Below, in pieces: positions 1-64,000 of a stretch of DNA of 64,000 bases (within the stretch, counting starts at the first letter, position 1; every line of letters begins with the position of its first letter). The stretch is from the NCBI GenBank assembly GCA_017472325.1, contig JAFUQM010000079.1, positions 1 to 64,000 of the forward strand, given 5' to 3'. This stretch comes from Lachnospiraceae bacterium (GTDB lineage: Bacteria > Bacillota > Clostridia > Lachnospirales > Lachnospiraceae). The notes beneath the pieces were generated by a model. The model saw only the letters and a program-made list of their open reading frames with translations. It did no database searches and was not told the DNA's origin. The position numbers were made by a program, and so were the translations under genes.

Positions 1-568
1 CAAAACAACCTTATTCAAGATTTTAATGGGCGAAATGGAGCCAGACGAAGGAACATACAAATGGGGCGTTACCACATCACAGGCATATTTTCCAAAGGAC
101 AGCACCGCTGAATTTGATAATGACTTAACAATCACTGACTGGTTAACAGGCTATTCTCCTGTCAAAGATGTAACCTATGTACGTGGTTTCCTCGGAAGAA
201 TGTTATTCCCTGGCGAAGACGGTGTCAAAAAAGTACGTGTGTTATCCGGTGGCGAAAAAGTTAGATGTCTATTATCCAAAATGATGATATCTGCAGCAAA
301 CGTACTGCTCTTAGACGAACCTACAAACCACCTTGATATGGAATCTATCACAGCACTGAACAACGGTCTCATCAAATTCTCAGGCGTTGTATTATTTGCC
401 TGCCATGACCATCAATTTGTTCAGACAACAGCAAATCGTATCATGGAAATTCTTCCAAATGGTACATTAATTGATAAGATTACTACTTATGACGAATATC
501 TCGAAAGCGATGAAATGGCTAGAAAGAGAACTGTTTATACAGCAAACAAAGAAGATGACGAAAATTAG
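1..568 (+). CDS. ABC-F family ATPase, C-terminal part (5' end outside window)
   Basis: The reading frame is open from the first bases, which encode KTTLFKIL, the end of a Walker A loop, so the window starts inside the second ABC domain. The signature LSGGEK, the Walker B VLLLDEPTNHLD and the switch histidine (ACHDHQF) follow in order, and there is no membrane segment. Two-domain soluble ABC-F proteins act on ribosomes as translation factors or antibiotic-protection factors. The stretch DMESITALNNGL and a short tail resemble the YbiT-type subgroup more than Uup or resistance proteins. That subgroup call is inference, because the first domain and the linker are missing. A strong hairpin terminator follows at 588-629. 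Confidence 0.9.
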   Translation, partial: KTTLFKILMGEMEPDEGTYKWGVTTSQAYFPKDSTAEFDNDLTITDWLTGYSPVKDVTYVRGFLGRMLFPGEDGVKKVRVLSGGEKVRCLLSKMMISAANVLLLDEPTNHLDMESITALNNGLIKFSGVVLFACHDHQFVQTTANRIMEILPNGTLIDKITTYDEYLESDEMARKRTVYTANKEDDEN

Positions 569-587
569 TACACTCAACTAACATCTG

Positions 588-629
588 GCGTGAAAAATCT
601 ATTAACAAAAAGGTTTTTCACGCTATTTT
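588..629 (+). terminator. Intrinsic terminator after the ABC-F gene
   Basis: Arms GCGTGAAAAA (588-597) and TTTTTCACGC (614-623) form a perfect 10-bp stem, followed by TATTTTA. It lies 20 bases past the stop codon and separates this gene from the PHP-HAD gene. Confidence 0.85.
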
Positions 630-647
630 AACAAATGGGGGATATTT

Positions 648-2303
648 ATGAATATTGTTGATTTACATGTACATTCTAACAAATCCGACGGAAGTTTAAC
701 ACCAACAGAGCTTGTACACTATGCATTAGAAAAAGGTCTCTCCGCTTTTGCACTTACCGACCACGATACAACAGCAGGCATCGAGGAAGCATTAGCAGCG
801 GTCAAAGGAAAACCCATCGAAGTAATTCCGGGCATTGAATTTTCAACGGAATATGAAGGCAAAGATATTCATATTTTAGGTCTATATATCAACTGCAATG
901 CGCCGGTATTTAAAGCACATATCCAATCCTTTGTGGACTCCCGTATATTACGCAACCAGAAAATGTGCGCACGCCTACAGGAAGCAGGAATTGATATCTC
1001 TTACGAAAAATTATTATCCGAATTTCCAGGAGCTGTTATTACTCGAGCTCACTATGCCCGCTTTTTATTAAAGTACGGCTATGTCAAAAGCCTTCCAGAG
1101 GCATTTGACCGTTATGTTGGTGACCACTGCCCTTACTTCGTACCACGTGAGAAAGTTACACCTAAGCAGGCTGTGAAACTAATTCTAGAAGCAGATGGTG
1201 TTCCAATTTTGGCACATCCCGTGCTATATCACATGAGTGACGCCAGACTCGACAAATTGGTTGCTTCATTAAAAGAAGCTGGCCTGGTTGGATTAGAAGC
1301 TGTGTATGCAACATACAATGCTTCTGAAGAAAGACAGATGCGCGCTCTTGCATCCAAATATGATTTACTCATTAGCGGCGGTTCTGACTTTCATGGTGCT
1401 GCCAAACCAAAACTTGACCTTGCAACCGGATATGGCAAACTTGTGATTCCAGAGGATATTCTATTAAACATCAAAAAAGAGCACAATAAAAACACCAAAA
1501 TATTTTTTACAGATTTAGACGGTACGCTCTTAAATGATGCCAAAGAAATCACCCCAAAAACGCGTAAAGCACTGGATACAATTGCCGCAAACGGACATAA
1601 ACTTGTCCTGATTTCTGGTAGACCCGTATTGAGTGTTTTGGAAGTAAAAGAAACTCTGCATCTGGATTATCCTGGTATGTATATTATTGCTTACAACGGG
1701 GGATGTATCTATGACTGTGATAACGACAGACTCCTACTAGAGAAGCGTGTCTCTTTGGAAGATGCTGCCCACTTAGTCGAAGCATCAAAACAGGCCGGAC
1801 TTTACTGTCAGACCTATACCGATACGCACATTATCACAAGCGAGCATGGTCCGGAATTGGATTATTATACCAAAACTATCCATCTGCCATACCACATCAC
1901 AGAAGATGTTATTGGTATGTTAGACAAGCCTCCTTATAAATTACACACCATCTGTCTAGATGACAGAAGCAGACTGGAAGCCTTCTGTGACAGTTTAAGC
2001 ACATGGGCAGAGAATAGAATTCAGATGATTTTCTCTAATGATAAATATCTGGAGCTTATCCCTTATGACTCTGGCAAAGGCTTTGCCCTGAAATATCTCT
2101 CAGAATATCTTGGTGTTGCAATTGAAAATACATTATCTGCCGGAGATGCCGACAATGACATCTCCATGATAGAAGCTGCCGGTACTGGCGTTGCAATGTT
2201 AAATGGCGCTCAGTCAGTAAAGGATATTGCAGATGTCATAACACCAGCTGATAACAACAACGATGGTCTTGCGGAGATTTTATCCTCCTTCTTTACCAAA
2301 TAA
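648..2303 (+). CDS. Fused PHP phosphoesterase and Cof-type HAD phosphatase
   Basis: One unbroken frame of 551 residues joins two enzymes. Residues 1 to about 280 are a PHP domain of the YciV/RNase AM-like group, with DLHVHS at 5-10, LTDHD at 36-40, ILAHP and GGSDFHG as metal-ligand motifs. From about residue 284 a complete HAD-IIB (Cof) phosphatase begins with FFTDLDGTLL, then has LISGRP, a cap domain and GDADNDISMI. Relatives of the PHP half hydrolyse nucleoside 3',5'-bisphosphates or short RNAs. Cof proteins dephosphorylate sugar phosphates, nucleotides or flavins. The substrate here is unknown. The start is the ATG after GGGGGATATTT. Both active sites look intact, so this appears to be a true fusion rather than an assembly error. 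Confidence 0.85.
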   Translation: MNIVDLHVHSNKSDGSLTPTELVHYALEKGLSAFALTDHDTTAGIEEALAAVKGKPIEVIPGIEFSTEYEGKDIHILGLYINCNAPVFKAHIQSFVDSRILRNQKMCARLQEAGIDISYEKLLSEFPGAVITRAHYARFLLKYGYVKSLPEAFDRYVGDHCPYFVPREKVTPKQAVKLILEADGVPILAHPVLYHMSDARLDKLVASLKEAGLVGLEAVYATYNASEERQMRALASKYDLLISGGSDFHGAAKPKLDLATGYGKLVIPEDILLNIKKEHNKNTKIFFTDLDGTLLNDAKEITPKTRKALDTIAANGHKLVLISGRPVLSVLEVKETLHLDYPGMYIIAYNGGCIYDCDNDRLLLEKRVSLEDAAHLVEASKQAGLYCQTYTDTHIITSEHGPELDYYTKTIHLPYHITEDVIGMLDKPPYKLHTICLDDRSRLEAFCDSLSTWAENRIQMIFSNDKYLELIPYDSGKGFALKYLSEYLGVAIENTLSAGDADNDISMIEAAGTGVAMLNGAQSVKDIADVITPADNNNDGLAEILSSFFTK

Positions 2304-2403
2304 CTAGAACCCGTCACCTCTTAGAGGAAACTGTTGCATAGTAAAAGTGCGCAGCGCTTGGTATGATAATACGTCCTTATCTGCTAGTTTTGATATTTGT
2401 AAT

Positions 2404-2433
2404 GTATCTTTGCTTTTATTTTTGCAAAGGTAC
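2404..2433. repeat. Hairpin repeat GTATCTTTGC...GCAAAGGTAC
   Basis: A 10-bp stem (one G-T pair) with a T-rich 10-base loop. The 21 bases 2401-2421 are identical to 63208-63228, which sits in the loop of another hairpin. A permuted form, GCAAAGGTATCTTTGC, occurs at 44691-44706 in a terminator loop. Confidence 0.6.
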
Positions 2434-2477
2434 TCGTCAGAAAAATGTAAGTATTTCTATGCACCTGCTTTTGATGG

Positions 2478-2519
2478 TTTTTATTGCAACCGTCTCGCAA
2501 AACTCGTCTTACAGAAAAT
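2478..2519 (-). repeat. 42-base dispersed repeat, copy 1
   Basis: Its reverse complement matches 13831-13872 at 39 of 42 positions. The core reads GTAAGACG, then GTTTTGCGAGACGGTTG. Both copies lie outside genes and next to gene ends. Confidence 0.75.
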
Positions 2520-2589
2520 CGTAGCATATGTAACAGGCGCGACTTTTAACCGTTTTGTGCATTTTCTTAATGAAGCACCGAGACATCAA

Positions 2590-2639
2590 GTTCTGCCCGA
2601 AACGCCTTGAGGCGAAGCCTCCTTTGTGTAGGGCAGAAC
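2590..2639. repeat. Nested inverted repeat (hairpin within a hairpin)
   Basis: Outer arms GTTCTGCCC (2590-2598) and GGGCAGAAC (2631-2639) are perfect. The loop holds a second hairpin, GAGGC-gaa-GCCTC (2609-2621). No T-run follows on either strand, so this is not a classical intrinsic terminator, although it lies just past the end of the minus-strand operon. Confidence 0.6.
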
Positions 2640-2649
2640 AATCCTTCTA

Positions 2650-3279
2650 TTATAATTTTCTTCCTAAATCCTTCTTCTTGCCGCCATTTTGCTTAATGCA
2701 CTGGCGCCACCCCATCTGTGCTGCCATTTTATACAGAAATCTCGGAAATGCAACGGATACATACGCATTTTCACACGTTTCTAATTTCAGTATCTTATCG
2801 CTAAGAACAGCCAATGCCTTATCTACTGGTGCCTTAGGTCCTTTTCCCTGCTCTGCACTTGGCATCATAGCAAGACTACCACCACCGCCAACACCAATGC
2901 CGCCACTCCAGACATATCCTGTTTTGACGCACCAATTGCGTAATATCTGAAGTGCATATTCAGCTTGAATACCTTCATAAAAACCAAGATTCACAATTCC
3001 ATAAATATGTCGATTTGGATTTTGTAATGCCACTTTTTCCAGTTGTCTCAGACAGGAAAGCAAGTGTCCTGGAATTCCATCTACATACAGCGGAAATGCA
3101 AACACCCACGCATCAGCTTTTTGCAATTCTTCCAGTACTGTTTCCGAAATCACAGGTCTATGCAAACTATAGTTAACAACATCCGCTTTTTCTGTAATAT
3201 AACGTTTTAAATCTTCCAGCAACGCTCCGCTGGCACTATTTTGTACCTTTGGGCTTCCATTCAGTAACGCGATTTTCAT
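2650..3279 (-). CDS. Flavodoxin-fold NAD(P)H-dependent oxidoreductase
   Basis: A 209-residue protein of the NADPH-dependent FMN reductase/flavodoxin superfamily. It opens with MKIALLNGSPK, the beta-strand and phosphate loop that hold FMN, and has DAWVFAFPLYVDGIPGHL, the typical second FMN-contact loop. The C-terminus is basic and rich in Lys and Gly. Its start overlaps the stop of the preceding gene by four bases (ATGA), so the two are translationally coupled. The partner gene encodes an Fe-S/flavin-type protein that lacks this phosphate loop, so a joint redox function is plausible. The substrate cannot be read from the sequence. Confidence 0.75.
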   Translation of the reverse strand: MKIALLNGSPKVQNSASGALLEDLKRYITEKADVVNYSLHRPVISETVLEELQKADAWVFAFPLYVDGIPGHLLSCLRQLEKVALQNPNRHIYGIVNLGFYEGIQAEYALQILRNWCVKTGYVWSGGIGVGGGGSLAMMPSAEQGKGPKAPVDKALAVLSDKILKLETCENAYVSVAFPRFLYKMAAQMGWRQCIKQNGGKKKDLGRKL

Positions 3280-3764
3280 AGTATTATGCCCTCCAGTTCT
3301 TTTGCCGATTTATAAAAATGAACTTCTTTTACACAGCCATCATAATTATCTGCATTCGCTTCCATAATATTACGTGCGGTTTGCTTCTCTTCTTCCGTGA
3401 TGTTCTCCCCATAAAAATGTGCTGTCACCGTAATTACATTCGTATATCTGCGCTTATGGTGCATCTCACCTTTCCGCATTATAAAATCAGGGTGAATATA
3501 GGAAATTGACCTATCCTGCAGCGTTTTCACAAAAGGACTTACACTACCATAGCAACATTCACTAATCAGAATCATTTCTGTACACTTGCCCATATCAGCG
3601 CCGGTTTTCTCATATCCATCCTGTATCACACATTCTCCGGGAGTTTTGATCCAACAGCCAAAACAACCAATACAATGTCTGATATCCCCTTGTGGTTTGA
3701 TAAGTTTATATTCTCCTTCTACTGGAATATTGAACTCTTCTAAATCAGTGATAATTAATTTCAT
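3276..3764 (-). CDS. Fe-S flavoprotein-like protein lacking the N-terminal FMN loop
   Basis: A 162-residue member of the flavodoxin-like family that carries the cysteine cluster CIGCFGCWIKTPGEC (residues about 31-45), as in iron-sulfur flavoproteins and related NAD(P)H oxidoreductases. The middle has SECCYGSVSPFVKTLQDR, the usual segment of this family. The N-terminal strand and the GSPRxxGNT phosphate loop seen in relatives are missing: the protein starts about 30 residues late. The gene downstream has its own GSPK loop and overlaps by four bases. The protein may therefore need its partner for flavin, or may have lost flavin binding. No upstream in-frame extension restores the loop. Confidence 0.65.
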   Translation of the reverse strand: MKLIITDLEEFNIPVEGEYKLIKPQGDIRHCIGCFGCWIKTPGECVIQDGYEKTGADMGKCTEMILISECCYGSVSPFVKTLQDRSISYIHPDFIMRKGEMHHKRRYTNVITVTAHFYGENITEEEKQTARNIMEANADNYDGCVKEVHFYKSAKELEGIIL

Positions 3765-3770
3765 ACTTTC

Positions 3771-4034
3771 TTATCCTTCCACAATCAGATATCTTCCATC
3801 ACCGACTTCAAATACTTCCTCGGCTTCTAAAATATCCTCAGGTGTTCTTCCTTCTAGATCAACACCTTCTTCATCAAAATACTCCCATACTTCCTTTAGG
3901 GAATCTACCACAACCGCCATGCATTCCTCAAGAAAATTCTCTGCCTCTTCCAAATTTTCAGCAACATCCTCCGGAAATAACTGGCTCTGATTTTTCAAAA
4001 AACATGTTAATACCGCATCATCATACTCATGCAT
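3771..4034 (-). CDS. Small acidic protein of unknown function
   Basis: An 87-residue, very acidic protein (runs such as EEAENFLEE and EVWEYFDEEGVDLEG), predicted soluble and largely helical, and not recognised. An upstream ATG at 4049 is in frame. The better start is 4034, because GGAGG sits eight bases before it, inside the last codons of the preceding Cof gene (whose stop is TAG at 4039-4037). The gene is therefore tightly coupled to the HAD phosphatase upstream and lies seven bases from the Fe-S protein gene downstream. The role is unknown. Confidence 0.6.
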   Translation of the reverse strand: MHEYDDAVLTCFLKNQSQLFPEDVAENLEEAENFLEECMAVVVDSLKEVWEYFDEEGVDLEGRTPEDILEAEEVFEVGDGRYLIVEG

Positions 4035-4036
4035 AT

Positions 4037-4855
4037 CTAATTCCTCCATTCATCTTCTTTTTTCTGTAATACTGTTTTAAGCACTTGGCATACACCTTGT
4101 TTCGTATAATCAGGACAAATATGCTTTGCCGCTTCCTTGACTTCCTCTACTGCATTTTCTACTGCATAGCTTTCACCCGCAGCCTTCATCAATCCAATAT
4201 CATTGCCATTATCGCCAAATGCCATTGTTTCTTCCTTCGTTACATCAAAGTATTGCTGAATAAACGTAAGTGCATTGCCTTTATCTACGCTGGCATCCAT
4301 AAAGTCTACCCATTCTTCACCAGCCATGCAGGCTTTTACTTTATCCTTCCATGCAGGAATCAAGACACTTTCCCCAAGGTCTCGTATACTTCCTTTTCTA
4401 TAAATGGCTATTTTGATAATTGGTGCATTTCCCGCAAGCACATCTTCTACCTGTGTAAATTTATTGTGATATCCATATGTGATTAAGTCAAGAAAATCCT
4501 GATTCTTGCTTTCCACAAGACTGCCCTCTGTTGTTGAGATAATCATATCACAGGTATCACTATACTGACGTAATTGATTAATAATAGCTACCACGTGTTC
4601 TCTTTCCATCGCAACAACTTGCAAATCCTTATCTCCAAGCCGGATATGTGCACCGTTTTCTGCAATATAACCAATTTTGTCAGCAACACTATCAAACATA
4701 TTTCTAATACTATAATATTGTCTTCCGCTGGCAGCAAAGAAAATCATCCCCTGATTTACTAGTGCCTCCACGGTTTCCAGCAATTCTGGATACAAAGAAG
4801 CCGAAGAATCCTTTACCAGTGTTCCGTCAATATCTGTTGCAATTAATTTAATCAT
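4037..4855 (-). CDS. Cof-type HAD-IIB family phosphatase
   Basis: A 272-residue HAD hydrolase. Motif I is ATDIDGTLV (residues 5-13), motif II is AASGRQY, and the C-terminal motifs III/IV are KGNALTFIQQYF and AFGDNGNDIGLMKAAG. The C2B-type cap between them places it in the Cof/YbiV/YidA group, cytoplasmic enzymes that dephosphorylate sugar phosphates, FMN or pyridoxal phosphate. The start overlaps the stop of the preceding HAD gene by four bases (ATGA). The exact substrate cannot be told. Confidence 0.85.
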   Translation of the reverse strand: MIKLIATDIDGTLVKDSSASLYPELLETVEALVNQGMIFFAASGRQYYSIRNMFDSVADKIGYIAENGAHIRLGDKDLQVVAMEREHVVAIINQLRQYSDTCDMIISTTEGSLVESKNQDFLDLITYGYHNKFTQVEDVLAGNAPIIKIAIYRKGSIRDLGESVLIPAWKDKVKACMAGEEWVDFMDASVDKGNALTFIQQYFDVTKEETMAFGDNGNDIGLMKAAGESYAVENAVEEVKEAAKHICPDYTKQGVCQVLKTVLQKKEDEWRN

Positions 4856-5502
4856 ATATATTGTATTAATTCATGCGGCGTCTCAATAATCGCATCCGCA
4901 TGATTTTCCTCCAGTTCTTTTCTATCACGAAATCCCCACAGTACACCGATTGTAAAGGCACCTGCCAATTTACCAGTCTGCATATCCGTATTGGTATCAC
5001 CTACATAAACAATATCTGCTATCTCAAGTCCAAACTGTTTTGCAATATAATACACACCGTCCGGACTCGGCTTCTTATTCATAGTGTCTACTTGCCCTTG
5101 TACTGCATCAAATAGTCTTTCGCCGAATAAAGTCAAAATGACATCCTGCGTCCTCTCATGCGGTTTATTGGATAATACCGCTATTTTGATATCTCTCTCT
5201 TTTAATGCATGAAGTAACTCTATAATACCATCATATGGTTCTACCTTATACATACAATCTGTTTCAAACAAAACATCATATTCCGCTTTTACCCTGTCAT
5301 AAAACGCTAATGCTTCATCACCAGAATGCACCAGTGCTCGTCTTATCAATTCTGCTGCCCCGTCACCGACAAAATATTTATAGCGCTCTTTCTCAAATGG
5401 TGCAAATCCATACTTTGCAAGCGCTCTGTTTGTACAGTACGCAATAGATTCCAGAGAATCTGCTAATGTACCATCCAGGTCAAAAATAACAGCCTTTACC
5501 AT
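4852..5502 (-). CDS. HAD phosphatase, phosphoglycolate phosphatase/PpaX-like
   Basis: A 216-residue HAD subfamily IA enzyme with FDLDGTLADS (motif I, residues 7-16), VLSNKPHE (motif II), a motif III lysine at NKKPSPD and VGDTNTDMQTG (motif IV). A helical C1 cap follows motif I. Relatives include phosphoglycolate phosphatase (Gph) and the pyrophosphatase PpaX. The sequence does not decide between them. It is the first gene of a coupled trio with the Cof phosphatase and the small acidic protein, 60 bases after maf. Confidence 0.8.
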   Translation of the reverse strand: MVKAVIFDLDGTLADSLESIAYCTNRALAKYGFAPFEKERYKYFVGDGAAELIRRALVHSGDEALAFYDRVKAEYDVLFETDCMYKVEPYDGIIELLHALKERDIKIAVLSNKPHERTQDVILTLFGERLFDAVQGQVDTMNKKPSPDGVYYIAKQFGLEIADIVYVGDTNTDMQTGKLAGAFTIGVLWGFRDRKELEENHADAIIETPHELIQYI

Positions 5503-5561
5503 ATTTTCTGTCCTTCCGCAAAACGTCAGTGCGTTTCTCTTCTTCTTTGAAATATCTCTGC

Positions 5562-6167
5562 TTACGAAAGCAGTCCCTTCTGTTTTAGTTCTTGATACAC
5601 CCTTGCAACGGGCAAACCAACTACATTATTGTAATCGCCGCTAATACCTTTGATATAGGCAGCACATCCGCCCTGAATTGCATATGCACCCGCTTTATCC
5701 TGCGGCTCCCCAGTTGCTACATATGCATTAATCTCATCTTCAGACATCTGATACATATGCACATCTGTACTCTCTGCAAAAACAGTCGTTGTCACTTCTT
5801 CATTTTGTATTACAGCAAGACATACTCCCGTATAAACCTGATGTGTCCTGCCCTGTAGCATAGATAACATACGGCACGCATCTGCATCATCGGCCAGCTT
5901 TCCCATAATACAACCATCCAGCGTTACAATGGTGTCTGCGCCAATCACAACTACTGTTTCTTTTCTCTGTTCTGCATCCACAGCACCTTTCCACTGCGAA
6001 ACAATATCCATTGCCTTCTGATATGCCAGTTCCTGTACAATGTCAGCAGGCACAGTCTTTGTAATCACTTCTTCTTTCTGACTTGGTTTTACCTCATATG
6101 CAATACCAATCTGCGAAAGCAATTCCCTTCTTCTAGGAGAAGCCGATGCTAATATAATTCTATTCAT
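5562..6167 (-). CDS. maf: Maf-family nucleotide pyrophosphatase
   Basis: A 201-residue Maf/HAM1-fold protein. It begins ILASASPRRRELL, the signature phosphate-binding stretch, and has GADTIV and DKAGAYAIQGGCAAYI, also family hallmarks. Maf proteins hydrolyse non-canonical or canonical NTPs (dTTP, UTP, m5UTP) to the monophosphate. In Bacillus, Maf affects septation. It starts only three bases after the ppk stop, so it is cotranscribed with the polyphosphate genes. Confidence 0.92.
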   Translation of the reverse strand: MNRIILASASPRRRELLSQIGIAYEVKPSQKEEVITKTVPADIVQELAYQKAMDIVSQWKGAVDAEQRKETVVVIGADTIVTLDGCIMGKLADDADACRMLSMLQGRTHQVYTGVCLAVIQNEEVTTTVFAESTDVHMYQMSEDEINAYVATGEPQDKAGAYAIQGGCAAYIKGISGDYNNVVGLPVARVYQELKQKGLLS

Positions 6168-6170
6168 ACA

Positions 6171-8306
6171 TTATTCTACTTCAATATGAGTCTCTGGAAT
6201 AAAGACTCTCTGATTTCCTTCCTCTTTATTCTGTTCTGCTTCCAGTCTTGCTTCCTGTACAAAAGCTTCCTGACTGCAATATAATACTTTACCGCGTCTG
6301 TCTACTTTCTCATAGTCTCCTGACGGCTGCAACACATGTGCTTTTAAAGTATCCTTCAACTGACCGTCCAGAATATGTTTTACCTTTTCTTTGAGTTCCT
6401 TCCTCTCAATTGGGAAAAGAATCTCTACACGGCGTTCCAGATTACGTGGCATCCAGTCTGCACTTCCTAAATATATCTCCTCCCTGCCGCCATTTTCAAA
6501 ATAGAAAATACGACTATGTTCTAAGAAGTTCCCAACAATAGAACGCACTGTGATATTCTCACTCACACCTGGAATTCCAACCTTTAGAGAACAAATACCT
6601 CTGACGATCAAATCTATTTTCACGCCCGCCGCACTTGCCTCATACAAAGCTGCAATTATATCTTCATCGCAAAGGGAATTCATCTTTGCAATAATATGTG
6701 CAGCTTCCCCTACCTTAGCATGCTCTTTTTCTCGCTCAATCAGATATAAGAATTTATCTTTTAACCAAAGTGGGGCTAATGAGAGCTTATTCCATGTAAG
6801 TGGTTCAGAATAACCGGAAAGCATATTAAATACAGCTGTAGCATCTTCTCCGATATCTTCTCGGCACGTAAGCAATCCCAAATCCGTATAGAGTTTTGCT
6901 GTTGCATCATTGTAATTGCCTGTTCCTAGATGTACATACCGTCTAATTCCATCTTCTTCTCTTCTGACAACAAGGGTAATCTTACTGTGTGTCTTTAATC
7001 CAACAAGACCATAAATAACGTGACATCCTGCTTTTTCCAACATTTTCGCCCAGACAATATTATTTTCCTCATCAAATCTGGCTTTTAACTCAACCAGAAC
7101 AGATACCTGTTTTCCGTTCTCTGCCGCCTGTGCAAGTGCTGCAATAATCGGTGAATTACCACTCACACGATATAATGTCTGCTTAATCGCAAGTACATCC
7201 GGATCCTTTGCAGCGGTCCGAATAAAGTCTACAACCGGTGCAAAAGACTGATATGGATGGTGCAATAAAATATCACTTTTACGAATCTGTTCAAATATAT
7301 TTTTGTCGGATGGCAATTCTAATACTGGCTGTGGAATATGTTTGCCAATCTTTAGATGTTCAAAGCCTTCCAATCCATACATTTTCATCAGAAATGTCAG
7401 ATCAAGTGGACCATCAATATAGTAAATCTCTTCTTCTGTAATCGAAAGCTCTTTTTTGATAATTTTTAAAAGCCGCTTATCAATGTTGTTTTCAACTTCT
7501 AGACGGATTGCCTGTCCCCACTGTCTTTTTTTCAACTGTTTTTCAATTTCTTTTAATAAATCGGCTGCCTCTTCTTCGTCCAGTGTCAAGTCAGCATTGC
7601 GCATGATACGGAATGGATGCGCACAAATAACACGATAATTCAAAAACAGTTTTTGAATATTTCTCTCTATAATTTCTTCTAATAAGATAACCGTTTTACT
7701 TTCTTTATGTTCAGATGGTATTGGTACAATTCTTGCAAGTACACTTGGTACCTGTACTGTAGCAAATTCCACATCATCCTTATCATCTTTTTTCTGCAGT
7801 AGCGCCCCTATATTTAAAGATTTATTTCGAATAAGCGGAAATGGTCTGGAAGAATCCACTGCCATTGGTGTCAACACAGGGTATACATTATCTGCAAAAT
7901 AAGCATCTACATAAGCGCCTTCTGCTTCTGTCAAATCCTCATGTCGCTCAATCACCTTTAAATGATTCTGCGCTAATAACGGTAACAAAGAACGCTTGTA
8001 TGTAGAATACTGTGTCTGTACAAGATCGTGAGTTACTTTATTAAGCTCTGTAAGCTGCTCCTGTGGTGTCATGCCAGCAATATCTTTTTTATTGTATCCC
8101 GCATTTACCATATCTTTTAGAGAAGCTACACGAACCATAAAAAACTCATCCAAATTAGAAGCTGTAATACTTAAAAACTTCAATCTTTCAAACAAAAGAT
8201 TGCTTTTATCTCTTGCCTCTCCCAATATTCTATCATTAAATTGAATCCAGCTTAGTTCCCTGTTTTTATAATACGAAGGGTCTCTAAACGTTTTTCTATC
8301 TTCCAT
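6171..8306 (-). CDS. ppk1: Polyphosphate kinase 1
   Basis: A 711-residue PPK1 that reversibly makes polyphosphate from ATP. The N-terminal domain (YKNRELSWIQFNDRIL) is followed by the middle and two C-terminal phospholipase-D-like domains. The histidine in HLGTGNYND is at residue 459 and corresponds to the autophosphorylated His. The second conserved histidine is in EHSRIFYF (residue 597). The length matches the family. The exopolyphosphatase gene lies 11 bases upstream in the same operon, so synthesis and breakdown of polyphosphate are coupled. The C-terminal tail past the last domain is acidic. Confidence 0.96.
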   Translation of the reverse strand: MEDRKTFRDPSYYKNRELSWIQFNDRILGEARDKSNLLFERLKFLSITASNLDEFFMVRVASLKDMVNAGYNKKDIAGMTPQEQLTELNKVTHDLVQTQYSTYKRSLLPLLAQNHLKVIERHEDLTEAEGAYVDAYFADNVYPVLTPMAVDSSRPFPLIRNKSLNIGALLQKKDDKDDVEFATVQVPSVLARIVPIPSEHKESKTVILLEEIIERNIQKLFLNYRVICAHPFRIMRNADLTLDEEEAADLLKEIEKQLKKRQWGQAIRLEVENNIDKRLLKIIKKELSITEEEIYYIDGPLDLTFLMKMYGLEGFEHLKIGKHIPQPVLELPSDKNIFEQIRKSDILLHHPYQSFAPVVDFIRTAAKDPDVLAIKQTLYRVSGNSPIIAALAQAAENGKQVSVLVELKARFDEENNIVWAKMLEKAGCHVIYGLVGLKTHSKITLVVRREEDGIRRYVHLGTGNYNDATAKLYTDLGLLTCREDIGEDATAVFNMLSGYSEPLTWNKLSLAPLWLKDKFLYLIEREKEHAKVGEAAHIIAKMNSLCDEDIIAALYEASAAGVKIDLIVRGICSLKVGIPGVSENITVRSIVGNFLEHSRIFYFENGGREEIYLGSADWMPRNLERRVEILFPIERKELKEKVKHILDGQLKDTLKAHVLQPSGDYEKVDRRGKVLYCSQEAFVQEARLEAEQNKEEGNQRVFIPETHIEVE

Positions 8307-8317
8307 CTCTACTCTCC

Positions 8318-9883
8318 TTAGATGACCTTTTTCTGTTTAATCACCGGTCTGACACTGAATACTTCTTCAAAGAAATCCGCCCGTGTATTCAGTAATTCTC
8401 TTTCCAGAGTAATGTCATCCAGTGTATCTACTGTAATGCGCAGTTCATCTTCCATAAGACGCGCTTTAATATTTTTAAATTTCTGCCTGTGGCTGCGATC
8501 CAATCCATTTGCAACGCGTAAAATAGCTGTCAATTTCGCAATCACTAGATATTCCTGTTTGTCAAACAGTGTATGCTGCCCCATTCCTTCATAATATGGA
8601 AATGTTGTGTGATTATATTTGACAACATGTGCAACCATTTCTCTTTCTCTATGAGACAATCCGATAATCTCAGTCGAAGAAATAATATTATAGCTACATT
8701 CTCCGAGGTTAGACATATTAATATATTTGCCACAATCGTGCATCAGTGTACATAACTGTAACAAGAGACGCTCTCTTCTGCCAAGTCCATGTACCTTTTT
8801 CATACTATCAAATATAGTCAGTGCAATTTTCTCCAGCGTCTCACTACGCTTTTTGCTGCCCATATATCGTTTGCTGATATTACCCGCACAAGCAATGATA
8901 TCCTGTTCAAAATTATGTTCCGATGTAATCAGTTTTTCACGTTCTGCGTATTCATATGCAATTCCATCACAAAGTGTTACACCTGGCGCCCAGATTAGTT
9001 CTACATCCATAATATGTAGCAATCTCTGAATAATAACAGCCGCAATCTGTAATAGCTGTGCATTTTCTGCTGCAATGCCATACGTCCTTGCAATTGATTC
9101 CGGCATTTTATTTTTGATATCCTCCACAAAGTCTAAATAGCACTGTCTGTCAATGTATCCTGCTTTATCCATTCCTTTCACAATGCTTTTTTGCAAAATG
9201 CCAGAAACATAATCATCTACCACAATAATATTTTTAATTTCTCTATCTTTTAAGTATAATTTTTTGAATACATTTAACTGCGCATCTATCATCTCTTCCA
9301 GCAGGCTCTCTGCCTGGCTTGGTCTTGGCTTTAAGACATTCATTGTCTCTCTAATACGTAATACTCCAACACGGATATTCTGCGTTGTCACGAGACTATC
9401 CTTATCAAATAGAGATAACTGCATACTGCCGCCACCAAGGTCCGCAATTGCAGTTCCCTTTTCCATAATTTTATGAAAGCCTTCTCCTTTTGATGCAATC
9501 GACTTATAATCTAAAAAGCGCTGTTCTGAGTTACTTAAAACCTCAACATCTATTCCTGTACGAATGCGTATCTGGTCAAGAATGATCATCGTATTCTCAG
9601 TTTCCCTAACTGCGCTTGTCGCATATGCCTTGTAAGCATCCACTTTATATGTCTGCATAATTGTCACAAATTCACGCAATATCCGACACAACTCATCCAT
9701 ACGCGCATAGCTGATTTTGCCCGTCGCATACGTATCTGTTCCAAGCTCAATTCTATGTCTAATATGATCAATTTCTTTCATGCTCCCCTCATGCTTCGCA
9801 TTGCTTTTTGAGGAAAACTGAAATATTTTCATTGCAATTTCATAAGAACCCACATCAATTGCTGCAAACAATTTTATTTTCAT
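8318..9883 (-). CDS. ppx: Ppx/GppA exopolyphosphatase with C-terminal HD domain
   Basis: A 521-residue protein. The N-terminal half is an acetate-kinase/Hsp70-fold phosphatase (AAIDVGSYEIAMKIF, YATSAVRE, IADLGGGSMQLSLF). The C-terminal half has HD-type residues (LCTLMHDCGKYIN and a later HREREM helix), as in long Ppx enzymes. It removes terminal phosphate from polyphosphate or the gamma/5' phosphate of pppGpp. A GTG at 9892 is in frame, but the ATG at 9883 has GGAG at the right distance, so the later start is preferred. It belongs with ppk1 and maf. Confidence 0.92.
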   Translation of the reverse strand: MKIKLFAAIDVGSYEIAMKIFQFSSKSNAKHEGSMKEIDHIRHRIELGTDTYATGKISYARMDELCRILREFVTIMQTYKVDAYKAYATSAVRETENTMIILDQIRIRTGIDVEVLSNSEQRFLDYKSIASKGEGFHKIMEKGTAIADLGGGSMQLSLFDKDSLVTTQNIRVGVLRIRETMNVLKPRPSQAESLLEEMIDAQLNVFKKLYLKDREIKNIIVVDDYVSGILQKSIVKGMDKAGYIDRQCYLDFVEDIKNKMPESIARTYGIAAENAQLLQIAAVIIQRLLHIMDVELIWAPGVTLCDGIAYEYAEREKLITSEHNFEQDIIACAGNISKRYMGSKKRSETLEKIALTIFDSMKKVHGLGRRERLLLQLCTLMHDCGKYINMSNLGECSYNIISSTEIIGLSHREREMVAHVVKYNHTTFPYYEGMGQHTLFDKQEYLVIAKLTAILRVANGLDRSHRQKFKNIKARLMEDELRITVDTLDDITLERELLNTRADFFEEVFSVRPVIKQKKVI

Positions 9884-9898
9884 TTGTATCACGCTCCA

Positions 9899-11182
9899 CT
9901 ATAATCCAAGAAGATAATCTACAAACTGCTGTGCACTTCTGCCAGACAATCCTCCATGCGAAATTTCCCATTTATTTGCTTCAGCCAAAAGCTTGTCCTC
10001 TGGGATGTTTATATCATTTCTTTGTGCCAGAACTTTTACAATGTTCTGATATTCTTTTTTATCTGGTGCGCAGAAGAAGATGGTAACACCAAACCGTGAT
10101 ACCAGTGATAATTTTTCCTGCACTGTATCGCTGGAATGCAAAGTATCCCTTCTGCCTTCTTTGTCTGCAAATGTTTCTTTTACAAGATGACGTCTGTTAG
10201 AAGTTGCATAAATAAGTACGTTTTTCGGTTTTTTCTCCAAACCACCTTCAATCACTGCTTTCAGATATTTGTATTCAATTTCAAATTCTTCAAAGCTCAA
10301 ATCATCCATATAGATAATAAATTTGTAGTTTCTATTTTTAATTTGCGCAATTACATCATTCAAATCCTGAAACTGATGTTTATATACTTCAATAATGCGT
10401 AGTCCTTTATCATAGTACTCATTCGCAATGGCTTTGATACTAGAAGATTTTCCTGTTCCAGCATCACCAAATAATAAACAGTTATTCGCTTTTTTCCCGT
10501 TTACAAAGGCTTCGGTATTCTGTACAAGTTTTTGTTTTGGAATCTCATATCCTACCAAATCATTTAAATATACATGAGCTATATTTAAAATTGGTTTAAT
10601 ATGAACTCCATTTTCATCACGCTCTATACGAAAGGCCTTATGAAGTCCGAATTTACCTACACCATACTCTTTATAAAACTGTGTCATTGTAGATTTCATG
10701 TCTTCTGCAGTTTCTGCTTCCTTCAACCTCACTGCCAATTCACAAATCCGGTCACGAATACGGGTATTATATACTTTACTCTCCTGCGCATTGCCTTCAT
10801 AATCAAGAATATAGGTAAAACCATTGAGCGCAAGTGCGGAAACCATCGGTGTAAAATCATAGGCAAACAATTCTCTAAAAATTGCCATGTCATGTAATAC
10901 TGCCTGATTAACCGTACCTTCCACTTCTCCTCTGATTTCACAAGCCTTACTGTAACTATTCTCATTATTCACCAAAAGATTGGTCAGATAACAATGCCAC
11001 AAATTTCCATAAAATGCATGACTGCCTGCAAGCTCTAACAACTTATGCACACATTCATATGCCTGGGCACGTTTCTTTTCAATATCACTGTCATCTGCAT
11101 AATGTTTCATCAGCCATGTCATCTGATGCAGAATGGTATCTTCCTCAAACTCTTTATAAATCATCAACTCATGTACTCTCAT
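9899..11182 (-). CDS. DUF815 family AAA+-type ATPase
   Basis: A 427-residue protein. The helical N-terminal half has no known motif. From about residue 225 it is an ATPase of the DUF815 group, with LLFGDAGTGKSSSIKA (Walker A), FIIYMDDLSFEE (Walker B), IYATSNRRHLV (sensor 1) and a C-terminal GLSGRSAQQF helix. The role of these ATPases is not established, although they resemble DnaA/DnaC-like AAA proteins. It is the gene before ppx (15 bases apart), so it is likely part of the polyphosphate operon. No membrane segments or signal peptide are visible. Confidence 0.85.
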   Translation of the reverse strand: MRVHELMIYKEFEEDTILHQMTWLMKHYADDSDIEKKRAQAYECVHKLLELAGSHAFYGNLWHCYLTNLLVNNENSYSKACEIRGEVEGTVNQAVLHDMAIFRELFAYDFTPMVSALALNGFTYILDYEGNAQESKVYNTRIRDRICELAVRLKEAETAEDMKSTMTQFYKEYGVGKFGLHKAFRIERDENGVHIKPILNIAHVYLNDLVGYEIPKQKLVQNTEAFVNGKKANNCLLFGDAGTGKSSSIKAIANEYYDKGLRIIEVYKHQFQDLNDVIAQIKNRNYKFIIYMDDLSFEEFEIEYKYLKAVIEGGLEKKPKNVLIYATSNRRHLVKETFADKEGRRDTLHSSDTVQEKLSLVSRFGVTIFFCAPDKKEYQNIVKVLAQRNDINIPEDKLLAEANKWEISHGGLSGRSAQQFVDYLLGL

Positions 11183-11205
11183 GGTGTTCCCTCTTTACGG
11201 TATAT

Positions 11206-12330
11206 TTAATAATTACCAAGTATTTTCATATTCCGTGCTTCATCACGCAGTCCCCGCAGTGCATTTTTTACTGCACTATCTGATAAATTACCATCAAAAT
11301 CAATAAAAAAACGATATTCCCAATTTCTATCCTCAATTGGGCGGCTTTCAATTTTATTCATATTCAGATTATTGTAAATAAAATGAGAAAGCATATGGTA
11401 TAAAGAACCACTCTTATGTGGTACTTCAAAACAAATGCTAACTTTCTTTGCATCCTCAAGAAAAATCTTCTGATTGGATACAATAATAAATCTTGTAGAA
11501 TTCGTATCAGACTGATTTACTCCTTTTTCAAGTATTTCCAATCCATACACGTTCCCTGCATATTCACTGGCAATTGCTGCCTGTGTCTTATCCTGCTCAT
11601 CAGCTACTTTTTTTGCTGCAAAGGCATTGTTTGGCATGCTAATCTGCTTCCAGTCATACTCACTTAAATATCTTGCGCTTTGCATCAATGACTGTGGATG
11701 GGAATATACTGTTTTAATATCTTCCATTCTGGTCCCTGGTACGCCTAGTAAACAATGCTCGATTTTAATAATCTGTTCCCCTACGATATAATTTTCAAAT
11801 TCAACCAACAGGTCATAAATCTCGCTTACAATACCAGCTGTAGAATTCTCGATTGGTAAAACGGCAAAATCTGCACTGCCTTCATCAATAGCGCTCATGG
11901 CATCACGGAATGTATCTACATGAAAGCTATTTACTTTATCACCAAAATACTGTTGCATTGCTGCCTGAGAATAAGCACCTTCTGCTCCCTGAAATACAAC
12001 ACGTGCTTTTGCAGTATCTAATTCTTTTACTCCAATAAACGGGAGTTTCCCCATGCTTCCATGCTCTGCCAAAAGTCCATACTGTAATTTTCTGCTCATA
12101 GACATAATCTGTTCAAATAATTCTTCTATACCACGGCAATTAAAGTCATTGTGTGTCAAAGCCTTAACCTTACGCAGTTTTTCTTCTTCCCGCACCTTAT
12201 CAAACACTTTTTTACCTGTACTGATTTTATACTCTGCAACCTGCTTGCAGATATCCATACGATTCTCGTAAAGTTCTACAATCTGCGCATCTATTTCATC
12301 TATTCTATCTCTAAGCTCTAATAAATCCAT
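11206..12330 (-). CDS. pheA: Bifunctional chorismate mutase/prephenate dehydratase
   Basis: A 374-residue P-protein of phenylalanine synthesis. Residues 1-90 are an AroQ chorismate mutase (LRDRIDEIDAQIVELYENR). Residues about 105-290 are prephenate dehydratase (FQGAEGAYSQAAMQQYFG, then ENSTAGIVSEIYDLL and NSTRFIIV). The rest is an ACT domain for Phe feedback (CFEVPHKSGSLYHML, then ESRPIEDRNWEYRFFIDF). The start is supported by AGAGG seven bases upstream. No T-box or attenuator could be made out in the 110 bases upstream. It heads the run that includes the DUF815 gene. Confidence 0.95.
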   Translation of the reverse strand: MDLLELRDRIDEIDAQIVELYENRMDICKQVAEYKISTGKKVFDKVREEEKLRKVKALTHNDFNCRGIEELFEQIMSMSRKLQYGLLAEHGSMGKLPFIGVKELDTAKARVVFQGAEGAYSQAAMQQYFGDKVNSFHVDTFRDAMSAIDEGSADFAVLPIENSTAGIVSEIYDLLVEFENYIVGEQIIKIEHCLLGVPGTRMEDIKTVYSHPQSLMQSARYLSEYDWKQISMPNNAFAAKKVADEQDKTQAAIASEYAGNVYGLEILEKGVNQSDTNSTRFIIVSNQKIFLEDAKKVSICFEVPHKSGSLYHMLSHFIYNNLNMNKIESRPIEDRNWEYRFFIDFDGNLSDSAVKNALRGLRDEARNMKILGNY

Positions 12331-12424
12331 TTTATCCTCTGCCTTTCGCTAGTTTCTCTCTTGTAATGATATACCAAATTATTCGCGATATCAAGTAAAT
12401 AGGAAGTAAAACAAGGCTGTATTA

Positions 12425-12451
12425 ACTCTTTTTACTCTTTTGCATATAGTA
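12425..12451 (+). promoter_or_regulatory. Sigma-K-like promoter of sleC
   Basis: AC (12425-12426), 16 bases, then CATATAGTA (12443-12451) matches the mother-cell sigma-K pattern AC-N16/17-CATAnnnTA. The predicted start near 12458 leaves a leader of about 27 bases with GAGG (12475-12478) before the ATG. This is a pattern match only. Confidence 0.5.
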
Positions 12452-12484
12452 GTCATAAGTAAACAAAGTACAACGAGGTACTAT

Positions 12485-13747
12485 ATGTCCAACAAAGCTT
12501 TGCGCAGCATGCAGCAGGATACACCCCAAACAGGACAACTACAGATTCAAGTAAATTCTGTTTTGGGTCTACTTCCTATTGACAACGCAACAATCAGTAT
12601 TTCTTATACAGGTAATCCCGACACCATTATCGAACAACTGCGTACTGATAATTCTGGCGAAACAGCAACCATCGACCTTCCTGCACCACCAATTGAATAC
12701 AGTATGGAACCAGTAGCTGAACAACCATATTCCGAATATAATATCAGAATTGATGCAGAAGGCTATGACCCAGTTTTTATTTCTGGCACAGAGATTCTCC
12801 CAGACACACTGGCAATCCAGCCTGTGCGTATGGAACCAATCGAAAATCAAATTATCTCGGAAGATATCGTTATTCCTGACCATACTCTTTTTGGTATGTA
12901 TCCTCCCAAAATTCCAGAAGATGAAATCAAACCAATGGATGAATCCGGCGAAATTGTATTAAGCCGTGTCGTTATTCCGGAATATATCATCGTACATGAT
13001 GGAGTTCCAAATGATGCCAGTGCGCCTAATTATTATGTTCGTTATCGTGATTATATCAAAAATGTAGTTTCTTCAGAAGTATATGCGACATGGAGTGAGA
13101 ATACATTATACGCCAACACACTTGCCATTCTTTCTTTTACCTTAAATAGAGTATATACAGAATGGTATCGAAACCAAGGGTATGACTTTACCATCACTTC
13201 CTCAACTGCCTATGACCAGAAGTGGATGCGTGGACGTAATATTTATGATAATGTAGATTACATTGTAGACAGTATTTTTGCAAACTTTCTTTCAAGACCC
13301 GGTGTGCGGCAGCCAATTTTAACTTCCTACTGCGACGGTCAACGTGTTACCTGTGATGGACTAAGTCAATGGGGTTCCAAATTCTTAGGCGATGAAGGTT
13401 ATCAGCCCATCGAGATTATCCATTATTATTATGGCAGTGATATGTATATTAACACAAGCGAGCTAATTTCCGGTGTACCCTCTTCCTGGCCTGGCTACAA
13501 TCTGACCGTTGGTTCCTCCGGCAACAAAGTACAACAGATGCAGGAACAGCTAAATCGAATTGCACAAAACTACCCTGCGCTCCCTACCATTACTCCTGAT
13601 GGTATTTTTGGTACTGCAACTGAGAATGCTGTCAGAACTTTTCAGCGTATCTTCAATCTTCCACAAACAGGCATTGTCGATTATCCGACATGGTATGAAA
13701 TATCTGAAATCTATGTCGGTGTCAGTAGAATCGCCGAACCAGGCTAA
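12485..13747 (+). CDS. sleC: SleC-type spore cortex-lytic enzyme precursor
   Basis: A 420-residue protein with the order seen in clostridial SleC. An N-terminal beta domain (LQIQVNSVLGLLPIDNATISI) leads to FISGTEILPDTLAIQP, then a SpoIID-like lytic transglycosylase region (YIKNVVSSEVYATWSENTL, LNRVYTEWY, GRNIYDNVDYIVDSIF, and CDGQRVTCDGLSQWGS). It ends in a PG_binding_1 domain (VGSSGNKVQQMQEQLNRI, PDGIFGTATENAV). SleC depolymerises cortex peptidoglycan during germination after being cleaved by Csp proteases. No csp gene is in the window. A longer TTG start at 12440 would remove the promoter, so the ATG with GAGG upstream is chosen. The gene stands alone, ending in two hairpins. Confidence 0.88.
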   Translation: MSNKALRSMQQDTPQTGQLQIQVNSVLGLLPIDNATISISYTGNPDTIIEQLRTDNSGETATIDLPAPPIEYSMEPVAEQPYSEYNIRIDAEGYDPVFISGTEILPDTLAIQPVRMEPIENQIISEDIVIPDHTLFGMYPPKIPEDEIKPMDESGEIVLSRVVIPEYIIVHDGVPNDASAPNYYVRYRDYIKNVVSSEVYATWSENTLYANTLAILSFTLNRVYTEWYRNQGYDFTITSSTAYDQKWMRGRNIYDNVDYIVDSIFANFLSRPGVRQPILTSYCDGQRVTCDGLSQWGSKFLGDEGYQPIEIIHYYYGSDMYINTSELISGVPSSWPGYNLTVGSSGNKVQQMQEQLNRIAQNYPALPTITPDGIFGTATENAVRTFQRIFNLPQTGIVDYPTWYEISEIYVGVSRIAEPG

Positions 13748-13751
13748 TACA

Positions 13752-13835
13752 GCAAAAAGCGCATACCGCTCCTTTTTGCAACCATCGAAGCACTGTTTGA
13801 AGCTTACAAAAAATACCAACATATGTTGGTATTTT
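13752..13835. terminator. Two tandem hairpins between convergent sleC and the P-II gene
   Basis: First stem GCAAAAAG (13752-13759)/CTTTTTGC (13772-13779). Second is a perfect 26-base palindrome (13810-13835) with A and T runs on both sides, able to terminate transcription on both strands. Confidence 0.8.
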
Positions 13836-13872
13836 CTGTAAGACGCGTTTTGTGAGACGGTTGTAATAAAAA
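13831..13872 (+). repeat. 42-base dispersed repeat, copy 2
   Basis: Matches the reverse complement of 2478-2519 with three mismatches. It starts inside the right arm of the terminator palindrome and ends just before the stop of the P-II-like gene. Confidence 0.75.
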
Positions 13873-13873
13873 G

Positions 13874-14533
13874 TTAATCTTCAATTAAGCGAAGACCTGC
13901 TGTATCGGTTACCGGAAGAGAAAATGTAATGGCTTTTGCTTTGCTATTTAATCCAGCATGCTCCATAATCGCTTTCATAATATCTTTTTTCTGTTCCGTT
14001 TTTGTAACTATGAATACCATTTCTTTCTCCGCAGCGAGTGATACTCCCATAAATTTATCAGCCGCTTCCATACCGGTTCCTTTGGCATGGATAACAGTTC
14101 CACCATATGCACCTGCCGCTCTGGCTGCATCCATAATCAATTCTGTATATCCCTGTTCTGCTATTACAACAATCAATTCATGCATCGTATTCTGCAAGGT
14201 TGATTCCTCCTCTTTTTGATAATCCTGACTTTCCAATAAAAATTGTAATGTTTTCTTGCCTCCGATGCTGCTAAGTGGAATCGTAAAGGCAATCCCTCCA
14301 CCAGGCGCATCAATTTTAAGTTTCTTCTCTAACTCCCGTTTAATCGTCTTCCATGAATCTTCCTCCAGAACAGAGAATGCAACTGCCTTTTCTGTTGATT
14401 CTAATCCCAGATAATCTAAAATATCATTAGAAGCAGTACCAAAACCTAGAGATAAATACATAACATGTAAATTATTTTCCTCATACAAGTCCACATACTT
14501 ACGTGCGACCTTTCTGTCAACAATTGTTGTCAT
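13874..14533 (-). CDS. Tandem P-II-like signalling protein
   Basis: A 219-residue soluble protein made of two P-II-like halves (about residues 1-100 and 115-219). The second half shows the clearest P-II layout: ELIVVIAEQGYTELIMDAARAAGAYGGTVIHAKGTG followed by a strand-helix-strand, but in GlnB terms the T-loop is short and has no uridylylation Tyr in context. P-II proteins sense nucleotides or 2-oxoglutarate and gate transporters. The gene directly follows a DUF1538 membrane protein gene (66 bases apart), so it probably regulates that protein; this is inference from context. An in-frame ATG at 14563 exists, but AGGAAG lies nine bases before the ATG at 14533. Confidence 0.7.
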   Translation of the reverse strand: MTTIVDRKVARKYVDLYEENNLHVMYLSLGFGTASNDILDYLGLESTEKAVAFSVLEEDSWKTIKRELEKKLKIDAPGGGIAFTIPLSSIGGKKTLQFLLESQDYQKEEESTLQNTMHELIVVIAEQGYTELIMDAARAAGAYGGTVIHAKGTGMEAADKFMGVSLAAEKEMVFIVTKTEQKKDIMKAIMEHAGLNSKAKAITFSLPVTDTAGLRLIED

Positions 14534-14599
14534 CAAATATAAACTTCCTATTGTAATCACCATACCTTTCTACAGAGAACTATCAACTCTATTATGCTA

Positions 14600-16138
14600 C
14601 TACAGATCGATAATCTCCATATCTCCATATGCATCCAAAGATGTATGGACCTCCTGATATACTGCAGCTTTATGCAGCTTGCTTTCTTTCACTTTATAAA
14701 TTAATCCCATTACCTGAATTGTAATGAGTGGCGTCATAGCAACCATTGCCACAATACCAAATGCATCTGTAATAATATTACCGCCTGCCGCTTCACAAGC
14801 TCCCATTGCAAATGGCAACAAGAATGTTGCAGTCATAGGTCCAGATGCAACTCCACCAGAGTCAAATGCAATCGCAGTAAATATCTTTGACACAAAAAAG
14901 GTTAAAATCAAAGCTATCGCATAACCTGGAATCAAAAACCAGAGAATCGAAATACCTGTTAATACGCGAATCATCGCAAGTCCTACAGACACAGAAACAC
15001 CAATGGATAAACTAAGTCCCATTGCTTTGGCTGAAATTGCCCCAGAAGTCATCTCTTCAACCTGCTTTGTCAAAACAAAGACTGCCGGCTCCGCCAATAC
15101 AATAAAGTATCCGATAATCATACCAATTGGAACGATAATCCATGCAAAAGGCAAACCAGCGATTGTCTGTCCCAAATAATTACCAGCAGGCATAAAACCA
15201 ACATTTACTCCAGTTAAGAAAAGAACAAGTCCCACATATGTGTATGCCATACCAATTCCTATCTTAATTAAGGTTCTTTTGTTTACATCTCTTGCAATCA
15301 ACTGCACAATACCATAAAACACAATAATTGGTAAAATGGATACTGCAATTTCTTTCATATATGTAGGAAACTCAACTGCAAACAATTTCCATAAATCCAC
15401 TGTATTATCAATAACAGGAATTGCTTCCGATACCTGCTCCACGGAACCCGGGTTAAAAATCATACCAAGTAATAAAACTGCAAGAATTGGTCCAATGGAA
15501 CACATTGCTACAAGACCAAAGCTATCGTCTGCTGCATGCTTATCGCTTCGGATTGCCGCAATACCAATACCAAATGACATAATAAATGGAACTGTCATCG
15601 GTCCTGTTGTTACTCCACCAGAATCAAATGCGATTGCAAGAAAATCTCCTGGTACAAATGCTGTTAAAACAAAAATAATCGTATAAAAAAACACGAGCAA
15701 ATACGACAATGGAATTCCAAATAGCATACGTAGAATTGCAAGTACCAAAAACGCTGCAACTCCAATGGCTACCGCCAGAATTAATATCAGATTCGGAATA
15801 GACGGAACCTGCTGTGCCAACACCTGCAAGTCCGGCTCAGAAATCGTAATGGCAAATCCCATTACAAAGCTGACAAGTATTACAATCAAAAGACTTTTTG
15901 AGCGTGTCATAATCGAACCAACACGTTCACCAATGGGTGTCATGGATAATTCTACACCGACATTAAAAAGAAGCATTCCTACAATCAAAAGAACTGCTCC
16001 AATCAAAAAACTTACCAGAATACTCGGCGGTATGGGTGCAATTGAAAAACACAAGAGCATCACAATCGCAAGTATTGGTACTACCGCTTTTAGGGTTTCA
16101 AGAAATTTTTCTTTAAATTTTGAATGAATAAACTGCAA
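14600..16138 (-). CDS. DUF1538 family multi-pass membrane protein
   Basis: About 512 residues with around 12-14 hydrophobic helices in two internally similar halves. Each half contains a near-identical block, AFDSGGVTTGPMTVPF and AFDSGGVASGPMTATF, and a VGVELSMTPIGE stretch is in the first half. This is the DUF1538 family; a transport role is presumed and the substrate is unknown. The first ATG (16195) lies in an inverted repeat, upstream of an extended -10 (TGATATACT, 16176-16168), so it cannot be the start of that transcript. GAAAGG at 16156-16151 then serves a TTG start at 16138 (or 16147). It is paired with the P-II-like gene downstream. Confidence 0.75.
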   Translation of the reverse strand: MQFIHSKFKEKFLETLKAVVPILAIVMLLCFSIAPIPPSILVSFLIGAVLLIVGMLLFNVGVELSMTPIGERVGSIMTRSKSLLIVILVSFVMGFAITISEPDLQVLAQQVPSIPNLILILAVAIGVAAFLVLAILRMLFGIPLSYLLVFFYTIIFVLTAFVPGDFLAIAFDSGGVTTGPMTVPFIMSFGIGIAAIRSDKHAADDSFGLVAMCSIGPILAVLLLGMIFNPGSVEQVSEAIPVIDNTVDLWKLFAVEFPTYMKEIAVSILPIIVFYGIVQLIARDVNKRTLIKIGIGMAYTYVGLVLFLTGVNVGFMPAGNYLGQTIAGLPFAWIIVPIGMIIGYFIVLAEPAVFVLTKQVEEMTSGAISAKAMGLSLSIGVSVSVGLAMIRVLTGISILWFLIPGYAIALILTFFVSKIFTAIAFDSGGVASGPMTATFLLPFAMGACEAAGGNIITDAFGIVAMVAMTPLITIQVMGLIYKVKESKLHKAAVYQEVHTSLDAYGDMEIIDL

Positions 16139-16167
16139 ATCGATCAAACGCCTTTCGTTTTTTTTAA

Positions 16168-16206
16168 AGTATATCATAAATAAGACTTTCTTCATGTAAA
16201 GAAAGT
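16168..16206 (-). promoter_or_regulatory. Promoter and inverted-repeat operator of the DUF1538 gene
   Basis: Extended -10 TGATATACT (16176-16168, minus strand), with a perfect 8-bp inverted repeat, ACTTTCTT-catgta-AAGAAAGT (16185-16206), over the -35 region. The repeat is a candidate binding site for an unknown regulator. Confidence 0.45.
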
Positions 16207-16231
16207 GTTAAGATTTTTGATTTTTTAGCAA

Positions 16232-16264
16232 AAGGGCAGGACACACATCTGGTGTCCTGCCCTT
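16232..16264 (-). terminator. Intrinsic terminator of fucO
   Basis: A perfect 13-bp stem, arms 16232-16244 and 16252-16264 with a 7-base loop, followed on the minus strand by TTGCTAAAAAATC. It is 28 bases past the fucO stop. Confidence 0.8.
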
Positions 16265-16292
16265 CCCATTTCATTATTATCTTACACTATCA

Positions 16293-17438
16293 TTACATTA
16301 ATTTTCTAAATAATGCAATTAAATCATCTACACAAGTATCTTTTGGATTACCTGGGCAACATGCATCTGCATATGCTGATTCCGCTAAGAATTGTAAATC
16401 TTCTTCTTTCAGTGCTTCTAATTTTGTTGGAATTCCTACATCAATAGATAATTGCTGTACTGCAGCTACTGCAGCTTTTCTGTATTCTTCCACAGTCATC
16501 TGGTCAACACCTTCAACACCCATGACTCTTGCAATTTCTTTGTACTTTTCTCCTGTACATTCTGCATTATATTCCATAACAATTGGAAGCATCATAGCAC
16601 AAGCCACTCCATGTGGTGTATCATATACAGCACCCAATGTATGTGCCATAGAATGTGCAATTCCAAGACCTACATTTGAAAATCCCATACCAGCTATGTA
16701 TTGTCCTAAAGCCATTCCATCGCGGCCTTCTTTTTCATTCGCAACAGCACCTCGTAAGGACTTACTAATAATCTCAATGGCTTTGATATGGAACATATCT
16801 GTCATCTCCCATGCAGCCTTTGTTGTATATCCTTCAATCGCATGTGTTAAAGCATCCATACCTGTAGAAGCAGTTAATCCTGCTGGCATAGATGCCATCA
16901 TATCTGGGTCAACAACAGCTACAACTGGCATATCATGTGGATCAACACATACAAATTTTCTCTTCTTCTCTACGTCTGTGATTACGTAATTGATTGTAAC
17001 CTCTGCTGCCGTTCCTGCAGTTGTTGGGACAGCAATAATTGGTACACATGGATTTTTGGTAGGTGCAACACCTTCTAAACTTCTAACATCAGCAAATTCT
17101 GGATTGGCAATAATGATACCAATTGCTTTTGCTGTATCCATAGAAGAACCGCCACCAATTGCTACAATATAATCAGCTTCTGCCTTTTTAAAAGCCTCCA
17201 CACCATTTTTTACATTTTCAATTGTTGGATTAGCCTTAATATCTGAATAGATTTCATATGCAAGTTCCGCATCATCTAATACTTTTGTTACTTTACCTGT
17301 AACTCCAAATTTAATTAAGTCTGGATCTGAGCATACAAATGCTTTTTTAAATGCTCTTGCTTTCGCTTCATTTGCGATTTCCAAAATCGCACCTGCCCCA
17401 TGATAGGATGTTTCGTTTAACATAATTCTGTTTGCCAT
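16293..17438 (-). CDS. fucO: Iron-containing alcohol dehydrogenase, lactaldehyde reductase type
   Basis: A 381-residue group III alcohol dehydrogenase. It is close to E. coli FucO over its whole length: MANRIMLNET at the start, VAIGGGSSMDTAKAIGII for the nucleotide, then VPTTAGTAAEVTINYVITD and VCVDPHDMPVVA. The iron ligands lie in GMDALTHAIEGY, GIAHSMAHTLGA and DTPHGVACA. FucO reduces L-lactaldehyde to 1,2-propanediol with NADH during anaerobic fucose or rhamnose use. No fucose genes are near, so other small aldehydes are possible. It has its own promoter, 130 bases after ptsI, and its own terminator. Confidence 0.88.
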   Translation of the reverse strand: MANRIMLNETSYHGAGAILEIANEAKARAFKKAFVCSDPDLIKFGVTGKVTKVLDDAELAYEIYSDIKANPTIENVKNGVEAFKKAEADYIVAIGGGSSMDTAKAIGIIIANPEFADVRSLEGVAPTKNPCVPIIAVPTTAGTAAEVTINYVITDVEKKRKFVCVDPHDMPVVAVVDPDMMASMPAGLTASTGMDALTHAIEGYTTKAAWEMTDMFHIKAIEIISKSLRGAVANEKEGRDGMALGQYIAGMGFSNVGLGIAHSMAHTLGAVYDTPHGVACAMMLPIVMEYNAECTGEKYKEIARVMGVEGVDQMTVEEYRKAAVAAVQQLSIDVGIPTKLEALKEEDLQFLAESAYADACCPGNPKDTCVDDLIALFRKLM

Positions 17439-17518
17439 GATTTTCTCTCCTTCTCTTAATTTTCATATAAAAATACCACGCCATATTTCCCCCACAAAAA
17501 TGGCTATTGGATATCTTT

Positions 17519-17547
17519 ATTGTAACATTGGAAGTAAAAATATACAA
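17519..17547 (-). promoter_or_regulatory. Sigma-A promoter of fucO
   Basis: On the minus strand TTGTAT (17547-17542), 17 bases, TACAAT (17524-17519). The predicted leader of about 70 bases ends in AGAAGGAGAG before the ATG. Confidence 0.65.
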
Positions 17548-17567
17548 ACAAATATTAAAAATAAACG

Positions 17568-19190
17568 CTATTTTGTTAAATCTGTCTTTCTTATCTTATC
17601 GCGGACTGTAAATAGTGATGTTGGTGCCACCGACAGTTCATCCACTCCCATTCGTAAAAAAGTTTCTGTAAGTGCAGTATCTGACCCAAGTTCTCCGCAA
17701 ATACCTGCCCAAATACCTGCTGCATGCGCATTTTTTACAACCATCTCAATCATCTTAACCACAGCTGGATGATGTGTATTGTAAAAATCATCCAATTTTG
17801 CATTTTGCCTGTCAATAGCCAACGTATACTGTGTCAGATCATTCGTTCCAATACTAAAAAAATCCACTTTCTTTGCAAGTTCATCACTAATCATAACTGC
17901 TGCCGGTGTTTCAATCATAATGCCCTGCTCTACCTCACCATACGCAATATTTTCTTCCCGCAATTCTTTCTTTACTTCTTCTACAATTGCACGAATCTGC
18001 TCTACCTCTTCTACCGAAATAATCATAGGATACATAATCGCAATATTACCATATGCACTCGCACGATATATTGCACGCAACTGTGTCTTAAAGATGTCCT
18101 GCTGTGTCAGACAGATACGAATCGCACGATATCCAAGTGCCGGATTTTCTTCCTTCTCCAGCCCAAAATATCCTGCTTGTTTATCAGCACCGATATCCAG
18201 CGTGCGGATGATGACCTTTTTACCATTCATTGCTTCTGCCACCGTTTTATATGCTTCAAATTGTTCTTCTTCTGTTGGAAAATGGTCTGCTGCCAAATAT
18301 AAAAATTCACTCCGGAATAACCCAATACCCGCCGCATCATTGTCTAATACCTGGGATATATCTTCTACATTACCAATATTCGCATACAACTTCACTGGTG
18401 TACCATCCTTCGTCACATCGGCTTTTCCTTTCAGGTTCTGTAACACTGCCGCCCTTGCTATATCATCCTGCTGCTTTTCCTGCATCTCTTTTACATAGTC
18501 TTCTTCTGGTTCAATCGTAAGAATTCCATGATATCCATCTATCACAGCTAATTTTCCATTCCATTCTGCTTTGACATCAATACCAATCAATGCCGGAATT
18601 CCCATCGTTCTAGCAAGAATTGCCGTATGTGAATTAGTTGATCCATACTTTGTCACAAACGCAAGTAGTTTATCTTTCTCCATCTGAACAGTCTGACTTG
18701 GTGCAAGATCACTTGCTGCAACAATTGCTGGCTGTTGTATCGCTTTCCCAGCATTGGTATTGTCAGATAAAACAGTCACAAGTCTATGCGAAACATCTAA
18801 AAAGTCCGATGCCCTGCCTCGCATATATTCATCCTCCATCATAGAAAACATCTGCGCAAACATTTCTCCTACCATCTCTACCGCATACTCTGCATTTACA
18901 TTATTATGATGAATTCTTTCATATACTGCCTCCAGATAATCGTCATCCTCTAACATCATGGCATGTACTTCAAATATCATTGCTGCCTCTTCGCCAACTT
19001 CTGCCAATGCCTTTTTCTGTAAGTCACAAAGCTGTTTCATTGCTGTTTCTCTTGCTCGCTCAAAACGTTCTATTTCCTGCTTTGCATCCTGGATTTCATA
19101 TCTGACAGCTTTCCTTTTCACATCTTCAAAATAAGAAATTGTGCCAATTGCGATCCCGCCATATATAGATTTCCCACAATACTGTTCCAA
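17568..19190 (-). CDS. ptsI: PTS enzyme I (phosphoenolpyruvate-protein phosphotransferase)
   Basis: A 540-residue EI that takes phosphate from PEP and hands it to HPr. The HPr-binding helical part is followed by the phospho-histidine domain with GSTNSHTAILARTMGIPA (His188), then the PEP-utilising barrel with GIGLFRSEFLYL, TLDIGADKQ, GTNDLTQYTLAIDR and GICGELGSD (active-site Cys). The length is slightly below the usual 570, but no motif is missing. It follows ptsH by 27 bases and belongs to the crr-nagE-ptsH-ptsI operon. Confidence 0.97.
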   Translation of the reverse strand: MEQYCGKSIYGGIAIGTISYFEDVKRKAVRYEIQDAKQEIERFERARETAMKQLCDLQKKALAEVGEEAAMIFEVHAMMLEDDDYLEAVYERIHHNNVNAEYAVEMVGEMFAQMFSMMEDEYMRGRASDFLDVSHRLVTVLSDNTNAGKAIQQPAIVAASDLAPSQTVQMEKDKLLAFVTKYGSTNSHTAILARTMGIPALIGIDVKAEWNGKLAVIDGYHGILTIEPEEDYVKEMQEKQQDDIARAAVLQNLKGKADVTKDGTPVKLYANIGNVEDISQVLDNDAAGIGLFRSEFLYLAADHFPTEEEQFEAYKTVAEAMNGKKVIIRTLDIGADKQAGYFGLEKEENPALGYRAIRICLTQQDIFKTQLRAIYRASAYGNIAIMYPMIISVEEVEQIRAIVEEVKKELREENIAYGEVEQGIMIETPAAVMISDELAKKVDFFSIGTNDLTQYTLAIDRQNAKLDDFYNTHHPAVVKMIEMVVKNAHAAGIWAGICGELGSDTALTETFLRMGVDELSVAPTSLFTVRDKIRKTDLTK

Positions 19191-19217
19191 CTAATATTCC
19201 TCCTGCATTATTTCAAA

Positions 19218-19475
19218 TTACAGATATGTTACGAAAAAGTCTTGTAAAGCTGTGATTGTCTGCGCTTCATCTTCTCCTTCTGCACTGACTGTAATCTTAT
19301 CATTCATTTTGATTCCCAGTCCCATTAAAGCAATTAGCTTTGTTACATCTGCTAACTGGTCCCCTTTGGAAATGGTTATCTTACTCGTGTATCCCTTTGC
19401 CAGCTTCACAAGTAAGCCTGCCGGTCTTGCATGAATTCCCAGCTTATCTTGAATTATATATTGAAATTCCTTCAT
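19218..19475 (-). CDS. ptsH: HPr phosphocarrier protein without Ser46
   Basis: An 85-residue HPr. The catalytic histidine is His15 in GIHARPAG, so phosphate relay from EI to EIIA should work. In Bacillus-type HPr the helix after strand C reads NLKSIMGVMSLG with Ser46 as target of HPr kinase. Here it reads ADVTKLIALMGLG with Lys at position 46, so the carbon-catabolite control site is absent. Thr45 is the nearest hydroxyl. Either the protein escapes HPr kinase or control runs through another HPr elsewhere in the genome. The operon context (nagE upstream, ptsI downstream) fits a sugar-uptake HPr. Confidence 0.93.
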   Translation of the reverse strand: MKEFQYIIQDKLGIHARPAGLLVKLAKGYTSKITISKGDQLADVTKLIALMGLGIKMNDKITVSAEGEDEAQTITALQDFFVTYL

Positions 19476-19561
19476 GTTATGCCCTCTTATTACATTTATT
19501 ATAATGCTTTGCTGCTGTTTCTACAAGCACACAACCACTTGCATCTTGCTGCTTGTACACG

Positions 19562-21028
19562 CTATTTACACAGTTTATTTAGTTCATCTGCCACAAATTG
19601 TACTTTTGTACCAACGACTACCTGCACAGCCGTTTTTCCCGGTCTCATAATCCCAGCAACGCCGGCAGATTTTATTTTTTTCTCATCGATTTTTTCTGGG
19701 TCCTTGATTTCAAGACGCAGACGTGTAATACAGTTGTCCAAAGATACAATATTATCTTTTCCACCAAGTCCTTCCAAAATCAGTGCTGCTGTTTCCGAAA
19801 AATTTCCTCTCGTTTCTACTTCCGATATTTCCGTTTCATCCGCTTCCCTGCCTGGTGTCTTTAAATCAAATTTTACAATAGCAAAACGGAACACAACATA
19901 AAATACCACAAATGCAGCAACACCAAGAGGCAATATCATCCATGTATTTTGCGCCGCTGGTAAAGATGCTGAAAAAAGAAGGTCTGTTGCACCCGCAGAA
20001 AAGCTAAACCCTGCCCGAAAACCGACCAAAGTCGTAATCACGGTAAAAATGCCATATAAAAGTGCATATATCACATAAAGCGCTGGCGCTAAAAACATAA
20101 ATCCAAATTCAAACGGTTCGGTAACCCCACAAACAAAGGAACACAGTGCTGCAGATGCCACGAGACCAATTGCTACCTTTTTCTTTCCCTCTTTTGCGGT
20201 CTGAATCATGGCAAGTGCTGCCCCTGGAACCCCAAACATCATACATGGGAAAAATCCAGACATATACATACCGAGACTCCATGCAACATCATTGCTTGTT
20301 TCTCCTGCCCAAAAATGCGACAAATCACCAAGCCCGATGGTATCAAACCAAAAAACATTGTTTAACGCATGATGTAAACCAGTTGGAATCAGCAAACGAT
20401 TCAGAAAAACATAAATTCCAGCACCAATTGCGCCCATTCCTGCAATCCCATTACCAAGCGAAATCAGGCCTCTAAAAACAATCGGCCATACAAATAGTAA
20501 AATTACAGAGACCAGAATGGAAATAACACCAGCAACAATTGCCACGCATCTTTTTCCACTAAAAAAAGAAAGCCAATCCGGTAACGTAGCATTTCTAAAC
20601 CTATTGTAGCAATTCCCCCCAATGATACCTGAAAGAATGCCAATAAATGGATTTGCAATTTTATCAAACGCAAGCAAATTGGCTGCATCCTCTCCAATTG
20701 CAGGCATCAGGGTCGTCACAGTACTTGTTGCAAGCAGATTCGTTATCATTAACCAAGAGGCAAATGCCGCAAGTCCTGCTGTCCCGTCGTGGTCATTTGC
20801 CATACCAACCCCAACACCAATCACAAACAAAAGTGCCATATTGTCGATTAAAGCACCACCTGCTTTTACCAAAAAGAATCCTATCATATTAGTAATTCCT
20901 GTAATGTTACCTCCTTGCATTGTTGCTGGGCAAAGGGCATACCCAATCCCCATAAGAATGCCGCAAATAGGCAATACTGCCACTGGAAGCATCAATGATT
21001 TTCCGAGTTTCTGAAGATATTTCATCAT
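19562..21028 (-). CDS. nagE: PTS EIIBC component, N-acetylglucosamine/glucose family
   Basis: A 488-residue permease. The IIC domain (residues 1-380, about ten membrane spans) has RLLIPTGLHHALN, GMYMSGFFPCMMFG, GVTEPFEF (the sugar-binding GITE-like motif) and AGFSFSAG. The IIB domain has the phospho-cysteine at about residue 433 in DNCITRLRL. It imports and phosphorylates the sugar. The sequence matches NagE (GlcNAc) better than PtsG, for example in LLIPTGLH and TPGRE after the last span, but glucose cannot be excluded. EIIA is a separate gene just upstream. Confidence 0.9.
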   Translation of the reverse strand: MMKYLQKLGKSLMLPVAVLPICGILMGIGYALCPATMQGGNITGITNMIGFFLVKAGGALIDNMALLFVIGVGVGMANDHDGTAGLAAFASWLMITNLLATSTVTTLMPAIGEDAANLLAFDKIANPFIGILSGIIGGNCYNRFRNATLPDWLSFFSGKRCVAIVAGVISILVSVILLFVWPIVFRGLISLGNGIAGMGAIGAGIYVFLNRLLIPTGLHHALNNVFWFDTIGLGDLSHFWAGETSNDVAWSLGMYMSGFFPCMMFGVPGAALAMIQTAKEGKKKVAIGLVASAALCSFVCGVTEPFEFGFMFLAPALYVIYALLYGIFTVITTLVGFRAGFSFSAGATDLLFSASLPAAQNTWMILPLGVAAFVVFYVVFRFAIVKFDLKTPGREADETEISEVETRGNFSETAALILEGLGGKDNIVSLDNCITRLRLEIKDPEKIDEKKIKSAGVAGIMRPGKTAVQVVVGTKVQFVADELNKLCK

Positions 21029-21065
21029 AACCGTTTTCCTCTATCTTTCTATTCCATACTGCATT

Positions 21066-21557
21066 TTATTTGCTTATTTTCATAACCTCATTCAATTCTT
21101 TTACATAACCCATACCTATCTGCGCAATCTCTGTATATGCTTCGGAATTCGTTATGACAATCGGTGTAATGAGTTCGCAGCCAGCCTCTTTGATTACGTT
21201 CATATCAAATTCCAATAGCTTTGTACCTACCCTTACCTTATCGCCTGTACTCACAAACGCCTGGAATGGACTCCCCTGCAATCCTACCGTCTCTAATCCA
21301 ACATGAATTAAGAGTTCTACTCCATCCGTTGATGTCATCGTAAGTGCATGTGCTGTTTCAAATAAAAGTGTTATCTCGCCATCAAATGGAGCAACCACTC
21401 TTCCGACTACCGGGTGGATAGCAAATCCTTTTCCCAGAATTTCCTCTCCAAATGTTGGGTCGGATACTTCTGATATTTGCACTGCCTCTCCCTCAATTGG
21501 AGACATTAATATCACCGCTTTGCTTTCTTTGCATCTATTTTTTAGCTTCCGGAACAT
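21066..21557 (-). CDS. crr: PTS EIIA component, glucose family
   Basis: A 163-residue single-domain EIIA-Glc/Crr-like protein. It contains SPIEGEAVQISEVSDPTF, GKGFAIHPVVGRVVAPFDG, the helper histidine in FETAHALTM and the phosphorylated histidine in ELLIHVGLETVGL (His85), followed by FDMNVIKEAG. It passes phosphate from HPr to the NagE IIB domain. A TTG start at 21581 is in frame, but AGGAGG lies five bases before the ATG at 21557. The gene is first in the PTS operon. Confidence 0.94.
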   Translation of the reverse strand: MFRKLKNRCKESKAVILMSPIEGEAVQISEVSDPTFGEEILGKGFAIHPVVGRVVAPFDGEITLLFETAHALTMTSTDGVELLIHVGLETVGLQGSPFQAFVSTGDKVRVGTKLLEFDMNVIKEAGCELITPIVITNSEAYTEIAQIGMGYVKELNEVMKISK

Positions 21558-21593
21558 ACTTTCCTCCTTATAAACAAGCAAACTGTTTTATTC

Positions 21594-21637
21594 AACCAAA
21601 CGCCGGCACGTTTCACGAGCCGTCTGATTGAACCAAA
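21594..21637. repeat. 44-base dispersed repeat in the crr leader
   Basis: Matches 35485-35528 at 42 of 44 positions. On the minus strand the ends can pair over 12 bases (TTCAATCAGACG with CGTTTGGTTGAA, two G-T pairs). Both copies lie in the 5' leader of a gene, here about 40 bases upstream of the crr start. Confidence 0.75.
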
Positions 21638-21680
21638 AAAAGGATTTCATAAAGCGATTCACTTTATGAAATCCTTTTTT
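21635..21680 (-). terminator. Strong terminator between htpG and crr
   Basis: A near-perfect 19-bp stem (arms 21635-21654 and 21662-21680) flanked by A and T runs on both strands. It most simply ends htpG. If a crr promoter lies upstream of it, it would be a leader terminator, as in GlcT/LicT-type antitermination, but no RAT motif was recognised. Confidence 0.8.
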
Positions 21681-21776
21681 CATTTGTCTTTATCATACTT
21701 TATCCGTTTATTCTACATAAAGTATATACGTTTTTATTGCATTTTATAAGATTTGTATTTGCTTTTCCAAAATTTT

Positions 21777-23837
21777 CTATTTTGCCAACATTAACATAAT
21801 CTCATTGCTTCTTGCAACAAACTTTGTCATAGCTTCTGGGGCAAGTGGAGCATGCTGTAAAAGTGCAAGATCATATAACTGCTCACACATAATTTTAACA
21901 TTGTCATCTTCTCCATGCTCTAATACATACTGTACAAGTGGATGATTTGCATTTAATACAAGTGTTTCTCCTTCCATGCCACCAAACATATTAGCATCCA
22001 TACCGCCCATGCCATACATTTTCATCATATCCTGCATACGTCTGCTTTCTTCAGACAATGTAATCATAGATGAAATCTTTTTATTTTTAAGTTTTTCGAC
22101 AGCAACCTTTAATTCTTTTTTCTTTAAAACCTTCTGGAATACTTTTGCGATTTCTTCGCCTTTCTTCTCTAATTCTTCTGCTGCTTTCTTAGAAGTTTTC
22201 GCCTTGAAGGTATCTGTCAAGTCAGCATCAATTCTCTGGAATTTAATGCCTTCATTTTTGGCTTCTAACTGAGATACGAATGGCTGGTCAATGTTATGTG
22301 TCAAAACAACTGCATCCATTTTGGCTGCTTTGAACATATTGATATACTGGCTCTGCTGTTGCTCATCCGTTACGTAATAAATTACTTTTTCTTTCTTTTC
22401 TTCTTCTGCATCCATTGCATCATCTTGCTCATCCACAACTTCTGCTTCTACCTTATTGCCGTTTTCATCTACTGCTTCGCCATTTTCTGCTGCCTCTTCT
22501 TCCTCTGTGTCAATTTTATTCACTTCAAGGCATTCTGGCAGTGTTAAATATTCGCCGTCTAAGTTCTTAAACAGAATATAATCTGTCATCTTTTCACAGA
22601 ACTTATCATCTTTTAAGCATCCGAATTTAATAAATGGACTAATATCATCCCAGTATTTTTCATATTCTTCTTTTTCTGTTTTGCACATGCCAGATAATTT
22701 ATCTGCTACTTTTTTAGAAATATAGTCTGAGATTTTCTTTACAAAACCATCATTCTGCAATGCACTTCTAGATACATTCAGCGGAAGGTCTGGACAGTCA
22801 ATCACACCTTTTAATAACATTAAGAATTCTGGAATTACTTCTTTGATATTGTCTGCAATAAATACCTGGTTATTATATAACTTGATGGTCCCTTCGATAG
22901 AATCATATTCTGTATTAATCTTAGGGAAATATAAGATACCTTTTAAATTAAATGGATAATCCATATTCAAATGAATCCAGAACAATGGCTCCTTGTAATC
23001 CATAAATACTTTACGATAAAAATCCAAATAATCTTCTTTGCTACATTCATTTGGATGCTTTGTCCAAAGTGGCTGTGTCTCATTCAATGCCACTGGTCTT
23101 TTTACAATTTTTAATTTTTCTTTCTCATCTTCTTTGATGGTCTCTACAACGATATCTGTATCTAACTTATCTTCAGCTGCAATTGTCTCATATTCTGGCT
23201 CTGCATTTTCTTTGGACAAATAGATGCTGGTTGGCATAAAGGAACAGTATTTTTTTATCACTTCTCTCGCTTTATATTCATTACAGAATTCAAGACATTC
23301 TTCATTTAAGAATAAGGTAATCTCTGTACCTACTTCAGTTCGGCTTCCTTCTTCCATGTCAAATTCTGTACCACCATCACATTCCCAATGTACAGGCACT
23401 GCATTTTCTTTATAAGAGAGTGTATCAATGTGTACCTCATCAGCCACCATAAAGGCAGAATAAAAACCAAGTCCAAAATGTCCAATAATCTGGTCATCAC
23501 TTGTTTTATCTTTATATTTTTCAATAAAATCTGTTGCACCAGAAAAAGCAATCTGATTAATATACTCTTCTACTTCTTCCGCTGTCATACCTATACCATT
23601 ATCAATAAACTTTAATGTTTTATTTTCTGGGCTTACGATAACTTGGATTTTATGTTCACGTCCATCTTCAAAGGTATACTCACCCATCATTTCCAATTTT
23701 TTTAATTTGGTAATTGCATCACATCCATTAGAGATTAATTCTCTAAAGAAAATATCATGGTCAGAATATAACCATTTCTTTATAATAGGAAAAATATTTT
23801 CACTGTTAATTGATAAGCTGCCATGCTTTGTTGCCAT
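21777..23837 (-). CDS. htpG: Hsp90-family chaperone HtpG
   Basis: A 686-residue bacterial Hsp90. The GHKL ATPase domain shows ELISNGCDAITKLK (the N box), IDNGIGMTAEEV, IGHFGLGFYSAFMV and GTEITLFL. The middle domain has NVSRSALQND, and the C-terminal dimerisation domain is normal except for an acidic insert (EEEEAAENGEAVDENG) near residue 475. A chaperone role in the cytoplasm is expected. The open frame extends 32 codons further, but the ATG at 23837 has AAAGGA upstream and starts at the family's usual position. Upstream lie a sigma-A promoter and a perfect CIRCE operator. Confidence 0.96.
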   Translation of the reverse strand: MATKHGSLSINSENIFPIIKKWLYSDHDIFFRELISNGCDAITKLKKLEMMGEYTFEDGREHKIQVIVSPENKTLKFIDNGIGMTAEEVEEYINQIAFSGATDFIEKYKDKTSDDQIIGHFGLGFYSAFMVADEVHIDTLSYKENAVPVHWECDGGTEFDMEEGSRTEVGTEITLFLNEECLEFCNEYKAREVIKKYCSFMPTSIYLSKENAEPEYETIAAEDKLDTDIVVETIKEDEKEKLKIVKRPVALNETQPLWTKHPNECSKEDYLDFYRKVFMDYKEPLFWIHLNMDYPFNLKGILYFPKINTEYDSIEGTIKLYNNQVFIADNIKEVIPEFLMLLKGVIDCPDLPLNVSRSALQNDGFVKKISDYISKKVADKLSGMCKTEKEEYEKYWDDISPFIKFGCLKDDKFCEKMTDYILFKNLDGEYLTLPECLEVNKIDTEEEEAAENGEAVDENGNKVEAEVVDEQDDAMDAEEEKKEKVIYYVTDEQQQSQYINMFKAAKMDAVVLTHNIDQPFVSQLEAKNEGIKFQRIDADLTDTFKAKTSKKAAEELEKKGEEIAKVFQKVLKKKELKVAVEKLKNKKISSMITLSEESRRMQDMMKMYGMGGMDANMFGGMEGETLVLNANHPLVQYVLEHGEDDNVKIMCEQLYDLALLQHAPLAPEAMTKFVARSNEIMLMLAK

Positions 23838-23880
23838 AACACTCATTCCTTTCTGTTTATTACAATCATTTCTAAAAACA

Positions 23881-23909
23881 AGTTTAGTACGACCAATTTC
23901 AAAAGTCAA
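23881..23909 (-). promoter_or_regulatory. Sigma-A promoter of htpG
   Basis: On the minus strand TTGACT (23909-23904), 17 bases, TAAACT (23886-23881). It lies between the CIRCE element and the gene. Confidence 0.7.
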
Positions 23910-23916
23910 CAAAAAA

Positions 23917-23943
23917 TTAGCACTCTTCTCCAAAGAGTGCTAA
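23917..23943. promoter_or_regulatory. CIRCE element (HrcA operator)
   Basis: TTAGCACTC, nine bases, GAGTGCTAA is an exact match to the CIRCE consensus bound by HrcA. It lies immediately upstream of the htpG -35 box (seven bases away) and is also transcribed away from prsA, so htpG is its obvious target. hrcA itself is not in the window. Confidence 0.95.
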
Positions 23944-24007
23944 CATTCCGTCGCAAACGCCCATTTTTACAGCATTTTCCAAATTCTAAAATTTTTGTTA
24001 ACTCTGT

Positions 24008-25066
24008 TTATTCAAAGTAATAATTGTATATATCCATAAAATTGGCTGTATCTACTTCTTCATCTCCTAGAAAAGAAATCTCTTCCCACATATCTTCATT
24101 TAAATTCTTAATCAGAGAATCTACAAACGTATTATATTCTTCTTCAAAAACCTCTTTTTTTCTCTGGCTGACAATTTTTACTTTGTTGGCATCTGTTTCC
24201 TCTCTATTAAAAGTATTCATACACTGTATAATATGATAACCATATTCTGTTTCTACAATGTCACTGATTTCGCCGGTTCCTAGGTTAAATGCTGCTGTCT
24301 CATAAGAACTTGGCATCTCTCCCTTTCCAAAGGAATAAATACTCTTATTATCTTCATTGTAAGCTGAAATCAGTGCATCAAAGTTATCACCTGCTTTCGC
24401 TTTCGCAAGTACTTCCTTCGCTTTGGCGTATGCCTCTTCCTTTGCCTTTACTGTATAAGGCACTCTTTGACCTGCACCATCTAACGTATAAGTCTTAATC
24501 AAAATATGCTGCACAGTAATTGTTCTCGCTTCGTCGTCACTAATTTCAGGATTAATATCCTTGATAATGTTATCATATACCTTTTCTGCCAGTGCGTATT
24601 CTTCATATAATGCAATTACAATTTCTTCTGTCACGCACATGCCTTCTATTTTTGTTGGACTCAACGTTGCAAAATAGTCTTTTCCCGCCTGCATTGCCAA
24701 ATCCTGTTCTTCATCAGAAAGTGTAATATCTCTTTGCTGTGCAAGAAGCTTCATTGTCTTAATCTGTGCCACTTTAGCAAGCACAGTTTCTTTCACATTT
24801 TCTTCTAAGGTTACACCGTTTAACTGCGTTTCCCAGATTCTTGAACCATATACCTGCTCATACTGATTCTGTGTATTGGTCAAATATACCATAATCTCCG
24901 GCTTATAACAGGAAACATCATCAATTCGAAACACTTCATCTTTTTCAAATCCTGTCGTTAATACTACTTTCGTCTTTTCTTCCTGCCCACAACCATTCAT
25001 CAGCAAGGCTGCCATACAGAATACTGCGGCAGCCATAGCACATTTACTTTTTTTCTTTTTCATCAT
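24008..25066 (-). CDS. PrsA-like peptidyl-prolyl isomerase lipoprotein
   Basis: A 352-residue secreted foldase. A basic N-terminus (MMKKKKSK) and hydrophobic stretch end in the lipobox LMNGC (Cys26), so it is lipid-anchored outside the membrane. A SurA/PrsA-type helical domain precedes a parvulin PPIase domain at about residues 185-285 (TVQHILIKT, AKAGDNFDALISAYNEDN, GEMPSSYETAAFNLGTGEISDIVETEYGYHII). It helps fold exported proteins. It is the last gene after the MacB-like permease (20 bases), suggesting it serves cargo or parts of that ABC system. Confidence 0.88.
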   Translation of the reverse strand: MMKKKKSKCAMAAAVFCMAALLMNGCGQEEKTKVVLTTGFEKDEVFRIDDVSCYKPEIMVYLTNTQNQYEQVYGSRIWETQLNGVTLEENVKETVLAKVAQIKTMKLLAQQRDITLSDEEQDLAMQAGKDYFATLSPTKIEGMCVTEEIVIALYEEYALAEKVYDNIIKDINPEISDDEARTITVQHILIKTYTLDGAGQRVPYTVKAKEEAYAKAKEVLAKAKAGDNFDALISAYNEDNKSIYSFGKGEMPSSYETAAFNLGTGEISDIVETEYGYHIIQCMNTFNREETDANKVKIVSQRKKEVFEEEYNTFVDSLIKNLNEDMWEEISFLGDEEVDTANFMDIYNYYFE

Positions 25067-25086
25067 GAATCTATTACTCTCTATCT

Positions 25087-26466
25087 TTATTCGTTTCTAA
25101 TTGCTGCTAACGGACTTAATTTCATTGCACGAAGTGCTGGGAAAAATCCTGCCAGCATGCCAATCATTACAGCAAATACAACTGACAAAATCGCCAACCA
25201 AGCTGGAATATACGACAATGTACTCATACCTAGTCCAGCAGATGCCACTATTTTATTAATAATAAAGGATAGTATCAGACTTAAAATTAGTCCAATCACA
25301 CCCCCGATAAAGCCAATATATCCGGCTTCCAGTAAAAACATCCCTTGAATATTGCGCATATCACATCCAAGTACTTTCATAATACCAATTTCCTTGGTTC
25401 TCTCATAAATAGACATCATCATTGTATTGGTAATCCCAATGGCAGCGACAAATAATGACACTGCACCAATACCACCAAGTACCGCTTGTATATAACCCAT
25501 TTGCTCCTGCTCAGATTCAATCCATTCTGCATTACTGGATGCCTGATATCCCAACATCGAGATGGCTTCCTGTACCTCCTGTACATAATCCATATCATCT
25601 ACACTAACATATATACTATTATAATACAATTCTTTATATGGCTTTCCAGAAGCGGTTGTCGGCTGTCCTGGAATTGCTTTTCCCTTAAAGGCACGCTGCA
25701 AATGTGTCTTTAAGGCTTCTACATCACAATAAGTATTCCAGCTATGCTGATTATACTCATCTATTCCACCGGCAACAACACCGGTTGCTTCTATGATATA
25801 TTTTTTAGGCGGTTTCACAGGCATATCACTATCATTCCATTGTGATTGATAATAAGCATCTGTATCAAATATGAGAAACATCGAATCATTCATTAAGTCA
25901 ATATCAGGAAGTTCGCCGGTACTCCAATACCCTTCTCCTGTTTTACTGTTACTAAAATCCTGAATTATCATATTACCATATAGCAGTTTTAAGGCATCGC
26001 CTTTCTGTGGCAGAGTTCCTTCTGCTAAATCAATATTCATCTTTTCCAAGGCTTCTATCGACATACCTTGTAAATACAAATAAGATTGATAACCACCATG
26101 CTGTGCAATCACACTAACATTTAGTACTGGCGAAACAATTTCCACATGCGGCATTGCCTTGATTGTCTCTACAAGTTCATCATCCAGACGTTTTGGCTCG
26201 TCACTTCCGCCATCCGATGATGTTGCTACCGCCACACCACCACCGTAATACACGGATTCCCCATAAGATTCATATACATTAATCGTTGTTAGTCCACCAT
26301 ATTCTTCAATCTGGTCCATTGTAGATTTGCTCAGTCCCAAGCCAAGCGACACCATAACAACAATCGACGCAGTTCCGATCACAACACCAAGCACTGTCAG
26401 AATGGTACGAACTTTTCTCTTCCACAGACTGCTACTGCTCATGCGTAATAAATCCAGAAACTTCAT
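25087..26466 (-). CDS. MacB/FtsX-family ABC transporter permease
   Basis: A 459-residue permease with the MacB layout. One membrane helix near the N-terminus (TILTVLGVVIGTASIVVMVSLG) is followed by a large extracytoplasmic domain of about 280 residues with a Gly/Ser-rich segment, then three C-terminal helices. ERTKEIGIMKVLGCDMRNI is the conserved FtsX loop. Such proteins use cytoplasmic ATP hydrolysis for mechanical work at the outer face, exporting peptides or lipoproteins or activating other proteins. The ATPase gene is 1.7 kb upstream, with a CARDB-like protein gene in between. Confidence 0.9.
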   Translation of the reverse strand: MKFLDLLRMSSSSLWKRKVRTILTVLGVVIGTASIVVMVSLGLGLSKSTMDQIEEYGGLTTINVYESYGESVYYGGGVAVATSSDGGSDEPKRLDDELVETIKAMPHVEIVSPVLNVSVIAQHGGYQSYLYLQGMSIEALEKMNIDLAEGTLPQKGDALKLLYGNMIIQDFSNSKTGEGYWSTGELPDIDLMNDSMFLIFDTDAYYQSQWNDSDMPVKPPKKYIIEATGVVAGGIDEYNQHSWNTYCDVEALKTHLQRAFKGKAIPGQPTTASGKPYKELYYNSIYVSVDDMDYVQEVQEAISMLGYQASSNAEWIESEQEQMGYIQAVLGGIGAVSLFVAAIGITNTMMMSIYERTKEIGIMKVLGCDMRNIQGMFLLEAGYIGFIGGVIGLILSLILSFIINKIVASAGLGMSTLSYIPAWLAILSVVFAVMIGMLAGFFPALRAMKLSPLAAIRNE

Positions 26467-26509
26467 ACGCTATTCTCCTTTATCTGCTTTCCTCTGTACA
26501 CGAAGCAAT

Positions 26510-28222
26510 CTATTCCTGCTCATTTTCTGTTCCGTCTGCAGAAACATCATCAGAATCCAAATCAATCAAATCCAATTCTTCTGCAAGTAAGTCTGCTTCC
26601 GCTTTTTTCTTCTTTTTCATTTTCATAATAACAATCACTGCTACCACAGCCATAACAACCAAAATTAAAAAGAAAATAATAAGTCCAGCACCTGGTCCTT
26701 TAGACTCTTCTTCCATCAGTTCCATATCCATTGGCATTTCCTCAAAAACAGGCTCCATGACATATAGGGTAATCACTTCTTCTCTTACAGATACATTACC
26801 GGATTCATCCTCATAGGAAATCAGCACTTTTACAGTACCATCATCCATAGTGGCAGCCTGACCTGTAATCATAGAATCCACATTACCTGTACCACCAGCT
26901 TCTATCTTACCCACAAAGCATTCTCCGCCGGTTACACTGTCTGATTCATATTTTACCTGCACATTATAAAGTGTTGTTTTACCTGTATTATAAATACTAA
27001 ACATAACATTGGACTGGTCGCCTACATTAATATCTGCTGGCATAACCTCTGGCGTACTTACATCAAACTTAGATTCCTGCTTAATTGGAATTGATACACT
27101 TGCTGTACTTTCAAAAGGATTAAACTGCGCATCTTCGTATTTCATATTTACGTCTAACACGTATGGCTTCTGCATCAAGTCAGCGCGTGCAGTCAGTTCT
27201 ATTTCAATATCAGTCGTTCCTCCTGGCGCAATAGAATCTACAAATATCGTATTTGAGCCAGATGTCGGTAAAAATGCTGCATATGTAGTCTGCTGGCTGT
27301 CACCTTCCTGTGCTGCCTGCATATCAAATTCGATATTAGAAACTGTCGTTCTCTTAGAGGTATTCTGTACATGCACAGTTAAAGTAAAGGTATCTCCTGC
27401 ATATACTTCTGCAGGATTTGTTTCAAACCCTGTTACAATAATTCTTGGCGTTGATGTCTTACCGCCCGCATTTGCTCCAACCTCGCCACTACCTGGCGCT
27501 CCGATTGTCTTAACATAAGTAGAAAGCGTTGTATTTTCAATCGCACCATTTCTTCGATACATTACATTAAAGTTTAGTTTATAATATCCTGTTAGAACAT
27601 CTTCTCTTGCCTTTAAATTAAAATGTACTTCTCTACGGTTGGCAATTGCTTCATCCTTTGTTGTACTACCAGGAATCTCCGTAACTCTTTCTACATATCC
27701 AGTCTTTTCAATTTCAAAAGGCCATTCATTCACATCCGTGGAAGTGACTGCTGTTACAGTCAAATCATCAATCCACGTTTCATCCATATTATAAATCGGA
27801 AGAATAATTAATACATTTTGCCCATATTGCACCGTAGGGGTTTCATATAAATCACCTACTACCAGAAATTCACTTGTAGAGGCTGGCTGGCTGGCGATAA
27901 TGGCATCCATCTGACTCTTAATTGTAGCCACATACGCACTTATCTCTTCCACCGTCATATCCACGCCGCCGATATATGCTTTTGCATTATTTAATGTGCT
28001 CTTTAACTGCTCCTCTATCTCTCTGTCCACTTCCTGTAATGTAAGCTGGAAATAATAATTGTTCAGTTCCGTCTGTCCCTTTGCAATCTCAGACTCTGAT
28101 GCATAGATGACTGTACTATTACCTGATGTCGTTGCATTTGCCATCATTGCTGGCATTGTCATACATACACATATACACGCAAGCATCATCCATTTTCTCA
28201 TCTTCCTATACATTCTACTCAT
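26510..28222 (-). CDS. Signal-peptide, membrane-anchored CARDB-like repeat protein
   Basis: A 570-residue protein with an N-terminal signal (MLACICVCMTMPAMMANA), a helical stretch to about residue 90, then beta-rich domains. Two of these resemble CARDB/NEW3 immunoglobulin-like domains: VTGFETNPAEVYAGDTFTL and PADINVGDQSNVMFSIYNTGK. One membrane helix (LIIFFLILVVMAVVAVIVIM) and a Lys-rich then acidic tail end the protein, so the bulk faces outward. Its start overlaps the ATPase stop by eight bases. The position between ATPase and permease suggests the role of a membrane-fusion or substrate-presenting subunit. That function is inference. Confidence 0.7.
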   Translation of the reverse strand: MSRMYRKMRKWMMLACICVCMTMPAMMANATTSGNSTVIYASESEIAKGQTELNNYYFQLTLQEVDREIEEQLKSTLNNAKAYIGGVDMTVEEISAYVATIKSQMDAIIASQPASTSEFLVVGDLYETPTVQYGQNVLIILPIYNMDETWIDDLTVTAVTSTDVNEWPFEIEKTGYVERVTEIPGSTTKDEAIANRREVHFNLKAREDVLTGYYKLNFNVMYRRNGAIENTTLSTYVKTIGAPGSGEVGANAGGKTSTPRIIVTGFETNPAEVYAGDTFTLTVHVQNTSKRTTVSNIEFDMQAAQEGDSQQTTYAAFLPTSGSNTIFVDSIAPGGTTDIEIELTARADLMQKPYVLDVNMKYEDAQFNPFESTASVSIPIKQESKFDVSTPEVMPADINVGDQSNVMFSIYNTGKTTLYNVQVKYESDSVTGGECFVGKIEAGGTGNVDSMITGQAATMDDGTVKVLISYEDESGNVSVREEVITLYVMEPVFEEMPMDMELMEEESKGPGAGLIIFFLILVVMAVVAVIVIMKMKKKKKAEADLLAEELDLIDLDSDDVSADGTENEQE

Positions 28223-28967
28223 TTTCTTCTCCCTCTTCTTCCTTCACGGCGTCATTCAATGCCGCTTCTCTGTTATCTTCTATCTTAATAATCTTACCGT
28301 CTTTAATATGAAAAATCCTATCCGCAAATCCTGCCAGATAATTATCATGCGTTACCATAACCAGTGTCTGGTTTTGCTCCCTTACTACCTTTTTCATTAA
28401 GTTCATAACTTCCCGCGAAGTATTAGAATCCAGATTTCCCGTTGGTTCATCCGCAAAAATAATCTCCGGATTTACTACCAATGCCCTTGCAACACCCACT
28501 CGCTGCTGCTGTCCACCAGACATCTGCGTTGGCTTATGTGTACGGTGCTTTGTAAGTCCAACTAGCTTAATTGCTTCTTCCGCCCTGGCAAGTCGTGTTT
28601 TTTTATCCATTCCCTGAAATGTTAATGGCAATGCCACATTTTCCACTGCATTCATCGTCGGCAACAGGTTAAATGACTGAAAAATAAAACCTATATGTTC
28701 CCGCCTAAACTTCACCAGCTGATTCTCCGTTTTCTTCTCCATATGTTCACCAGCAATGATAACTTCTCCTTTTGTCGGTTTTTCCAAACCTGCCAGCATA
28801 TTAAGCAGCGTGGATTTCCCAGAACCAGACGTCCCTACGATAGAGCAGAATTCTCCTTTATAAATGGTAAAATCAACTCCATTCAATGCACGCACCTTGT
28901 TCTCACCGACACGATATATTTTGTATAAGTCCTTTACCTGAATCACAGGTTTCTTATCGTTATCCAT
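28215..28967 (-). CDS. ABC transporter ATPase, MacB/LolD family
   Basis: A 250-residue ATPase with GTSGSGKSTLLNMLAGLEKP (Walker A), the Q loop in HIGFIFQSFNLLP, signature MSGGQQQRVGVARALV, Walker B IIFADEPTGNLD and the switch histidine in VMVTHDNYLA. The GNLD after Walker B and the short C-terminus are typical of the MacB/LolD/FtsE group. It heads the operon with the CARDB-like protein, the permease and the PrsA lipoprotein. The C-terminal end is acidic (EEEGEENE). Confidence 0.93.
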   Translation of the reverse strand: MDNDKKPVIQVKDLYKIYRVGENKVRALNGVDFTIYKGEFCSIVGTSGSGKSTLLNMLAGLEKPTKGEVIIAGEHMEKKTENQLVKFRREHIGFIFQSFNLLPTMNAVENVALPLTFQGMDKKTRLARAEEAIKLVGLTKHRTHKPTQMSGGQQQRVGVARALVVNPEIIFADEPTGNLDSNTSREVMNLMKKVVREQNQTLVMVTHDNYLAGFADRIFHIKDGKIIKIEDNREAALNDAVKEEEGEENE

Positions 28968-29033
28968 ATGTAGTTCCTTTCCTACGAAATAAAGTCACGA
29001 CCATACCACATCTGGCCGACTACTTTCATAACA

Positions 29034-29042
29034 AGTATAGCA
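29034..29042 (-). promoter_or_regulatory. Extended -10 element of the MacB-like operon
   Basis: TGCTATACT on the minus strand, 67-75 bases before the ATPase start, with no good -35. It is a plausible promoter. Confidence 0.4.
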
Positions 29043-29111
29043 TATATCGTAGAAAGCGGTAGTCCTTTTTCCTTAATTTTTCTTTCATACTCACAGTTAC
29101 GACAATAACAC

Positions 29112-29156
29112 ACAAAACGGAGCTGCGCAAGTATAAATTGCACAGCCCCGTTTTGT
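29112..29156 (-). terminator. Terminator hairpin after the GH94-like genes
   Basis: Arms ACAAAACGG (29112-29120) and CCGTTTTGT (29148-29156), with further pairing inside (GCTG/CAGC, GCA/TGC) separated by single mismatches. It lies 27 bases past the end of the phosphorylase operon. Confidence 0.7.
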
Positions 29157-29182
29157 TTATTATATTGTGATAGTATTGGTAA

Positions 29183-32100
29183 TTAGCGTAATGTTACTTC
29201 AATTGCAGCTACTTTTCCCTCTCTTACATCCATTGCAGCACTGCCTGTTACTTCTGCACCTGCAATTTCTGTTTCACTGCCATCCATATATTTCAGTACC
29301 ATTCCTGATACTTCATACTGACCTGGGAAATAGTCTTTCTTCGCACCTACATGGTAAGTTACTTTTGTTTCACCTAATAATACAGCTTCCACATCCATAT
29401 TTTCTTCTACAAGATATGCTGGAATTGCTGGTGCAAGTTTCATTGTCAACTCTCCATTTACATAATCAAATGGTTTCTGTCCAAACATCATTAACTGCCA
29501 CATGTTCAAGAATTCTACTGTAGAACCGCTCAGACGGGCTACAAAGCCTTTGCCGTGGTATTTCTTATTTGGATTCTTGCTGCTTGCAATAAAGGAAGAG
29601 TTTTCAAGCACACTTCTTCCATATACTTCTTTGTCTAAGAATGGAATGAGCGCTTTTTCAAAATCTGCGAAGAATTCTTCATACATTTCTGATTTTAACA
29701 GCTCTAATAAATATTTGTATTCCATATGAAGCCAGATAGATTCATTTTCCAACCATCCTGGTGTAAACGCTTTTGCACGTCCGATTTCATAGGATGCATC
29801 TGCAAGAGAAGCATTTACTTTATACATAGACAGTTTCTCGTCATAGAGGTCACTGTTCTTAATCTGATGGTATAATTCTTTCTTCTTCTCTACTGGGTTA
29901 TCCAGTTTGAGGTATCTTACAGGACCTTCTAAGAACAGAGGAATTACTGTAGGTTCAAAATGTAATGGCATAATGCCGTCTTCTGTCTTTGTATACTCTG
30001 TTACTGTGTATGAGAAATACGTTGGGCAGATACCACCAGTCATAGCACATGCTTTGTCGATACCTATACGCACTGCTTTATGCCACTGTTCTAATACACT
30101 TACAAGATACTCTGCTGAAAGCGCTTTGTTTTCACCGGAAACTCCTGCATATACTTTTGCTCTGTATGCTTCTTTCACATCATTTACTTTGTTCCAGAAG
30201 GACATCATTTCCTGTTCTTTTGTCCATACGCTTTCTTCTTCACATACAACTTTATCAAGGTTTTCGATAAACTCTGCTAATTCTGCAATAACTTCTACAT
30301 CTTTGCTATATTTTTTCAGTACTTCAATGGTGTACTCAAGATTTCTGCCAAGTTCGTATGTTTCTGACATAGAAGAACCAAATAATCCTGGAAGACCATT
30401 CAACGCATCATACCAGCCTGGTTTTCCACCTTCCATCTCAACACCCATACCATATGCATCCAGCGCTGCAAATTTTGTTGCACATAAGAGTAATAATTTT
30501 TCAAGTAATGTTACGTAGAGAATCTCTCCTTTACCATACTCTGTACGAAGTAATTTATCTGTTACTCCTTCTACTTCTTCAATTGCACGATACTGACGAA
30601 TGCCATTTGGTGTCTCCACACAACGTTTATCACGTTTGTTTACATGTGCCTGTGGTACAAAATATGTGTACTTACGGTCAAAGAACAGTTCTTCTTCTTT
30701 TTCTGGATATACAGACAGATAATTTTCAATTAAATCAAGGTTATATGTCCAATGATCTGACCAGTAACCTTCTAAGAAGTTGCCATTTACAACACCATCT
30801 GCCGCATCTAAAGCTTTTCCAAATAATACTTCTTTGGCTGCTTCATCATCTTCTAATTTATCAAGTTCTTTATATAATGCACCTGGTGTAAATGGTTTTG
30901 TCAGCACTTTCTTTAAATCTTCTTTCTGCTGCGCTGTTGCATTTGGGAAAAGACCGTCAATCTTTTCTTCTTTTACCTGATAAGTTACTTTTTCCACACC
31001 AAGTGGATTATAGCCATCTGGCTGAATTAAACTGTAGAATGTTTTTACGTTCTCATCCTTTACAAATGGCGCAAAGAATGTATCACATCTTCTGTTCTGG
31101 TTTACATCACGGAAGTTACCATTACCCTGTGAATAAAATTCCGGAAGCATACTAAAGAAGTTGTAATCTCTTTCAAGGTCACCGTGTTTTCTGGAATATA
31201 CGTAAAATACTTTGTCATCTGTCAATTGGATTGGATAACCACCACGTAATACGTTATCCATATAAGTATACTGACAGTATGCGTCAAAATCTGCATTTGC
31301 AGTTTTTGTTCTGATATGTCTGCCCAAATGATTTACAAGTTCAACTGCTTCTGCTTTTTTGCCATCAAAATAAGCTGCATCCAGCATTTTATTACCAAAA
31401 ATTTCTAAAATCTCTTTGCTATCTACCTGACCAAATAGTTCATAAATGCTCTGTTCTTCACCTGGTGCCAGTTCCATTGCTGTACCAAAGAAACTACATG
31501 GTACTAGGTTTTGTTCTACCTGTTCCATCGCATTCAGTTCTGCTACACTGTTTGTTTTAAAGTTTACTGGTCTATCTAAAGACAAATCATAAGCAAATAC
31601 AACTTCTGGGTCTGTAATAGGATGTAATCTGCTGCCGTCAGCAAGACAACCAATTGCAAAGTTACCACCTGTAACTTCTGTTACAGCCGCAGAGTCTACT
31701 GTACTGGCTCTTGCTTTGATAAATGGAATCTTATTCTGTGTATATTCTACCTGCATCCATGCTTTCATTGTCTGACCCATTGTTTTTAAACTTTCTAAGT
31801 CAATACCATATGGGATGCATGCTGGCATACCATCGAGTACTTCGATGGATGCTGCACTATCACCTGTGTTGCAGATTGTTACTTTACGTACAAGAGCACC
31901 AATACGTTCTCCTGGAAGTGTAAAATAAGATACTTTCGTTGTAAGACCTGTGTCTTTATTTACTTCTTCAATGTTCAGTCCATTCATTTCAATATGCATA
32001 CTGTGAAATACAGTTTCATCACGGAATGCTTCTGTTACATTACCATCTTTTTTTATAAATGTACGGAAACCTGTAATTTTCACATTCTGGTATGCCTGAT

Positions 32101-32290
32101 GTGCTGGATAGAATTCCATAATTGCATGGTCCTTATTCTCTACACCAAAGCTGACAACACCCTGTCCACGATTTACATAGTAGCACCAGATTGGAATCCC
32201 TTTTACTCCACTGATGCCTGGAAGAAAGCTCGCAAATGCGGATTTCTGTCCGTAATTATCCATTGTATAATTCATTGTATTATCTGCCAT
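29183..32290 (-). CDS. GH94-like glycoside phosphorylase (second of a pair)
   Basis: A 1035-residue cytoplasmic protein (no signal peptide). It starts with a beta-sandwich domain (IPIWCYYVNRGQGVVSFGVENKDH), then a linker and an (alpha/alpha)6 domain. GH94 enzymes break beta-glucosidic or related bonds with phosphate, giving sugar 1-phosphate. The catalytic Asp of GH94 lies in a DWND motif. The likely counterpart here is GKPGWYDALNGLPG (Asp628), which departs from that motif. FEGYW-type aromatic segments and a C-terminal jelly-roll piece follow. The specificity is unknown. The gene starts 11 bases after the upstream GH94-like gene, so the two products are coexpressed and may act together. Confidence 0.7.
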   Translation of the reverse strand: MADNTMNYTMDNYGQKSAFASFLPGISGVKGIPIWCYYVNRGQGVVSFGVENKDHAIMEFYPAHQAYQNVKITGFRTFIKKDGNVTEAFRDETVFHSMHIEMNGLNIEEVNKDTGLTTKVSYFTLPGERIGALVRKVTICNTGDSAASIEVLDGMPACIPYGIDLESLKTMGQTMKAWMQVEYTQNKIPFIKARASTVDSAAVTEVTGGNFAIGCLADGSRLHPITDPEVVFAYDLSLDRPVNFKTNSVAELNAMEQVEQNLVPCSFFGTAMELAPGEEQSIYELFGQVDSKEILEIFGNKMLDAAYFDGKKAEAVELVNHLGRHIRTKTANADFDAYCQYTYMDNVLRGGYPIQLTDDKVFYVYSRKHGDLERDYNFFSMLPEFYSQGNGNFRDVNQNRRCDTFFAPFVKDENVKTFYSLIQPDGYNPLGVEKVTYQVKEEKIDGLFPNATAQQKEDLKKVLTKPFTPGALYKELDKLEDDEAAKEVLFGKALDAADGVVNGNFLEGYWSDHWTYNLDLIENYLSVYPEKEEELFFDRKYTYFVPQAHVNKRDKRCVETPNGIRQYRAIEEVEGVTDKLLRTEYGKGEILYVTLLEKLLLLCATKFAALDAYGMGVEMEGGKPGWYDALNGLPGLFGSSMSETYELGRNLEYTIEVLKKYSKDVEVIAELAEFIENLDKVVCEEESVWTKEQEMMSFWNKVNDVKEAYRAKVYAGVSGENKALSAEYLVSVLEQWHKAVRIGIDKACAMTGGICPTYFSYTVTEYTKTEDGIMPLHFEPTVIPLFLEGPVRYLKLDNPVEKKKELYHQIKNSDLYDEKLSMYKVNASLADASYEIGRAKAFTPGWLENESIWLHMEYKYLLELLKSEMYEEFFADFEKALIPFLDKEVYGRSVLENSSFIASSKNPNKKYHGKGFVARLSGSTVEFLNMWQLMMFGQKPFDYVNGELTMKLAPAIPAYLVEENMDVEAVLLGETKVTYHVGAKKDYFPGQYEVSGMVLKYMDGSETEIAGAEVTGSAAMDVREGKVAAIEVTLR

Positions 32291-32301
32291 CTCTTAATCT
32301 C

Positions 32302-35016
32302 CTATACTAATTCCACAACAAGTTCATGCTGCATATTTTCTTCTAACGCTTTGATTTCTTCTAATGTTACAACCGCTTCTCCAGATGCAACGTCTTTCTT
32401 CACACCGTTCAGTGTAATACTGCCAATCTGATATTCACCACTGTCAGCTCCATTTGCATTTACATATGTAATGTGCCATCTTCTCTTACCGAAGTTTAAT
32501 GTAACTGCTGCTTTTCCTTCACTATCAAACTGCTCTTTGATTAACTGAGGTTCTAAATAAAGGGCACCTTTTTTACCTTTTACACCAAACATTTCTGTAA
32601 TCACAGTTAACATCATCCAGCTTGCTGCACCTGTCAGATAATGGTACATACCTCTTCCCCTGTCATTGAAGTATTCTGGAATACCTGGGTAAATTTTACT
32701 TGTTTCAAAATCTGCTGACTGACGATACAGTGTATTTAACGCTTTATATGCTTCTTTTACGAATCCACGTTTGTAAAGTGCGTTTGCATACATTGTTGTC
32801 ATGTGGGAGAATACTGCACCATTTTCCTTATGTCCATAAGCAAAACCAAACATTCTTCCAAGGTCAGTTTTTAATTCATGAAAATCTGTATTTAGTTTAT
32901 ATCCGCCAACCTTTTCTTCATACAGGTACGCATCTGCTGCTGTAGTCATCTTTGCAATCTGTTCTTCTGTTGCTGTTCCTGACATAATAGTAAATACCTG
33001 GCCTGTCAGCATCATTCTTACACCATTTTCTGTCTGTCCTTCTACTTTGCGTCCATTATCATCATAGTAGCTGTTGAACCATCCACCATTTTCGTCATCC
33101 ATCCACTCTGTGGCACGAATGTGTTCTTTTAACCACTGTGCCTTTTCTGTCAGGCTGTCTATCATCTCATCACAGTCAATTGCTGTTTTCTTACCAGACA
33201 CGCTACCGAAACAAGCTTCACAATACTGCGCTAACAATGCTTCTTTCTTTTCAATGCTATCATATAAATCCTGTCCTTTGGTAAACAGAATTGCCATTTC
33301 CTCTGCCACTTCAATCTGTGTCATGTTCAGTTCTTCTTTTAATGTTGCAATGATTTCTGCTAACATCTCAAGGTTTCCTGCATATGCTGCTGTAAACGCA
33401 ACACTTTCGCCTCGTTTAGAAGCCATATCCAGTGCATCGTTCCAGTCTGCACCACGCAGCTTCATATGGTTGTGTTCTCCGACATCATAAAAAGCTGTCA
33501 GATTCTGTACAAGAATATGCTCTAAAATTGTACCGGAATATTCTTTTCCTTGTGCATCCTTTAATACAGGAGTTGTTGTGTCTGTCCATGCTGTATCTGT
33601 CTTTGTGCCTCTTGCTTCCTGTTTATCTTTAAAGTAAGTGTTTTCTTTTAACAGAACAGATAAATCTCCTGTCTGGTCAAGGTAAAGTTTTGTTGTGATA
33701 AGTGGCCATAAGCCATGATCCATCCACACACGTGTAATATTATTTCTATCTGCGATAAATTCGCCCTGGCGTGTACCAATAATTGTTGCATTACTGCCGT
33801 CCATTCTGACACCGCCATAGTTATCAATTAACATCTGTCTTACACCGTCTGGATTCATAATTAACAGTGCAAGGCAGTCCTGCCATAAATCACGCCATCC
33901 TCTGCCGCCTTTACCATAATCATGGTGTGGCAGGAAAGAGCAACCATAAATTCTACGAAGCATTGGCTGGAAGTTCACCCAATACATAAAGTTATCAAAT
34001 GCTTTATCTGCTGTTTCATAAGAAACATTGATTTTATCTCTCCAATATTGCTTTGTCTGTTCAAGTGCATCCATAACAGCATTTTCTGTACTATATGCTG
34101 CAAGCATTTTATCAATGTCTGCTTTTTCATTCTCAGCACCAATGAAAACTGTATAGGAAACTGTTTCTCCTGGCTGTAATGTTACGTTTGCAAACTGTAT
34201 TGCACCAACAGCCTCATAACCCGCATACTGTTTGCCTGCTTCATCAAATGCACGTCCATTAAGAAGACTCTCTGGTCTCTCAAAACTTCCACCTTCGCCA
34301 ATAAAATCTTCTACGATTGGCATAAATCCAACTGGAGCTGCACCGTTTTGATCCATAGCACATACATAATATGTTACAAAGTTACGCTGATGTCCTCTTT
34401 CATCAAAGGAAAGGGTTGGTGTTACAAGTACACCCTTCTGTGTTGTCTCAATGGTGTGAAGAAGTGAAGTTACATGTCTATGATCTCTGATATTATCTGC
34501 ACTTCTTCCATAAACTGGAACTGCTGCAGTAGGAACAAAAGAAACTGCTGTATCTGCATTATTTTTGATACTTACATGCATCATCTCCACGTTATAGTCT
34601 GATACCGGTACAAAAGAAATAATTGTGGAACTTATTCCATATGCTTCTGATGTTCTCTCCATCTGATGCCACATAGGTCCTGCTGTTAATGTACTCTTCT
34701 CCTGCTTTGCAGTAAATTTATTTGCTTCTTCTGTTGCTGAAGCGCCTGTTGCAGACCAGCATGTTCCATCTTCCAGTGTACACCAAAAATTTCTGGTAGA
34801 CTTATTGTTATGTAAGTCTTCAGCGCTTACTGGCTGTAATATGAATTCATTCTGATTGCGTTTCAAATCTCCACCAAGTTTTGGTGTTACAGCACCTTTC
34901 ATCCCTTGTTCACCAGCTACAGGAAAATACAAATAACTGATATTTTCTGGCTGTTCCAACTTAAATGTTCCGTAATTGTCCAAAAATTCACATCTTTTAC
35001 TTACCTTGTTCTGCAT
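32302..35016 (-). CDS. GH94-like glycoside phosphorylase (first of a pair)
   Basis: A 904-residue cytoplasmic protein. The N-terminal beta-sandwich domain (to about residue 300) is followed by an (alpha/alpha)6 catalytic domain. GRGWRDLWQD (371-380) fits the phosphate/substrate site region and RGADWNDALD (521-530) carries the conserved DWND with Asp527 as presumed general acid. These motifs are those of GH94 phosphorylases (cellobiose, cellodextrin, beta-1,2- or chitobiose-active). The substrate cannot be told from sequence alone. Its ATG has AAAGGAG upstream, a leader of about 95 bases, a good sigma-A promoter and a LacI-type operator. No transporter gene is adjacent. Confidence 0.78.
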   Translation of the reverse strand: MQNKVSKRCEFLDNYGTFKLEQPENISYLYFPVAGEQGMKGAVTPKLGGDLKRNQNEFILQPVSAEDLHNNKSTRNFWCTLEDGTCWSATGASATEEANKFTAKQEKSTLTAGPMWHQMERTSEAYGISSTIISFVPVSDYNVEMMHVSIKNNADTAVSFVPTAAVPVYGRSADNIRDHRHVTSLLHTIETTQKGVLVTPTLSFDERGHQRNFVTYYVCAMDQNGAAPVGFMPIVEDFIGEGGSFERPESLLNGRAFDEAGKQYAGYEAVGAIQFANVTLQPGETVSYTVFIGAENEKADIDKMLAAYSTENAVMDALEQTKQYWRDKINVSYETADKAFDNFMYWVNFQPMLRRIYGCSFLPHHDYGKGGRGWRDLWQDCLALLIMNPDGVRQMLIDNYGGVRMDGSNATIIGTRQGEFIADRNNITRVWMDHGLWPLITTKLYLDQTGDLSVLLKENTYFKDKQEARGTKTDTAWTDTTTPVLKDAQGKEYSGTILEHILVQNLTAFYDVGEHNHMKLRGADWNDALDMASKRGESVAFTAAYAGNLEMLAEIIATLKEELNMTQIEVAEEMAILFTKGQDLYDSIEKKEALLAQYCEACFGSVSGKKTAIDCDEMIDSLTEKAQWLKEHIRATEWMDDENGGWFNSYYDDNGRKVEGQTENGVRMMLTGQVFTIMSGTATEEQIAKMTTAADAYLYEEKVGGYKLNTDFHELKTDLGRMFGFAYGHKENGAVFSHMTTMYANALYKRGFVKEAYKALNTLYRQSADFETSKIYPGIPEYFNDRGRGMYHYLTGAASWMMLTVITEMFGVKGKKGALYLEPQLIKEQFDSEGKAAVTLNFGKRRWHITYVNANGADSGEYQIGSITLNGVKKDVASGEAVVTLEEIKALEENMQHELVVELV

Positions 35017-35117
35017 GTCGCGTCTCCTTTAATACTATCACATATTATTCTCATTCTCTCTGTACCTTACCCGTACAGTGGGTGGTTTTCCTCTTATTTG
35101 CAACCCCCGTTAACGCT

Positions 35118-35166
35118 ATTATATAAGCATTTCAAACAATATTCAATCTCAACTTAATCGTTTTCG
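35118..35166 (-). promoter_or_regulatory. Promoter of the GH94-like operon with degenerate operator
   Basis: On the minus strand TTGAAT (35146-35141), 17 bases, TATAAT (35123-35118). Directly upstream, 35153-35166 reads CTTAATCGTTTTCG on the plus strand, 11 of 14 positions identical to the core of the palindrome at 35339-35354. Confidence 0.65.
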
Positions 35167-35338
35167 TAATTATTCGCTTTTTTTTGTAAAAAACGTTCAA
35201 ATTTCTCTTCATTTTTTGTACATAATATCCCATTGTTTTTCCGTAACAATTCAGATAAAACAAGGTTTTTTGCTTCTTTTACACTTTCTAGCCAAAAACA
35301 ACCACCACTTATGTTTTGAATGTCAATTCTCTTATTTT

Positions 35339-35354
35339 ACTTAAACGTTTAAGT
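35339..35354. promoter_or_regulatory. LacI-type palindromic operator
   Basis: ACTTAAACGTTTAAGT is a perfect 16-base palindrome with the central CG typical of LacI/GalR-family operators. It lies between the divergent GH94-like operon and the beta-propeller gene, 187 bases (centre to centre) from the degenerate copy at the GH94 promoter. No LacI-family gene is in the window. Confidence 0.55.
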
Positions 35355-35454
35355 TGATGTTTTGTAGTACTTTTTTACTGTATGTCATAATGTCTAACAC
35401 CCAACCGCTGCACCTGAATCAACCTTTCTTTTTCTATCTTCCTCCAAATCTGGC

Positions 35455-35482
35455 TTGTAAAAAAATCAAAACATATTATAAT
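35455..35482 (+). promoter_or_regulatory. Sigma-A promoter of the anchored beta-propeller gene
   Basis: TTGTAA (35455-35460), 16 bases, TATAAT (35477-35482). The predicted start falls at the beginning of the 44-base repeat, so the repeat forms the 5' end of the transcript. Confidence 0.65.
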
Positions 35483-35484
35483 AA

Positions 35485-35528
35485 AACCAAACGCCGGCAC
35501 GTTTCACGCGCCGTCTTATTGAACCAAA
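35485..35528. repeat. 44-base dispersed repeat, second copy
   Basis: Matches 21594-21637 with two mismatches. It is located in the 5' leader of the gene at 35573. A further partial echo, GCCGTCTGAATCAAC, follows at 35545-35559. Confidence 0.75.
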
Positions 35529-35572
35529 TATCGGCTTATGAAAAGCCGTCTGAATCAACAAGGAGAACAATT

Positions 35573-36616
35573 ATGGCAACAACATCTGGAAGTCGTCCAA
35601 AAACGGCTCTTATCTTCTTTTTTCTTTTTGCTTTGATTGCATTACTCGTGATATGTATTATATTACAAGGAAAAATCGAGCAAAATCCACCCGGTACCAT
35701 TGGTAATACGGCCGGTAATCTTAATAACAAAGGACTCTTTTGTGAACAAAACGGTGTCGTATATTTTGCAAACGCCTATGATAATGGCACTTTGTATTCT
35801 ATGAATGCAGATGAAACCAATATCCAAAAGCTTTCTGATGCACAGGCACAATCCATCAATGCTGCTGGAGATTATCTTTATTATTATCAAACAGATATTG
35901 CTGGAGATAAAGATTTGGGATTTATCGCTCATGCTCTTGGCTTATATCGTTCTAAGACAAACGGCAAAGATGCTTTATGCCTTAAAAGAGATCCATGTGC
36001 TACTGTTGTCCTCGTAGATAATACACTATATTATCAGCATTTTGACAATCAGGGAGCCGGTATGACACTCTACCAGATGGATACGGATAAGAAAAATGAC
36101 AAACAAGTACTCAAGGAAGCTGCCAATCCTGCCTCTATCCAGGATGGCTGTATCTATTATAATGGTACTACAGACAACCATCATCTCTATCAATATAATA
36201 CCTATACGGGGACTTCAAGCATTATCTGGAACGGTAATCTATGGAATCCCGTTGTCATTGGTAATTATGTGTATTACATGGACGTATCAGACAATTACAA
36301 ACTTTGCAGACGTCAGTTAGATGCCGAAGGCACCGAACTCCTGACTACAGACAGGGTCGATATGTTCAATATCTATGGAGACTACATTTATTATCAGAAA
36401 AGTTCTGCGACAGAGCCTGCATTAAAAAGAATGCGTCTAGACGGCAGCGAAAACGAAATCGTTGCAGAAGGAGTTTACCAAAATATTAATATTACTTCAT
36501 CTTATGTGTATTTTAATGCATACGACGCACCAACACCAGTATATAAAACCCCAGTATATGGTCCCGTGAATGTTACTGAATTTACTGCTGCAGCAGTTGC
36601 CGTATCAACAAAATAA
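35573..36616 (+). CDS. Membrane-anchored DUF5050-like beta-propeller protein
   Basis: A 347-residue protein. After a short cytoplasmic start (MATTSGSRPKT), a single hydrophobic helix (residues about 12-35) acts as signal anchor, so the rest is outside. The remainder is built from repeats of about 40 residues with YF or YYYQ strands and N-G-D turns (for example GVVYFANAYDNGTLYSMNAD and DYLYYYQTDI), as in DUF5050/YWTD-like propellers. A role in sensing or binding at the cell surface is possible, but not shown. The frame is open from 35354, but the ATG at 35573 has AAGGAGA at the right distance and the promoter lies downstream of 35354. Confidence 0.72.
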   Translation: MATTSGSRPKTALIFFFLFALIALLVICIILQGKIEQNPPGTIGNTAGNLNNKGLFCEQNGVVYFANAYDNGTLYSMNADETNIQKLSDAQAQSINAAGDYLYYYQTDIAGDKDLGFIAHALGLYRSKTNGKDALCLKRDPCATVVLVDNTLYYQHFDNQGAGMTLYQMDTDKKNDKQVLKEAANPASIQDGCIYYNGTTDNHHLYQYNTYTGTSSIIWNGNLWNPVVIGNYVYYMDVSDNYKLCRRQLDAEGTELLTTDRVDMFNIYGDYIYYQKSSATEPALKRMRLDGSENEIVAEGVYQNINITSSYVYFNAYDAPTPVYKTPVYGPVNVTEFTAAAVAVSTK

Positions 36617-36644
36617 ATAACGAATAAATAATCCATATATAAAA

Positions 36645-36694
36645 ATGAATTACAGGAGCTGGCACTTAATTGCGAGACAGCTCCTGTAATTCAT
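36645..36694 (-). terminator. Terminator overlapping the end of folBK
   Basis: A perfect 17-bp stem (arms 36645-36661 and 36678-36694). The right arm is the coding sequence for the last residues of FolBK (NELQEL), and the stop codon TAA lies in the loop. On the minus strand it is followed by TTTTTATATAT. It may also stop the convergent gene at 36616. Confidence 0.85.
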
Positions 36695-37493
36695 TTAACA
36701 TCTGATGCACTGTTTTCCCTAATACTGCATGGCGCTTATATGGCGCAATGTCATTCATTGGAATCAGCACAAATTCTCGGTTATGCATATCTGCGTGTGG
36801 AATTGTCAATGTTTCACTATCATATACAAGATTATCATAGAAAATAATATCCAAATCCAATGTACGCGGTCCCCAATGAATAAGACGTTCTCTTCCTGCC
36901 TGTTGCTCTATTTCATGCAAAAAATCAAGCAATTCCTCTGGCAAAAGCAGTGTTCTTATTTCCATAGCTCCATTTAGGAAATCCTCCTGTTCCACACCAC
37001 CATATGGCTTGGTCACAAGCAACTTAGATACGCTTATCACATTTAATAACGGATGCTTTTTAATTTTTTCTATAGCCTGCTCTATATATTGCTGTTTATC
37101 TCCCATATTAGAACCGATTGCTATATATGCTGTATGCCACGCTCTTTCTATTTCTACAGATACAGACGCAAACGGTAATCCAATCGGAGCAGAAGGTTTC
37201 CGTATTTCAAGCTGTAACACTTCTATTAACGGAAATTGCAGCAATACTGCCTCAGCCATTCTTTCTGCAACAGTTTCAATCAATTGAAATGTATGCTGCT
37301 TCATAAAATCGTTCATAAAATGGCAAACTTCTCCATAATGTACTGAGAGCGTAAGATTATCTGATTTGCCAGCCTCTCGTGTCTGTAAATATAACGTTGC
37401 ATTAATATAGAAGTTTTGCCCGTTCTCATTTTCTTCCGGATAGACTCCATGATATGCAAATACTTCCAAATCTTCTATTTTGATCTTGTCCAT
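36666..37493 (-). CDS. folBK: Bifunctional dihydroneopterin aldolase/HPPK
   Basis: A 275-residue fusion of two consecutive folate enzymes. Residues 1-117 are FolB (DLEVFAYHGVYPEENENGQNF, then LIETVAERMAEAVL), which cleaves dihydroneopterin to 6-hydroxymethyl-dihydropterin. Residues about 118-275 are FolK (AYIAIGSNMGDKQQYIEQAI, then GPRTLDLDIIFYDN and IPHADMHNREFVL), which adds pyrophosphate from ATP. It is the last gene of the folate operon. Its final codons form one arm of the terminator. Confidence 0.95.
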   Translation of the reverse strand: MDKIKIEDLEVFAYHGVYPEENENGQNFYINATLYLQTREAGKSDNLTLSVHYGEVCHFMNDFMKQHTFQLIETVAERMAEAVLLQFPLIEVLQLEIRKPSAPIGLPFASVSVEIERAWHTAYIAIGSNMGDKQQYIEQAIEKIKKHPLLNVISVSKLLVTKPYGGVEQEDFLNGAMEIRTLLLPEELLDFLHEIEQQAGRERLIHWGPRTLDLDIIFYDNLVYDSETLTIPHADMHNREFVLIPMNDIAPYKRHAVLGKTVHQMLNELQELSRN

Positions 37494-37516
37494 TTCATAT
37501 CCCTTCCTACCTTATC

Positions 37517-38326
37517 TCACTGACTGTTTCGAATCGCTTCCGTCATACGGATGATGCGCATATTTTCCTTCACATCATGTACTCTGACAAAAGTACAGCC
37601 TTTTAAAACTGCCATTGTTGTTGTAGCCAGCGTCCCTTCCAGACGCTCTTCTACAGGCAAATCCAATGTCAATCCGATCACCGATTTCCTTGATGTTCCG
37701 AGCAATATCGGATACCCAAACATATGCAGGGAATCTATGTGATTTATCATCAATAGATTTTGCTCGTACGTTTTAGCAAAGCCAATTCCTGGATCTAAAA
37801 TTATATTATGTCCTGCAATCCCAGCTCTTGCTGCAATCTGAATCGTCTCTGTCATATCTCCAGCCATATCCTGTAGAAAATCCTTATAAACTGCTTCTTT
37901 TCTATTATGCATCAGACAACATGCCACATCATGCTCTGCAATCACATTTGCCATATCCGCATCATACTTTAATCCCCAGATATCGTTAATCATATCTGCA
38001 CCAGCTTTAATCCCTGCTAGTGCCACCTTACTCTTATATGTATCTAAAGAAACCGGTATATCAAATCTTGCCTTTACCGCCTCAATGACTGGAGCAATTC
38101 TTTCCATTTCTTCTGACTCAGACAGCATAGTGTACCCTGGTCTTGTAGATTCACCACCAATATCTATGATGGATGCACCTTCTTCTATCATTTGCTCGGT
38201 ACGTTTTAATGCCACATCTAATTCCTTATATTTTCCTCCATCAGAAAAGGAATCCGGCGTTATATTCAGGATTCCCATACAATAGGTTCTATTTACTGTA
38301 TCAAATACACGATTTCCAATCCTCAT
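37517..38326 (-). CDS. folP: Dihydropteroate synthase
   Basis: A 269-residue TIM-barrel enzyme that joins p-aminobenzoate to hydroxymethyl-dihydropterin diphosphate; it is the sulfonamide target. The motifs are MGILNITPDSFSDGGKY, IDIGGESTRPGY, ILDPGIGFAKT and LLGTSRKS. An ATG at 38338 is in frame, but GGAG (which overlaps it) is correctly placed for the ATG at 38326. It starts 13 bases from the stop of the HD gene. Confidence 0.95.
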   Translation of the reverse strand: MRIGNRVFDTVNRTYCMGILNITPDSFSDGGKYKELDVALKRTEQMIEEGASIIDIGGESTRPGYTMLSESEEMERIAPVIEAVKARFDIPVSLDTYKSKVALAGIKAGADMINDIWGLKYDADMANVIAEHDVACCLMHNRKEAVYKDFLQDMAGDMTETIQIAARAGIAGHNIILDPGIGFAKTYEQNLLMINHIDSLHMFGYPILLGTSRKSVIGLTLDLPVEERLEGTLATTTMAVLKGCTFVRVHDVKENMRIIRMTEAIRNSQ

Positions 38327-38339
38327 CACAAACTCCATT

Positions 38340-38843
38340 CTAATAGCGAAGCATCAGATTTTTCTTGTTCTGTTTCCAGTCACATTCTGCTTCTGCCGCA
38401 CATGCAAAACAACTCCGGCTCATCTTATCCGCCCTGTACAAAAGGCCTTCCAGATTATCCTTATCAACCACTTTTGGATTACGATGCTCCACTATTGCTG
38501 CAGCAATCTCTTCTATTTCTGCATTGCTAAACCCACATTCACGCAAAATGACCGTCGCAATTGGCGCACTTGCCTGCTCATGTGGTGTTCCATTGGCGTA
38601 CTGCTCATATCTGCCAATGTCATGCAACAATGCCGCTGCATAAATCATCTCATATTCTACCCCATATTGCTCTTGCAAATTAAGAATCATTGCAATTCGT
38701 GCTACATCCAGAAAATGTACCATATTATGTCTGCAAAACCTTCTATCAACTTCTGCTTCCTCTATTTTATGATAATTTTCCAAAAATAAATCATGATTTA
38801 ATATTTCGTTTATTCGCTTGTTGTTTTCACTGAATTTCTTCAT
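38340..38843 (-). CDS. HD-domain hydrolase in the folate operon
   Basis: A 167-residue protein with a full HD metal site: CRHNMVHFLDVARIA (first His), ALLHDIGRYEQ (His-Asp) and AIVEHRNPK (late His), plus a helix with DKMSRSCFAC. HD enzymes hydrolyse phosphate esters and (d)NTP-like molecules. The gene sits between folE and folP. The pathway step between those two enzymes, removal of diphosphate from dihydroneopterin triphosphate, has no recognised gene here (no Nudix gene), so this protein is a candidate for it. The biochemical role is inference. Confidence 0.8.
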   Translation of the reverse strand: MKKFSENNKRINEILNHDLFLENYHKIEEAEVDRRFCRHNMVHFLDVARIAMILNLQEQYGVEYEMIYAAALLHDIGRYEQYANGTPHEQASAPIATVILRECGFSNAEIEEIAAAIVEHRNPKVVDKDNLEGLLYRADKMSRSCFACAAEAECDWKQNKKNLMLRY

Positions 38844-38927
38844 CCTATTACTACACTTTTCTATTAGAATCTCGCCATCTAAATTATCTATATCTTAAAT
38901 CACATGGCTTCTTATTGACGATAGCTT

Positions 38928-39485
38928 TTACTTTCTTATCATATTAAAAAATGTATTCTGCAATTTCTCTGATTCCTGAAAGCTACCTCTTGTTACCACT
39001 GTTACAGTACTGCTTCCTGGCTTTTTCACACCACGCATCGTCATGCACATATGCTCTGCTTCTACCATAACCATAGCACCTTGCGGTTCTAGATGTTCCA
39101 TGATGGCATCTGCTATCTGTGCTGTCATCTGTTCCTGCAACTGTGGACGACGTGCAAATACCTCCACAGTTCTTGCCAGCTTACTCAGTCCAACCACTTT
39201 ACCATTCGGAATATATGCTACATGAGCTTTTCCATAAAATGGCATCAAATGATGCTCACATGTAGAATAAAATACGATATCCTTTTCTACTACCATTTCA
39301 TTATTCTCTACATGAAACGTTTTAGATAATGGCACAGCTGCATCTTCATCCATACCTGCAAAGATTTCCGCATACATTCTGCCAATACGTGCCGGTGTTT
39401 CCACAAGCCCTTCTCTTGTAACATCTTCACCGATTCCTTCCAACAATAACTTTACCGCTTCTTCAATCTTCTTTTGATCTACCAT
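38928..39485 (-). CDS. folE: GTP cyclohydrolase I
   Basis: A 185-residue FolE that turns GTP into 7,8-dihydroneopterin triphosphate, the first step of folate synthesis. The signatures are [20 protein letters not shown], the zinc-site [18 protein letters not shown] and [12 protein letters not shown]. The start has AGGAGA upstream and overlaps the end of folC by 23 bases. The downstream gene is the HD-domain protein. Confidence 0.96.
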
Positions 39486-40788
39486 GCGAATCTCTCCTGA
39501 TTTTATGTTTATTTTTTACAATTTCTGTCAAAGCTCCAAGATACGAAAGAGAGCCAAATGCAATAATGACAGTATCCTTTTTCGCTAACAGATAACTGAT
39601 TTCTACTGCTTCTTCCAGACTATCCGCCACAGTGACACATGAATGATATTTTTGTACTTCCTGTGCCAGTTCATACGCCTGCAACGCTCTGGGATTATGC
39701 GGAGGTGTGACTGTGATAATATGTTCTGCCGCACGATGCGTTGCTTCTATCATCTTAACATACTCCTTATCCCTTAACACTCCCATTATATAAATAATTC
39801 TCTTGTTTGTAAAATAAAACTGTATTGATTCTGCCAGCTTTTTTGCTGCATCTTCATTATGTGCCCCATCTATCACAAATAGAGGTTTTTGTGCAATCAC
39901 ACTAAATCTTCCATGCCACTGTGTCTGCTCCAGACCTGTAAGCATATCTTTCGTTGAAACCGGATAGCCTGCTTTCGCAAGCACTTCTAATGTCTCAATA
40001 GCCAGAATACAATTTGCAATCTGGTACTTTCCCGCCATGTGTATTACTATATTTTTCCAGGTTTTATAAGAAAAACATTGTTTGTTAATTCCATATTTAA
40101 CTTTCTCTATTTTAGTAAAGTCCGCCACCCTCAATTCACAGTTAAATGCCTCACATTTCTGCTCTATGACATGCATTACCTCTGCTTCCTGTTTTGCAGT
40201 TATTACATAACAATTGTTTTTTATAATTCCGACCTTGTTTTCAGCAATTTTATCCAATGTATCACCTAAAAATGCCATATGATCCATACTAATGGAGGCA
40301 ATAACGGCTGCCAACGTCGTTGTAATAATATTGGTTGCATCTAATGTACCACCAAGTCCAGTTTCCAGTACAACAATATCACATTGCTTCTCTTTGAAAT
40401 ATAGAAACCCCAATGCGGTTTCTACTTCAAAGATTGTCGGATGCATCAAGCCCTCCGCCTGCATGCTGTCTGCAGCTTGTTTGATGCGTTCCATATAAGC
40501 ACACACATCCTTTTTCGTAATCATTCTGCCATTAATCTGAAATCGTTCCCTATAATCAGAAATTGTTGGAGAAATATATCTGCCAGTTTTATAGCCTGCA
40601 TGTGCCAACACTGTTGAAATATAAGCAAGTGTCGAGCCTTTCCCATTTGTACCAGCAATATGAACAAACTTCAATGCATTCTGCGGATTATCAAGACGTG
40701 CCAGCAATTCCCGGATATTATCCAACCCAGGAACACTCCCATATTGACTTATGTTCTCTATATAATTCATCATTTCCTGATAATTCAT
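39463..40788 (-). CDS. folC: Folylpolyglutamate/dihydrofolate synthase
   Basis: A 441-residue Mur-ligase-like enzyme that adds glutamate to dihydropteroate and to folates. The P-loop is in [17 protein letters not shown] (residues about 41-57). [29 protein letters not shown] and the C-terminal [13 protein letters not shown] also fit FolC. It is the first gene of the folate operon and overlaps folE. A divergent small membrane protein gene starts about 100 bases away. Confidence 0.95.
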
Positions 40789-40849
40789 GCTCTTATTCTC
40801 CTATTATGCCAGATTTCATATTATTAAATATAGTTTTAATTTTTGAATT

Positions 40850-40879
40850 TGTATAAAATATAGATTTTGTACCATACTA
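40850..40879 (+). promoter_or_regulatory. Sigma-F/sigma-G-like promoter, possibly leaderless
   Basis: TGTATA (40850-40855), 17 bases, CATACTA (40873-40879) fits the forespore pattern. The gene's ATG is only six bases past the -10 box, and no Shine-Dalgarno sequence is present. Confidence 0.5.
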
Positions 40880-40884
40880 ATAGT

Positions 40885-41292
40885 ATGAAAAAAATAGTTT
40901 CTAATTTTATTACGTGCGGCATCGCTGGTTGGTGCCTCGAAATCATATTTACTTCCCTGCATTCCTTTCAAAAGCGTGAAATGCAACTCAAAGGCAATAC
41001 TTCCATCTGGATGTTTTTTATTTATGGAATGGCTTCATTTTTACTTCCTCTATTCCACCTGTTAAAACATTGTGGGCTATGGCTTCGTGGCAGTATTTAT
41101 GCTGTTTGTATCTTTATCGGCGAATTTCTCTCCGGCTCTTTTCTGCGCAAATATGACATATGTCCTTGGGATTATTCCCGTTCCAAATGGCACATAAGAG
41201 AAATTATCCGCCTTGACTATTTCATAAATTGGTTTATTGCAGGCATTTTCTTTGAAAAATTAATGTTGCACCAGAATCGCAAATCCAATTAA
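40885..41292 (+). CDS. Small membrane protein of the putative ABC-transporter type IV (CmpB) family
   Basis: A 135-residue protein with about four hydrophobic helices. It resembles PF06541 proteins: an FITCGIAGWCLEIIFTSL start, YGMASFLLPL, the helix with FIGEFLSGSF and the motif DICPWDYS followed by LDYFINWFIAG. These are common in Firmicutes and their function is unknown. A TTG six codons upstream is in frame, but it lies before the -10 box of the predicted promoter. The ATG at 40885 has no ribosome site, so leaderless translation is possible. The next Met would remove the first helix. Confidence 0.75.
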   Translation: MKKIVSNFITCGIAGWCLEIIFTSLHSFQKREMQLKGNTSIWMFFIYGMASFLLPLFHLLKHCGLWLRGSIYAVCIFIGEFLSGSFLRKYDICPWDYSRSKWHIREIIRLDYFINWFIAGIFFEKLMLHQNRKSN

Positions 41293-41317
41293 TAACATAC
41301 GTTTTCAAAACATTACA

Positions 41318-41365
41318 ACACCCCAGTTTCAACAACAGCGCCAAACTGTATTGAAACAGGGGTGT
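41318..41365. terminator. Hairpin between convergent genes
   Basis: Arms ACACCCC-A-GTTTCAA (41318-41332) and TTGAAAC-A-GGGGTGT (41351-41365) pair over 14 of 15 positions. There is only a poor T-run on either side. Confidence 0.55.
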
Positions 41366-41407
41366 ATGATGTGACAGAAAATATTTTCAATCATGTAACT
41401 CTCTCTT

Positions 41408-42754
41408 TTACATGGTAAGTTTTGTCTGCCTGCACAACTTGCGCATTGTCACAATATAAACAATCCATAAAAATACGCCTGCTGTGACCCATGCTGTTAC
41501 ATTTGCAATACATACTCCTAAATAACTCTGATAATGTGCTGCAATAAATGCAACAATTGCCCTACTAAACAATTCTATTACGCCTGCCATCATTGGCATT
41601 AAGGAAAATCCCGCTCCCTGCAATACATTGCGGAATATAAATATCATACCCAATGGAATAAAGCATACAGCACAAACAGTAATATACGTATTGGCATATC
41701 CTAATATATGACTTGTATCACCGCTTACAAATAATCTGATTAAATATGGCATCAAAAGAATACCAAGTACTGCTGCAACAATAGAATATACAGCAGAAAT
41801 CAGATTTGCCTGTCTTGTCCCTGCTTTGATACGTTCCAAATCATTCACGCCACGATTTTGCGCACTGTAGGTTGCCATTGTCATACCAAGTGCTCCGTAG
41901 CCTTGTGTCAATACCTGTTCTACCTTGCCAGCTGCTGTATATGCCGCAACAACAGTGGAGCCAAGTAAATTTAATGCACCCTGCAGTACAATTGCACCGA
42001 CTGCAGTAATCGAAAACTGTAATGCCATTGGAACACCAATAAAGAGCTGATTTCTCACACAATACCAATCTAAAGCAATATGCTCCTTTTGAATATTTAA
42101 AAGAGGTACTTTCTTTATAATATAAATCAGACATAATATACCGGAAATGCCTTGTGACGCCACCGTTGCAAGCGCAGCACCCGCAACACCCAATGAAAAT
42201 TGTAAAATAAATACAAGGTCAAGTACAATGTTTAATGCAGCAGAAATGATAAGAAAATACAAAGGAACCTTACTGTTTCCCACTGCACGAAGAATGCTTG
42301 CTGTAAAATTATACAATACACTACAACCTATACCGGCGCATATAATAACAATATAGTTTTTCGCATCCTGAAAAATATCTTCCGGCGTATTCATAAGCCG
42401 AAGCAATCCATCCATACAGCCAATACTAATGATTGTTAAAAGAATTGCTATCATTGCTGATAATACTGCTCCATTGCCAACACTCTTTTTCACGCCTTCT
42501 ATGTCCCCTGCGCCAAAACGTTGTGCTGTCAGTACGGTAAAGCCAGTTGAAAGTCCCATCATAAAGCCCAAAATCAGAAACATTATTGTTCCTGTCGCTC
42601 CAACCGCTGCCAATGCCTGTACACCAACAAATCTTCCTACAATAATTGTATCTGCCATATTATAAAACTGCTGAAACACATTCCCAATAAAAATAGGAAC
42701 CAAAAATTTCACAATTAATTTGAAAGGATTCCCCTTAGTCATATCAAGTTCCAT
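41408..42754 (-). CDS. MATE family efflux transporter
   Basis: A 448-residue, 12-span transporter of the MATE/NorM superfamily, with FVPIFIGNVFQQFYNMADTIIVGRFVG at the N-terminus and AYTAAGKVEQVLTQGYGALGMTMATYSAQNRG in the second half. Such proteins export cationic drugs or metabolites using Na+ or H+ gradients. The substrate is unknown. It stands alone, 66 bases after the PH-domain gene, and faces the small membrane protein gene. Confidence 0.92.
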   Translation of the reverse strand: MELDMTKGNPFKLIVKFLVPIFIGNVFQQFYNMADTIIVGRFVGVQALAAVGATGTIMFLILGFMMGLSTGFTVLTAQRFGAGDIEGVKKSVGNGAVLSAMIAILLTIISIGCMDGLLRLMNTPEDIFQDAKNYIVIICAGIGCSVLYNFTASILRAVGNSKVPLYFLIISAALNIVLDLVFILQFSLGVAGAALATVASQGISGILCLIYIIKKVPLLNIQKEHIALDWYCVRNQLFIGVPMALQFSITAVGAIVLQGALNLLGSTVVAAYTAAGKVEQVLTQGYGALGMTMATYSAQNRGVNDLERIKAGTRQANLISAVYSIVAAVLGILLMPYLIRLFVSGDTSHILGYANTYITVCAVCFIPLGMIFIFRNVLQGAGFSLMPMMAGVIELFSRAIVAFIAAHYQSYLGVCIANVTAWVTAGVFLWIVYIVTMRKLCRQTKLTM

Positions 42755-42819
42755 AAATCAACACCGTAATCCTTTTTGCTAAATTTTATATGAAATTCTA
42801 CGTTAAGTTTAATTCCTAG

Positions 42820-43191
42820 CTACGCCAATATATCCTCCACATCATCACCCGCACCAATATCAAGTGTATTGATGGTTCTACGTTTTAAGCGAGCTTTTTC
42901 TGATGCTTCAAATATAAAATCCTTGATTTCACGTGACATTTTAATATGTGTCAGCGTAATTGTTGGATTTGTCGTATCTCCTGTAAAGCAAACAATAGTA
43001 CCCAGACCAAAGATTCTTTCAAATAAGGATGTCTTTAACTGTACATCTTGAATTTTGTACATATAACAATCATTTTCTACTTTATTTAAAAATCCAGTGA
43101 TAATTGTCAGAACATCTTCTTTAATGATATATGTTGTAAATGTCCACGGTAATCCTAAAAACAACCATCTTTTCTTCTCTTTAAATTCCAT
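42820..43191 (-). CDS. PH-domain-like protein
   Basis: A 123-residue protein that is beta-rich with a C-terminal helix. It resembles bacterial PH domains (bPH_2 group): WTFTTYIIKEDVLTIITGFLNKVENDCYMYKIQDVQL, the YdbS-like pattern in which Asp-Val-Gln-Leu precedes FERIFGLGTIVCFTGD. No membrane segment is visible. It lies nine bases past the pyrI stop, so it may share that transcript, but no functional link is known. Confidence 0.7.
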   Translation of the reverse strand: MEFKEKKRWLFLGLPWTFTTYIIKEDVLTIITGFLNKVENDCYMYKIQDVQLKTSLFERIFGLGTIVCFTGDTTNPTITLTHIKMSREIKDFIFEASEKARLKRRTINTLDIGAGDDVEDILA

Positions 43192-43200
43192 TGCAACCTC

Positions 43201-43632
43201 CTAAATGTTTCTTTCCACTTTTTCTTCACAATATTTGCAACGATAAACTTCTTTTTCTTCATCTGTTAACACGAAAATATGTGGTAGCTCCTGTTCAATA
43301 GATGTAATACAACGTGGATTTTTACATTTAATTACGTTCTTGATTTCCTTTGGAAGTACAAGTTCCTGTTTTTCTACAATCTCACCGTCTTTGATAACAT
43401 TTACGGTAATATTATGATCAATAAATGCCAATACATCCAAATCGAGTTTATCAATATCACACTCTACCTTTAAAATATCTTTTTTACCCATTTTACTGCT
43501 TTTTGCATTTTTAATAATTGCTACCGTGCAATCCAGCTTGTCTAACTGCAAGTGATGATACAAACTCAGACTGCTTCCTGCTTTAATATGATCAAGTACA
43601 AAACCCTCTTCGATTTTCCCTACATTTAACAT
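43201..43632 (-). CDS. pyrI: Aspartate carbamoyltransferase regulatory chain
   Basis: A 143-residue PyrI. The N-terminal allosteric domain binds CTP/ATP, and the C-terminal zinc domain has the four cysteines in CKNPRC and YRCKYCEE, which hold the contact with PyrB. It makes the carbamoyltransferase responsive to end-product. The gene follows pyrB by four bases. Confidence 0.95.
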   Translation of the reverse strand: MLNVGKIEEGFVLDHIKAGSSLSLYHHLQLDKLDCTVAIIKNAKSSKMGKKDILKVECDIDKLDLDVLAFIDHNITVNVIKDGEIVEKQELVLPKEIKNVIKCKNPRCITSIEQELPHIFVLTDEEKEVYRCKYCEEKVERNI

Positions 43633-43636
43633 AGAT

Positions 43637-44554
43637 TTATCCCTCCTGCAACTCTAACAATGTGATAATCAATGCCATTCTTACATATACTCCATATTGT
43701 ACCTGTCTAAAATATGCGGCACGCGGATCATCATCTACCTCTACAGAAATCTCATTTACACGTGGCAATGGATGCAATACCAACATATCTTCCCGTGCGC
43801 ATTGCATTTTCTTCTTATCCAATATATAAAAATCCTTTAAACGTACATAATCTTCTTCATTAAAGAAACGTTCTCTTTGTACTCTTGTCATATAAAGCAA
43901 ATCCAGTTCTGGCATGGAGTCTTCCAATCGAATGACCTCTTCAAATGGAATATTCTTTGCCTTTAGCATATCAATAATATAATCTGGAATTCTTAATTCT
44001 TCTGGTGATATAAATATAAATTTAATATTTTCATATCTCACAAGCGCATTGATTAAAGAATGTACAGTACGTCCAAATTTCAAATCTCCGCAAAGTCCGA
44101 TTGTAAAATGATTCAGTCTTCCTTTCAAAGAACGAATTGTCAAAAGGTCCGTTAATGTCTGTGTTGGATGCTGATGTCCACCATCACCGGCATTGATAAC
44201 CGGTATACTTGCTTTTGTTGCTGCTACCATTGGCGCACCTTCCTTAGGATGGCGCATTGCACAAATATCTGCATAGCAGGAAATCATACGAATCGTATCC
44301 GAAACACTTTCTCCCTTTGCTGCTGAAGACGAACCTGCATCTGAGAAACCAAGCACCTGCCCACCCAGACTATACATAGCCGATTCAAAGCTTAACCTTG
44401 TTCTTGTACTTGGCTCATAAAAGCATGTTGCTAATTTTTTTCCTTCACATATATGTTTGTATTTATCTGGATTTGCTTCAATATCATTTGCCAAATCAAA
44501 TAATTTCTCTAACTCCTCAACTGTAAAGTCAAGTGGACTCATTAAATGTCTCAT
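43637..44554 (-). CDS. pyrB: Aspartate carbamoyltransferase catalytic chain
   Basis: A 305-residue PyrB that makes carbamoyl-aspartate in pyrimidine synthesis. [12 protein letters not shown] (carbamoyl phosphate site), [14 protein letters not shown] and [11 protein letters not shown] are present. It forms the holoenzyme with PyrI, encoded next. No PyrR-type attenuator was recognised in the short upstream region. Confidence 0.96.
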
Positions 44555-44674
44555 TTTCTTTTCTCCCTTTCTATCGTTATAATCTGCCTAAACAAATTAT
44601 CCATACGTATTGCAAACTGCCTTATTCACAGAAACATAACCATTTCTGCTTGTCTTATGCCTTTTGCGCAAAAA

Positions 44675-44723
44675 AACGGATGAACAATATGCAAAGGTAT
44701 CTTTGCATTAAATATCATCCGTT
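44675..44723 (-). terminator. Nested-hairpin terminator of the nitroreductase gene
   Basis: Outer arms AACGGATGA (44675-44683) and TCATCCGTT (44715-44723), followed on the minus strand by seven T. The loop holds a second perfect hairpin, ATGCAAAG-gtat-CTTTGCAT (44689-44708). Confidence 0.85.
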
Positions 44724-44731
44724 ATTTATCA

Positions 44732-45271
44732 TCACTTATATGTCAGCAAATCTTCTACTGGTTTTCTTCTCGGTGCTACAGGCTCTTCTGCTGGATATCC
44801 AAGTGGTATTAATGCAACCAGTTCTCTATCTTCTGGAAGTTCTAATAAAGCTGTCGCTTTTTCTCTGTCAAAGATACCCAAAATAACAGAACCAAGACCA
44901 GCCTCGTGTGCTGCCAAAGAAAAAGTCTGTGCTGCAATACCTGTATCAAACATCTGCCATCTGTCACCTCTATCAGTAGAGAAAGAACCATCTCTTTCAA
45001 AACCACTTCTGCCCGTAATCATCGTAACCGCAATTAACATAGGTGCGCCCTTGATAATGTTACCATTATTTGGGTACGCATCCGTTGCTTCCTCAGCAAT
45101 ACGGTCCTTTAAAGCACCTTCTACTGCAACATATCTTGTAATCTGTGTATGCTTCCAGCTTGGTGCATAGGAGGCTGTCTCAACAATCTTCTCTAACAGG
45201 TCGTGTGGAACTGGCTGCTGCGTAAATTTTCTAACACTTCTTCTACCCTTTAAACATTCTACTGCATTCAT
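44732..45271 (-). CDS. Nitroreductase family protein
   Basis: A 179-residue FMN-dependent nitroreductase-like protein. CLKGRRSVRKFTQQPV at the start binds FMN phosphate. ETASYAPSWKHTQITRYVAV, FDTGIAAQTFSLAAHEAGLGSVILGIF and LIPLGYPAEEP are typical. Members reduce nitro-aromatics, flavins or quinones with NAD(P)H. The physiological substrate is unknown. GGAGG lies seven bases before the ATG, and a sigma-A promoter is upstream. Confidence 0.88.
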   Translation of the reverse strand: MNAVECLKGRRSVRKFTQQPVPHDLLEKIVETASYAPSWKHTQITRYVAVEGALKDRIAEEATDAYPNNGNIIKGAPMLIAVTMITGRSGFERDGSFSTDRGDRWQMFDTGIAAQTFSLAAHEAGLGSVILGIFDREKATALLELPEDRELVALIPLGYPAEEPVAPRRKPVEDLLTYK

Positions 45272-45330
45272 AAAAATACCTCCTACCCTGTTTGTTATCG
45301 TACCGTTTTATTGCTCATATTGTGAATCAA

Positions 45331-45359
45331 AATATACTGCAATTATGATACCATATCAA
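45331..45359 (-). promoter_or_regulatory. Sigma-A promoter of the nitroreductase gene
   Basis: On the minus strand TTGATA (45359-45354), 17 bases, TATATT (45336-45331), giving a leader of about 50 bases. Confidence 0.6.
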
Positions 45360-45436
45360 ACATTCTGTTTCAATGGCGGAACATAATTTTTTTCACTTTC
45401 ATAACTTATGCTTCCAACCCTATCACCAAACGGCTG

Positions 45437-46207
45437 CTAATTTTCCATATTCTTATCATAAATAATTTTCAAGCCTTTTAATAATAATTCATCATCCAAT
45501 ATGATTTTCTTCTTGCAATATGGCACAATCACTTTTGCAAGACCTCCTGTTGCCAACACCGTTGTCTGATAGCCAAGTTCTTCTTCCATTCTTTCAATCA
45601 GACCATCAATTGCTGCAGCATTCGCAAAAATCGTGCCACTTTTCATACAATCGATTGTATTTTTACCGATTACCTTCTTTGGTGCCTCCAGTGTAATGCG
45701 TGGAAGCTGGGCAGTTCTTGCAACAAGAGCTTCAAGTGCAACATTAACCCCCGGCATAATAATGCCACCGATATAATTTTGGTCTTTGTCTACCACACAA
45801 CACGTTGTTGCGGTTCCCATATCTACAATGATAAGTGGTGCTCCATATTCCTGTAAGCCTGCTACTGCATTTACAACTCTGTCTCCACCAACCTGCTTTG
45901 GATTATCCATGAAAATATTCAAACCTGTTTTTACGCCTGGGCCTACAACAAGCGGTTCTTTTCCTACAATTTTAATTACAGCTTCCTTAACAATATTTAC
46001 AAGGTTTGGTACAACAGAAGAAATAATAGCGCCTTCTATCTTACTTCCATCAATTCCATGCAAATCCAAAACAGTTTTAAATCCCATCGCATATTCCAAT
46101 TCCGTTTTGGATTCATCTGTAGAAAGTCTTTCCTCAAAGTAAATACGCTCATCATCAATGCACCCAATCACAATATTCGTATTTCCCATATCAATTGCCA
46201 ATAACAT
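45437..46207 (-). CDS. coaX: Type III pantothenate kinase
   Basis: A 256-residue CoaX of the ASKHA fold: AIDMGNTNIVIGC (P-loop, residues 4-16), GADRVVNA-like segment GGDRVVNAVA, IVDMGTATTCCVV and ATGGLAKVI. It phosphorylates pantothenate in the first step of CoA synthesis, needs no feedback control by CoA and resists N-pentylpantothenamide. It has AGGAGG before the ATG. It is downstream of znuB on the same strand but separated by 56 bases. Confidence 0.95.
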   Translation of the reverse strand: MLLAIDMGNTNIVIGCIDDERIYFEERLSTDESKTELEYAMGFKTVLDLHGIDGSKIEGAIISSVVPNLVNIVKEAVIKIVGKEPLVVGPGVKTGLNIFMDNPKQVGGDRVVNAVAGLQEYGAPLIIVDMGTATTCCVVDKDQNYIGGIIMPGVNVALEALVARTAQLPRITLEAPKKVIGKNTIDCMKSGTIFANAAAIDGLIERMEEELGYQTTVLATGGLAKVIVPYCKKKIILDDELLLKGLKIIYDKNMEN

Positions 46208-46263
46208 AATTATTCCTCCTTAAATCAATTCCATATTCTGGTAATTGTTCATATTATGAGTAT

Positions 46264-47091
46264 CTATCTTTTGAATCCGGAACGTATCCATCCGGCAATA
46301 CTAAACAAAGCAAATAAAATAATATCTACAATAACAATGCTTGCACCTGCAGGAGTTGCATATACATAGGATACGGTAATACCTATTACAAAACTAATAA
46401 CAGATACTGCCACTGCACAAAAAATCACACTTTTAAAACTTTTACATATACGCATCGCGGTCAGTCCTGGAAAAATAATGAGACTGGAAATCAACATTGC
46501 TCCCATCATCTTCATTCCCAACACAACAGTCACTGCCGTCAAAACTGCAATTGCCATATTATAAAAACCTGTTTTTGTACCTGTTGCTCTGGCAAACGTT
46601 TCATCAAACGTAACTGCAAATATCTTCTCGTACAAGAAAACATACAATATCAATACCAGTATAGATAATACAACACTTAGTACAACATCTGACATACTCA
46701 TCGCAAGTATACTTCCAAACATATAGCTGTATAAATCTGCATTCATGCCTGTTGTCAGTGATACAATTGTTACACCGATTGCAAGTGCTCCTGTGGAAAA
46801 TACAGCAATTGCTGCATCTCCTTTTATTTTACTGGATTCCGTCAACCGTAACAGAATAATCGCTGCTGCTATCACAATTGGAATTGCCACAGCCAAAGGC
46901 GCCATATTCAATGCCGCTGCAATCGCAAGCGCACCAAACCCAACATGTGATAAACCATCTCCTATCATAGAATAGCGCTTTAACACAAGCGTAACACCTA
47001 GAACGGAAGCACATAGTGAAATCAATATACCAGCAACAAGTGCTCTCACCATAAATGGGTAGGAAACCATCTCAGTCATTAAATCAATCAT
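46264..47091 (-). CDS. znuB: Zinc/manganese ABC transporter permease
   Basis: A 275-residue permease with eight or so helices of the ZnuB/MntB (ABC-3) family: MVRALVAGILISLCASVLGVTLVLKRYSMIGDGLSHVGFGALA near the start and the GAMLISSLIIFPGLTAM segment later. The frame is open for 35 codons further upstream, but GGGGAGGG lies directly before the ATG at 47091 and the chosen start overlaps the znuC stop by eight bases. It imports zinc, as judged by the His-rich ZnuA. Confidence 0.92.
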   Translation of the reverse strand: MIDLMTEMVSYPFMVRALVAGILISLCASVLGVTLVLKRYSMIGDGLSHVGFGALAIAAALNMAPLAVAIPIVIAAAIILLRLTESSKIKGDAAIAVFSTGALAIGVTIVSLTTGMNADLYSYMFGSILAMSMSDVVLSVVLSILVLILYVFLYEKIFAVTFDETFARATGTKTGFYNMAIAVLTAVTVVLGMKMMGAMLISSLIIFPGLTAMRICKSFKSVIFCAVAVSVISFVIGITVSYVYATPAGASIVIVDIILFALFSIAGWIRSGFKR

Positions 47092-47794
47092 TATCCAGCC
47101 CTCCCCAAAATTTTCTACCGATATTACTCGTTTTGTATTCTTCAGTTTTTCCAAAAAAATACTCTTCATGAGAAAGATGCAACATATAATCCGCATGTTC
47201 TATGGCTTCTCTAATATCGTGAGATACCATAACAATTGTTATTTTATGGTTTTTGTTCAATTTCCAAAGTAATTGATAGAATTCTGCCACAGCAACCGGG
47301 TCAAGTCCTGTCATCGGCTCATCTAATAACAACATCTTCTTTGTTGCACAAAGAGAACGTGCTAACAACACTCTTCTTTGCTGGCCACCAGACAAATCTC
47401 TATAGCTTTTATATTTTAGTTCTTCTATGCCAAGCAGTTGCATCTGCTTCATTGCCTTTTCCCTATCCGCTTTGCTATATCCTGGCAAAAGTCCCCTGCT
47501 ATTTAAACATCCAGACAATACAACCTCATATACAGATGCTGGAAAATCTTTCTGCGCTGCTGTCTGTTGTGGAACATAGCCAATCTCGGTTGCGCGTAAT
47601 CCATCCGCAGTTGTGATTGTCCCTTTATACGGCTTCTTGAGTCCTAGCAAACCTTTTATCAAAGTAGACTTACCTGTACCATTTTCGCCAACAATGCACA
47701 GATAATCCCCCTCATTTATCTGAAAAGAAAGCTGTTTTGCCACTATTTGATCTTCATATGCAAAAGATACATTATCACACGTTAACAGTGCCAT
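47084..47794 (-). CDS. znuC: Zinc ABC transporter ATPase
   Basis: A 236-residue ABC ATPase with VGENGTGKSTLIKGLLGL (Walker A), YVPQQTA (Q loop), DLSGGQQRRVLLARSL (signature), KMLLLDEPMTGLD (Walker B) and MVSHDI (switch). It powers metal import together with ZnuB and ZnuA. Its start shares one base with the znuA stop and its stop overlaps znuB, so the three are tightly coupled. Confidence 0.94.
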   Translation of the reverse strand: MALLTCDNVSFAYEDQIVAKQLSFQINEGDYLCIVGENGTGKSTLIKGLLGLKKPYKGTITTADGLRATEIGYVPQQTAAQKDFPASVYEVVLSGCLNSRGLLPGYSKADREKAMKQMQLLGIEELKYKSYRDLSGGQQRRVLLARSLCATKKMLLLDEPMTGLDPVAVAEFYQLLWKLNKNHKITIVMVSHDIREAIEHADYMLHLSHEEYFFGKTEEYKTSNIGRKFWGGLDND

Positions 47795-49008
47795 CAGTTT
47801 AAAGCCTCCTTCAATACTTCCAAATTATTCTTCATCAGTTGGACATACGTAATACCCGCTTCCAACTCTTCTTTTGTTACATTATGACAGGAATGTAGCA
47901 TTGCTGTTTCCACACCTGTTATCTCCGCTATGATATCAGCAACCTTATGATTTGACAATTCCAAATACAAAATAAGAGGAATGTCATCTTCTCTAATTTT
48001 ATCTATTAAAAACGCCAATGTTGCCGCGCTCGGCTCTGTTTCAGAGCTGCATCCTGGAAATGCTGCATAGTACTCCAGTCCATAGCATTCCGTCATATAG
48101 CGGAAGGGAAAACGGTCTCCAAAAAGTAGGTCCGTTCGTACTGCACCAGCAACAATTTCTTCAAACGAAGCATCTAGCTGTTGCAACTGTGCAATGTAGG
48201 CATCTGCATTGCTTTGAAAAATATCAGCATGTTCCGGATCCAGTCTTGATAACTCCTGACATATCTGTTGCGATATCATAACTGCATTTTTAGGTGAAGT
48301 CCACACATGCTCATCATATTCCTCATGAACATGTAATTCTTCTTCATATGCTTGTTCATGTTCATGCGTTTCTTCGTGCTCATATGCTTCTTCGTGCTCA
48401 TACGCTTCTTCGTGCTCATGCGCTTCTTCGTGCTCATGCGTTTCTTCGTGCTCATATGCTTCTTCGTGCTCATGCGCTTCTTCGTGCTCATGCGCATGTT
48501 CTCCACGTATTTGCATACCTTCTACATGCTCTTCTGCAACACCTTCTACCCAATCAATCATAGCACAGGCTCTGACATTGTCTGCTTCTCCTTCTAACAA
48601 TTCATCTACCCATACATCAGATTCTCCTCCGACATAAATAAACAAATCGCTTTCAATAATATGAATCATATCCCTTGGAGTCGGTTCGTAAGAATGGCTC
48701 TCCATTCCAGGTGCCAGTAGCATACTGACTTCAACATGCTCGCCACCTATTTGCCTAACAAAATCATATGGCGGAAACACCGTAGTAACAATGTGAAGCT
48801 TTTCCTGACTCTCTCCTTCATACTGCTCTAATGTAGAAGGTTTCCCCTTATCCAGACTTCCTGTGCAGGCAGTTAATAAATATGCAGATACCATAAGAAG
48901 ACAGAGCGCATACAGCACTCTGCCTGTCTTTTTATACAATATACGATTGGATGTGTTGACAGTCACTACCCTGTTTTTGCTCTTTACTGTTCTGTCATTC
49001 CATTTCAT
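47794..49008 (-). CDS. znuA: Zinc-binding lipoprotein with His-rich tandem repeats
   Basis: A 404-residue solute-binding protein of the ZnuA/AdcA cluster A-I. A long basic N-terminus leads to a hydrophobic helix and the lipobox LLTAC, then the domain TTVFPPYDFVRQIGGEHVEVSMLLAPGMESHSYEPTPRD. Between the two lobes lies the flexible His/Glu loop of this family. Here it is built from eight copies of a six-residue unit ([HY]EHE[EQ][AT]) encoded by 18-base tandem repeats. The loop collects zinc for transfer to the permease. The start is supported by GAGGAAG upstream. Confidence 0.94.
   Translation of the reverse strand: MKWNDRTVKSKNRVVTVNTSNRILYKKTGRVLYALCLLMVSAYLLTACTGSLDKGKPSTLEQYEGESQEKLHIVTTVFPPYDFVRQIGGEHVEVSMLLAPGMESHSYEPTPRDMIHIIESDLFIYVGGESDVWVDELLEGEADNVRACAMIDWVEGVAEEHVEGMQIRGEHAHEHEEAHEHEEAYEHEETHEHEEAHEHEEAYEHEEAYEHEETHEHEQAYEEELHVHEEYDEHVWTSPKNAVMISQQICQELSRLDPEHADIFQSNADAYIAQLQQLDASFEEIVAGAVRTDLLFGDRFPFRYMTECYGLEYYAAFPGCSSETEPSAATLAFLIDKIREDDIPLILYLELSNHKVADIIAEITGVETAMLHSCHNVTKEELEAGITYVQLMKNNLEVLKEALN
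48352..48492. repeat. 18-base tandem repeat within znuA
   Basis: About eight 18-base units (minus-strand reading TGAGCACGAAGAAGC plus a variable CAT/TAT codon) encode the His-rich loop. Copies differ at few positions. As the unit is a multiple of three, gain or loss of copies keeps the frame. Confidence 0.9.
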
Positions 49009-49023
49009 CTATCTTTGCTTCCT

Positions 49024-49797
49024 CTATGATATGTACATGTCCACACCAATACATAACTTTCCTTTTTTATTCATATACGATACACCACGGTAAATAAATT
49101 TGCCGTATCCACGCACCGTTACGACATCTCCTGATTTTAAAGCTACACTATTGTTTTCACATAATCTTCCATTGACAAACACCTTCTTTAATCGAAAATG
49201 TTCTAAGCTACTGCTCCGGGACATCTGATACAACTTCGCAATCACGCCATCGATTCGTTCAGAAGAAACACTAACACTTTTCTCTTCTAACTTCTGTCCA
49301 TCTCCTGCAATGCCTTCGCTTATACTACATTTTACATGTGTATGCTTTACTTTATCGAGATGATTGACAATAAACTCTGTCATCGTCTCTACACAATACA
49401 CATAACCAGTGTTATTTTTTACCAAAATATCCCCCAGCATACTGCGTTCCATCCCCAGATTCATAAGTGCGCCCAAAAAATCCCTATGTGTAAACTTATC
49501 TGCAAACTTCTGCATAAGTGGTTCAATACAGATGCACTTTATTGGAAATGGTTCTTCGTATCCGAGCATCTCTTCCGAGCCAAATCGTAACATCTGTCTC
49601 TCACAGGCTTCCATACCGCCCCACATTGTATAATCTACATGGCTTATTTCTCTTTGTATCTGATAAAACTCACTTTGTTCTGCCAGACTCAGAAACCCAG
49701 TAAATGTATATTGATTATTGCAATATGATTTTTCCGCCAAGTCCACCATACGCATTCTAAGCTGCTTTAATTCTTTTTCTGTTTCAGCCATAGCCAT
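49024..49797 (-). CDS. ylmH: S4-domain RNA-binding protein, YlmH-like
   Basis: A 257-residue protein like Bacillus YlmH. The N-terminal part has TFTGFLSLAEQSEFYQ. The middle domain includes YEEPFPIKCICIEPL, then FTHRDFLGALMNLGMERSMLGDI, the segment typical of the family. The C-terminal S4 domain is at about residues 180-245 (SSLEHFRLKKVFVNGRL followed by ALKSGDVVTVRGYGKFIY). YlmH binds RNA and, in Bacillus, acts with ribosomes or peptidyl-tRNA and is found in the division cluster. Here it is placed among metal genes. Confidence 0.88.
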   Translation of the reverse strand: MAMAETEKELKQLRMRMVDLAEKSYCNNQYTFTGFLSLAEQSEFYQIQREISHVDYTMWGGMEACERQMLRFGSEEMLGYEEPFPIKCICIEPLMQKFADKFTHRDFLGALMNLGMERSMLGDILVKNNTGYVYCVETMTEFIVNHLDKVKHTHVKCSISEGIAGDGQKLEEKSVSVSSERIDGVIAKLYQMSRSSSLEHFRLKKVFVNGRLCENNSVALKSGDVVTVRGYGKFIYRGVSYMNKKGKLCIGVDMYIS

Positions 49798-49803
49798 ATA
49801 ATC

Positions 49804-50733
49804 CTATACAAAATTAATTACTTCGTCTTTTGGTGCTTTTGCATTCTCCACACAAGTTGCATACAACACCGGACCTACTCCGTTATAATCGGCAAAGTAT
49901 TCTTCTTTGACTTCTGCCGTTACACTCACCCACTGTTTCTGTTCTAATGTCGATGCGTTATCATACTGACAGGCGAATCCCAAAAATGCCATATCATCAG
50001 CACAGCAAGTCATTGCCATTCTACCAGGCACAAAATAATCCTTTGGAAATGCTTCTGGCTTTAAAACCTGCGCAACAAAGTTTACTTTTTTACCTACATA
50101 CCTCTCTAAATGGTCTAAAGAATCCAGATACCAGATGGCATATCCCATATCATCCAATTTAATAACATCTGCTTTCAAATCATATGGGAGTTCTTCTTCC
50201 ATCATTTCATTGATTTCTCCATTGGCATCTTCAAATATGATTTCTGCTGTCTGATTAATTGCTTTTACATTACGCTTATAACTACTCAAATCTTTGATGC
50301 CATCGCAACGGTTAAATATAATCATTTCAGATTTGCGAAGCATCTCTGCAAGCAGTGACTTCATATTCGTATAATACATTGGGAAAGTAGCTGCATTGAT
50401 TGTAGTAATCTGCTGGTCAATTTTCCAATGCCACGGTAATTTCATATTTTTAAAATTCCACATACCATTATATTCAATAATGATACGCTCTGGTTTATGC
50501 TTTTTCTCTAATTCTAATAACTTGTCTGGAGTGAAATCTTCTTCATCCTCAATCACTTCCACAACAGTACGCGTTTTCTTCAAAAGGGATTCATCATATT
50601 CAATTTCTCCCTCTTCACACAAAATAACTAAAGTCTTACCTCTTGTTTGAAAGTACGGCTGTGCAAGCGTATACGTAATGAATTCGGTTTTACCACTTTC
50701 CAGAAATCCGTTTATCACAAATACCGGTTTCAT
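49804..50733 (-). CDS. CobW-type GTPase fused to a TIGR03943/DUF1980-like domain
   Basis: A 309-residue protein. Residues 1 to about 200 are a COG0523/CobW-like GTPase: VFVINGFLESGKTEF (P-loop), LCEEGEIEYD, a loop with EDEEDFTPDKL, and IIFNRCDGI (NKxD-like). The usual metal-binding CxCC is missing. From about residue 215, the sequence GKKVNFVAQVLKPEAFPKDYFVPGRMAMTCC resembles the C-terminal domain of TIGR03943/DUF1980 (YcgQ-type) membrane proteins, including the Cys pair. The longer frame starts at 50871, but GGAGG precedes the ATG at 50733. A metal-chaperone role is inferred from the neighbours (znuABC and a second CobW). The fusion is unusual to my knowledge. Confidence 0.72.
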   Translation of the reverse strand: MKPVFVINGFLESGKTEFITYTLAQPYFQTRGKTLVILCEEGEIEYDESLLKKTRTVVEVIEDEEDFTPDKLLELEKKHKPERIIIEYNGMWNFKNMKLPWHWKIDQQITTINAATFPMYYTNMKSLLAEMLRKSEMIIFNRCDGIKDLSSYKRNVKAINQTAEIIFEDANGEINEMMEEELPYDLKADVIKLDDMGYAIWYLDSLDHLERYVGKKVNFVAQVLKPEAFPKDYFVPGRMAMTCCADDMAFLGFACQYDNASTLEQKQWVSVTAEVKEEYFADYNGVGPVLYATCVENAKAPKDEVINFV

Positions 50734-50813
50734 TTTTCCTCCATCTGGCATTCTATACAACATTCTAGCACAAATATTTGCTTGCGATTGGAATGCTATG
50801 CTCTGCTTTATTT

Positions 50814-52067
50814 CTATTTTGTAAATAATGCCTTCAAATTGTCTTCCTTTAACTGAGAGCCAATCACGCATACTTTACCTGTATATTCTGGTTTGCCTTC
50901 TCTTACTTCGCTTTCTCCTGGCACATAGTCAAAATAAACCCATGTTCCATCTCCTGCAGGCACCATACCTTTTGCGCGGAGTACAAATCCATACTGCTTT
51001 TCATCTTCTAACTGCTCTAAAATACGCTCAATCTCTGTCTTTGTATAAGTTGTAGGAGATTCTACGCCCCAACTTGTAAATACTTCATCTGCATGATGAT
51101 GTCCATGTCCGTGGTCGTGACATCCACAAGCACACCCTTCCCCATGTTCATGGTGATGATGATGTTCTTCATCATGATGATGCTCGTGACAACATTCATG
51201 TTCCTCATGGTGATGCTCATGACAGCATTCATGCTCTTCATCATGGTGATGCTCATGACAGCATTCATGTTCCCCATGATGATGCTCGTGACAGCATTCA
51301 TGTTCCTCATCATGGTGATGCTCATGATCATGACAACCACATGTGCAGTCTTCTCCATGTTCAGAATGTGCATGCTCAGAATGTGCATGCTCATGATGAG
51401 CATGATCATGTTCATCATGGTGATGATGTTCGTGCGCTTTTTTAACTTCTTCCATCAATTCTTTTTCTAAATCTTTGGCATTTTCAATTGCCTCTAAGAT
51501 TACTTTTCCTTCCAGCTCGTCCCACGGTGTCGTAATAATGGCAGTTTTCGCATTATGTTCACGAATCATAGCAATTGCCTGCTGTAATTTTTCTTCACTC
51601 ATTTTATCTGTACGACTTAACACAATCGTTCCCGCATGTTCAATCTGATTTAAGAAAAATTCACCAAAGTTCTTTATATACATTCTGCATTTTGTTGCAT
51701 CTACAACTGCAACAGCACTGTTTAATGTTACTTCCTCTACTTTAACATCCTCTACTGCCTTCATAACATCAGATAATTTACCAACACCCGATGGCTCAAT
51801 GAGAACACGTTCTGGTTTGTATGTGTCAAGCACTTCTTTTAAAGATGTGCCAAAATCCCCTACCAAAGAACAGCAAATACAGCCAGAATTCATCTCTTTG
51901 ATTTCAATTCCAGCATCTTTTAAGAAGCCGCCATCAATACCGATTTCACCAAATTCATTTTCAATCAATACAACTTTTTGACCTTGCAAAGCTTCTTTTA
52001 CAATTTTCTTAATTAATGTTGTTTTTCCTGCACCAAGAAATCCTGATACAATATCTATTTTTGTCAT
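50814..52067 (-). CDS. CobW/COG0523 metallochaperone GTPase with His/Cys-rich insert
   Basis: A 417-residue protein. The GTPase domain has VSGFLGAGKTTLIKK (P-loop), IENEFGEIGID, the metal-binding NSGCICCSL (CxCC), IEPSGVGKLSDV and LSRTDKM. Between residues about 215 and 335 is a low-complexity segment of His, Glu and Cys (repeats CCHEHHHDEEHE, plus DCTCGCHDH and GCACGCHDH). The CobW C-terminal domain (RAKGMVPAGDGTWVYFDYVPGE) follows. Such proteins deliver zinc or other metals to target enzymes. The insert should store or pass on metal. The ATG at 52067 is chosen over an in-frame TTG at 52094. The gene is 80 bases upstream of the second GTPase gene. Confidence 0.9.
   Translation of the reverse strand: MTKIDIVSGFLGAGKTTLIKKIVKEALQGQKVVLIENEFGEIGIDGGFLKDAGIEIKEMNSGCICCSLVGDFGTSLKEVLDTYKPERVLIEPSGVGKLSDVMKAVEDVKVEEVTLNSAVAVVDATKCRMYIKNFGEFFLNQIEHAGTIVLSRTDKMSEEKLQQAIAMIREHNAKTAIITTPWDELEGKVILEAIENAKDLEKELMEEVKKAHEHHHHDEHDHAHHEHAHSEHAHSEHGEDCTCGCHDHEHHHDEEHECCHEHHHGEHECCHEHHHDEEHECCHEHHHEEHECCHEHHHDEEHHHHHEHGEGCACGCHDHGHGHHHADEVFTSWGVESPTTYTKTEIERILEQLEDEKQYGFVLRAKGMVPAGDGTWVYFDYVPGESEVREGKPEYTGKVCVIGSQLKEDNLKALFTK
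51090..51432. repeat. His/Cys-encoding low-complexity repeats in the CobW gene
   Basis: Imperfect tandem repeats, chiefly four units of 30-36 bases that encode CCHEHHH plus an acidic spacer, flanked by HAHSEHAHSEH and HHHHHEH stretches. The open frames on the opposite strand here are shadows of the repeat. Confidence 0.85.
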
Positions 52068-52109
52068 TCGACGTTTCTTCCTTTCTGATATCAATCTATG
52101 TCAAAAATT

Positions 52110-52466
52110 AAGCAGGACGATAAGCCGGGTTATGTCCTCTGCATCTGCCAAACAGACACAGGAAATGATCATCTATCTAGAACTGTTGTCACCAACAGCT
52201 TCAAGCGACCTACCTGAAAGCAGACCGGGCAAGCCTATTGCTTTCTTATTGGTCTTGCTTCGGATGGGGTTTACATATGCCTCTACTGTTACCAGCAAAG
52301 CGGTAGTCTCTTACACTGCCCTTCCACCCTTACCACAAAGTGGCGGTACATTTCTGTTGCACTAGCCTTGGAGTCACCTCCACCAGACGTTATCTGGCAT
52401 CCTGCCCTACGAAGCCCGGACTTTCCTCACCTGTCATATGACAGCCGCGATCATTTGTCCTACTTA
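52110..52466 (-). ncRNA. rnpB: RNase P RNA, bacterial type A
   Basis: On the minus strand the RNA begins near AGTAGGACAAATGATC, contains the conserved GAGGAAAGTCCGGGC, later AGGGTGGAAGGGCAG and GTAAACCCCATCC, and ends with ACATAACCCGGCTTATC. These are the P-RNA universally conserved helices P4, J-regions and the terminal pairing (about 357 bases). RNase P RNA is the catalytic part of the enzyme that trims tRNA 5' ends. The ends are estimates. The protein-coding frame on the other strand here is spurious. The RNA has its own promoter. Confidence 0.95.
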
Positions 52467-52477
52467 ATTCATTGACC

Positions 52478-52506
52478 GTTATAACATGATATTTCGTACT
52501 TGTAAA
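52478..52506 (-). promoter_or_regulatory. Promoter of rnpB
   Basis: On the minus strand TTTACA (52506-52501), 17 bases, TATAAC (52483-52478) with an upstream TG (TGTTATAAC). It lies just past the stop of the nucleoside kinase gene, about 12 bases before the RNA. Confidence 0.65.
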
Positions 52507-52511
52507 GTACT

Positions 52512-54176
52512 TTACACATGGAAACAGCTTCCACCCACAAATTCCCTGACAATAGAATTATTCGGCAGACTCTCACTGCTCATACCTAAAAAATACTCTA
52601 AAAACTTTAATAATCTTTTTGCTTCATGATATTCCGCATCTTCCGGAGAAATACTGTATAATAGAGGCTCTGCAAACTGTTTTAATACTGCAAGCTCATA
52701 GATCAACACAGAATTAAACATCGCATCTGCACTTTCCTGATATGGAAAAATATTCTCTTCTTCTCCTCTTCTAACAGAAGGCCACATCTCAATAGTACGT
52801 TTGGCAGATGCACCTCTTGTTCTGGCATCTCTTACCATACGTCTTAACAATCTGCCATCCGTTGTCGGGATACGGTTATGTTCATCAATATTCAAGCTTG
52901 TCAAAGCACTGATATAAATTTTGTATTTACTCTCTGCTGGCAGTGCATAAGACATTTTATCATTTAACCCATGAATTCCTTCAATTACTAGAATATCATC
53001 TGGTCCTAATTTTTTATAGTTGCCCTTATATTCTCTATGTCCTGTTTTAAAATTAAAATGCGGAAGTTCCACTGTTTTACCTTCTAACAATTCTTTCATA
53101 TCATGATTAAACTGTTCAATGTCAATTGCTTCCAAACATTCAAAATTATAATCACCATTTTCATCCCGTGGTGTTTTTTCTCTTTCCACAAAATAATCGT
53201 CCACTGCAATCGGATGTGGTGTTAATCCACAGGTTCTAAGCTGAATAGATAATCTGTGGCTAAAAGAAGTTTTGCCAGATGAAGATGGACCTGCAATCAT
53301 AACAAATTTTACATTGCCTCGTTTTACGATATCCATCGCAATCTCACCAATACGTCTCTCCTGCAACGCTTCCTGTACAAGAACAAGTTCATTTGCATTG
53401 CCAGCGCAAATCTGATCATTCAAGTCACCGACCGTGTCGATTCCCATCTTTACGCCCCATTCTGAGGAGTGTAACAGCGTCTCAAACAACTGCTCTCTTG
53501 GCTCTACCGAGGTTAATACCTTTGGTTCTTCCTTATCCGGAAGCACTAACATAATGCCCTGATGATAAGCAGTCACTTCAAAATACGGAATATATCCTGT
53601 ACTTGGCAACATATATCCGTAATAATAATCGTAACAATCATCCATTTTATATACATTCACAAAAGAACTTCTTCTATATTTAAAAAGCTTCTCTTTGTCT
53701 GGCATATTAAATTGTTTAAATAACGCTTTTGCTTCATCGATTGGATATGATTTTTTTGTAATTGGTATATTCTTCTCTACCAATTCCTTCATATGCGCAT
53801 TCAACTTTGTGATGAGTTCATCACTCAAAGCTTCTTTTCCTTGATAGCTACAATAGTATCCTGGTCCGATTGCAAACTCTACTTTAAATTTCGTTATATT
53901 TTCTCTGCCAACAACATCATATAATGTCTTCACAAGCAGCATGGTTGCTGTTCTGACATAAGCCTTATGACCAGCAGAATCCCGCAAGGTCAGAAAAGAA
54001 AGCGTACAATCTTTCTCCGCAGTCTTTATCAGCTCTCTAATTTTACCATTTTCTATTACAAGCGCAATCCCGTCTTCATACTGTGTTGCATACTCTTGTG
54101 CAATCTGCTCAAATGTAATACCTTTTGGATATTTCTTTTCTATTCCATCTATTGTAATTGTTACCATATTTTCCAT
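52512..54176 (-). CDS. Nucleoside kinase (uridine kinase-like) with TGS/ThrRS-type N-terminus
   Basis: A 554-residue protein of a type common in Clostridia. Residues 1-60 form a TGS-like domain (TITIDGIEKKYPKGITFEQIA), followed by an editing-like domain similar to the second domain of threonyl-tRNA synthetase (VEFAIGPGYYCSY). The C-terminal half is a P-loop kinase of the uridine kinase/phosphoribulokinase family: IAGPSSSGKTSFSHRLSI, then VDDYFVEREKTPRDENGDY, EGIHGLND and NRIPTTDGRLLRRMVRDAR. The substrate is presumed to be uridine/cytidine. It precedes rnpB and follows nif3 by 15 bases. Confidence 0.88.
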   Translation of the reverse strand: MENMVTITIDGIEKKYPKGITFEQIAQEYATQYEDGIALVIENGKIRELIKTAEKDCTLSFLTLRDSAGHKAYVRTATMLLVKTLYDVVGRENITKFKVEFAIGPGYYCSYQGKEALSDELITKLNAHMKELVEKNIPITKKSYPIDEAKALFKQFNMPDKEKLFKYRRSSFVNVYKMDDCYDYYYGYMLPSTGYIPYFEVTAYHQGIMLVLPDKEEPKVLTSVEPREQLFETLLHSSEWGVKMGIDTVGDLNDQICAGNANELVLVQEALQERRIGEIAMDIVKRGNVKFVMIAGPSSSGKTSFSHRLSIQLRTCGLTPHPIAVDDYFVEREKTPRDENGDYNFECLEAIDIEQFNHDMKELLEGKTVELPHFNFKTGHREYKGNYKKLGPDDILVIEGIHGLNDKMSYALPAESKYKIYISALTSLNIDEHNRIPTTDGRLLRRMVRDARTRGASAKRTIEMWPSVRRGEEENIFPYQESADAMFNSVLIYELAVLKQFAEPLLYSISPEDAEYHEAKRLLKFLEYFLGMSSESLPNNSIVREFVGGSCFHV

Positions 54177-54191
54177 AGGATTCCTCCTTTT

Positions 54192-54974
54192 TTATACGAC
54201 CCAGAACGGACATGTCTCCTTAGCAATGTGTACCGAAATCCCCGGCATTTCCCGATGAATATATTCTTTCATATATGGGACAAAAATTTTCTCCAGTCCA
54301 TAATGGCCTGCATCAATAATTGTCAATCCCTGATCCATTGCATCAAGTGCATCATTGTGATCTATTTCACTTGTAATCAGCACATCAACCCCAATCTCAA
54401 TTGCAGTCTTTACAACACTTTTTCCGGAACCCGGACAAATTGCCGCCGTCTCTATCATACGTTCTGCATCGCCATATGCTCTAACTTCCTCTAGTTTAAA
54501 TACATTTTTAATATGATATGCGCACTGTTTTAAATTCATGGCTAAAGACAAGTTTCCATATCTACCAATTCCTTCTTTGGCGATTTCATCTTCATATGTG
54601 ACATACAATACCTGTCTGTCCTTTAATCCCATCTCGTCTGCTGCCGCATCCGCCATGCCAATAATATCAAAATTCGTATGCATCGCATAACAGCATATAT
54701 CATGCTTAATTAGTTCAATTGCTTTTTCTCCAATAAAATGCTCGGCACAAATTCGTTTCATCGGGCGGAATATCATTGGATGATGAGTCAAAATCATATC
54801 TACACCAAGTCCTACTGCCTCATCCACAACCTGCTTGGTTGCATCAAGCGCAATCAAAATTGAACTAATTTCTTTTTCCTTACTACCAATTAACAAACCT
54901 ACATTGTCATAGTCTTCTGCAAAAGAAGGCGGTGAAAGTGTTTCTAATTTATATGTCACTTCGCTACATTTCAT
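54192..54974 (-). CDS. Nif3-like dinuclear metal-centre protein
   Basis: A 260-residue NIF3/YqfO family protein. The metal ligands are in ILTHHPMIFRP, CYAMHTNFD and the C-terminal DAGHYGLEK. Members assemble as hexameric toroids, and the cellular role is poorly defined (suggested GTP cyclohydrolase-like or regulator). The frame opens 22 codons earlier, but AGGGGGAAT sits directly before the ATG at 54974, which overlaps the trmK stop by four bases (ATGA). The coupling to trmK is common in Firmicutes. Confidence 0.92.
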   Translation of the reverse strand: MKCSEVTYKLETLSPPSFAEDYDNVGLLIGSKEKEISSILIALDATKQVVDEAVGLGVDMILTHHPMIFRPMKRICAEHFIGEKAIELIKHDICCYAMHTNFDIIGMADAAADEMGLKDRQVLYVTYEDEIAKEGIGRYGNLSLAMNLKQCAYHIKNVFKLEEVRAYGDAERMIETAAICPGSGKSVVKTAIEIGVDVLITSEIDHNDALDAMDQGLTIIDAGHYGLEKIFVPYMKEYIHREMPGISVHIAKETCPFWVV

Positions 54975-55747
54975 AGGATTCCCCCTATCGCAAGACGGAT
55001 ACTTTTCAGTTCTTCTTCTACTTCTGTCATCCGTCTCCATCTTCTGTCTGTTGTATTATCAGTTTCCTGTTTTTTATCCTGTTCTACTGCCTGCTGCAAT
55101 GCATTTAAGATTGCTTCATATTGTGCTTGCTGCTCCAAAAGAAAGTCATACAAAACAGCATCCTTTCTCTGCAAAAGAATCGGTCCAAACTTATCTGCAA
55201 GCTCTCTATGAAGTAGATCTGCACTATTTTCTGCTTTATCTATCTCCGCAATTGTACTATTCACTGGCCCCCCTGACAGGGATACTTTCATAATTGGATA
55301 ATACTTTCCTTCTTCATAAATCATCTTTTCATCACAGATAACAAATCCACGTTCTCTAATATATTCCCGCACACACTGTATCTCTGACTGCGGCTGCAAT
55401 ATCCATTCCTTCATTGCAGATGTAACATCTTTTCCTTGCTCTAAAATACGCATTGTCAATCTGCCTCCCATACCGGCACAAATCAACGTATCTGCTTCTC
55501 CGATATTTAAGGCAGTCACACCATCCGACAGGCGAGTTTCTATGTAATCCGTCATACAATATTGCGCAATATGTTCTTTCGCGCGAAGTAACGGACCTTG
55601 ATTTACATCCATTGCAATTACATGCGGACAGATTTTCTGCTGCATGAGATAAATAGACACATATCCGTGGTCACAGCCTACATCTGCAACAGCATTCCCC
55701 TTTGTTACCATATCTGCTACTGCCTGTAGGCGCTTAGACAATTCCAT
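54971..55747 (-). CDS. trmK: tRNA (adenine22-N1)-methyltransferase TrmK
   Basis: A 258-residue SAM-dependent methyltransferase. VADVGCDHGYVSIYL is the SAM motif I. MDVNQGPLLRAKEHI, SDGVTAL and ICAGMGGRLTMRIL follow, as in TrmK/YqfN, which makes m1A22 in tRNA. The C-terminal coiled region is also typical. It lies 26 bases after sigA. Confidence 0.93.
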   Translation of the reverse strand: MELSKRLQAVADMVTKGNAVADVGCDHGYVSIYLMQQKICPHVIAMDVNQGPLLRAKEHIAQYCMTDYIETRLSDGVTALNIGEADTLICAGMGGRLTMRILEQGKDVTSAMKEWILQPQSEIQCVREYIRERGFVICDEKMIYEEGKYYPIMKVSLSGGPVNSTIAEIDKAENSADLLHRELADKFGPILLQRKDAVLYDFLLEQQAQYEAILNALQQAVEQDKKQETDNTTDRRWRRMTEVEEELKSIRLAIGGIL

Positions 55748-55773
55748 ATTAATAACCTATGCCTTTCCTTATC

Positions 55774-56895
55774 TTAATCCAGATAGTCTTTTAACTTACG
55801 GCTTCTGCTTGGATGACGAAGTTTACGAAGTGCCTTTGCTTCAATCTGTCTAATACGTTCACGAGTAACGTTAAATTCTTTGCCAACTTCTTCCAATGTT
55901 CTTGCGCGACCATCATCCAGACCAAAACGAAGTCTAAGTACTTTCTGTTCTCTTTCTGTCAAAGTACCAAGCACTTCCACAAGCTGTTCTTTTAACAGTG
56001 TAAATGCTGCTGCATCTGCTGGTACTGGCACATTATCATCCTGAATAAAGTCACCCAAATGACTATCTTCTTCTTCACCAATTGGTGTCTCAAGGGATAC
56101 TGGCTCCTGAGAAATTTTTAAAATTTCACGCACTCTGTCAACAGGCATGTTCATCTCTTCTGCAATTTCTTCTGGAAGCGGCTCTCTGCCCAGTTCCTGT
56201 AATAACTGTCTGCTGACACGAATTAATTTGTTGATTGTTTCTACCATATGAACCGGAATACGGATAGTACGTGCCTGATCGGCAATGGCTCTTGTAATTG
56301 CCTGACGAATCCACCATGTCGCATACGTAGAGAACTTGAATCCTTTTCTATAGTCAAATTTTTCAACAGCTTTAATCAGACCGAGATTACCTTCTTGAAT
56401 CAAGTCAAGGAAAAGCATACCGCGGCCTACATATCTTTTTGCTATGCTGACAACGAGTCGTAAGTTTGCCTCTGCAAGACGTTTTTTTGCTTCCTGGTCA
56501 CCAACTTCTAATCTTTTAGCAAGTTCAATTTCTTCCTCAGCACTTAAAAGAGGCACTTTACCAATTTCTTTCAAATACATTCTGACAGGATCCTCAATGC
56601 TGACACCATCTGGCACAGATAAGTCAATATTTTCCACATCAACTTCATCTTCTTCTGTCAATACGATTTCTTCCTCATCCAGATCATCATCACTGATACG
56701 CAAAATATCGATATTATTCTGTTCTAATGTCTCTAAAATTTTGTCAAACTGTTCTTCTTCTAAAGACAAATCAGAAAAGAAATCGCTGATTTCCTGATAC
56801 TCTAAAACGTTTTTCTTCTTTTTTGCAACTGCTAATAACTCTTTTAACTTCTCGTCAAACTTTGCTTGTGTGTTTTCGTCCATTTTTTGGTCCAT
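55774..56895 (-). CDS. sigA: RNA polymerase primary sigma factor
   Basis: A 373-residue sigma-70 (RpoD/SigA). It has a short region 1.1, then region 1.2 ([16 protein letters not shown]), 2.1-2.4 ([43 protein letters not shown]), 3 and 4.2 ([29 protein letters not shown], the -35 helix-turn-helix). The length is typical for Firmicutes. It sits after dnaG by 21 bases, the classic macromolecular-synthesis order. Confidence 0.97.
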
Positions 56896-56916
56896 CCTTT
56901 ATTCGTTATTTTATCC

Positions 56917-58692
56917 CTAATCTAGAGAAATATACGTATTCTTCAGTTCTTCTAAGGCTCGCTTGCCTTCGATTACTTTGGTAAGCGCATTCACATCAGC
57001 ATCTAAGTGGGCTGAATAATATTCATAGCTACACCGCTTCACCCCTAAGATAATGTCATGGAATGCTTTTTCCCGCTCCTGCTTCGTCTCAAGTTCTTCT
57101 AACTTCGTATTAAACACAGAAGCAGCTTCCCGTTGCTCTTCTTCATCAGCAAACTGGCTGATAATCCCTGCTGGATTCATATTGCCCGCTTCTAACTGTT
57201 CAAACAGAATTGTGGCAATCTTCTCATATAACTTGTCTGTAAAATCCTGCGGCGAAATATATTTTTTTATTTTCACATATAACTGTGGCTCATCTGTCAA
57301 CCATGTAAGCAACACTCTCTGCGACTTTTTAGCTGCCTCTTCCGGCGTATTTTTAGAAGGCTGTATGCCTGATTTAGGTCTGACTGCCTCCTTTACTAAA
57401 CCTGTTTTAGATGCATAGGATAGTACCATTTTCCGTAGATTCTCAAATCCAATATGATACTTGTCCGCAATTGCCTCGATGTAATTCTCACGTTCCACTT
57501 CTTCCGAAAAATTGCATAGCTTCTTGGCTATTTCCCGATGAAACTTCGTCTTACTTTCAGGGTCTTTTAAATCATAATTTTTCTCCAGAACACGTATCTC
57601 AAAAAAGAAACTGTTCTCTGCGTTATCTATTCTTTCCTGGAATGCTTCTGCTCCCAGTTTTTTTATAAATTCATCCGGATCCTTATGCGGGACAAGCGAT
57701 ATTACCTTGCCCGTAAGTCCTGCTTCTTTTAAAATACCAATTGCGCGAAGGGCTGCATTCGTACCGGCACCGTCACTGTCATATGCAAGTAATACTTCTT
57801 CTGTATAGCGCCTAAGAAGATTTGCCTGTCCCGATGTAAACGCCGTTCCCAGTGAAGCAACAGCCTGCGTAAACCCTGCCTGATGCATTGCAATGACGTC
57901 CATATACCCTTCACACAGAATAATATTATTTTTCCGTGCCGTCCTCGCAAAATTGAGTCCGTACAGATTACGGCTTTTATCAAATATCATTGTCTCTGGT
58001 GAATTGAGATATTTGGGTTGTCCATCTCCCATCACACGACCACCAAATCCAATAACGCGATGATTGATGTCTTGTATCGGAAAAATCACGCGATTAAAAA
58101 ACTTATCATACATACCGCGCTTTTCGTCTACATTTGCAAGTCCTGCCTCTTTTATCAGTTCCTGCGAGTATCCTTTTTGCTTTAAATATTGCGTCAATCC
58201 ATTGTTGTATTTGCCTGCATATCCTAGTCCAAATTTGTGAATGGTTTCCTCACTCAGTTCACGCTTCTGCAAATATTTCTTTCCGATGTCTCCCTGATTG
58301 CTGCGAAGCTGATAATAAAAAAACTTAGCTGCCTCCTTGTTAATCTCTAACATACGGCTTCGTTTATTCTCAGCCTTCTTCTGTTCTTCGGAATATTCCA
58401 TTTCAGGCAGATCCACACCTACCCTATCAGCAAGCATCTTGATAGCTTCTCCAAACGTATAGTTTTCATAATTCATAATAAAGGTAAATACATTACCTCC
58501 TGCTCCACAACCAAAACAGTAATACATCTGTTTGGATGGGGTTACAGAAAATGAGGGGGATTTTTCATTATGAAAAGGGCAAAGTCCAAAATAGCTGCTT
58601 CCCTTTTTCTGCATGCGCACATACCCCGACACAACGTCCACTATATCATTTTTCATTCTGACTTCTTCTATTACTTCTTCCGGGTAACGCAT
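56917..58692 (-). CDS. dnaG: DNA primase
   Basis: A 591-residue DnaG that makes RNA primers for replication. The CHC2 zinc ribbon is in YFGLCPFHNEKSPSFSV and YYCFGCGAGGNVF. The N-terminal primase fold carries AGKYNNGL and VIFPIQDINHRVIGFGGRV. TOPRIM has LCEGYMDVIAMHQAGF and VLLAYDSDGAG. The C-terminal DnaB-binding domain is divergent, as usual. It lies between the dGTPase gene and sigA. Confidence 0.96.
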   Translation of the reverse strand: MRYPEEVIEEVRMKNDIVDVVSGYVRMQKKGSSYFGLCPFHNEKSPSFSVTPSKQMYYCFGCGAGGNVFTFIMNYENYTFGEAIKMLADRVGVDLPEMEYSEEQKKAENKRSRMLEINKEAAKFFYYQLRSNQGDIGKKYLQKRELSEETIHKFGLGYAGKYNNGLTQYLKQKGYSQELIKEAGLANVDEKRGMYDKFFNRVIFPIQDINHRVIGFGGRVMGDGQPKYLNSPETMIFDKSRNLYGLNFARTARKNNIILCEGYMDVIAMHQAGFTQAVASLGTAFTSGQANLLRRYTEEVLLAYDSDGAGTNAALRAIGILKEAGLTGKVISLVPHKDPDEFIKKLGAEAFQERIDNAENSFFFEIRVLEKNYDLKDPESKTKFHREIAKKLCNFSEEVERENYIEAIADKYHIGFENLRKMVLSYASKTGLVKEAVRPKSGIQPSKNTPEEAAKKSQRVLLTWLTDEPQLYVKIKKYISPQDFTDKLYEKIATILFEQLEAGNMNPAGIISQFADEEEQREAASVFNTKLEELETKQEREKAFHDIILGVKRCSYEYYSAHLDADVNALTKVIEGKRALEELKNTYISLD

Positions 58693-58710
58693 AGTTCCTC
58701 CCTGGTATTA

Positions 58711-59715
58711 TCATCCATGCCATGATTTTGGTATGTAGATTTCTTCATATTTGGCAATGGCAAACCGATCTGTCATTGCTCCTATGTAGTCACATACAAT
58801 TCTTTCTTTTGGTTCACCCTGCTCCATCAGCCGTAGAAAATCCTTTGGCAAGACATCTACATGCTTCATATAGTAAGTATACAATGTCTCCATAAGCATT
58901 TCCGCTTTGGCTTCTTCACTTTTCGCCTCTGGATTCATATAGACTCTTTCAAACATAAAACTACGTAAATCCTTCATTGCTTTTGCAACAGGCTCTGACA
59001 TCATAATATCATCTTTGCCATAGCTTGTTGTCACAAGATCATGAATAAAATGATCTAGACGTTCTCCTGTTGTATATCCAATCACATCTCCGATTTCCTT
59101 AGGAACATCGGATTCTTTTAATATATTACCCCTGATAGCATCATCCATGTCATGGTGAATATACGCAATTTTATCAGAAAATCGCACAATCTTACCTTCT
59201 AATGTTTCTGGCATTCCTTCTGTCTGATGATTGCGAATGCCATCTCTCACCTCATACGTCAGGTTTAATCCCTGTCCATCCTTTTCCAACAAATCTACGG
59301 TTCTGACACTTTGTTCACTGTGTTTAAACCCATATGGGCAAATTCTGTCAAGTGCCCTCTCTCCTGCATGACCAAATGGTGTATGCCCCAGGTCATGACC
59401 AAGTGCGATTGCCTCCACCAAATCTTCGTTTAATCTGAGTGCCTTTGCAATGGTTCTTGCATTTTGCGACACTTCCAATGTATGCGTCAGTCTTGTTCTG
59501 TAATGATCGCCCTCCGGTGTTAAAAATACTTGTGTTTTATCTTTTAGCCGGCGAAATGATTTACTATGCAGTATTCTATCTCTGTCCCTTTGAAAAACAG
59601 GTCTGATATCACACTGTTCCTCTTCTTTTAAACGCCCTTTAGAATTCATACTTAAAGTTGCGTATGGACTTAAATACTGCTTTTCTAGTTGTTCTAAATG
59701 TTCACGAATAAACAT
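58711..59715 (-). CDS. dgt: dGTP triphosphohydrolase-like HD protein
   Basis: A 334-residue HD-domain protein of the deoxyguanosinetriphosphate triphosphohydrolase-like family. The motifs are SFRRLKDKTQVFLTPEGDHYRTRLTHTLEVSQ (first His), ALGHDLGHTPFGHAGE (His-Asp) and SDKIAYIHHDMDDAI (last Asp). These enzymes split dNTPs to the nucleoside and triphosphate. The frame opens at 59754, but GATAGGAG lies right before the ATG at 59715. A 17-base inverted repeat stands just before that ribosome site. Confidence 0.92.
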   Translation of the reverse strand: MFIREHLEQLEKQYLSPYATLSMNSKGRLKEEEQCDIRPVFQRDRDRILHSKSFRRLKDKTQVFLTPEGDHYRTRLTHTLEVSQNARTIAKALRLNEDLVEAIALGHDLGHTPFGHAGERALDRICPYGFKHSEQSVRTVDLLEKDGQGLNLTYEVRDGIRNHQTEGMPETLEGKIVRFSDKIAYIHHDMDDAIRGNILKESDVPKEIGDVIGYTTGERLDHFIHDLVTTSYGKDDIMMSEPVAKAMKDLRSFMFERVYMNPEAKSEEAKAEMLMETLYTYYMKHVDVLPKDFLRLMEQGEPKERIVCDYIGAMTDRFAIAKYEEIYIPKSWHG

Positions 59716-59728
59716 GCAGGCTCCTATC

Positions 59729-59745
59729 TGCGTGTCAGACACGCA
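59729..59745. promoter_or_regulatory. Inverted repeat in the dgt leader
   Basis: TGCGTGTC-a-GACACGCA is a perfect 8-bp inverted repeat ending next to the dgt Shine-Dalgarno sequence (59728-59721). It could be a repressor operator or a hairpin that affects initiation. Confidence 0.45.
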
Positions 59746-59791
59746 CCTATGCAAAGTTATGTGTTACATTTGGAGCATTTCTTTCTATAAC

Positions 59792-59831
59792 AAAAAAACG
59801 CACCTAACTTTAATATTCTGCGCGTTTTTTT
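59792..59831 (-). terminator. Terminator after lrgB
   Basis: Arms AAAAAAACGC (59792-59801) and GCGTTTTTTT (59822-59831) form a perfect 10-bp stem with T-runs on both strands. It lies 50 bases past the lrgB stop. Confidence 0.8.
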
Positions 59832-59881
59832 GAAATCCTTTTTATTTTTTGAAAAAATTAGCAAAACCACACGATATGCTT

Positions 59882-60574
59882 CTAGTAAAAGCCCACAACA
59901 ATTGGGACAATTACCACTGTCAAAATACCAGTCACAACAATAGACAGTGAGCTCATTGCCGCCTGTACTTCTCCAAGCTCTACCGCTTTGGATGTTCCAA
60001 CCGCATGCGATGCTGAGCCAATGGCAAGTCCTTGTGCTACAGGCTCTGTAATACGAACTATTTTTAAAATGCTCGGTCCTACAATTGCTCCCATCAGACC
60101 TGCAATACTGACACCAACTACTGTTACTGCCGCAATTCCCCCAATTTCCTCCGTTACCCCTAGCGCAATGGCTGTTGTTACACTCTTTGGAAGGAGTGAA
60201 AATGTCAATACATCACTGACATCAAATATGGTCGCTATCCCTACCAGGATAAGTACATGCGCCAAGCATCCACAAAAAATACTAACAATAACGGCCACGA
60301 CATTTTCTTTTAGTTTCTGTATCTGACGATACAACGGCACTGCCAGACAAATCGTTGCTGGTGTTAGAAAGTACGTAATATATTTTGCTCCATACTGATA
60401 TGTCTCATACTCAATATGAAACACCGATAAAACAACAATGACTAAAATCATAGAAATTAAAAGAGGATTTAAGATTGGTTTTTTCCATTTCTGTTGTATC
60501 TTCCAGCCAATCCAATACGTAAATAAGCTAATTGCCACACCAAAATAAAGAGAATCTTGTAATATCTCATTCAT
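59882..60574 (-). CDS. lrgB: LrgB/CidB family membrane protein
   Basis: A 230-residue membrane protein with about six spans. TPATICLAVPLY, SLLPKSVTTAIALGVTEEIGGIAAVTVVGVSIAGLMGAI and IGSASHAVGTSKAVELGEVQAAMSSLSI are the family hallmarks. It acts with LrgA in control of murein hydrolase export, autolysis or overflow-metabolite transport. Its start overlaps the lrgA stop by eight bases. Confidence 0.93.
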   Translation of the reverse strand: MNEILQDSLYFGVAISLFTYWIGWKIQQKWKKPILNPLLISMILVIVVLSVFHIEYETYQYGAKYITYFLTPATICLAVPLYRQIQKLKENVVAVIVSIFCGCLAHVLILVGIATIFDVSDVLTFSLLPKSVTTAIALGVTEEIGGIAAVTVVGVSIAGLMGAIVGPSILKIVRITEPVAQGLAIGSASHAVGTSKAVELGEVQAAMSSLSIVVTGILTVVIVPIVVGFY

Positions 60575-60953
60575 GCTCTTTACCTCCCACAGTCATCTCA
60601 TCCTTCCGGTTTCTAATGCGAATAATCGTCTGCGCTACCAAACCAGTAACCGTCGTTACTACAACCGTAGAGAGAATGCACATCAAAACAAGCACAACAG
60701 CCTGCCCTTTGATTGCCTCAAACGAAGTCATCAGCCCTACCGATGGCTCTATAAACAAAATTGGCATAATCGCCAGCATAAAATCGGCAACATCCTCTAT
60801 CTGTTCTAATTTGATAACTTTCATACACAGTAGTATAAACAAAATTATGAGTCCATACACACTTGCTGGAACTGGAAGCGGCAGGAAAATATACAATAAC
60901 TCTGCAACAAAGCTAATTCCCGCAATGATTCCTATCTGAAATATGTACTTCAT
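60567..60953 (-). CDS. lrgA: LrgA/CidA family holin-like protein
   Basis: A 128-residue protein with four helices, LPLPVPASVYGLIILFILL and LAIMPILFIEPSVGLM fitting LrgA/CidA. It is thought to be holin-like and to modulate autolysis together with LrgB. No LytTR or other two-component regulator gene is in the window. Confidence 0.9.
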   Translation of the reverse strand: MKYIFQIGIIAGISFVAELLYIFLPLPVPASVYGLIILFILLCMKVIKLEQIEDVADFMLAIMPILFIEPSVGLMTSFEAIKGQAVVLVLMCILSTVVVTTVTGLVAQTIIRIRNRKDEMTVGGKEHE

Positions 60954-61149
60954 AACATCCTCCCCGTTTCAAATTTTTTTCTACAACTAGTATTTACAGT
61001 TAACAGAAATAAATTCTGGTTATATTTTATAATAAAGACTTTATCCTCCGTATATTTCCTTGTCAAGGACTCTTTTGATATGGTACAGTAAAATAGGAAA
61101 GCATTTCAAAAGATAACCCTAAGACTGAAACGTTCAGAAAGGATACCAC

Positions 61150-62454
61150 ATGACACAGAAAAAGAAATCAATACCAGAAAAATCCACAAGAAAAGACTGG
61201 TATAAGCTGGATTTGTCCGCCATTGTATATCCAACCTTACAAAGGCGTGATTTTTCTTCCGTATATCGTATTTCGGTTACACTCAAAGAAAAAATCAACC
61301 CAGACATTTTACAAAAGGCTGTCGATATGACACTGAAACGCTTTCCAACCTATAAAGTCGCCATGCGTAATGGTCTGTTCTGGCGTTATCTGGAACCCAA
61401 TAACCGTCCTGGTCCATTCGTGACACCAGATATCAAAAATCCCTGCATGCCGATGCCTTTTAAAGCAAACAATCATTATCTTATCAGAATATATTATTAT
61501 GAAAAAAGAATTTCGTTTGAAGCACACCACTGTCTCGGAGATGGCACTGGTGGTATGTGTGTTCTGCAGACCATCACTGCAACTTATTTAAGACTGCTCG
61601 GCGCAGCCATCAGCAATGAATACTTTGTGCTTGATATTGACAGCGAACCGTCTGCCGAAGAGCTAGAAGATGCATATATGCGTTATGCCAACGCAAAAGT
61701 TCATCCACCAAGGCGATGCGAAAAATCATACCGAATCAGAGGAACCAAAGAGCCTTTTTATACGCTCAATATCATTAACGGTACTCTGTCTGCTTCAAAA
61801 ACAAAAGAAGTAGCCGGAAAATACGGGGTCACAGTTACAGAATACTTGAATGCCGTATTGCTGTATGCCTTAATGCAAAAGCAGGAACAGGAATGGCATC
61901 TCAAGCCCCTTCCGATTAAAATTGCAATGCCGGTAAACTTGCGGAACTTTTTTCCATCTATTACACTCCGTAATTTTATCACAATGGTATACCCTTGTAT
62001 TGACCCACGCCTCGGCACTTATACCTTTGAAGAAATTATTACCCAGGTGCATAACTATATGCGTTATTACATTAACGAAAAATTTTTGCGCGGCGACATT
62101 ACAACCAATGCTGCTACCCAACGAAACTCTTTTATCCGTGTTGTTCCACTCTTTATCAAAGACTTTGTAGTGCGCAAATTCTATGCGGCAGTTCAGGATA
62201 GAAATTCTTCCGCCGGATTAACCAATATGGGACTTTGCAAAGTGCCAGAAGATATGAAACCCTACATCGAACGATTTGATATTTATATGGGACAACCTTT
62301 TTCAAAACGTACTAACTGTGCCATCATCACATTTGAAGATATATTAACAATCAACTTTGCCAGCAGCATTATAGAAGCCGACGTAGAGCGTCTGTTTTTC
62401 AGAAAACTGGTACAGGATGGAATTCCTGTCAAAATAGCAAGTAATCGAGATTAG
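61150..62454 (+). CDS. Condensation-superfamily acyltransferase (alcohol acetyltransferase-like)
   Basis: A 434-residue soluble protein of the BAHD/condensation superfamily. The catalytic HHxxxDG is at residues 126-132 in ISFEAHHCLGDGTGG. The second half carries LPIKIAMPVNLRNFFPS, then LRNFITMVYPCID, the DFGW-like region of such enzymes. These proteins move acyl groups between CoA or carrier and an alcohol or amine. The substrate is unknown. AAAGGA lies before the ATG, and a TTGTCA-N18-TACAGT promoter lies about 100 bases upstream. It is 12 bases from the downstream membrane protein gene, with which it is probably cotranscribed. Confidence 0.75.
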   Translation: MTQKKKSIPEKSTRKDWYKLDLSAIVYPTLQRRDFSSVYRISVTLKEKINPDILQKAVDMTLKRFPTYKVAMRNGLFWRYLEPNNRPGPFVTPDIKNPCMPMPFKANNHYLIRIYYYEKRISFEAHHCLGDGTGGMCVLQTITATYLRLLGAAISNEYFVLDIDSEPSAEELEDAYMRYANAKVHPPRRCEKSYRIRGTKEPFYTLNIINGTLSASKTKEVAGKYGVTVTEYLNAVLLYALMQKQEQEWHLKPLPIKIAMPVNLRNFFPSITLRNFITMVYPCIDPRLGTYTFEEIITQVHNYMRYYINEKFLRGDITTNAATQRNSFIRVVPLFIKDFVVRKFYAAVQDRNSSAGLTNMGLCKVPEDMKPYIERFDIYMGQPFSKRTNCAIITFEDILTINFASSIIEADVERLFFRKLVQDGIPVKIASNRD

Positions 62455-62466
62455 GAGGAAAACGCT

Positions 62467-63171
62467 ATGTCATACTGCGTAAATTGCGGCGTAGAATTGG
62501 AAGCATCCCATACAAGCTGTCCGCTTTGTAATACCCCTGTGTTAAATCCCAAACAACTTTCACTCACACAGTCTGTTCCGCCATTTCCAAAGGAGAAGGG
62601 ACAGGTAGAAGTTGTCAAAAGAAAAGACCTCGCCATTTTATTAAGCGTGGTCCTACTCTCTACGGCAATTACTTGTGGACTTCTCAATCTCCTTGTATAC
62701 AACGAAAGCCTTTGGTCACTTGTCATCATTGGTGCCTGTGTTGTTATCTGGGTATTTATGATTCCACTTGTTATTTATACAAAATTGCCTATTTATGTTT
62801 CTATTTTATTTGATGGTATTGTCCTTGCAATTTATCTATTTATGATTACCGGCCTTACAACAAATAATAGCTGGTATTTTCACATTGCCATGCCGATTAT
62901 CATGTTACTGACGTTTTTAGCAGAGTGTATGGCATTGCTGTTAAGAAAGTTTAGGGCGTCGTTTTTATTTACAGCAACCATCAGTTTTGCTGAATTAGCT
63001 ATTTTATGTACCGGTATCGAACTATTTATCAATATGCACCTATCCGGGAATGCATATCTGACATGGTCTGCGATTGTACTGACAATTTGTATCATCATCG
63101 TCATTACGCTGATTACAATGTTATCCAAAAAACGCCTGCGCAATGCTGTGCGCAGACGCCTTCACTTTTAA
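62467..63171 (+). CDS. Zinc-ribbon multi-pass membrane protein (DUF6320-like)
   Basis: A 234-residue protein. The N-terminus has a zinc ribbon (YCVNCGVELEASHTSCPLC, residues 3-21) followed by a linker and six hydrophobic helices, then a basic end (KKRLRNAVRRRLHF). This is the arrangement of DUF6320 proteins, whose function is unknown. AGGAGG lies before the ATG. It follows the acyltransferase gene, so a shared role in modifying a membrane or secreted molecule is possible, but this is inferred from order alone. Confidence 0.72.
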   Translation: MSYCVNCGVELEASHTSCPLCNTPVLNPKQLSLTQSVPPFPKEKGQVEVVKRKDLAILLSVVLLSTAITCGLLNLLVYNESLWSLVIIGACVVIWVFMIPLVIYTKLPIYVSILFDGIVLAIYLFMITGLTTNNSWYFHIAMPIIMLLTFLAECMALLLRKFRASFLFTATISFAELAILCTGIELFINMHLSGNAYLTWSAIVLTICIIIVITLITMLSKKRLRNAVRRRLHF

Positions 63172-63185
63172 TTCCATTTTGACGC

Positions 63186-63264
63186 AAAAGGGATGTTTTG
63201 TATGTACAATGTATCTTTGCTTTTATTTGCATCGGTACAAGTGTAAATACAAAACATCCCTTTT
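63186..63264. terminator. Bidirectional terminator with insert-like loop
   Basis: Perfect 17-bp arms (63186-63202 and 63248-63264) flank a 45-base loop. The loop has TGTAC/GTACA at its own ends and contains the 21 bases that match 2401-2421. It lies between the convergent DUF6320-like gene and the EAL gene. Confidence 0.75.
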
Positions 63265-63296
63265 ATATGTGATGATACAAAATCTTTGATTACTTA

Positions 63297-64000
63297 TTAC
63301 TGTGCAACAGGCAAGTATTTCTCTTGGAAGAGCGGTATTGGAATCGGTCTGTCATGCAAAAATCCTTGCACATGCTTACAACCATATTCACGTATAATCT
63401 TCTCTTCTTCTCTTGTCTCTACACCTTCACACACAATCTGTAACTCTACAGTATTCAAAATCTCTATCAATCCCTTGACAATATTCTTTCCCTTTGATGT
63501 CTGTAAACTGTTCTGAACAAATCCTCTATCTAACTTGATAATATCTACAGGAAGAATACTAATCAGATTCAAGGAAGAATAGCCTGCTCCAAAATCATCT
63601 ACACTAATCGTAAAACCGTATTCTCTTAGCTTTTCAATCTTGCGAATCAGTATATCTGCCTGTTCAAAAAATACCGATTCTGTAATTTCAAATTCAATGA
63701 GACGTTTATCAATATTGTGTTTTTCAAATTCTTCAATAATTGTTTCTACAACATCTTCCTTAAAGAAATGATTTCTGGATAAGTTAATGGAAATTGGTAC
63801 GAGTTCTCGTCCTTCTTCCTGCCACTGTTCAATCACGCGATATACTGCTTTCGTCACATACTGATCCAAATCAATAATACGACCTGACTTCTCCAAAATC
63901 GGAATAAAAGTTGCCGGTGAAAGAATATTGCCGTCCTTATCAAGAATTCGGCTCAGCGCTTCTGCACCAATAATCTTCTGGGTATCTACGCAAATCTTTG
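63297..64000 (-). CDS. EAL-domain cyclic-di-GMP phosphodiesterase, C-terminal part (5' end outside window)
   Basis: The frame is open to the window's edge; an internal ATG at 63896 is not the start. The piece covers most of an EAL domain: IGAEALSRILDKDG, the metal-ligand Asn in INLSRN, EFEITES, VDDFGAGYSSL, the Lys in IIKLDRGFV and CEGVET, then QGFLHDRPIP. All catalytic residues are seen, so it is likely active in breaking cyclic di-GMP to pGpG. It probably carries GGDEF or sensor domains upstream, outside the window. Confidence 0.92.
   Translation of the reverse strand, partial: KICVDTQKIIGAEALSRILDKDGNILSPATFIPILEKSGRIIDLDQYVTKAVYRVIEQWQEEGRELVPISINLSRNHFFKEDVVETIIEEFEKHNIDKRLIEFEITESVFFEQADILIRKIEKLREYGFTISVDDFGAGYSSLNLISILPVDIIKLDRGFVQNSLQTSKGKNIVKGLIEILNTVELQIVCEGVETREEEKIIREYGCKHVQGFLHDRPIPIPLFQEKYLPVAQ

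Follow-up and report, generated by a model that had tools for sequence, protein, structure and literature searches.

The two adjacent genes at positions 29183-35016 of the window, the whole stretch of 64,000 nucleotides, very probably form a bicistronic unit for cytoplasmic phosphorolysis of β-1,3-gluco-oligosaccharides in a gut Lachnospiraceae-type bacterium. In the proposed pathway, oligosaccharides are probably provided outside the cell by a GH16 protein whose gene lies away from the pair, and laminari-oligosaccharides would be imported. The GH161 enzyme would then remove glucose units from them as α-glucose-1-phosphate, down to laminaribiose, by analogy with the GH161 phosphorylase PapP, and the GH94 enzyme would convert the remaining laminaribiose to α-glucose-1-phosphate and glucose. 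Both enzymes are expected to invert, through direct attack by phosphate with one Asp (D628 and D527, respectively) acting as general acid. Family placement, catalytic-residue conservation, the conserved tandem and its co-inheritance are results of the analysis, whereas substrates, direction, order of action, cellular location and the origin of the oligosaccharides are predictions. In place of the "two phosphorylases of unknown specificity" of the preliminary description, this gives a specific, testable pathway.

Both open reading frames are on the minus strand: the first gene in reading direction (32302..35016) encodes 904 aa and the second (29183..32290) 1035 aa, with a spacer of 11 bases between them (32291..32301). 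This confirms the two large, closely adjacent genes described earlier, as well as the two motifs then quoted, in which Asp527 and Asp628 were found at exactly these residues. Just 3′ of the GH161 stop codon there is a likely intrinsic terminator (29112..29156, minus strand), with a stem of 19 pairs and a T-rich tail; the region holds 7 terminator-like sites against a mean of 3.5 in shuffles, and the next longest stem has 8 pairs. A possible sigma-70-type promoter (TTGAAT-17-TATAAT, 35118..35146, minus strand; 10/12 consensus match) stands about 100 bases 5′ of the ATG of the 904-aa gene, and carries little weight, as the region holds such sites no more often (18) than shuffles do (mean 21.7). 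Since the terminator follows the GH161 stop codon and the promoter-like site precedes the first ATG, the two genes may make up a bicistronic unit of their own.

The 904-aa protein is a GH94 enzyme of the laminaribiose phosphorylase (LBP) type, predicted to catalyse phosphorolysis of laminaribiose to glucose-1-phosphate and glucose. Its GH94 catalytic and supersandwich domains both score over the curated Pfam cut-offs (PF17167, 119.9 bits, cut-off 27; PF06165, 45.7 bits, cut-off 23), and nothing relevant was found among the NCBIfam models. The search of solved structures gave a match of 1052.9 bits to the laminaribiose phosphorylase 6ggy over residues 9-903, in an alignment that, as printed, contains no long indel. 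The next-best solved relatives were a cyclic β-1,2-glucan synthase (93.5 bits) and cellobiose phosphorylase (at most 83.8 bits), so the protein is much nearer to LBP than to the other GH94 specificities with solved structures. The 6ggy enzyme, PsLBP (also 6gh2, filed under the same sequence as 6ggy, and 6gh3), shares the WND and RD motifs with the 904-aa protein and comes from another organism, a Paenibacillus. In the 904-aa protein the active-site motifs are WND at 525-527, with D527 (contained in KLRGADWNDALD) as the predicted general acid, R375-D376, and EN-x5-HM at 731-739. Among 67 LBP matches, some of them near-copies, every one of the 65 rows spanning this position has D527, and D376 is present in 58/58 and H738 in 67/67.

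The 1035-aa protein is assigned to GH161 by its sequence matches. A phmmer search gave 1409 bits both to 9qqk/9sr2, annotated as gh161 phosphorylase, GH161A, and to 9h8v, with matches that run from residue 6 or 7 to 1032 (6-1032 for 9qqk_A); these solved GH161 phosphorylases carry the same GKPGWYDALNG motif. No Pfam family was matched at E 0.001, hence no GH94 domain over cut-off, and the score against the NCBIfam GH149 equivalog (112.4 bits) is far below its cut-off of 1150. These end-to-end matches, together with the lack of a Pfam family and the sub-cut-off GH149 score, identify the protein as a GH161 member. GH94 as its family is ruled out by the missing Pfam GH94 match and the full-length GH161 match, and GH149 by the low equivalog score. 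GH161 belongs to clan GH-Q, where GH94 and GH149 are its sister families (PMC6484121), and the GH149 β-1,3-glucan phosphorylase (Pro_7066, EgP1), of the same clan, shows a weak profile match to residues 507-818. Since neither Pfam nor, above cut-off, NCBIfam has a model that covers the 1035-aa protein, such proteins easily go unnamed or are called cellobiose phosphorylase, the name under which 9h8v was deposited. The earlier view of both proteins as GH94-like holds for the 904-aa protein, with its Pfam GH94 domains, and fails for the 1035-aa protein; the suspected divergence of the latter is borne out.

The active-site motifs of the 1035-aa protein are WYD at 626-628, with D628 (contained in GGKPGWYDALNG) as the predicted general acid, R394-D395, and EN-x5-HM at 848-856. 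D628, R394, D395 and H855 are invariant in 98 of 98 GH161 relatives (loci L003-L100, some of them near-copies). Published GH94 and GH149 active sites have in common the catalytic Asp in a WND loop, the RD motif and a His at the phosphate site (PMC6771811), and the conserved residues of both proteins fit these motifs; from the shared EN-x5-HM pattern, H738 (LBP) and H855 (GH161) are the putative phosphate-site His residues. The preliminary description was right to see two different, related phosphorylases, and its choice of catalytic Asp was sound. Its statement that both specificities are open is not upheld, because solved-structure and family matches place the two proteins with characterised groups, the GH94 laminaribiose phosphorylases and the GH161 β-1,3-glucan phosphorylases, the very outcome that it had named as refuting.

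The pair is of an already described type. GH161 was founded by Kuhaudomlarp et al. in 2019 (PMC6484121), who reported tandems of adjacent GH94 and GH161 genes, as in the window, with enzymes likely to act sequentially on one oligosaccharide; action in sequence, one of the two possibilities raised earlier for the present pair, is the best reading and was already published there. According to the same source, PapP requires an acceptor with a degree of polymerization (DP) of 2 or more, whereas GH149 accepts DP 1 or more; PapP therefore degrades only to the disaccharide. A 2022 review (PMC8950772) gives no GH161 structure as known at that time, and in the open-access literature searched we found no paper on the solved structures 9qqk, 9sr2 and 9h8v. 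A β-1,4-specific GH94 enzyme of Blautia producta cuts mixed-linkage oligosaccharides and yields laminaribiose (PMC10318527), so cereal glucans may also supply laminaribiose.

We scanned named genomes for GH161 and obtained 383 relatives, from which the best 80, all close to the query, were kept. LBP stands directly upstream of GH161 (gap below 400 bases) in 58 of these best 80 of 383 loci, which supports a joint role in phosphorolysis; in the rest it is near in 1, missing despite at least 2.5 kb of upstream sequence in 11, and unscored in 10 (the locus table behind these counts also includes the window). The culturable Roseburia inulinivorans (L018) is one of the relatives that carry the tandem. 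Over 55 tandem pairs, the window among them, the GH161 and LBP distances correlate with r = 0.90, a value reached in 0 of 2000 permutations, which is also in favour of the pathway and is partly expected, because genome relatedness by itself raises such a figure. In quick trees, built without bootstrap, the window proteins occupy matching places, each as the first branch of a supported clade (18 rows in the GH161 tree and 14 in the LBP tree). In the LBP tree, where the "alone" and "near" labels of 20 loci were assigned from contig positions, 15 of the 18 LBPs whose label sets them apart from GH161 fall elsewhere and 3 fall in the 29-row group that contains the window. The tandem label requires 7 changes on the GH161 tree.

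Tight gene coupling and co-inheritance would also fit an obligate hetero-oligomer of the 904-aa and 1035-aa proteins, the other arrangement that had been considered. We regard it as very unlikely, given that GH161 occurs without LBP in the 11 loci above, and that the converse is seen in 13 of 200 same-family genomes (the own genome included), which have an LBP-type match above 900 bits and no match to the GH161 query; moreover, the related GH149 enzyme Pro_7066 is reported as a homodimer (PMC6771811). In that set of 200, the GH161 query is matched in 21 genomes at E 0.001, two of them (G047 and G162) at just 18 bits, and the LBP query in 93, many via other GH94 enzymes. GH161 matches were found in 11 of the 391 genomes of the class-level set, those in G290 and G344 being weak.

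The flanking genes include no sugar importer or glycoside hydrolase adjoining the pair, in agreement with the preliminary description, which had seen no transporter or other sugar gene there. The downstream side holds an ABC ATPase (28215-28967) and a CARDB protein (26510-28222), both named by Pfam, and a permease whose translation reads as MacB/FtsX type (25087-26466). Directly upstream is a divergently transcribed DUF5050 protein (35354-36616; Pfam, 335 bits); none of the clusters flanking the best 80 of 383 loci contains a relative of it. Pfam was run on 7 window proteins, and the only sugar transporter among them is a PTS IIBC protein (19562-21028), whose best NCBIfam model is of the GlcNAc type (549.6 bits, cut-off 553.2). 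The genes at 36666-40788 read, from their translations, as folate synthesis, with an HD-domain-like protein of 167 aa at 38340-38843.

Unlike most relatives, the pair was not seen to have an importer, β-glucosidase or glucanase gene next to it, which counts against the proposed pathway. In most of the GH161 loci analysed in PMC6484121 ABC transporters are present, whereas none was seen beside the window pair. In our related loci, the genes that frequently follow GH161 are those for a solute-binding protein, two ABC permeases, a second solute-binding protein, a histidine kinase and an AraC-type response regulator (clusters named by Pfam on one or two representatives each). Genes of a sugar-ABC type for a solute-binding protein or a permease are found in 58 of the best 80 of 383 loci, and 20 of these 80 have a GH30 enzyme, both in support of oligosaccharide degradation; the sugar-ABC clusters were not found in 16 loci with 6 kb or more of sequence downstream, and 6 were unscored. 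The window has no such clusters beside GH161, and of the other 17 clade members 8 have the ABC genes, 8 lack them and 1 is unscored. Since these labels come from clustering the sequences of ORFs that were called greedily, a cassette of divergent sequence would go unnoticed. At two loci (L004 and L065) the response regulator alone is kept from the cassette. The genomes of L003 and L005 each have a second GH161, and that of L003 (L030) adjoins the cassette, without LBP.

An 18-row profile of the cassette solute-binding protein was run against 12 genomes (E 1e-20), the genus level being represented by the own genome alone. In the own genome, whose assembly is 61.9% complete and contains one GH161, the cassette protein was not found, which also weighs against the pathway, although absences here mean little because of this incompleteness. 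The best match, of 90 bits, comes from a gene beside two ABC permease genes, a LacI regulator and, divergent from these, a gene for a cellobiose phosphorylase (1216 bits to 3qde); with these neighbours it was rejected as an ortholog of the cassette protein. The L004 genome has a solute-binding protein of 852 bits on the same contig as the tandem, about 80 kb away. Matches of 545 to 586 bits were obtained in the L003, L005 and L007 genomes, of 147 to 151 bits in L010, L011 and L012, and of 120 bits, on a fragment, in L065; L006 gave none at this threshold, and the two genomes with the cassette present (L013 and L014) gave 780 and 806 bits. With 8 of 17 clade members lacking the ABC genes, 7 changes required for the ABC label on the GH161 tree, and the L004 protein at about 80 kb, the missing importer appears to reflect a rearrangement or a loss in a system that is already described. 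Detail is added to this published system by the distribution and co-inheritance of the tandem and by the lack of an importer beside it in several lineages.

The lack of an importer beside the pair would also suit the synthetic direction, in which LBP makes a laminaribiose primer from glucose-1-phosphate and glucose and GH161 extends it to an intracellular β-1,3-glucan reserve. Phosphorylases are reversible, LBP could provide the acceptor of at least DP 2 that GH161 needs, and the own genome has no glycogen-synthase match over cut-off (best 20.4 bits, cut-off 22.7) in its 61.9%-complete assembly. Synthesis is nevertheless highly improbable in our view, since a glycogen-synthase-type match over cut-off is present in 10 of 10 relatives searched, sugar-import genes accompany 58 of the best 80 of 383 related loci, and a GH16 match occurs in the own genome and in 9 of these 10 relatives. 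The own GH16 protein, which supports the degradative pathway, has 786 aa and is encoded away from the pair (G000:C28; L121:6999-9359). It contains three CBM_4_9 stretches and, by eye, a lipobox-like start, and its best solved relatives are the β-1,3-glucanase 2hyk and the laminarinase 3azx (184 bits). Judging by their translations, the genes on either side of it are pyrF and one for an HD-GYP sensor protein.

The Tyr that replaces Asn in the catalytic loop of the 1035-aa protein is a further point against the pathway, the specificity of WYD-type enzymes being predicted from family membership. Across 106 GH161 loci (L003-L100, L123-L128, L131 and L132) the motif is WYD in 94, WND in 9 and WCD in 3. 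In a tree of 106 rows (105 loci, the short L132 having been dropped, plus the window; 103 rows differ), the WYD type occupies one side of a branch with support 100, comprising 95 rows, and one change is required. This is what the tree requires and no proven origin, because the program warned of long branches meeting (L092/L123, L091/L094 and L093/L095), the WND group has a support of just 52 and the root is not known. A WYD-type GH161 with shifted specificity, for mixed-linkage or branched β-glucan or for another acceptor length, with LBP clearing its laminaribiose product, would be consistent with this single change beside the general acid and with the GH30 enzymes at 20 of the best 80 of 383 loci, which hint at β-1,6-linked branches (GH30 activity taken from PMC6484121). 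We consider such a shift unlikely, since the tandem is not confined to the WYD type: one WND-type GH161 (L126) has LBP directly upstream, and at L125 LBP lies about 630 bases upstream. As LBP stands beside both types, the shared product should still be β-1,3-linked. It is similarly doubtful, if conceivable, that the 1035-aa protein represents a GH161 subfamily in which Asn changed to Tyr once, perhaps with altered acceptor or linkage specificity, and that in this lineage the pair, parted from the importer beside it in most relatives, may use oligosaccharides brought in by another transporter.

Two minor observations concern LBP in relatives. In Butyrivibrio fibrisolvens 16/4 (L079:7300-9944) the LBP match is split in two, each piece in its own reading frame, which suggests a frameshift in the draft genome. 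Elsewhere (G047:C17:1906-5344 and G161:C57:9993-15039) another GH94-type enzyme, not GH161, stands beside LBP, suggesting that other phosphorylase pairings exist in some relatives.
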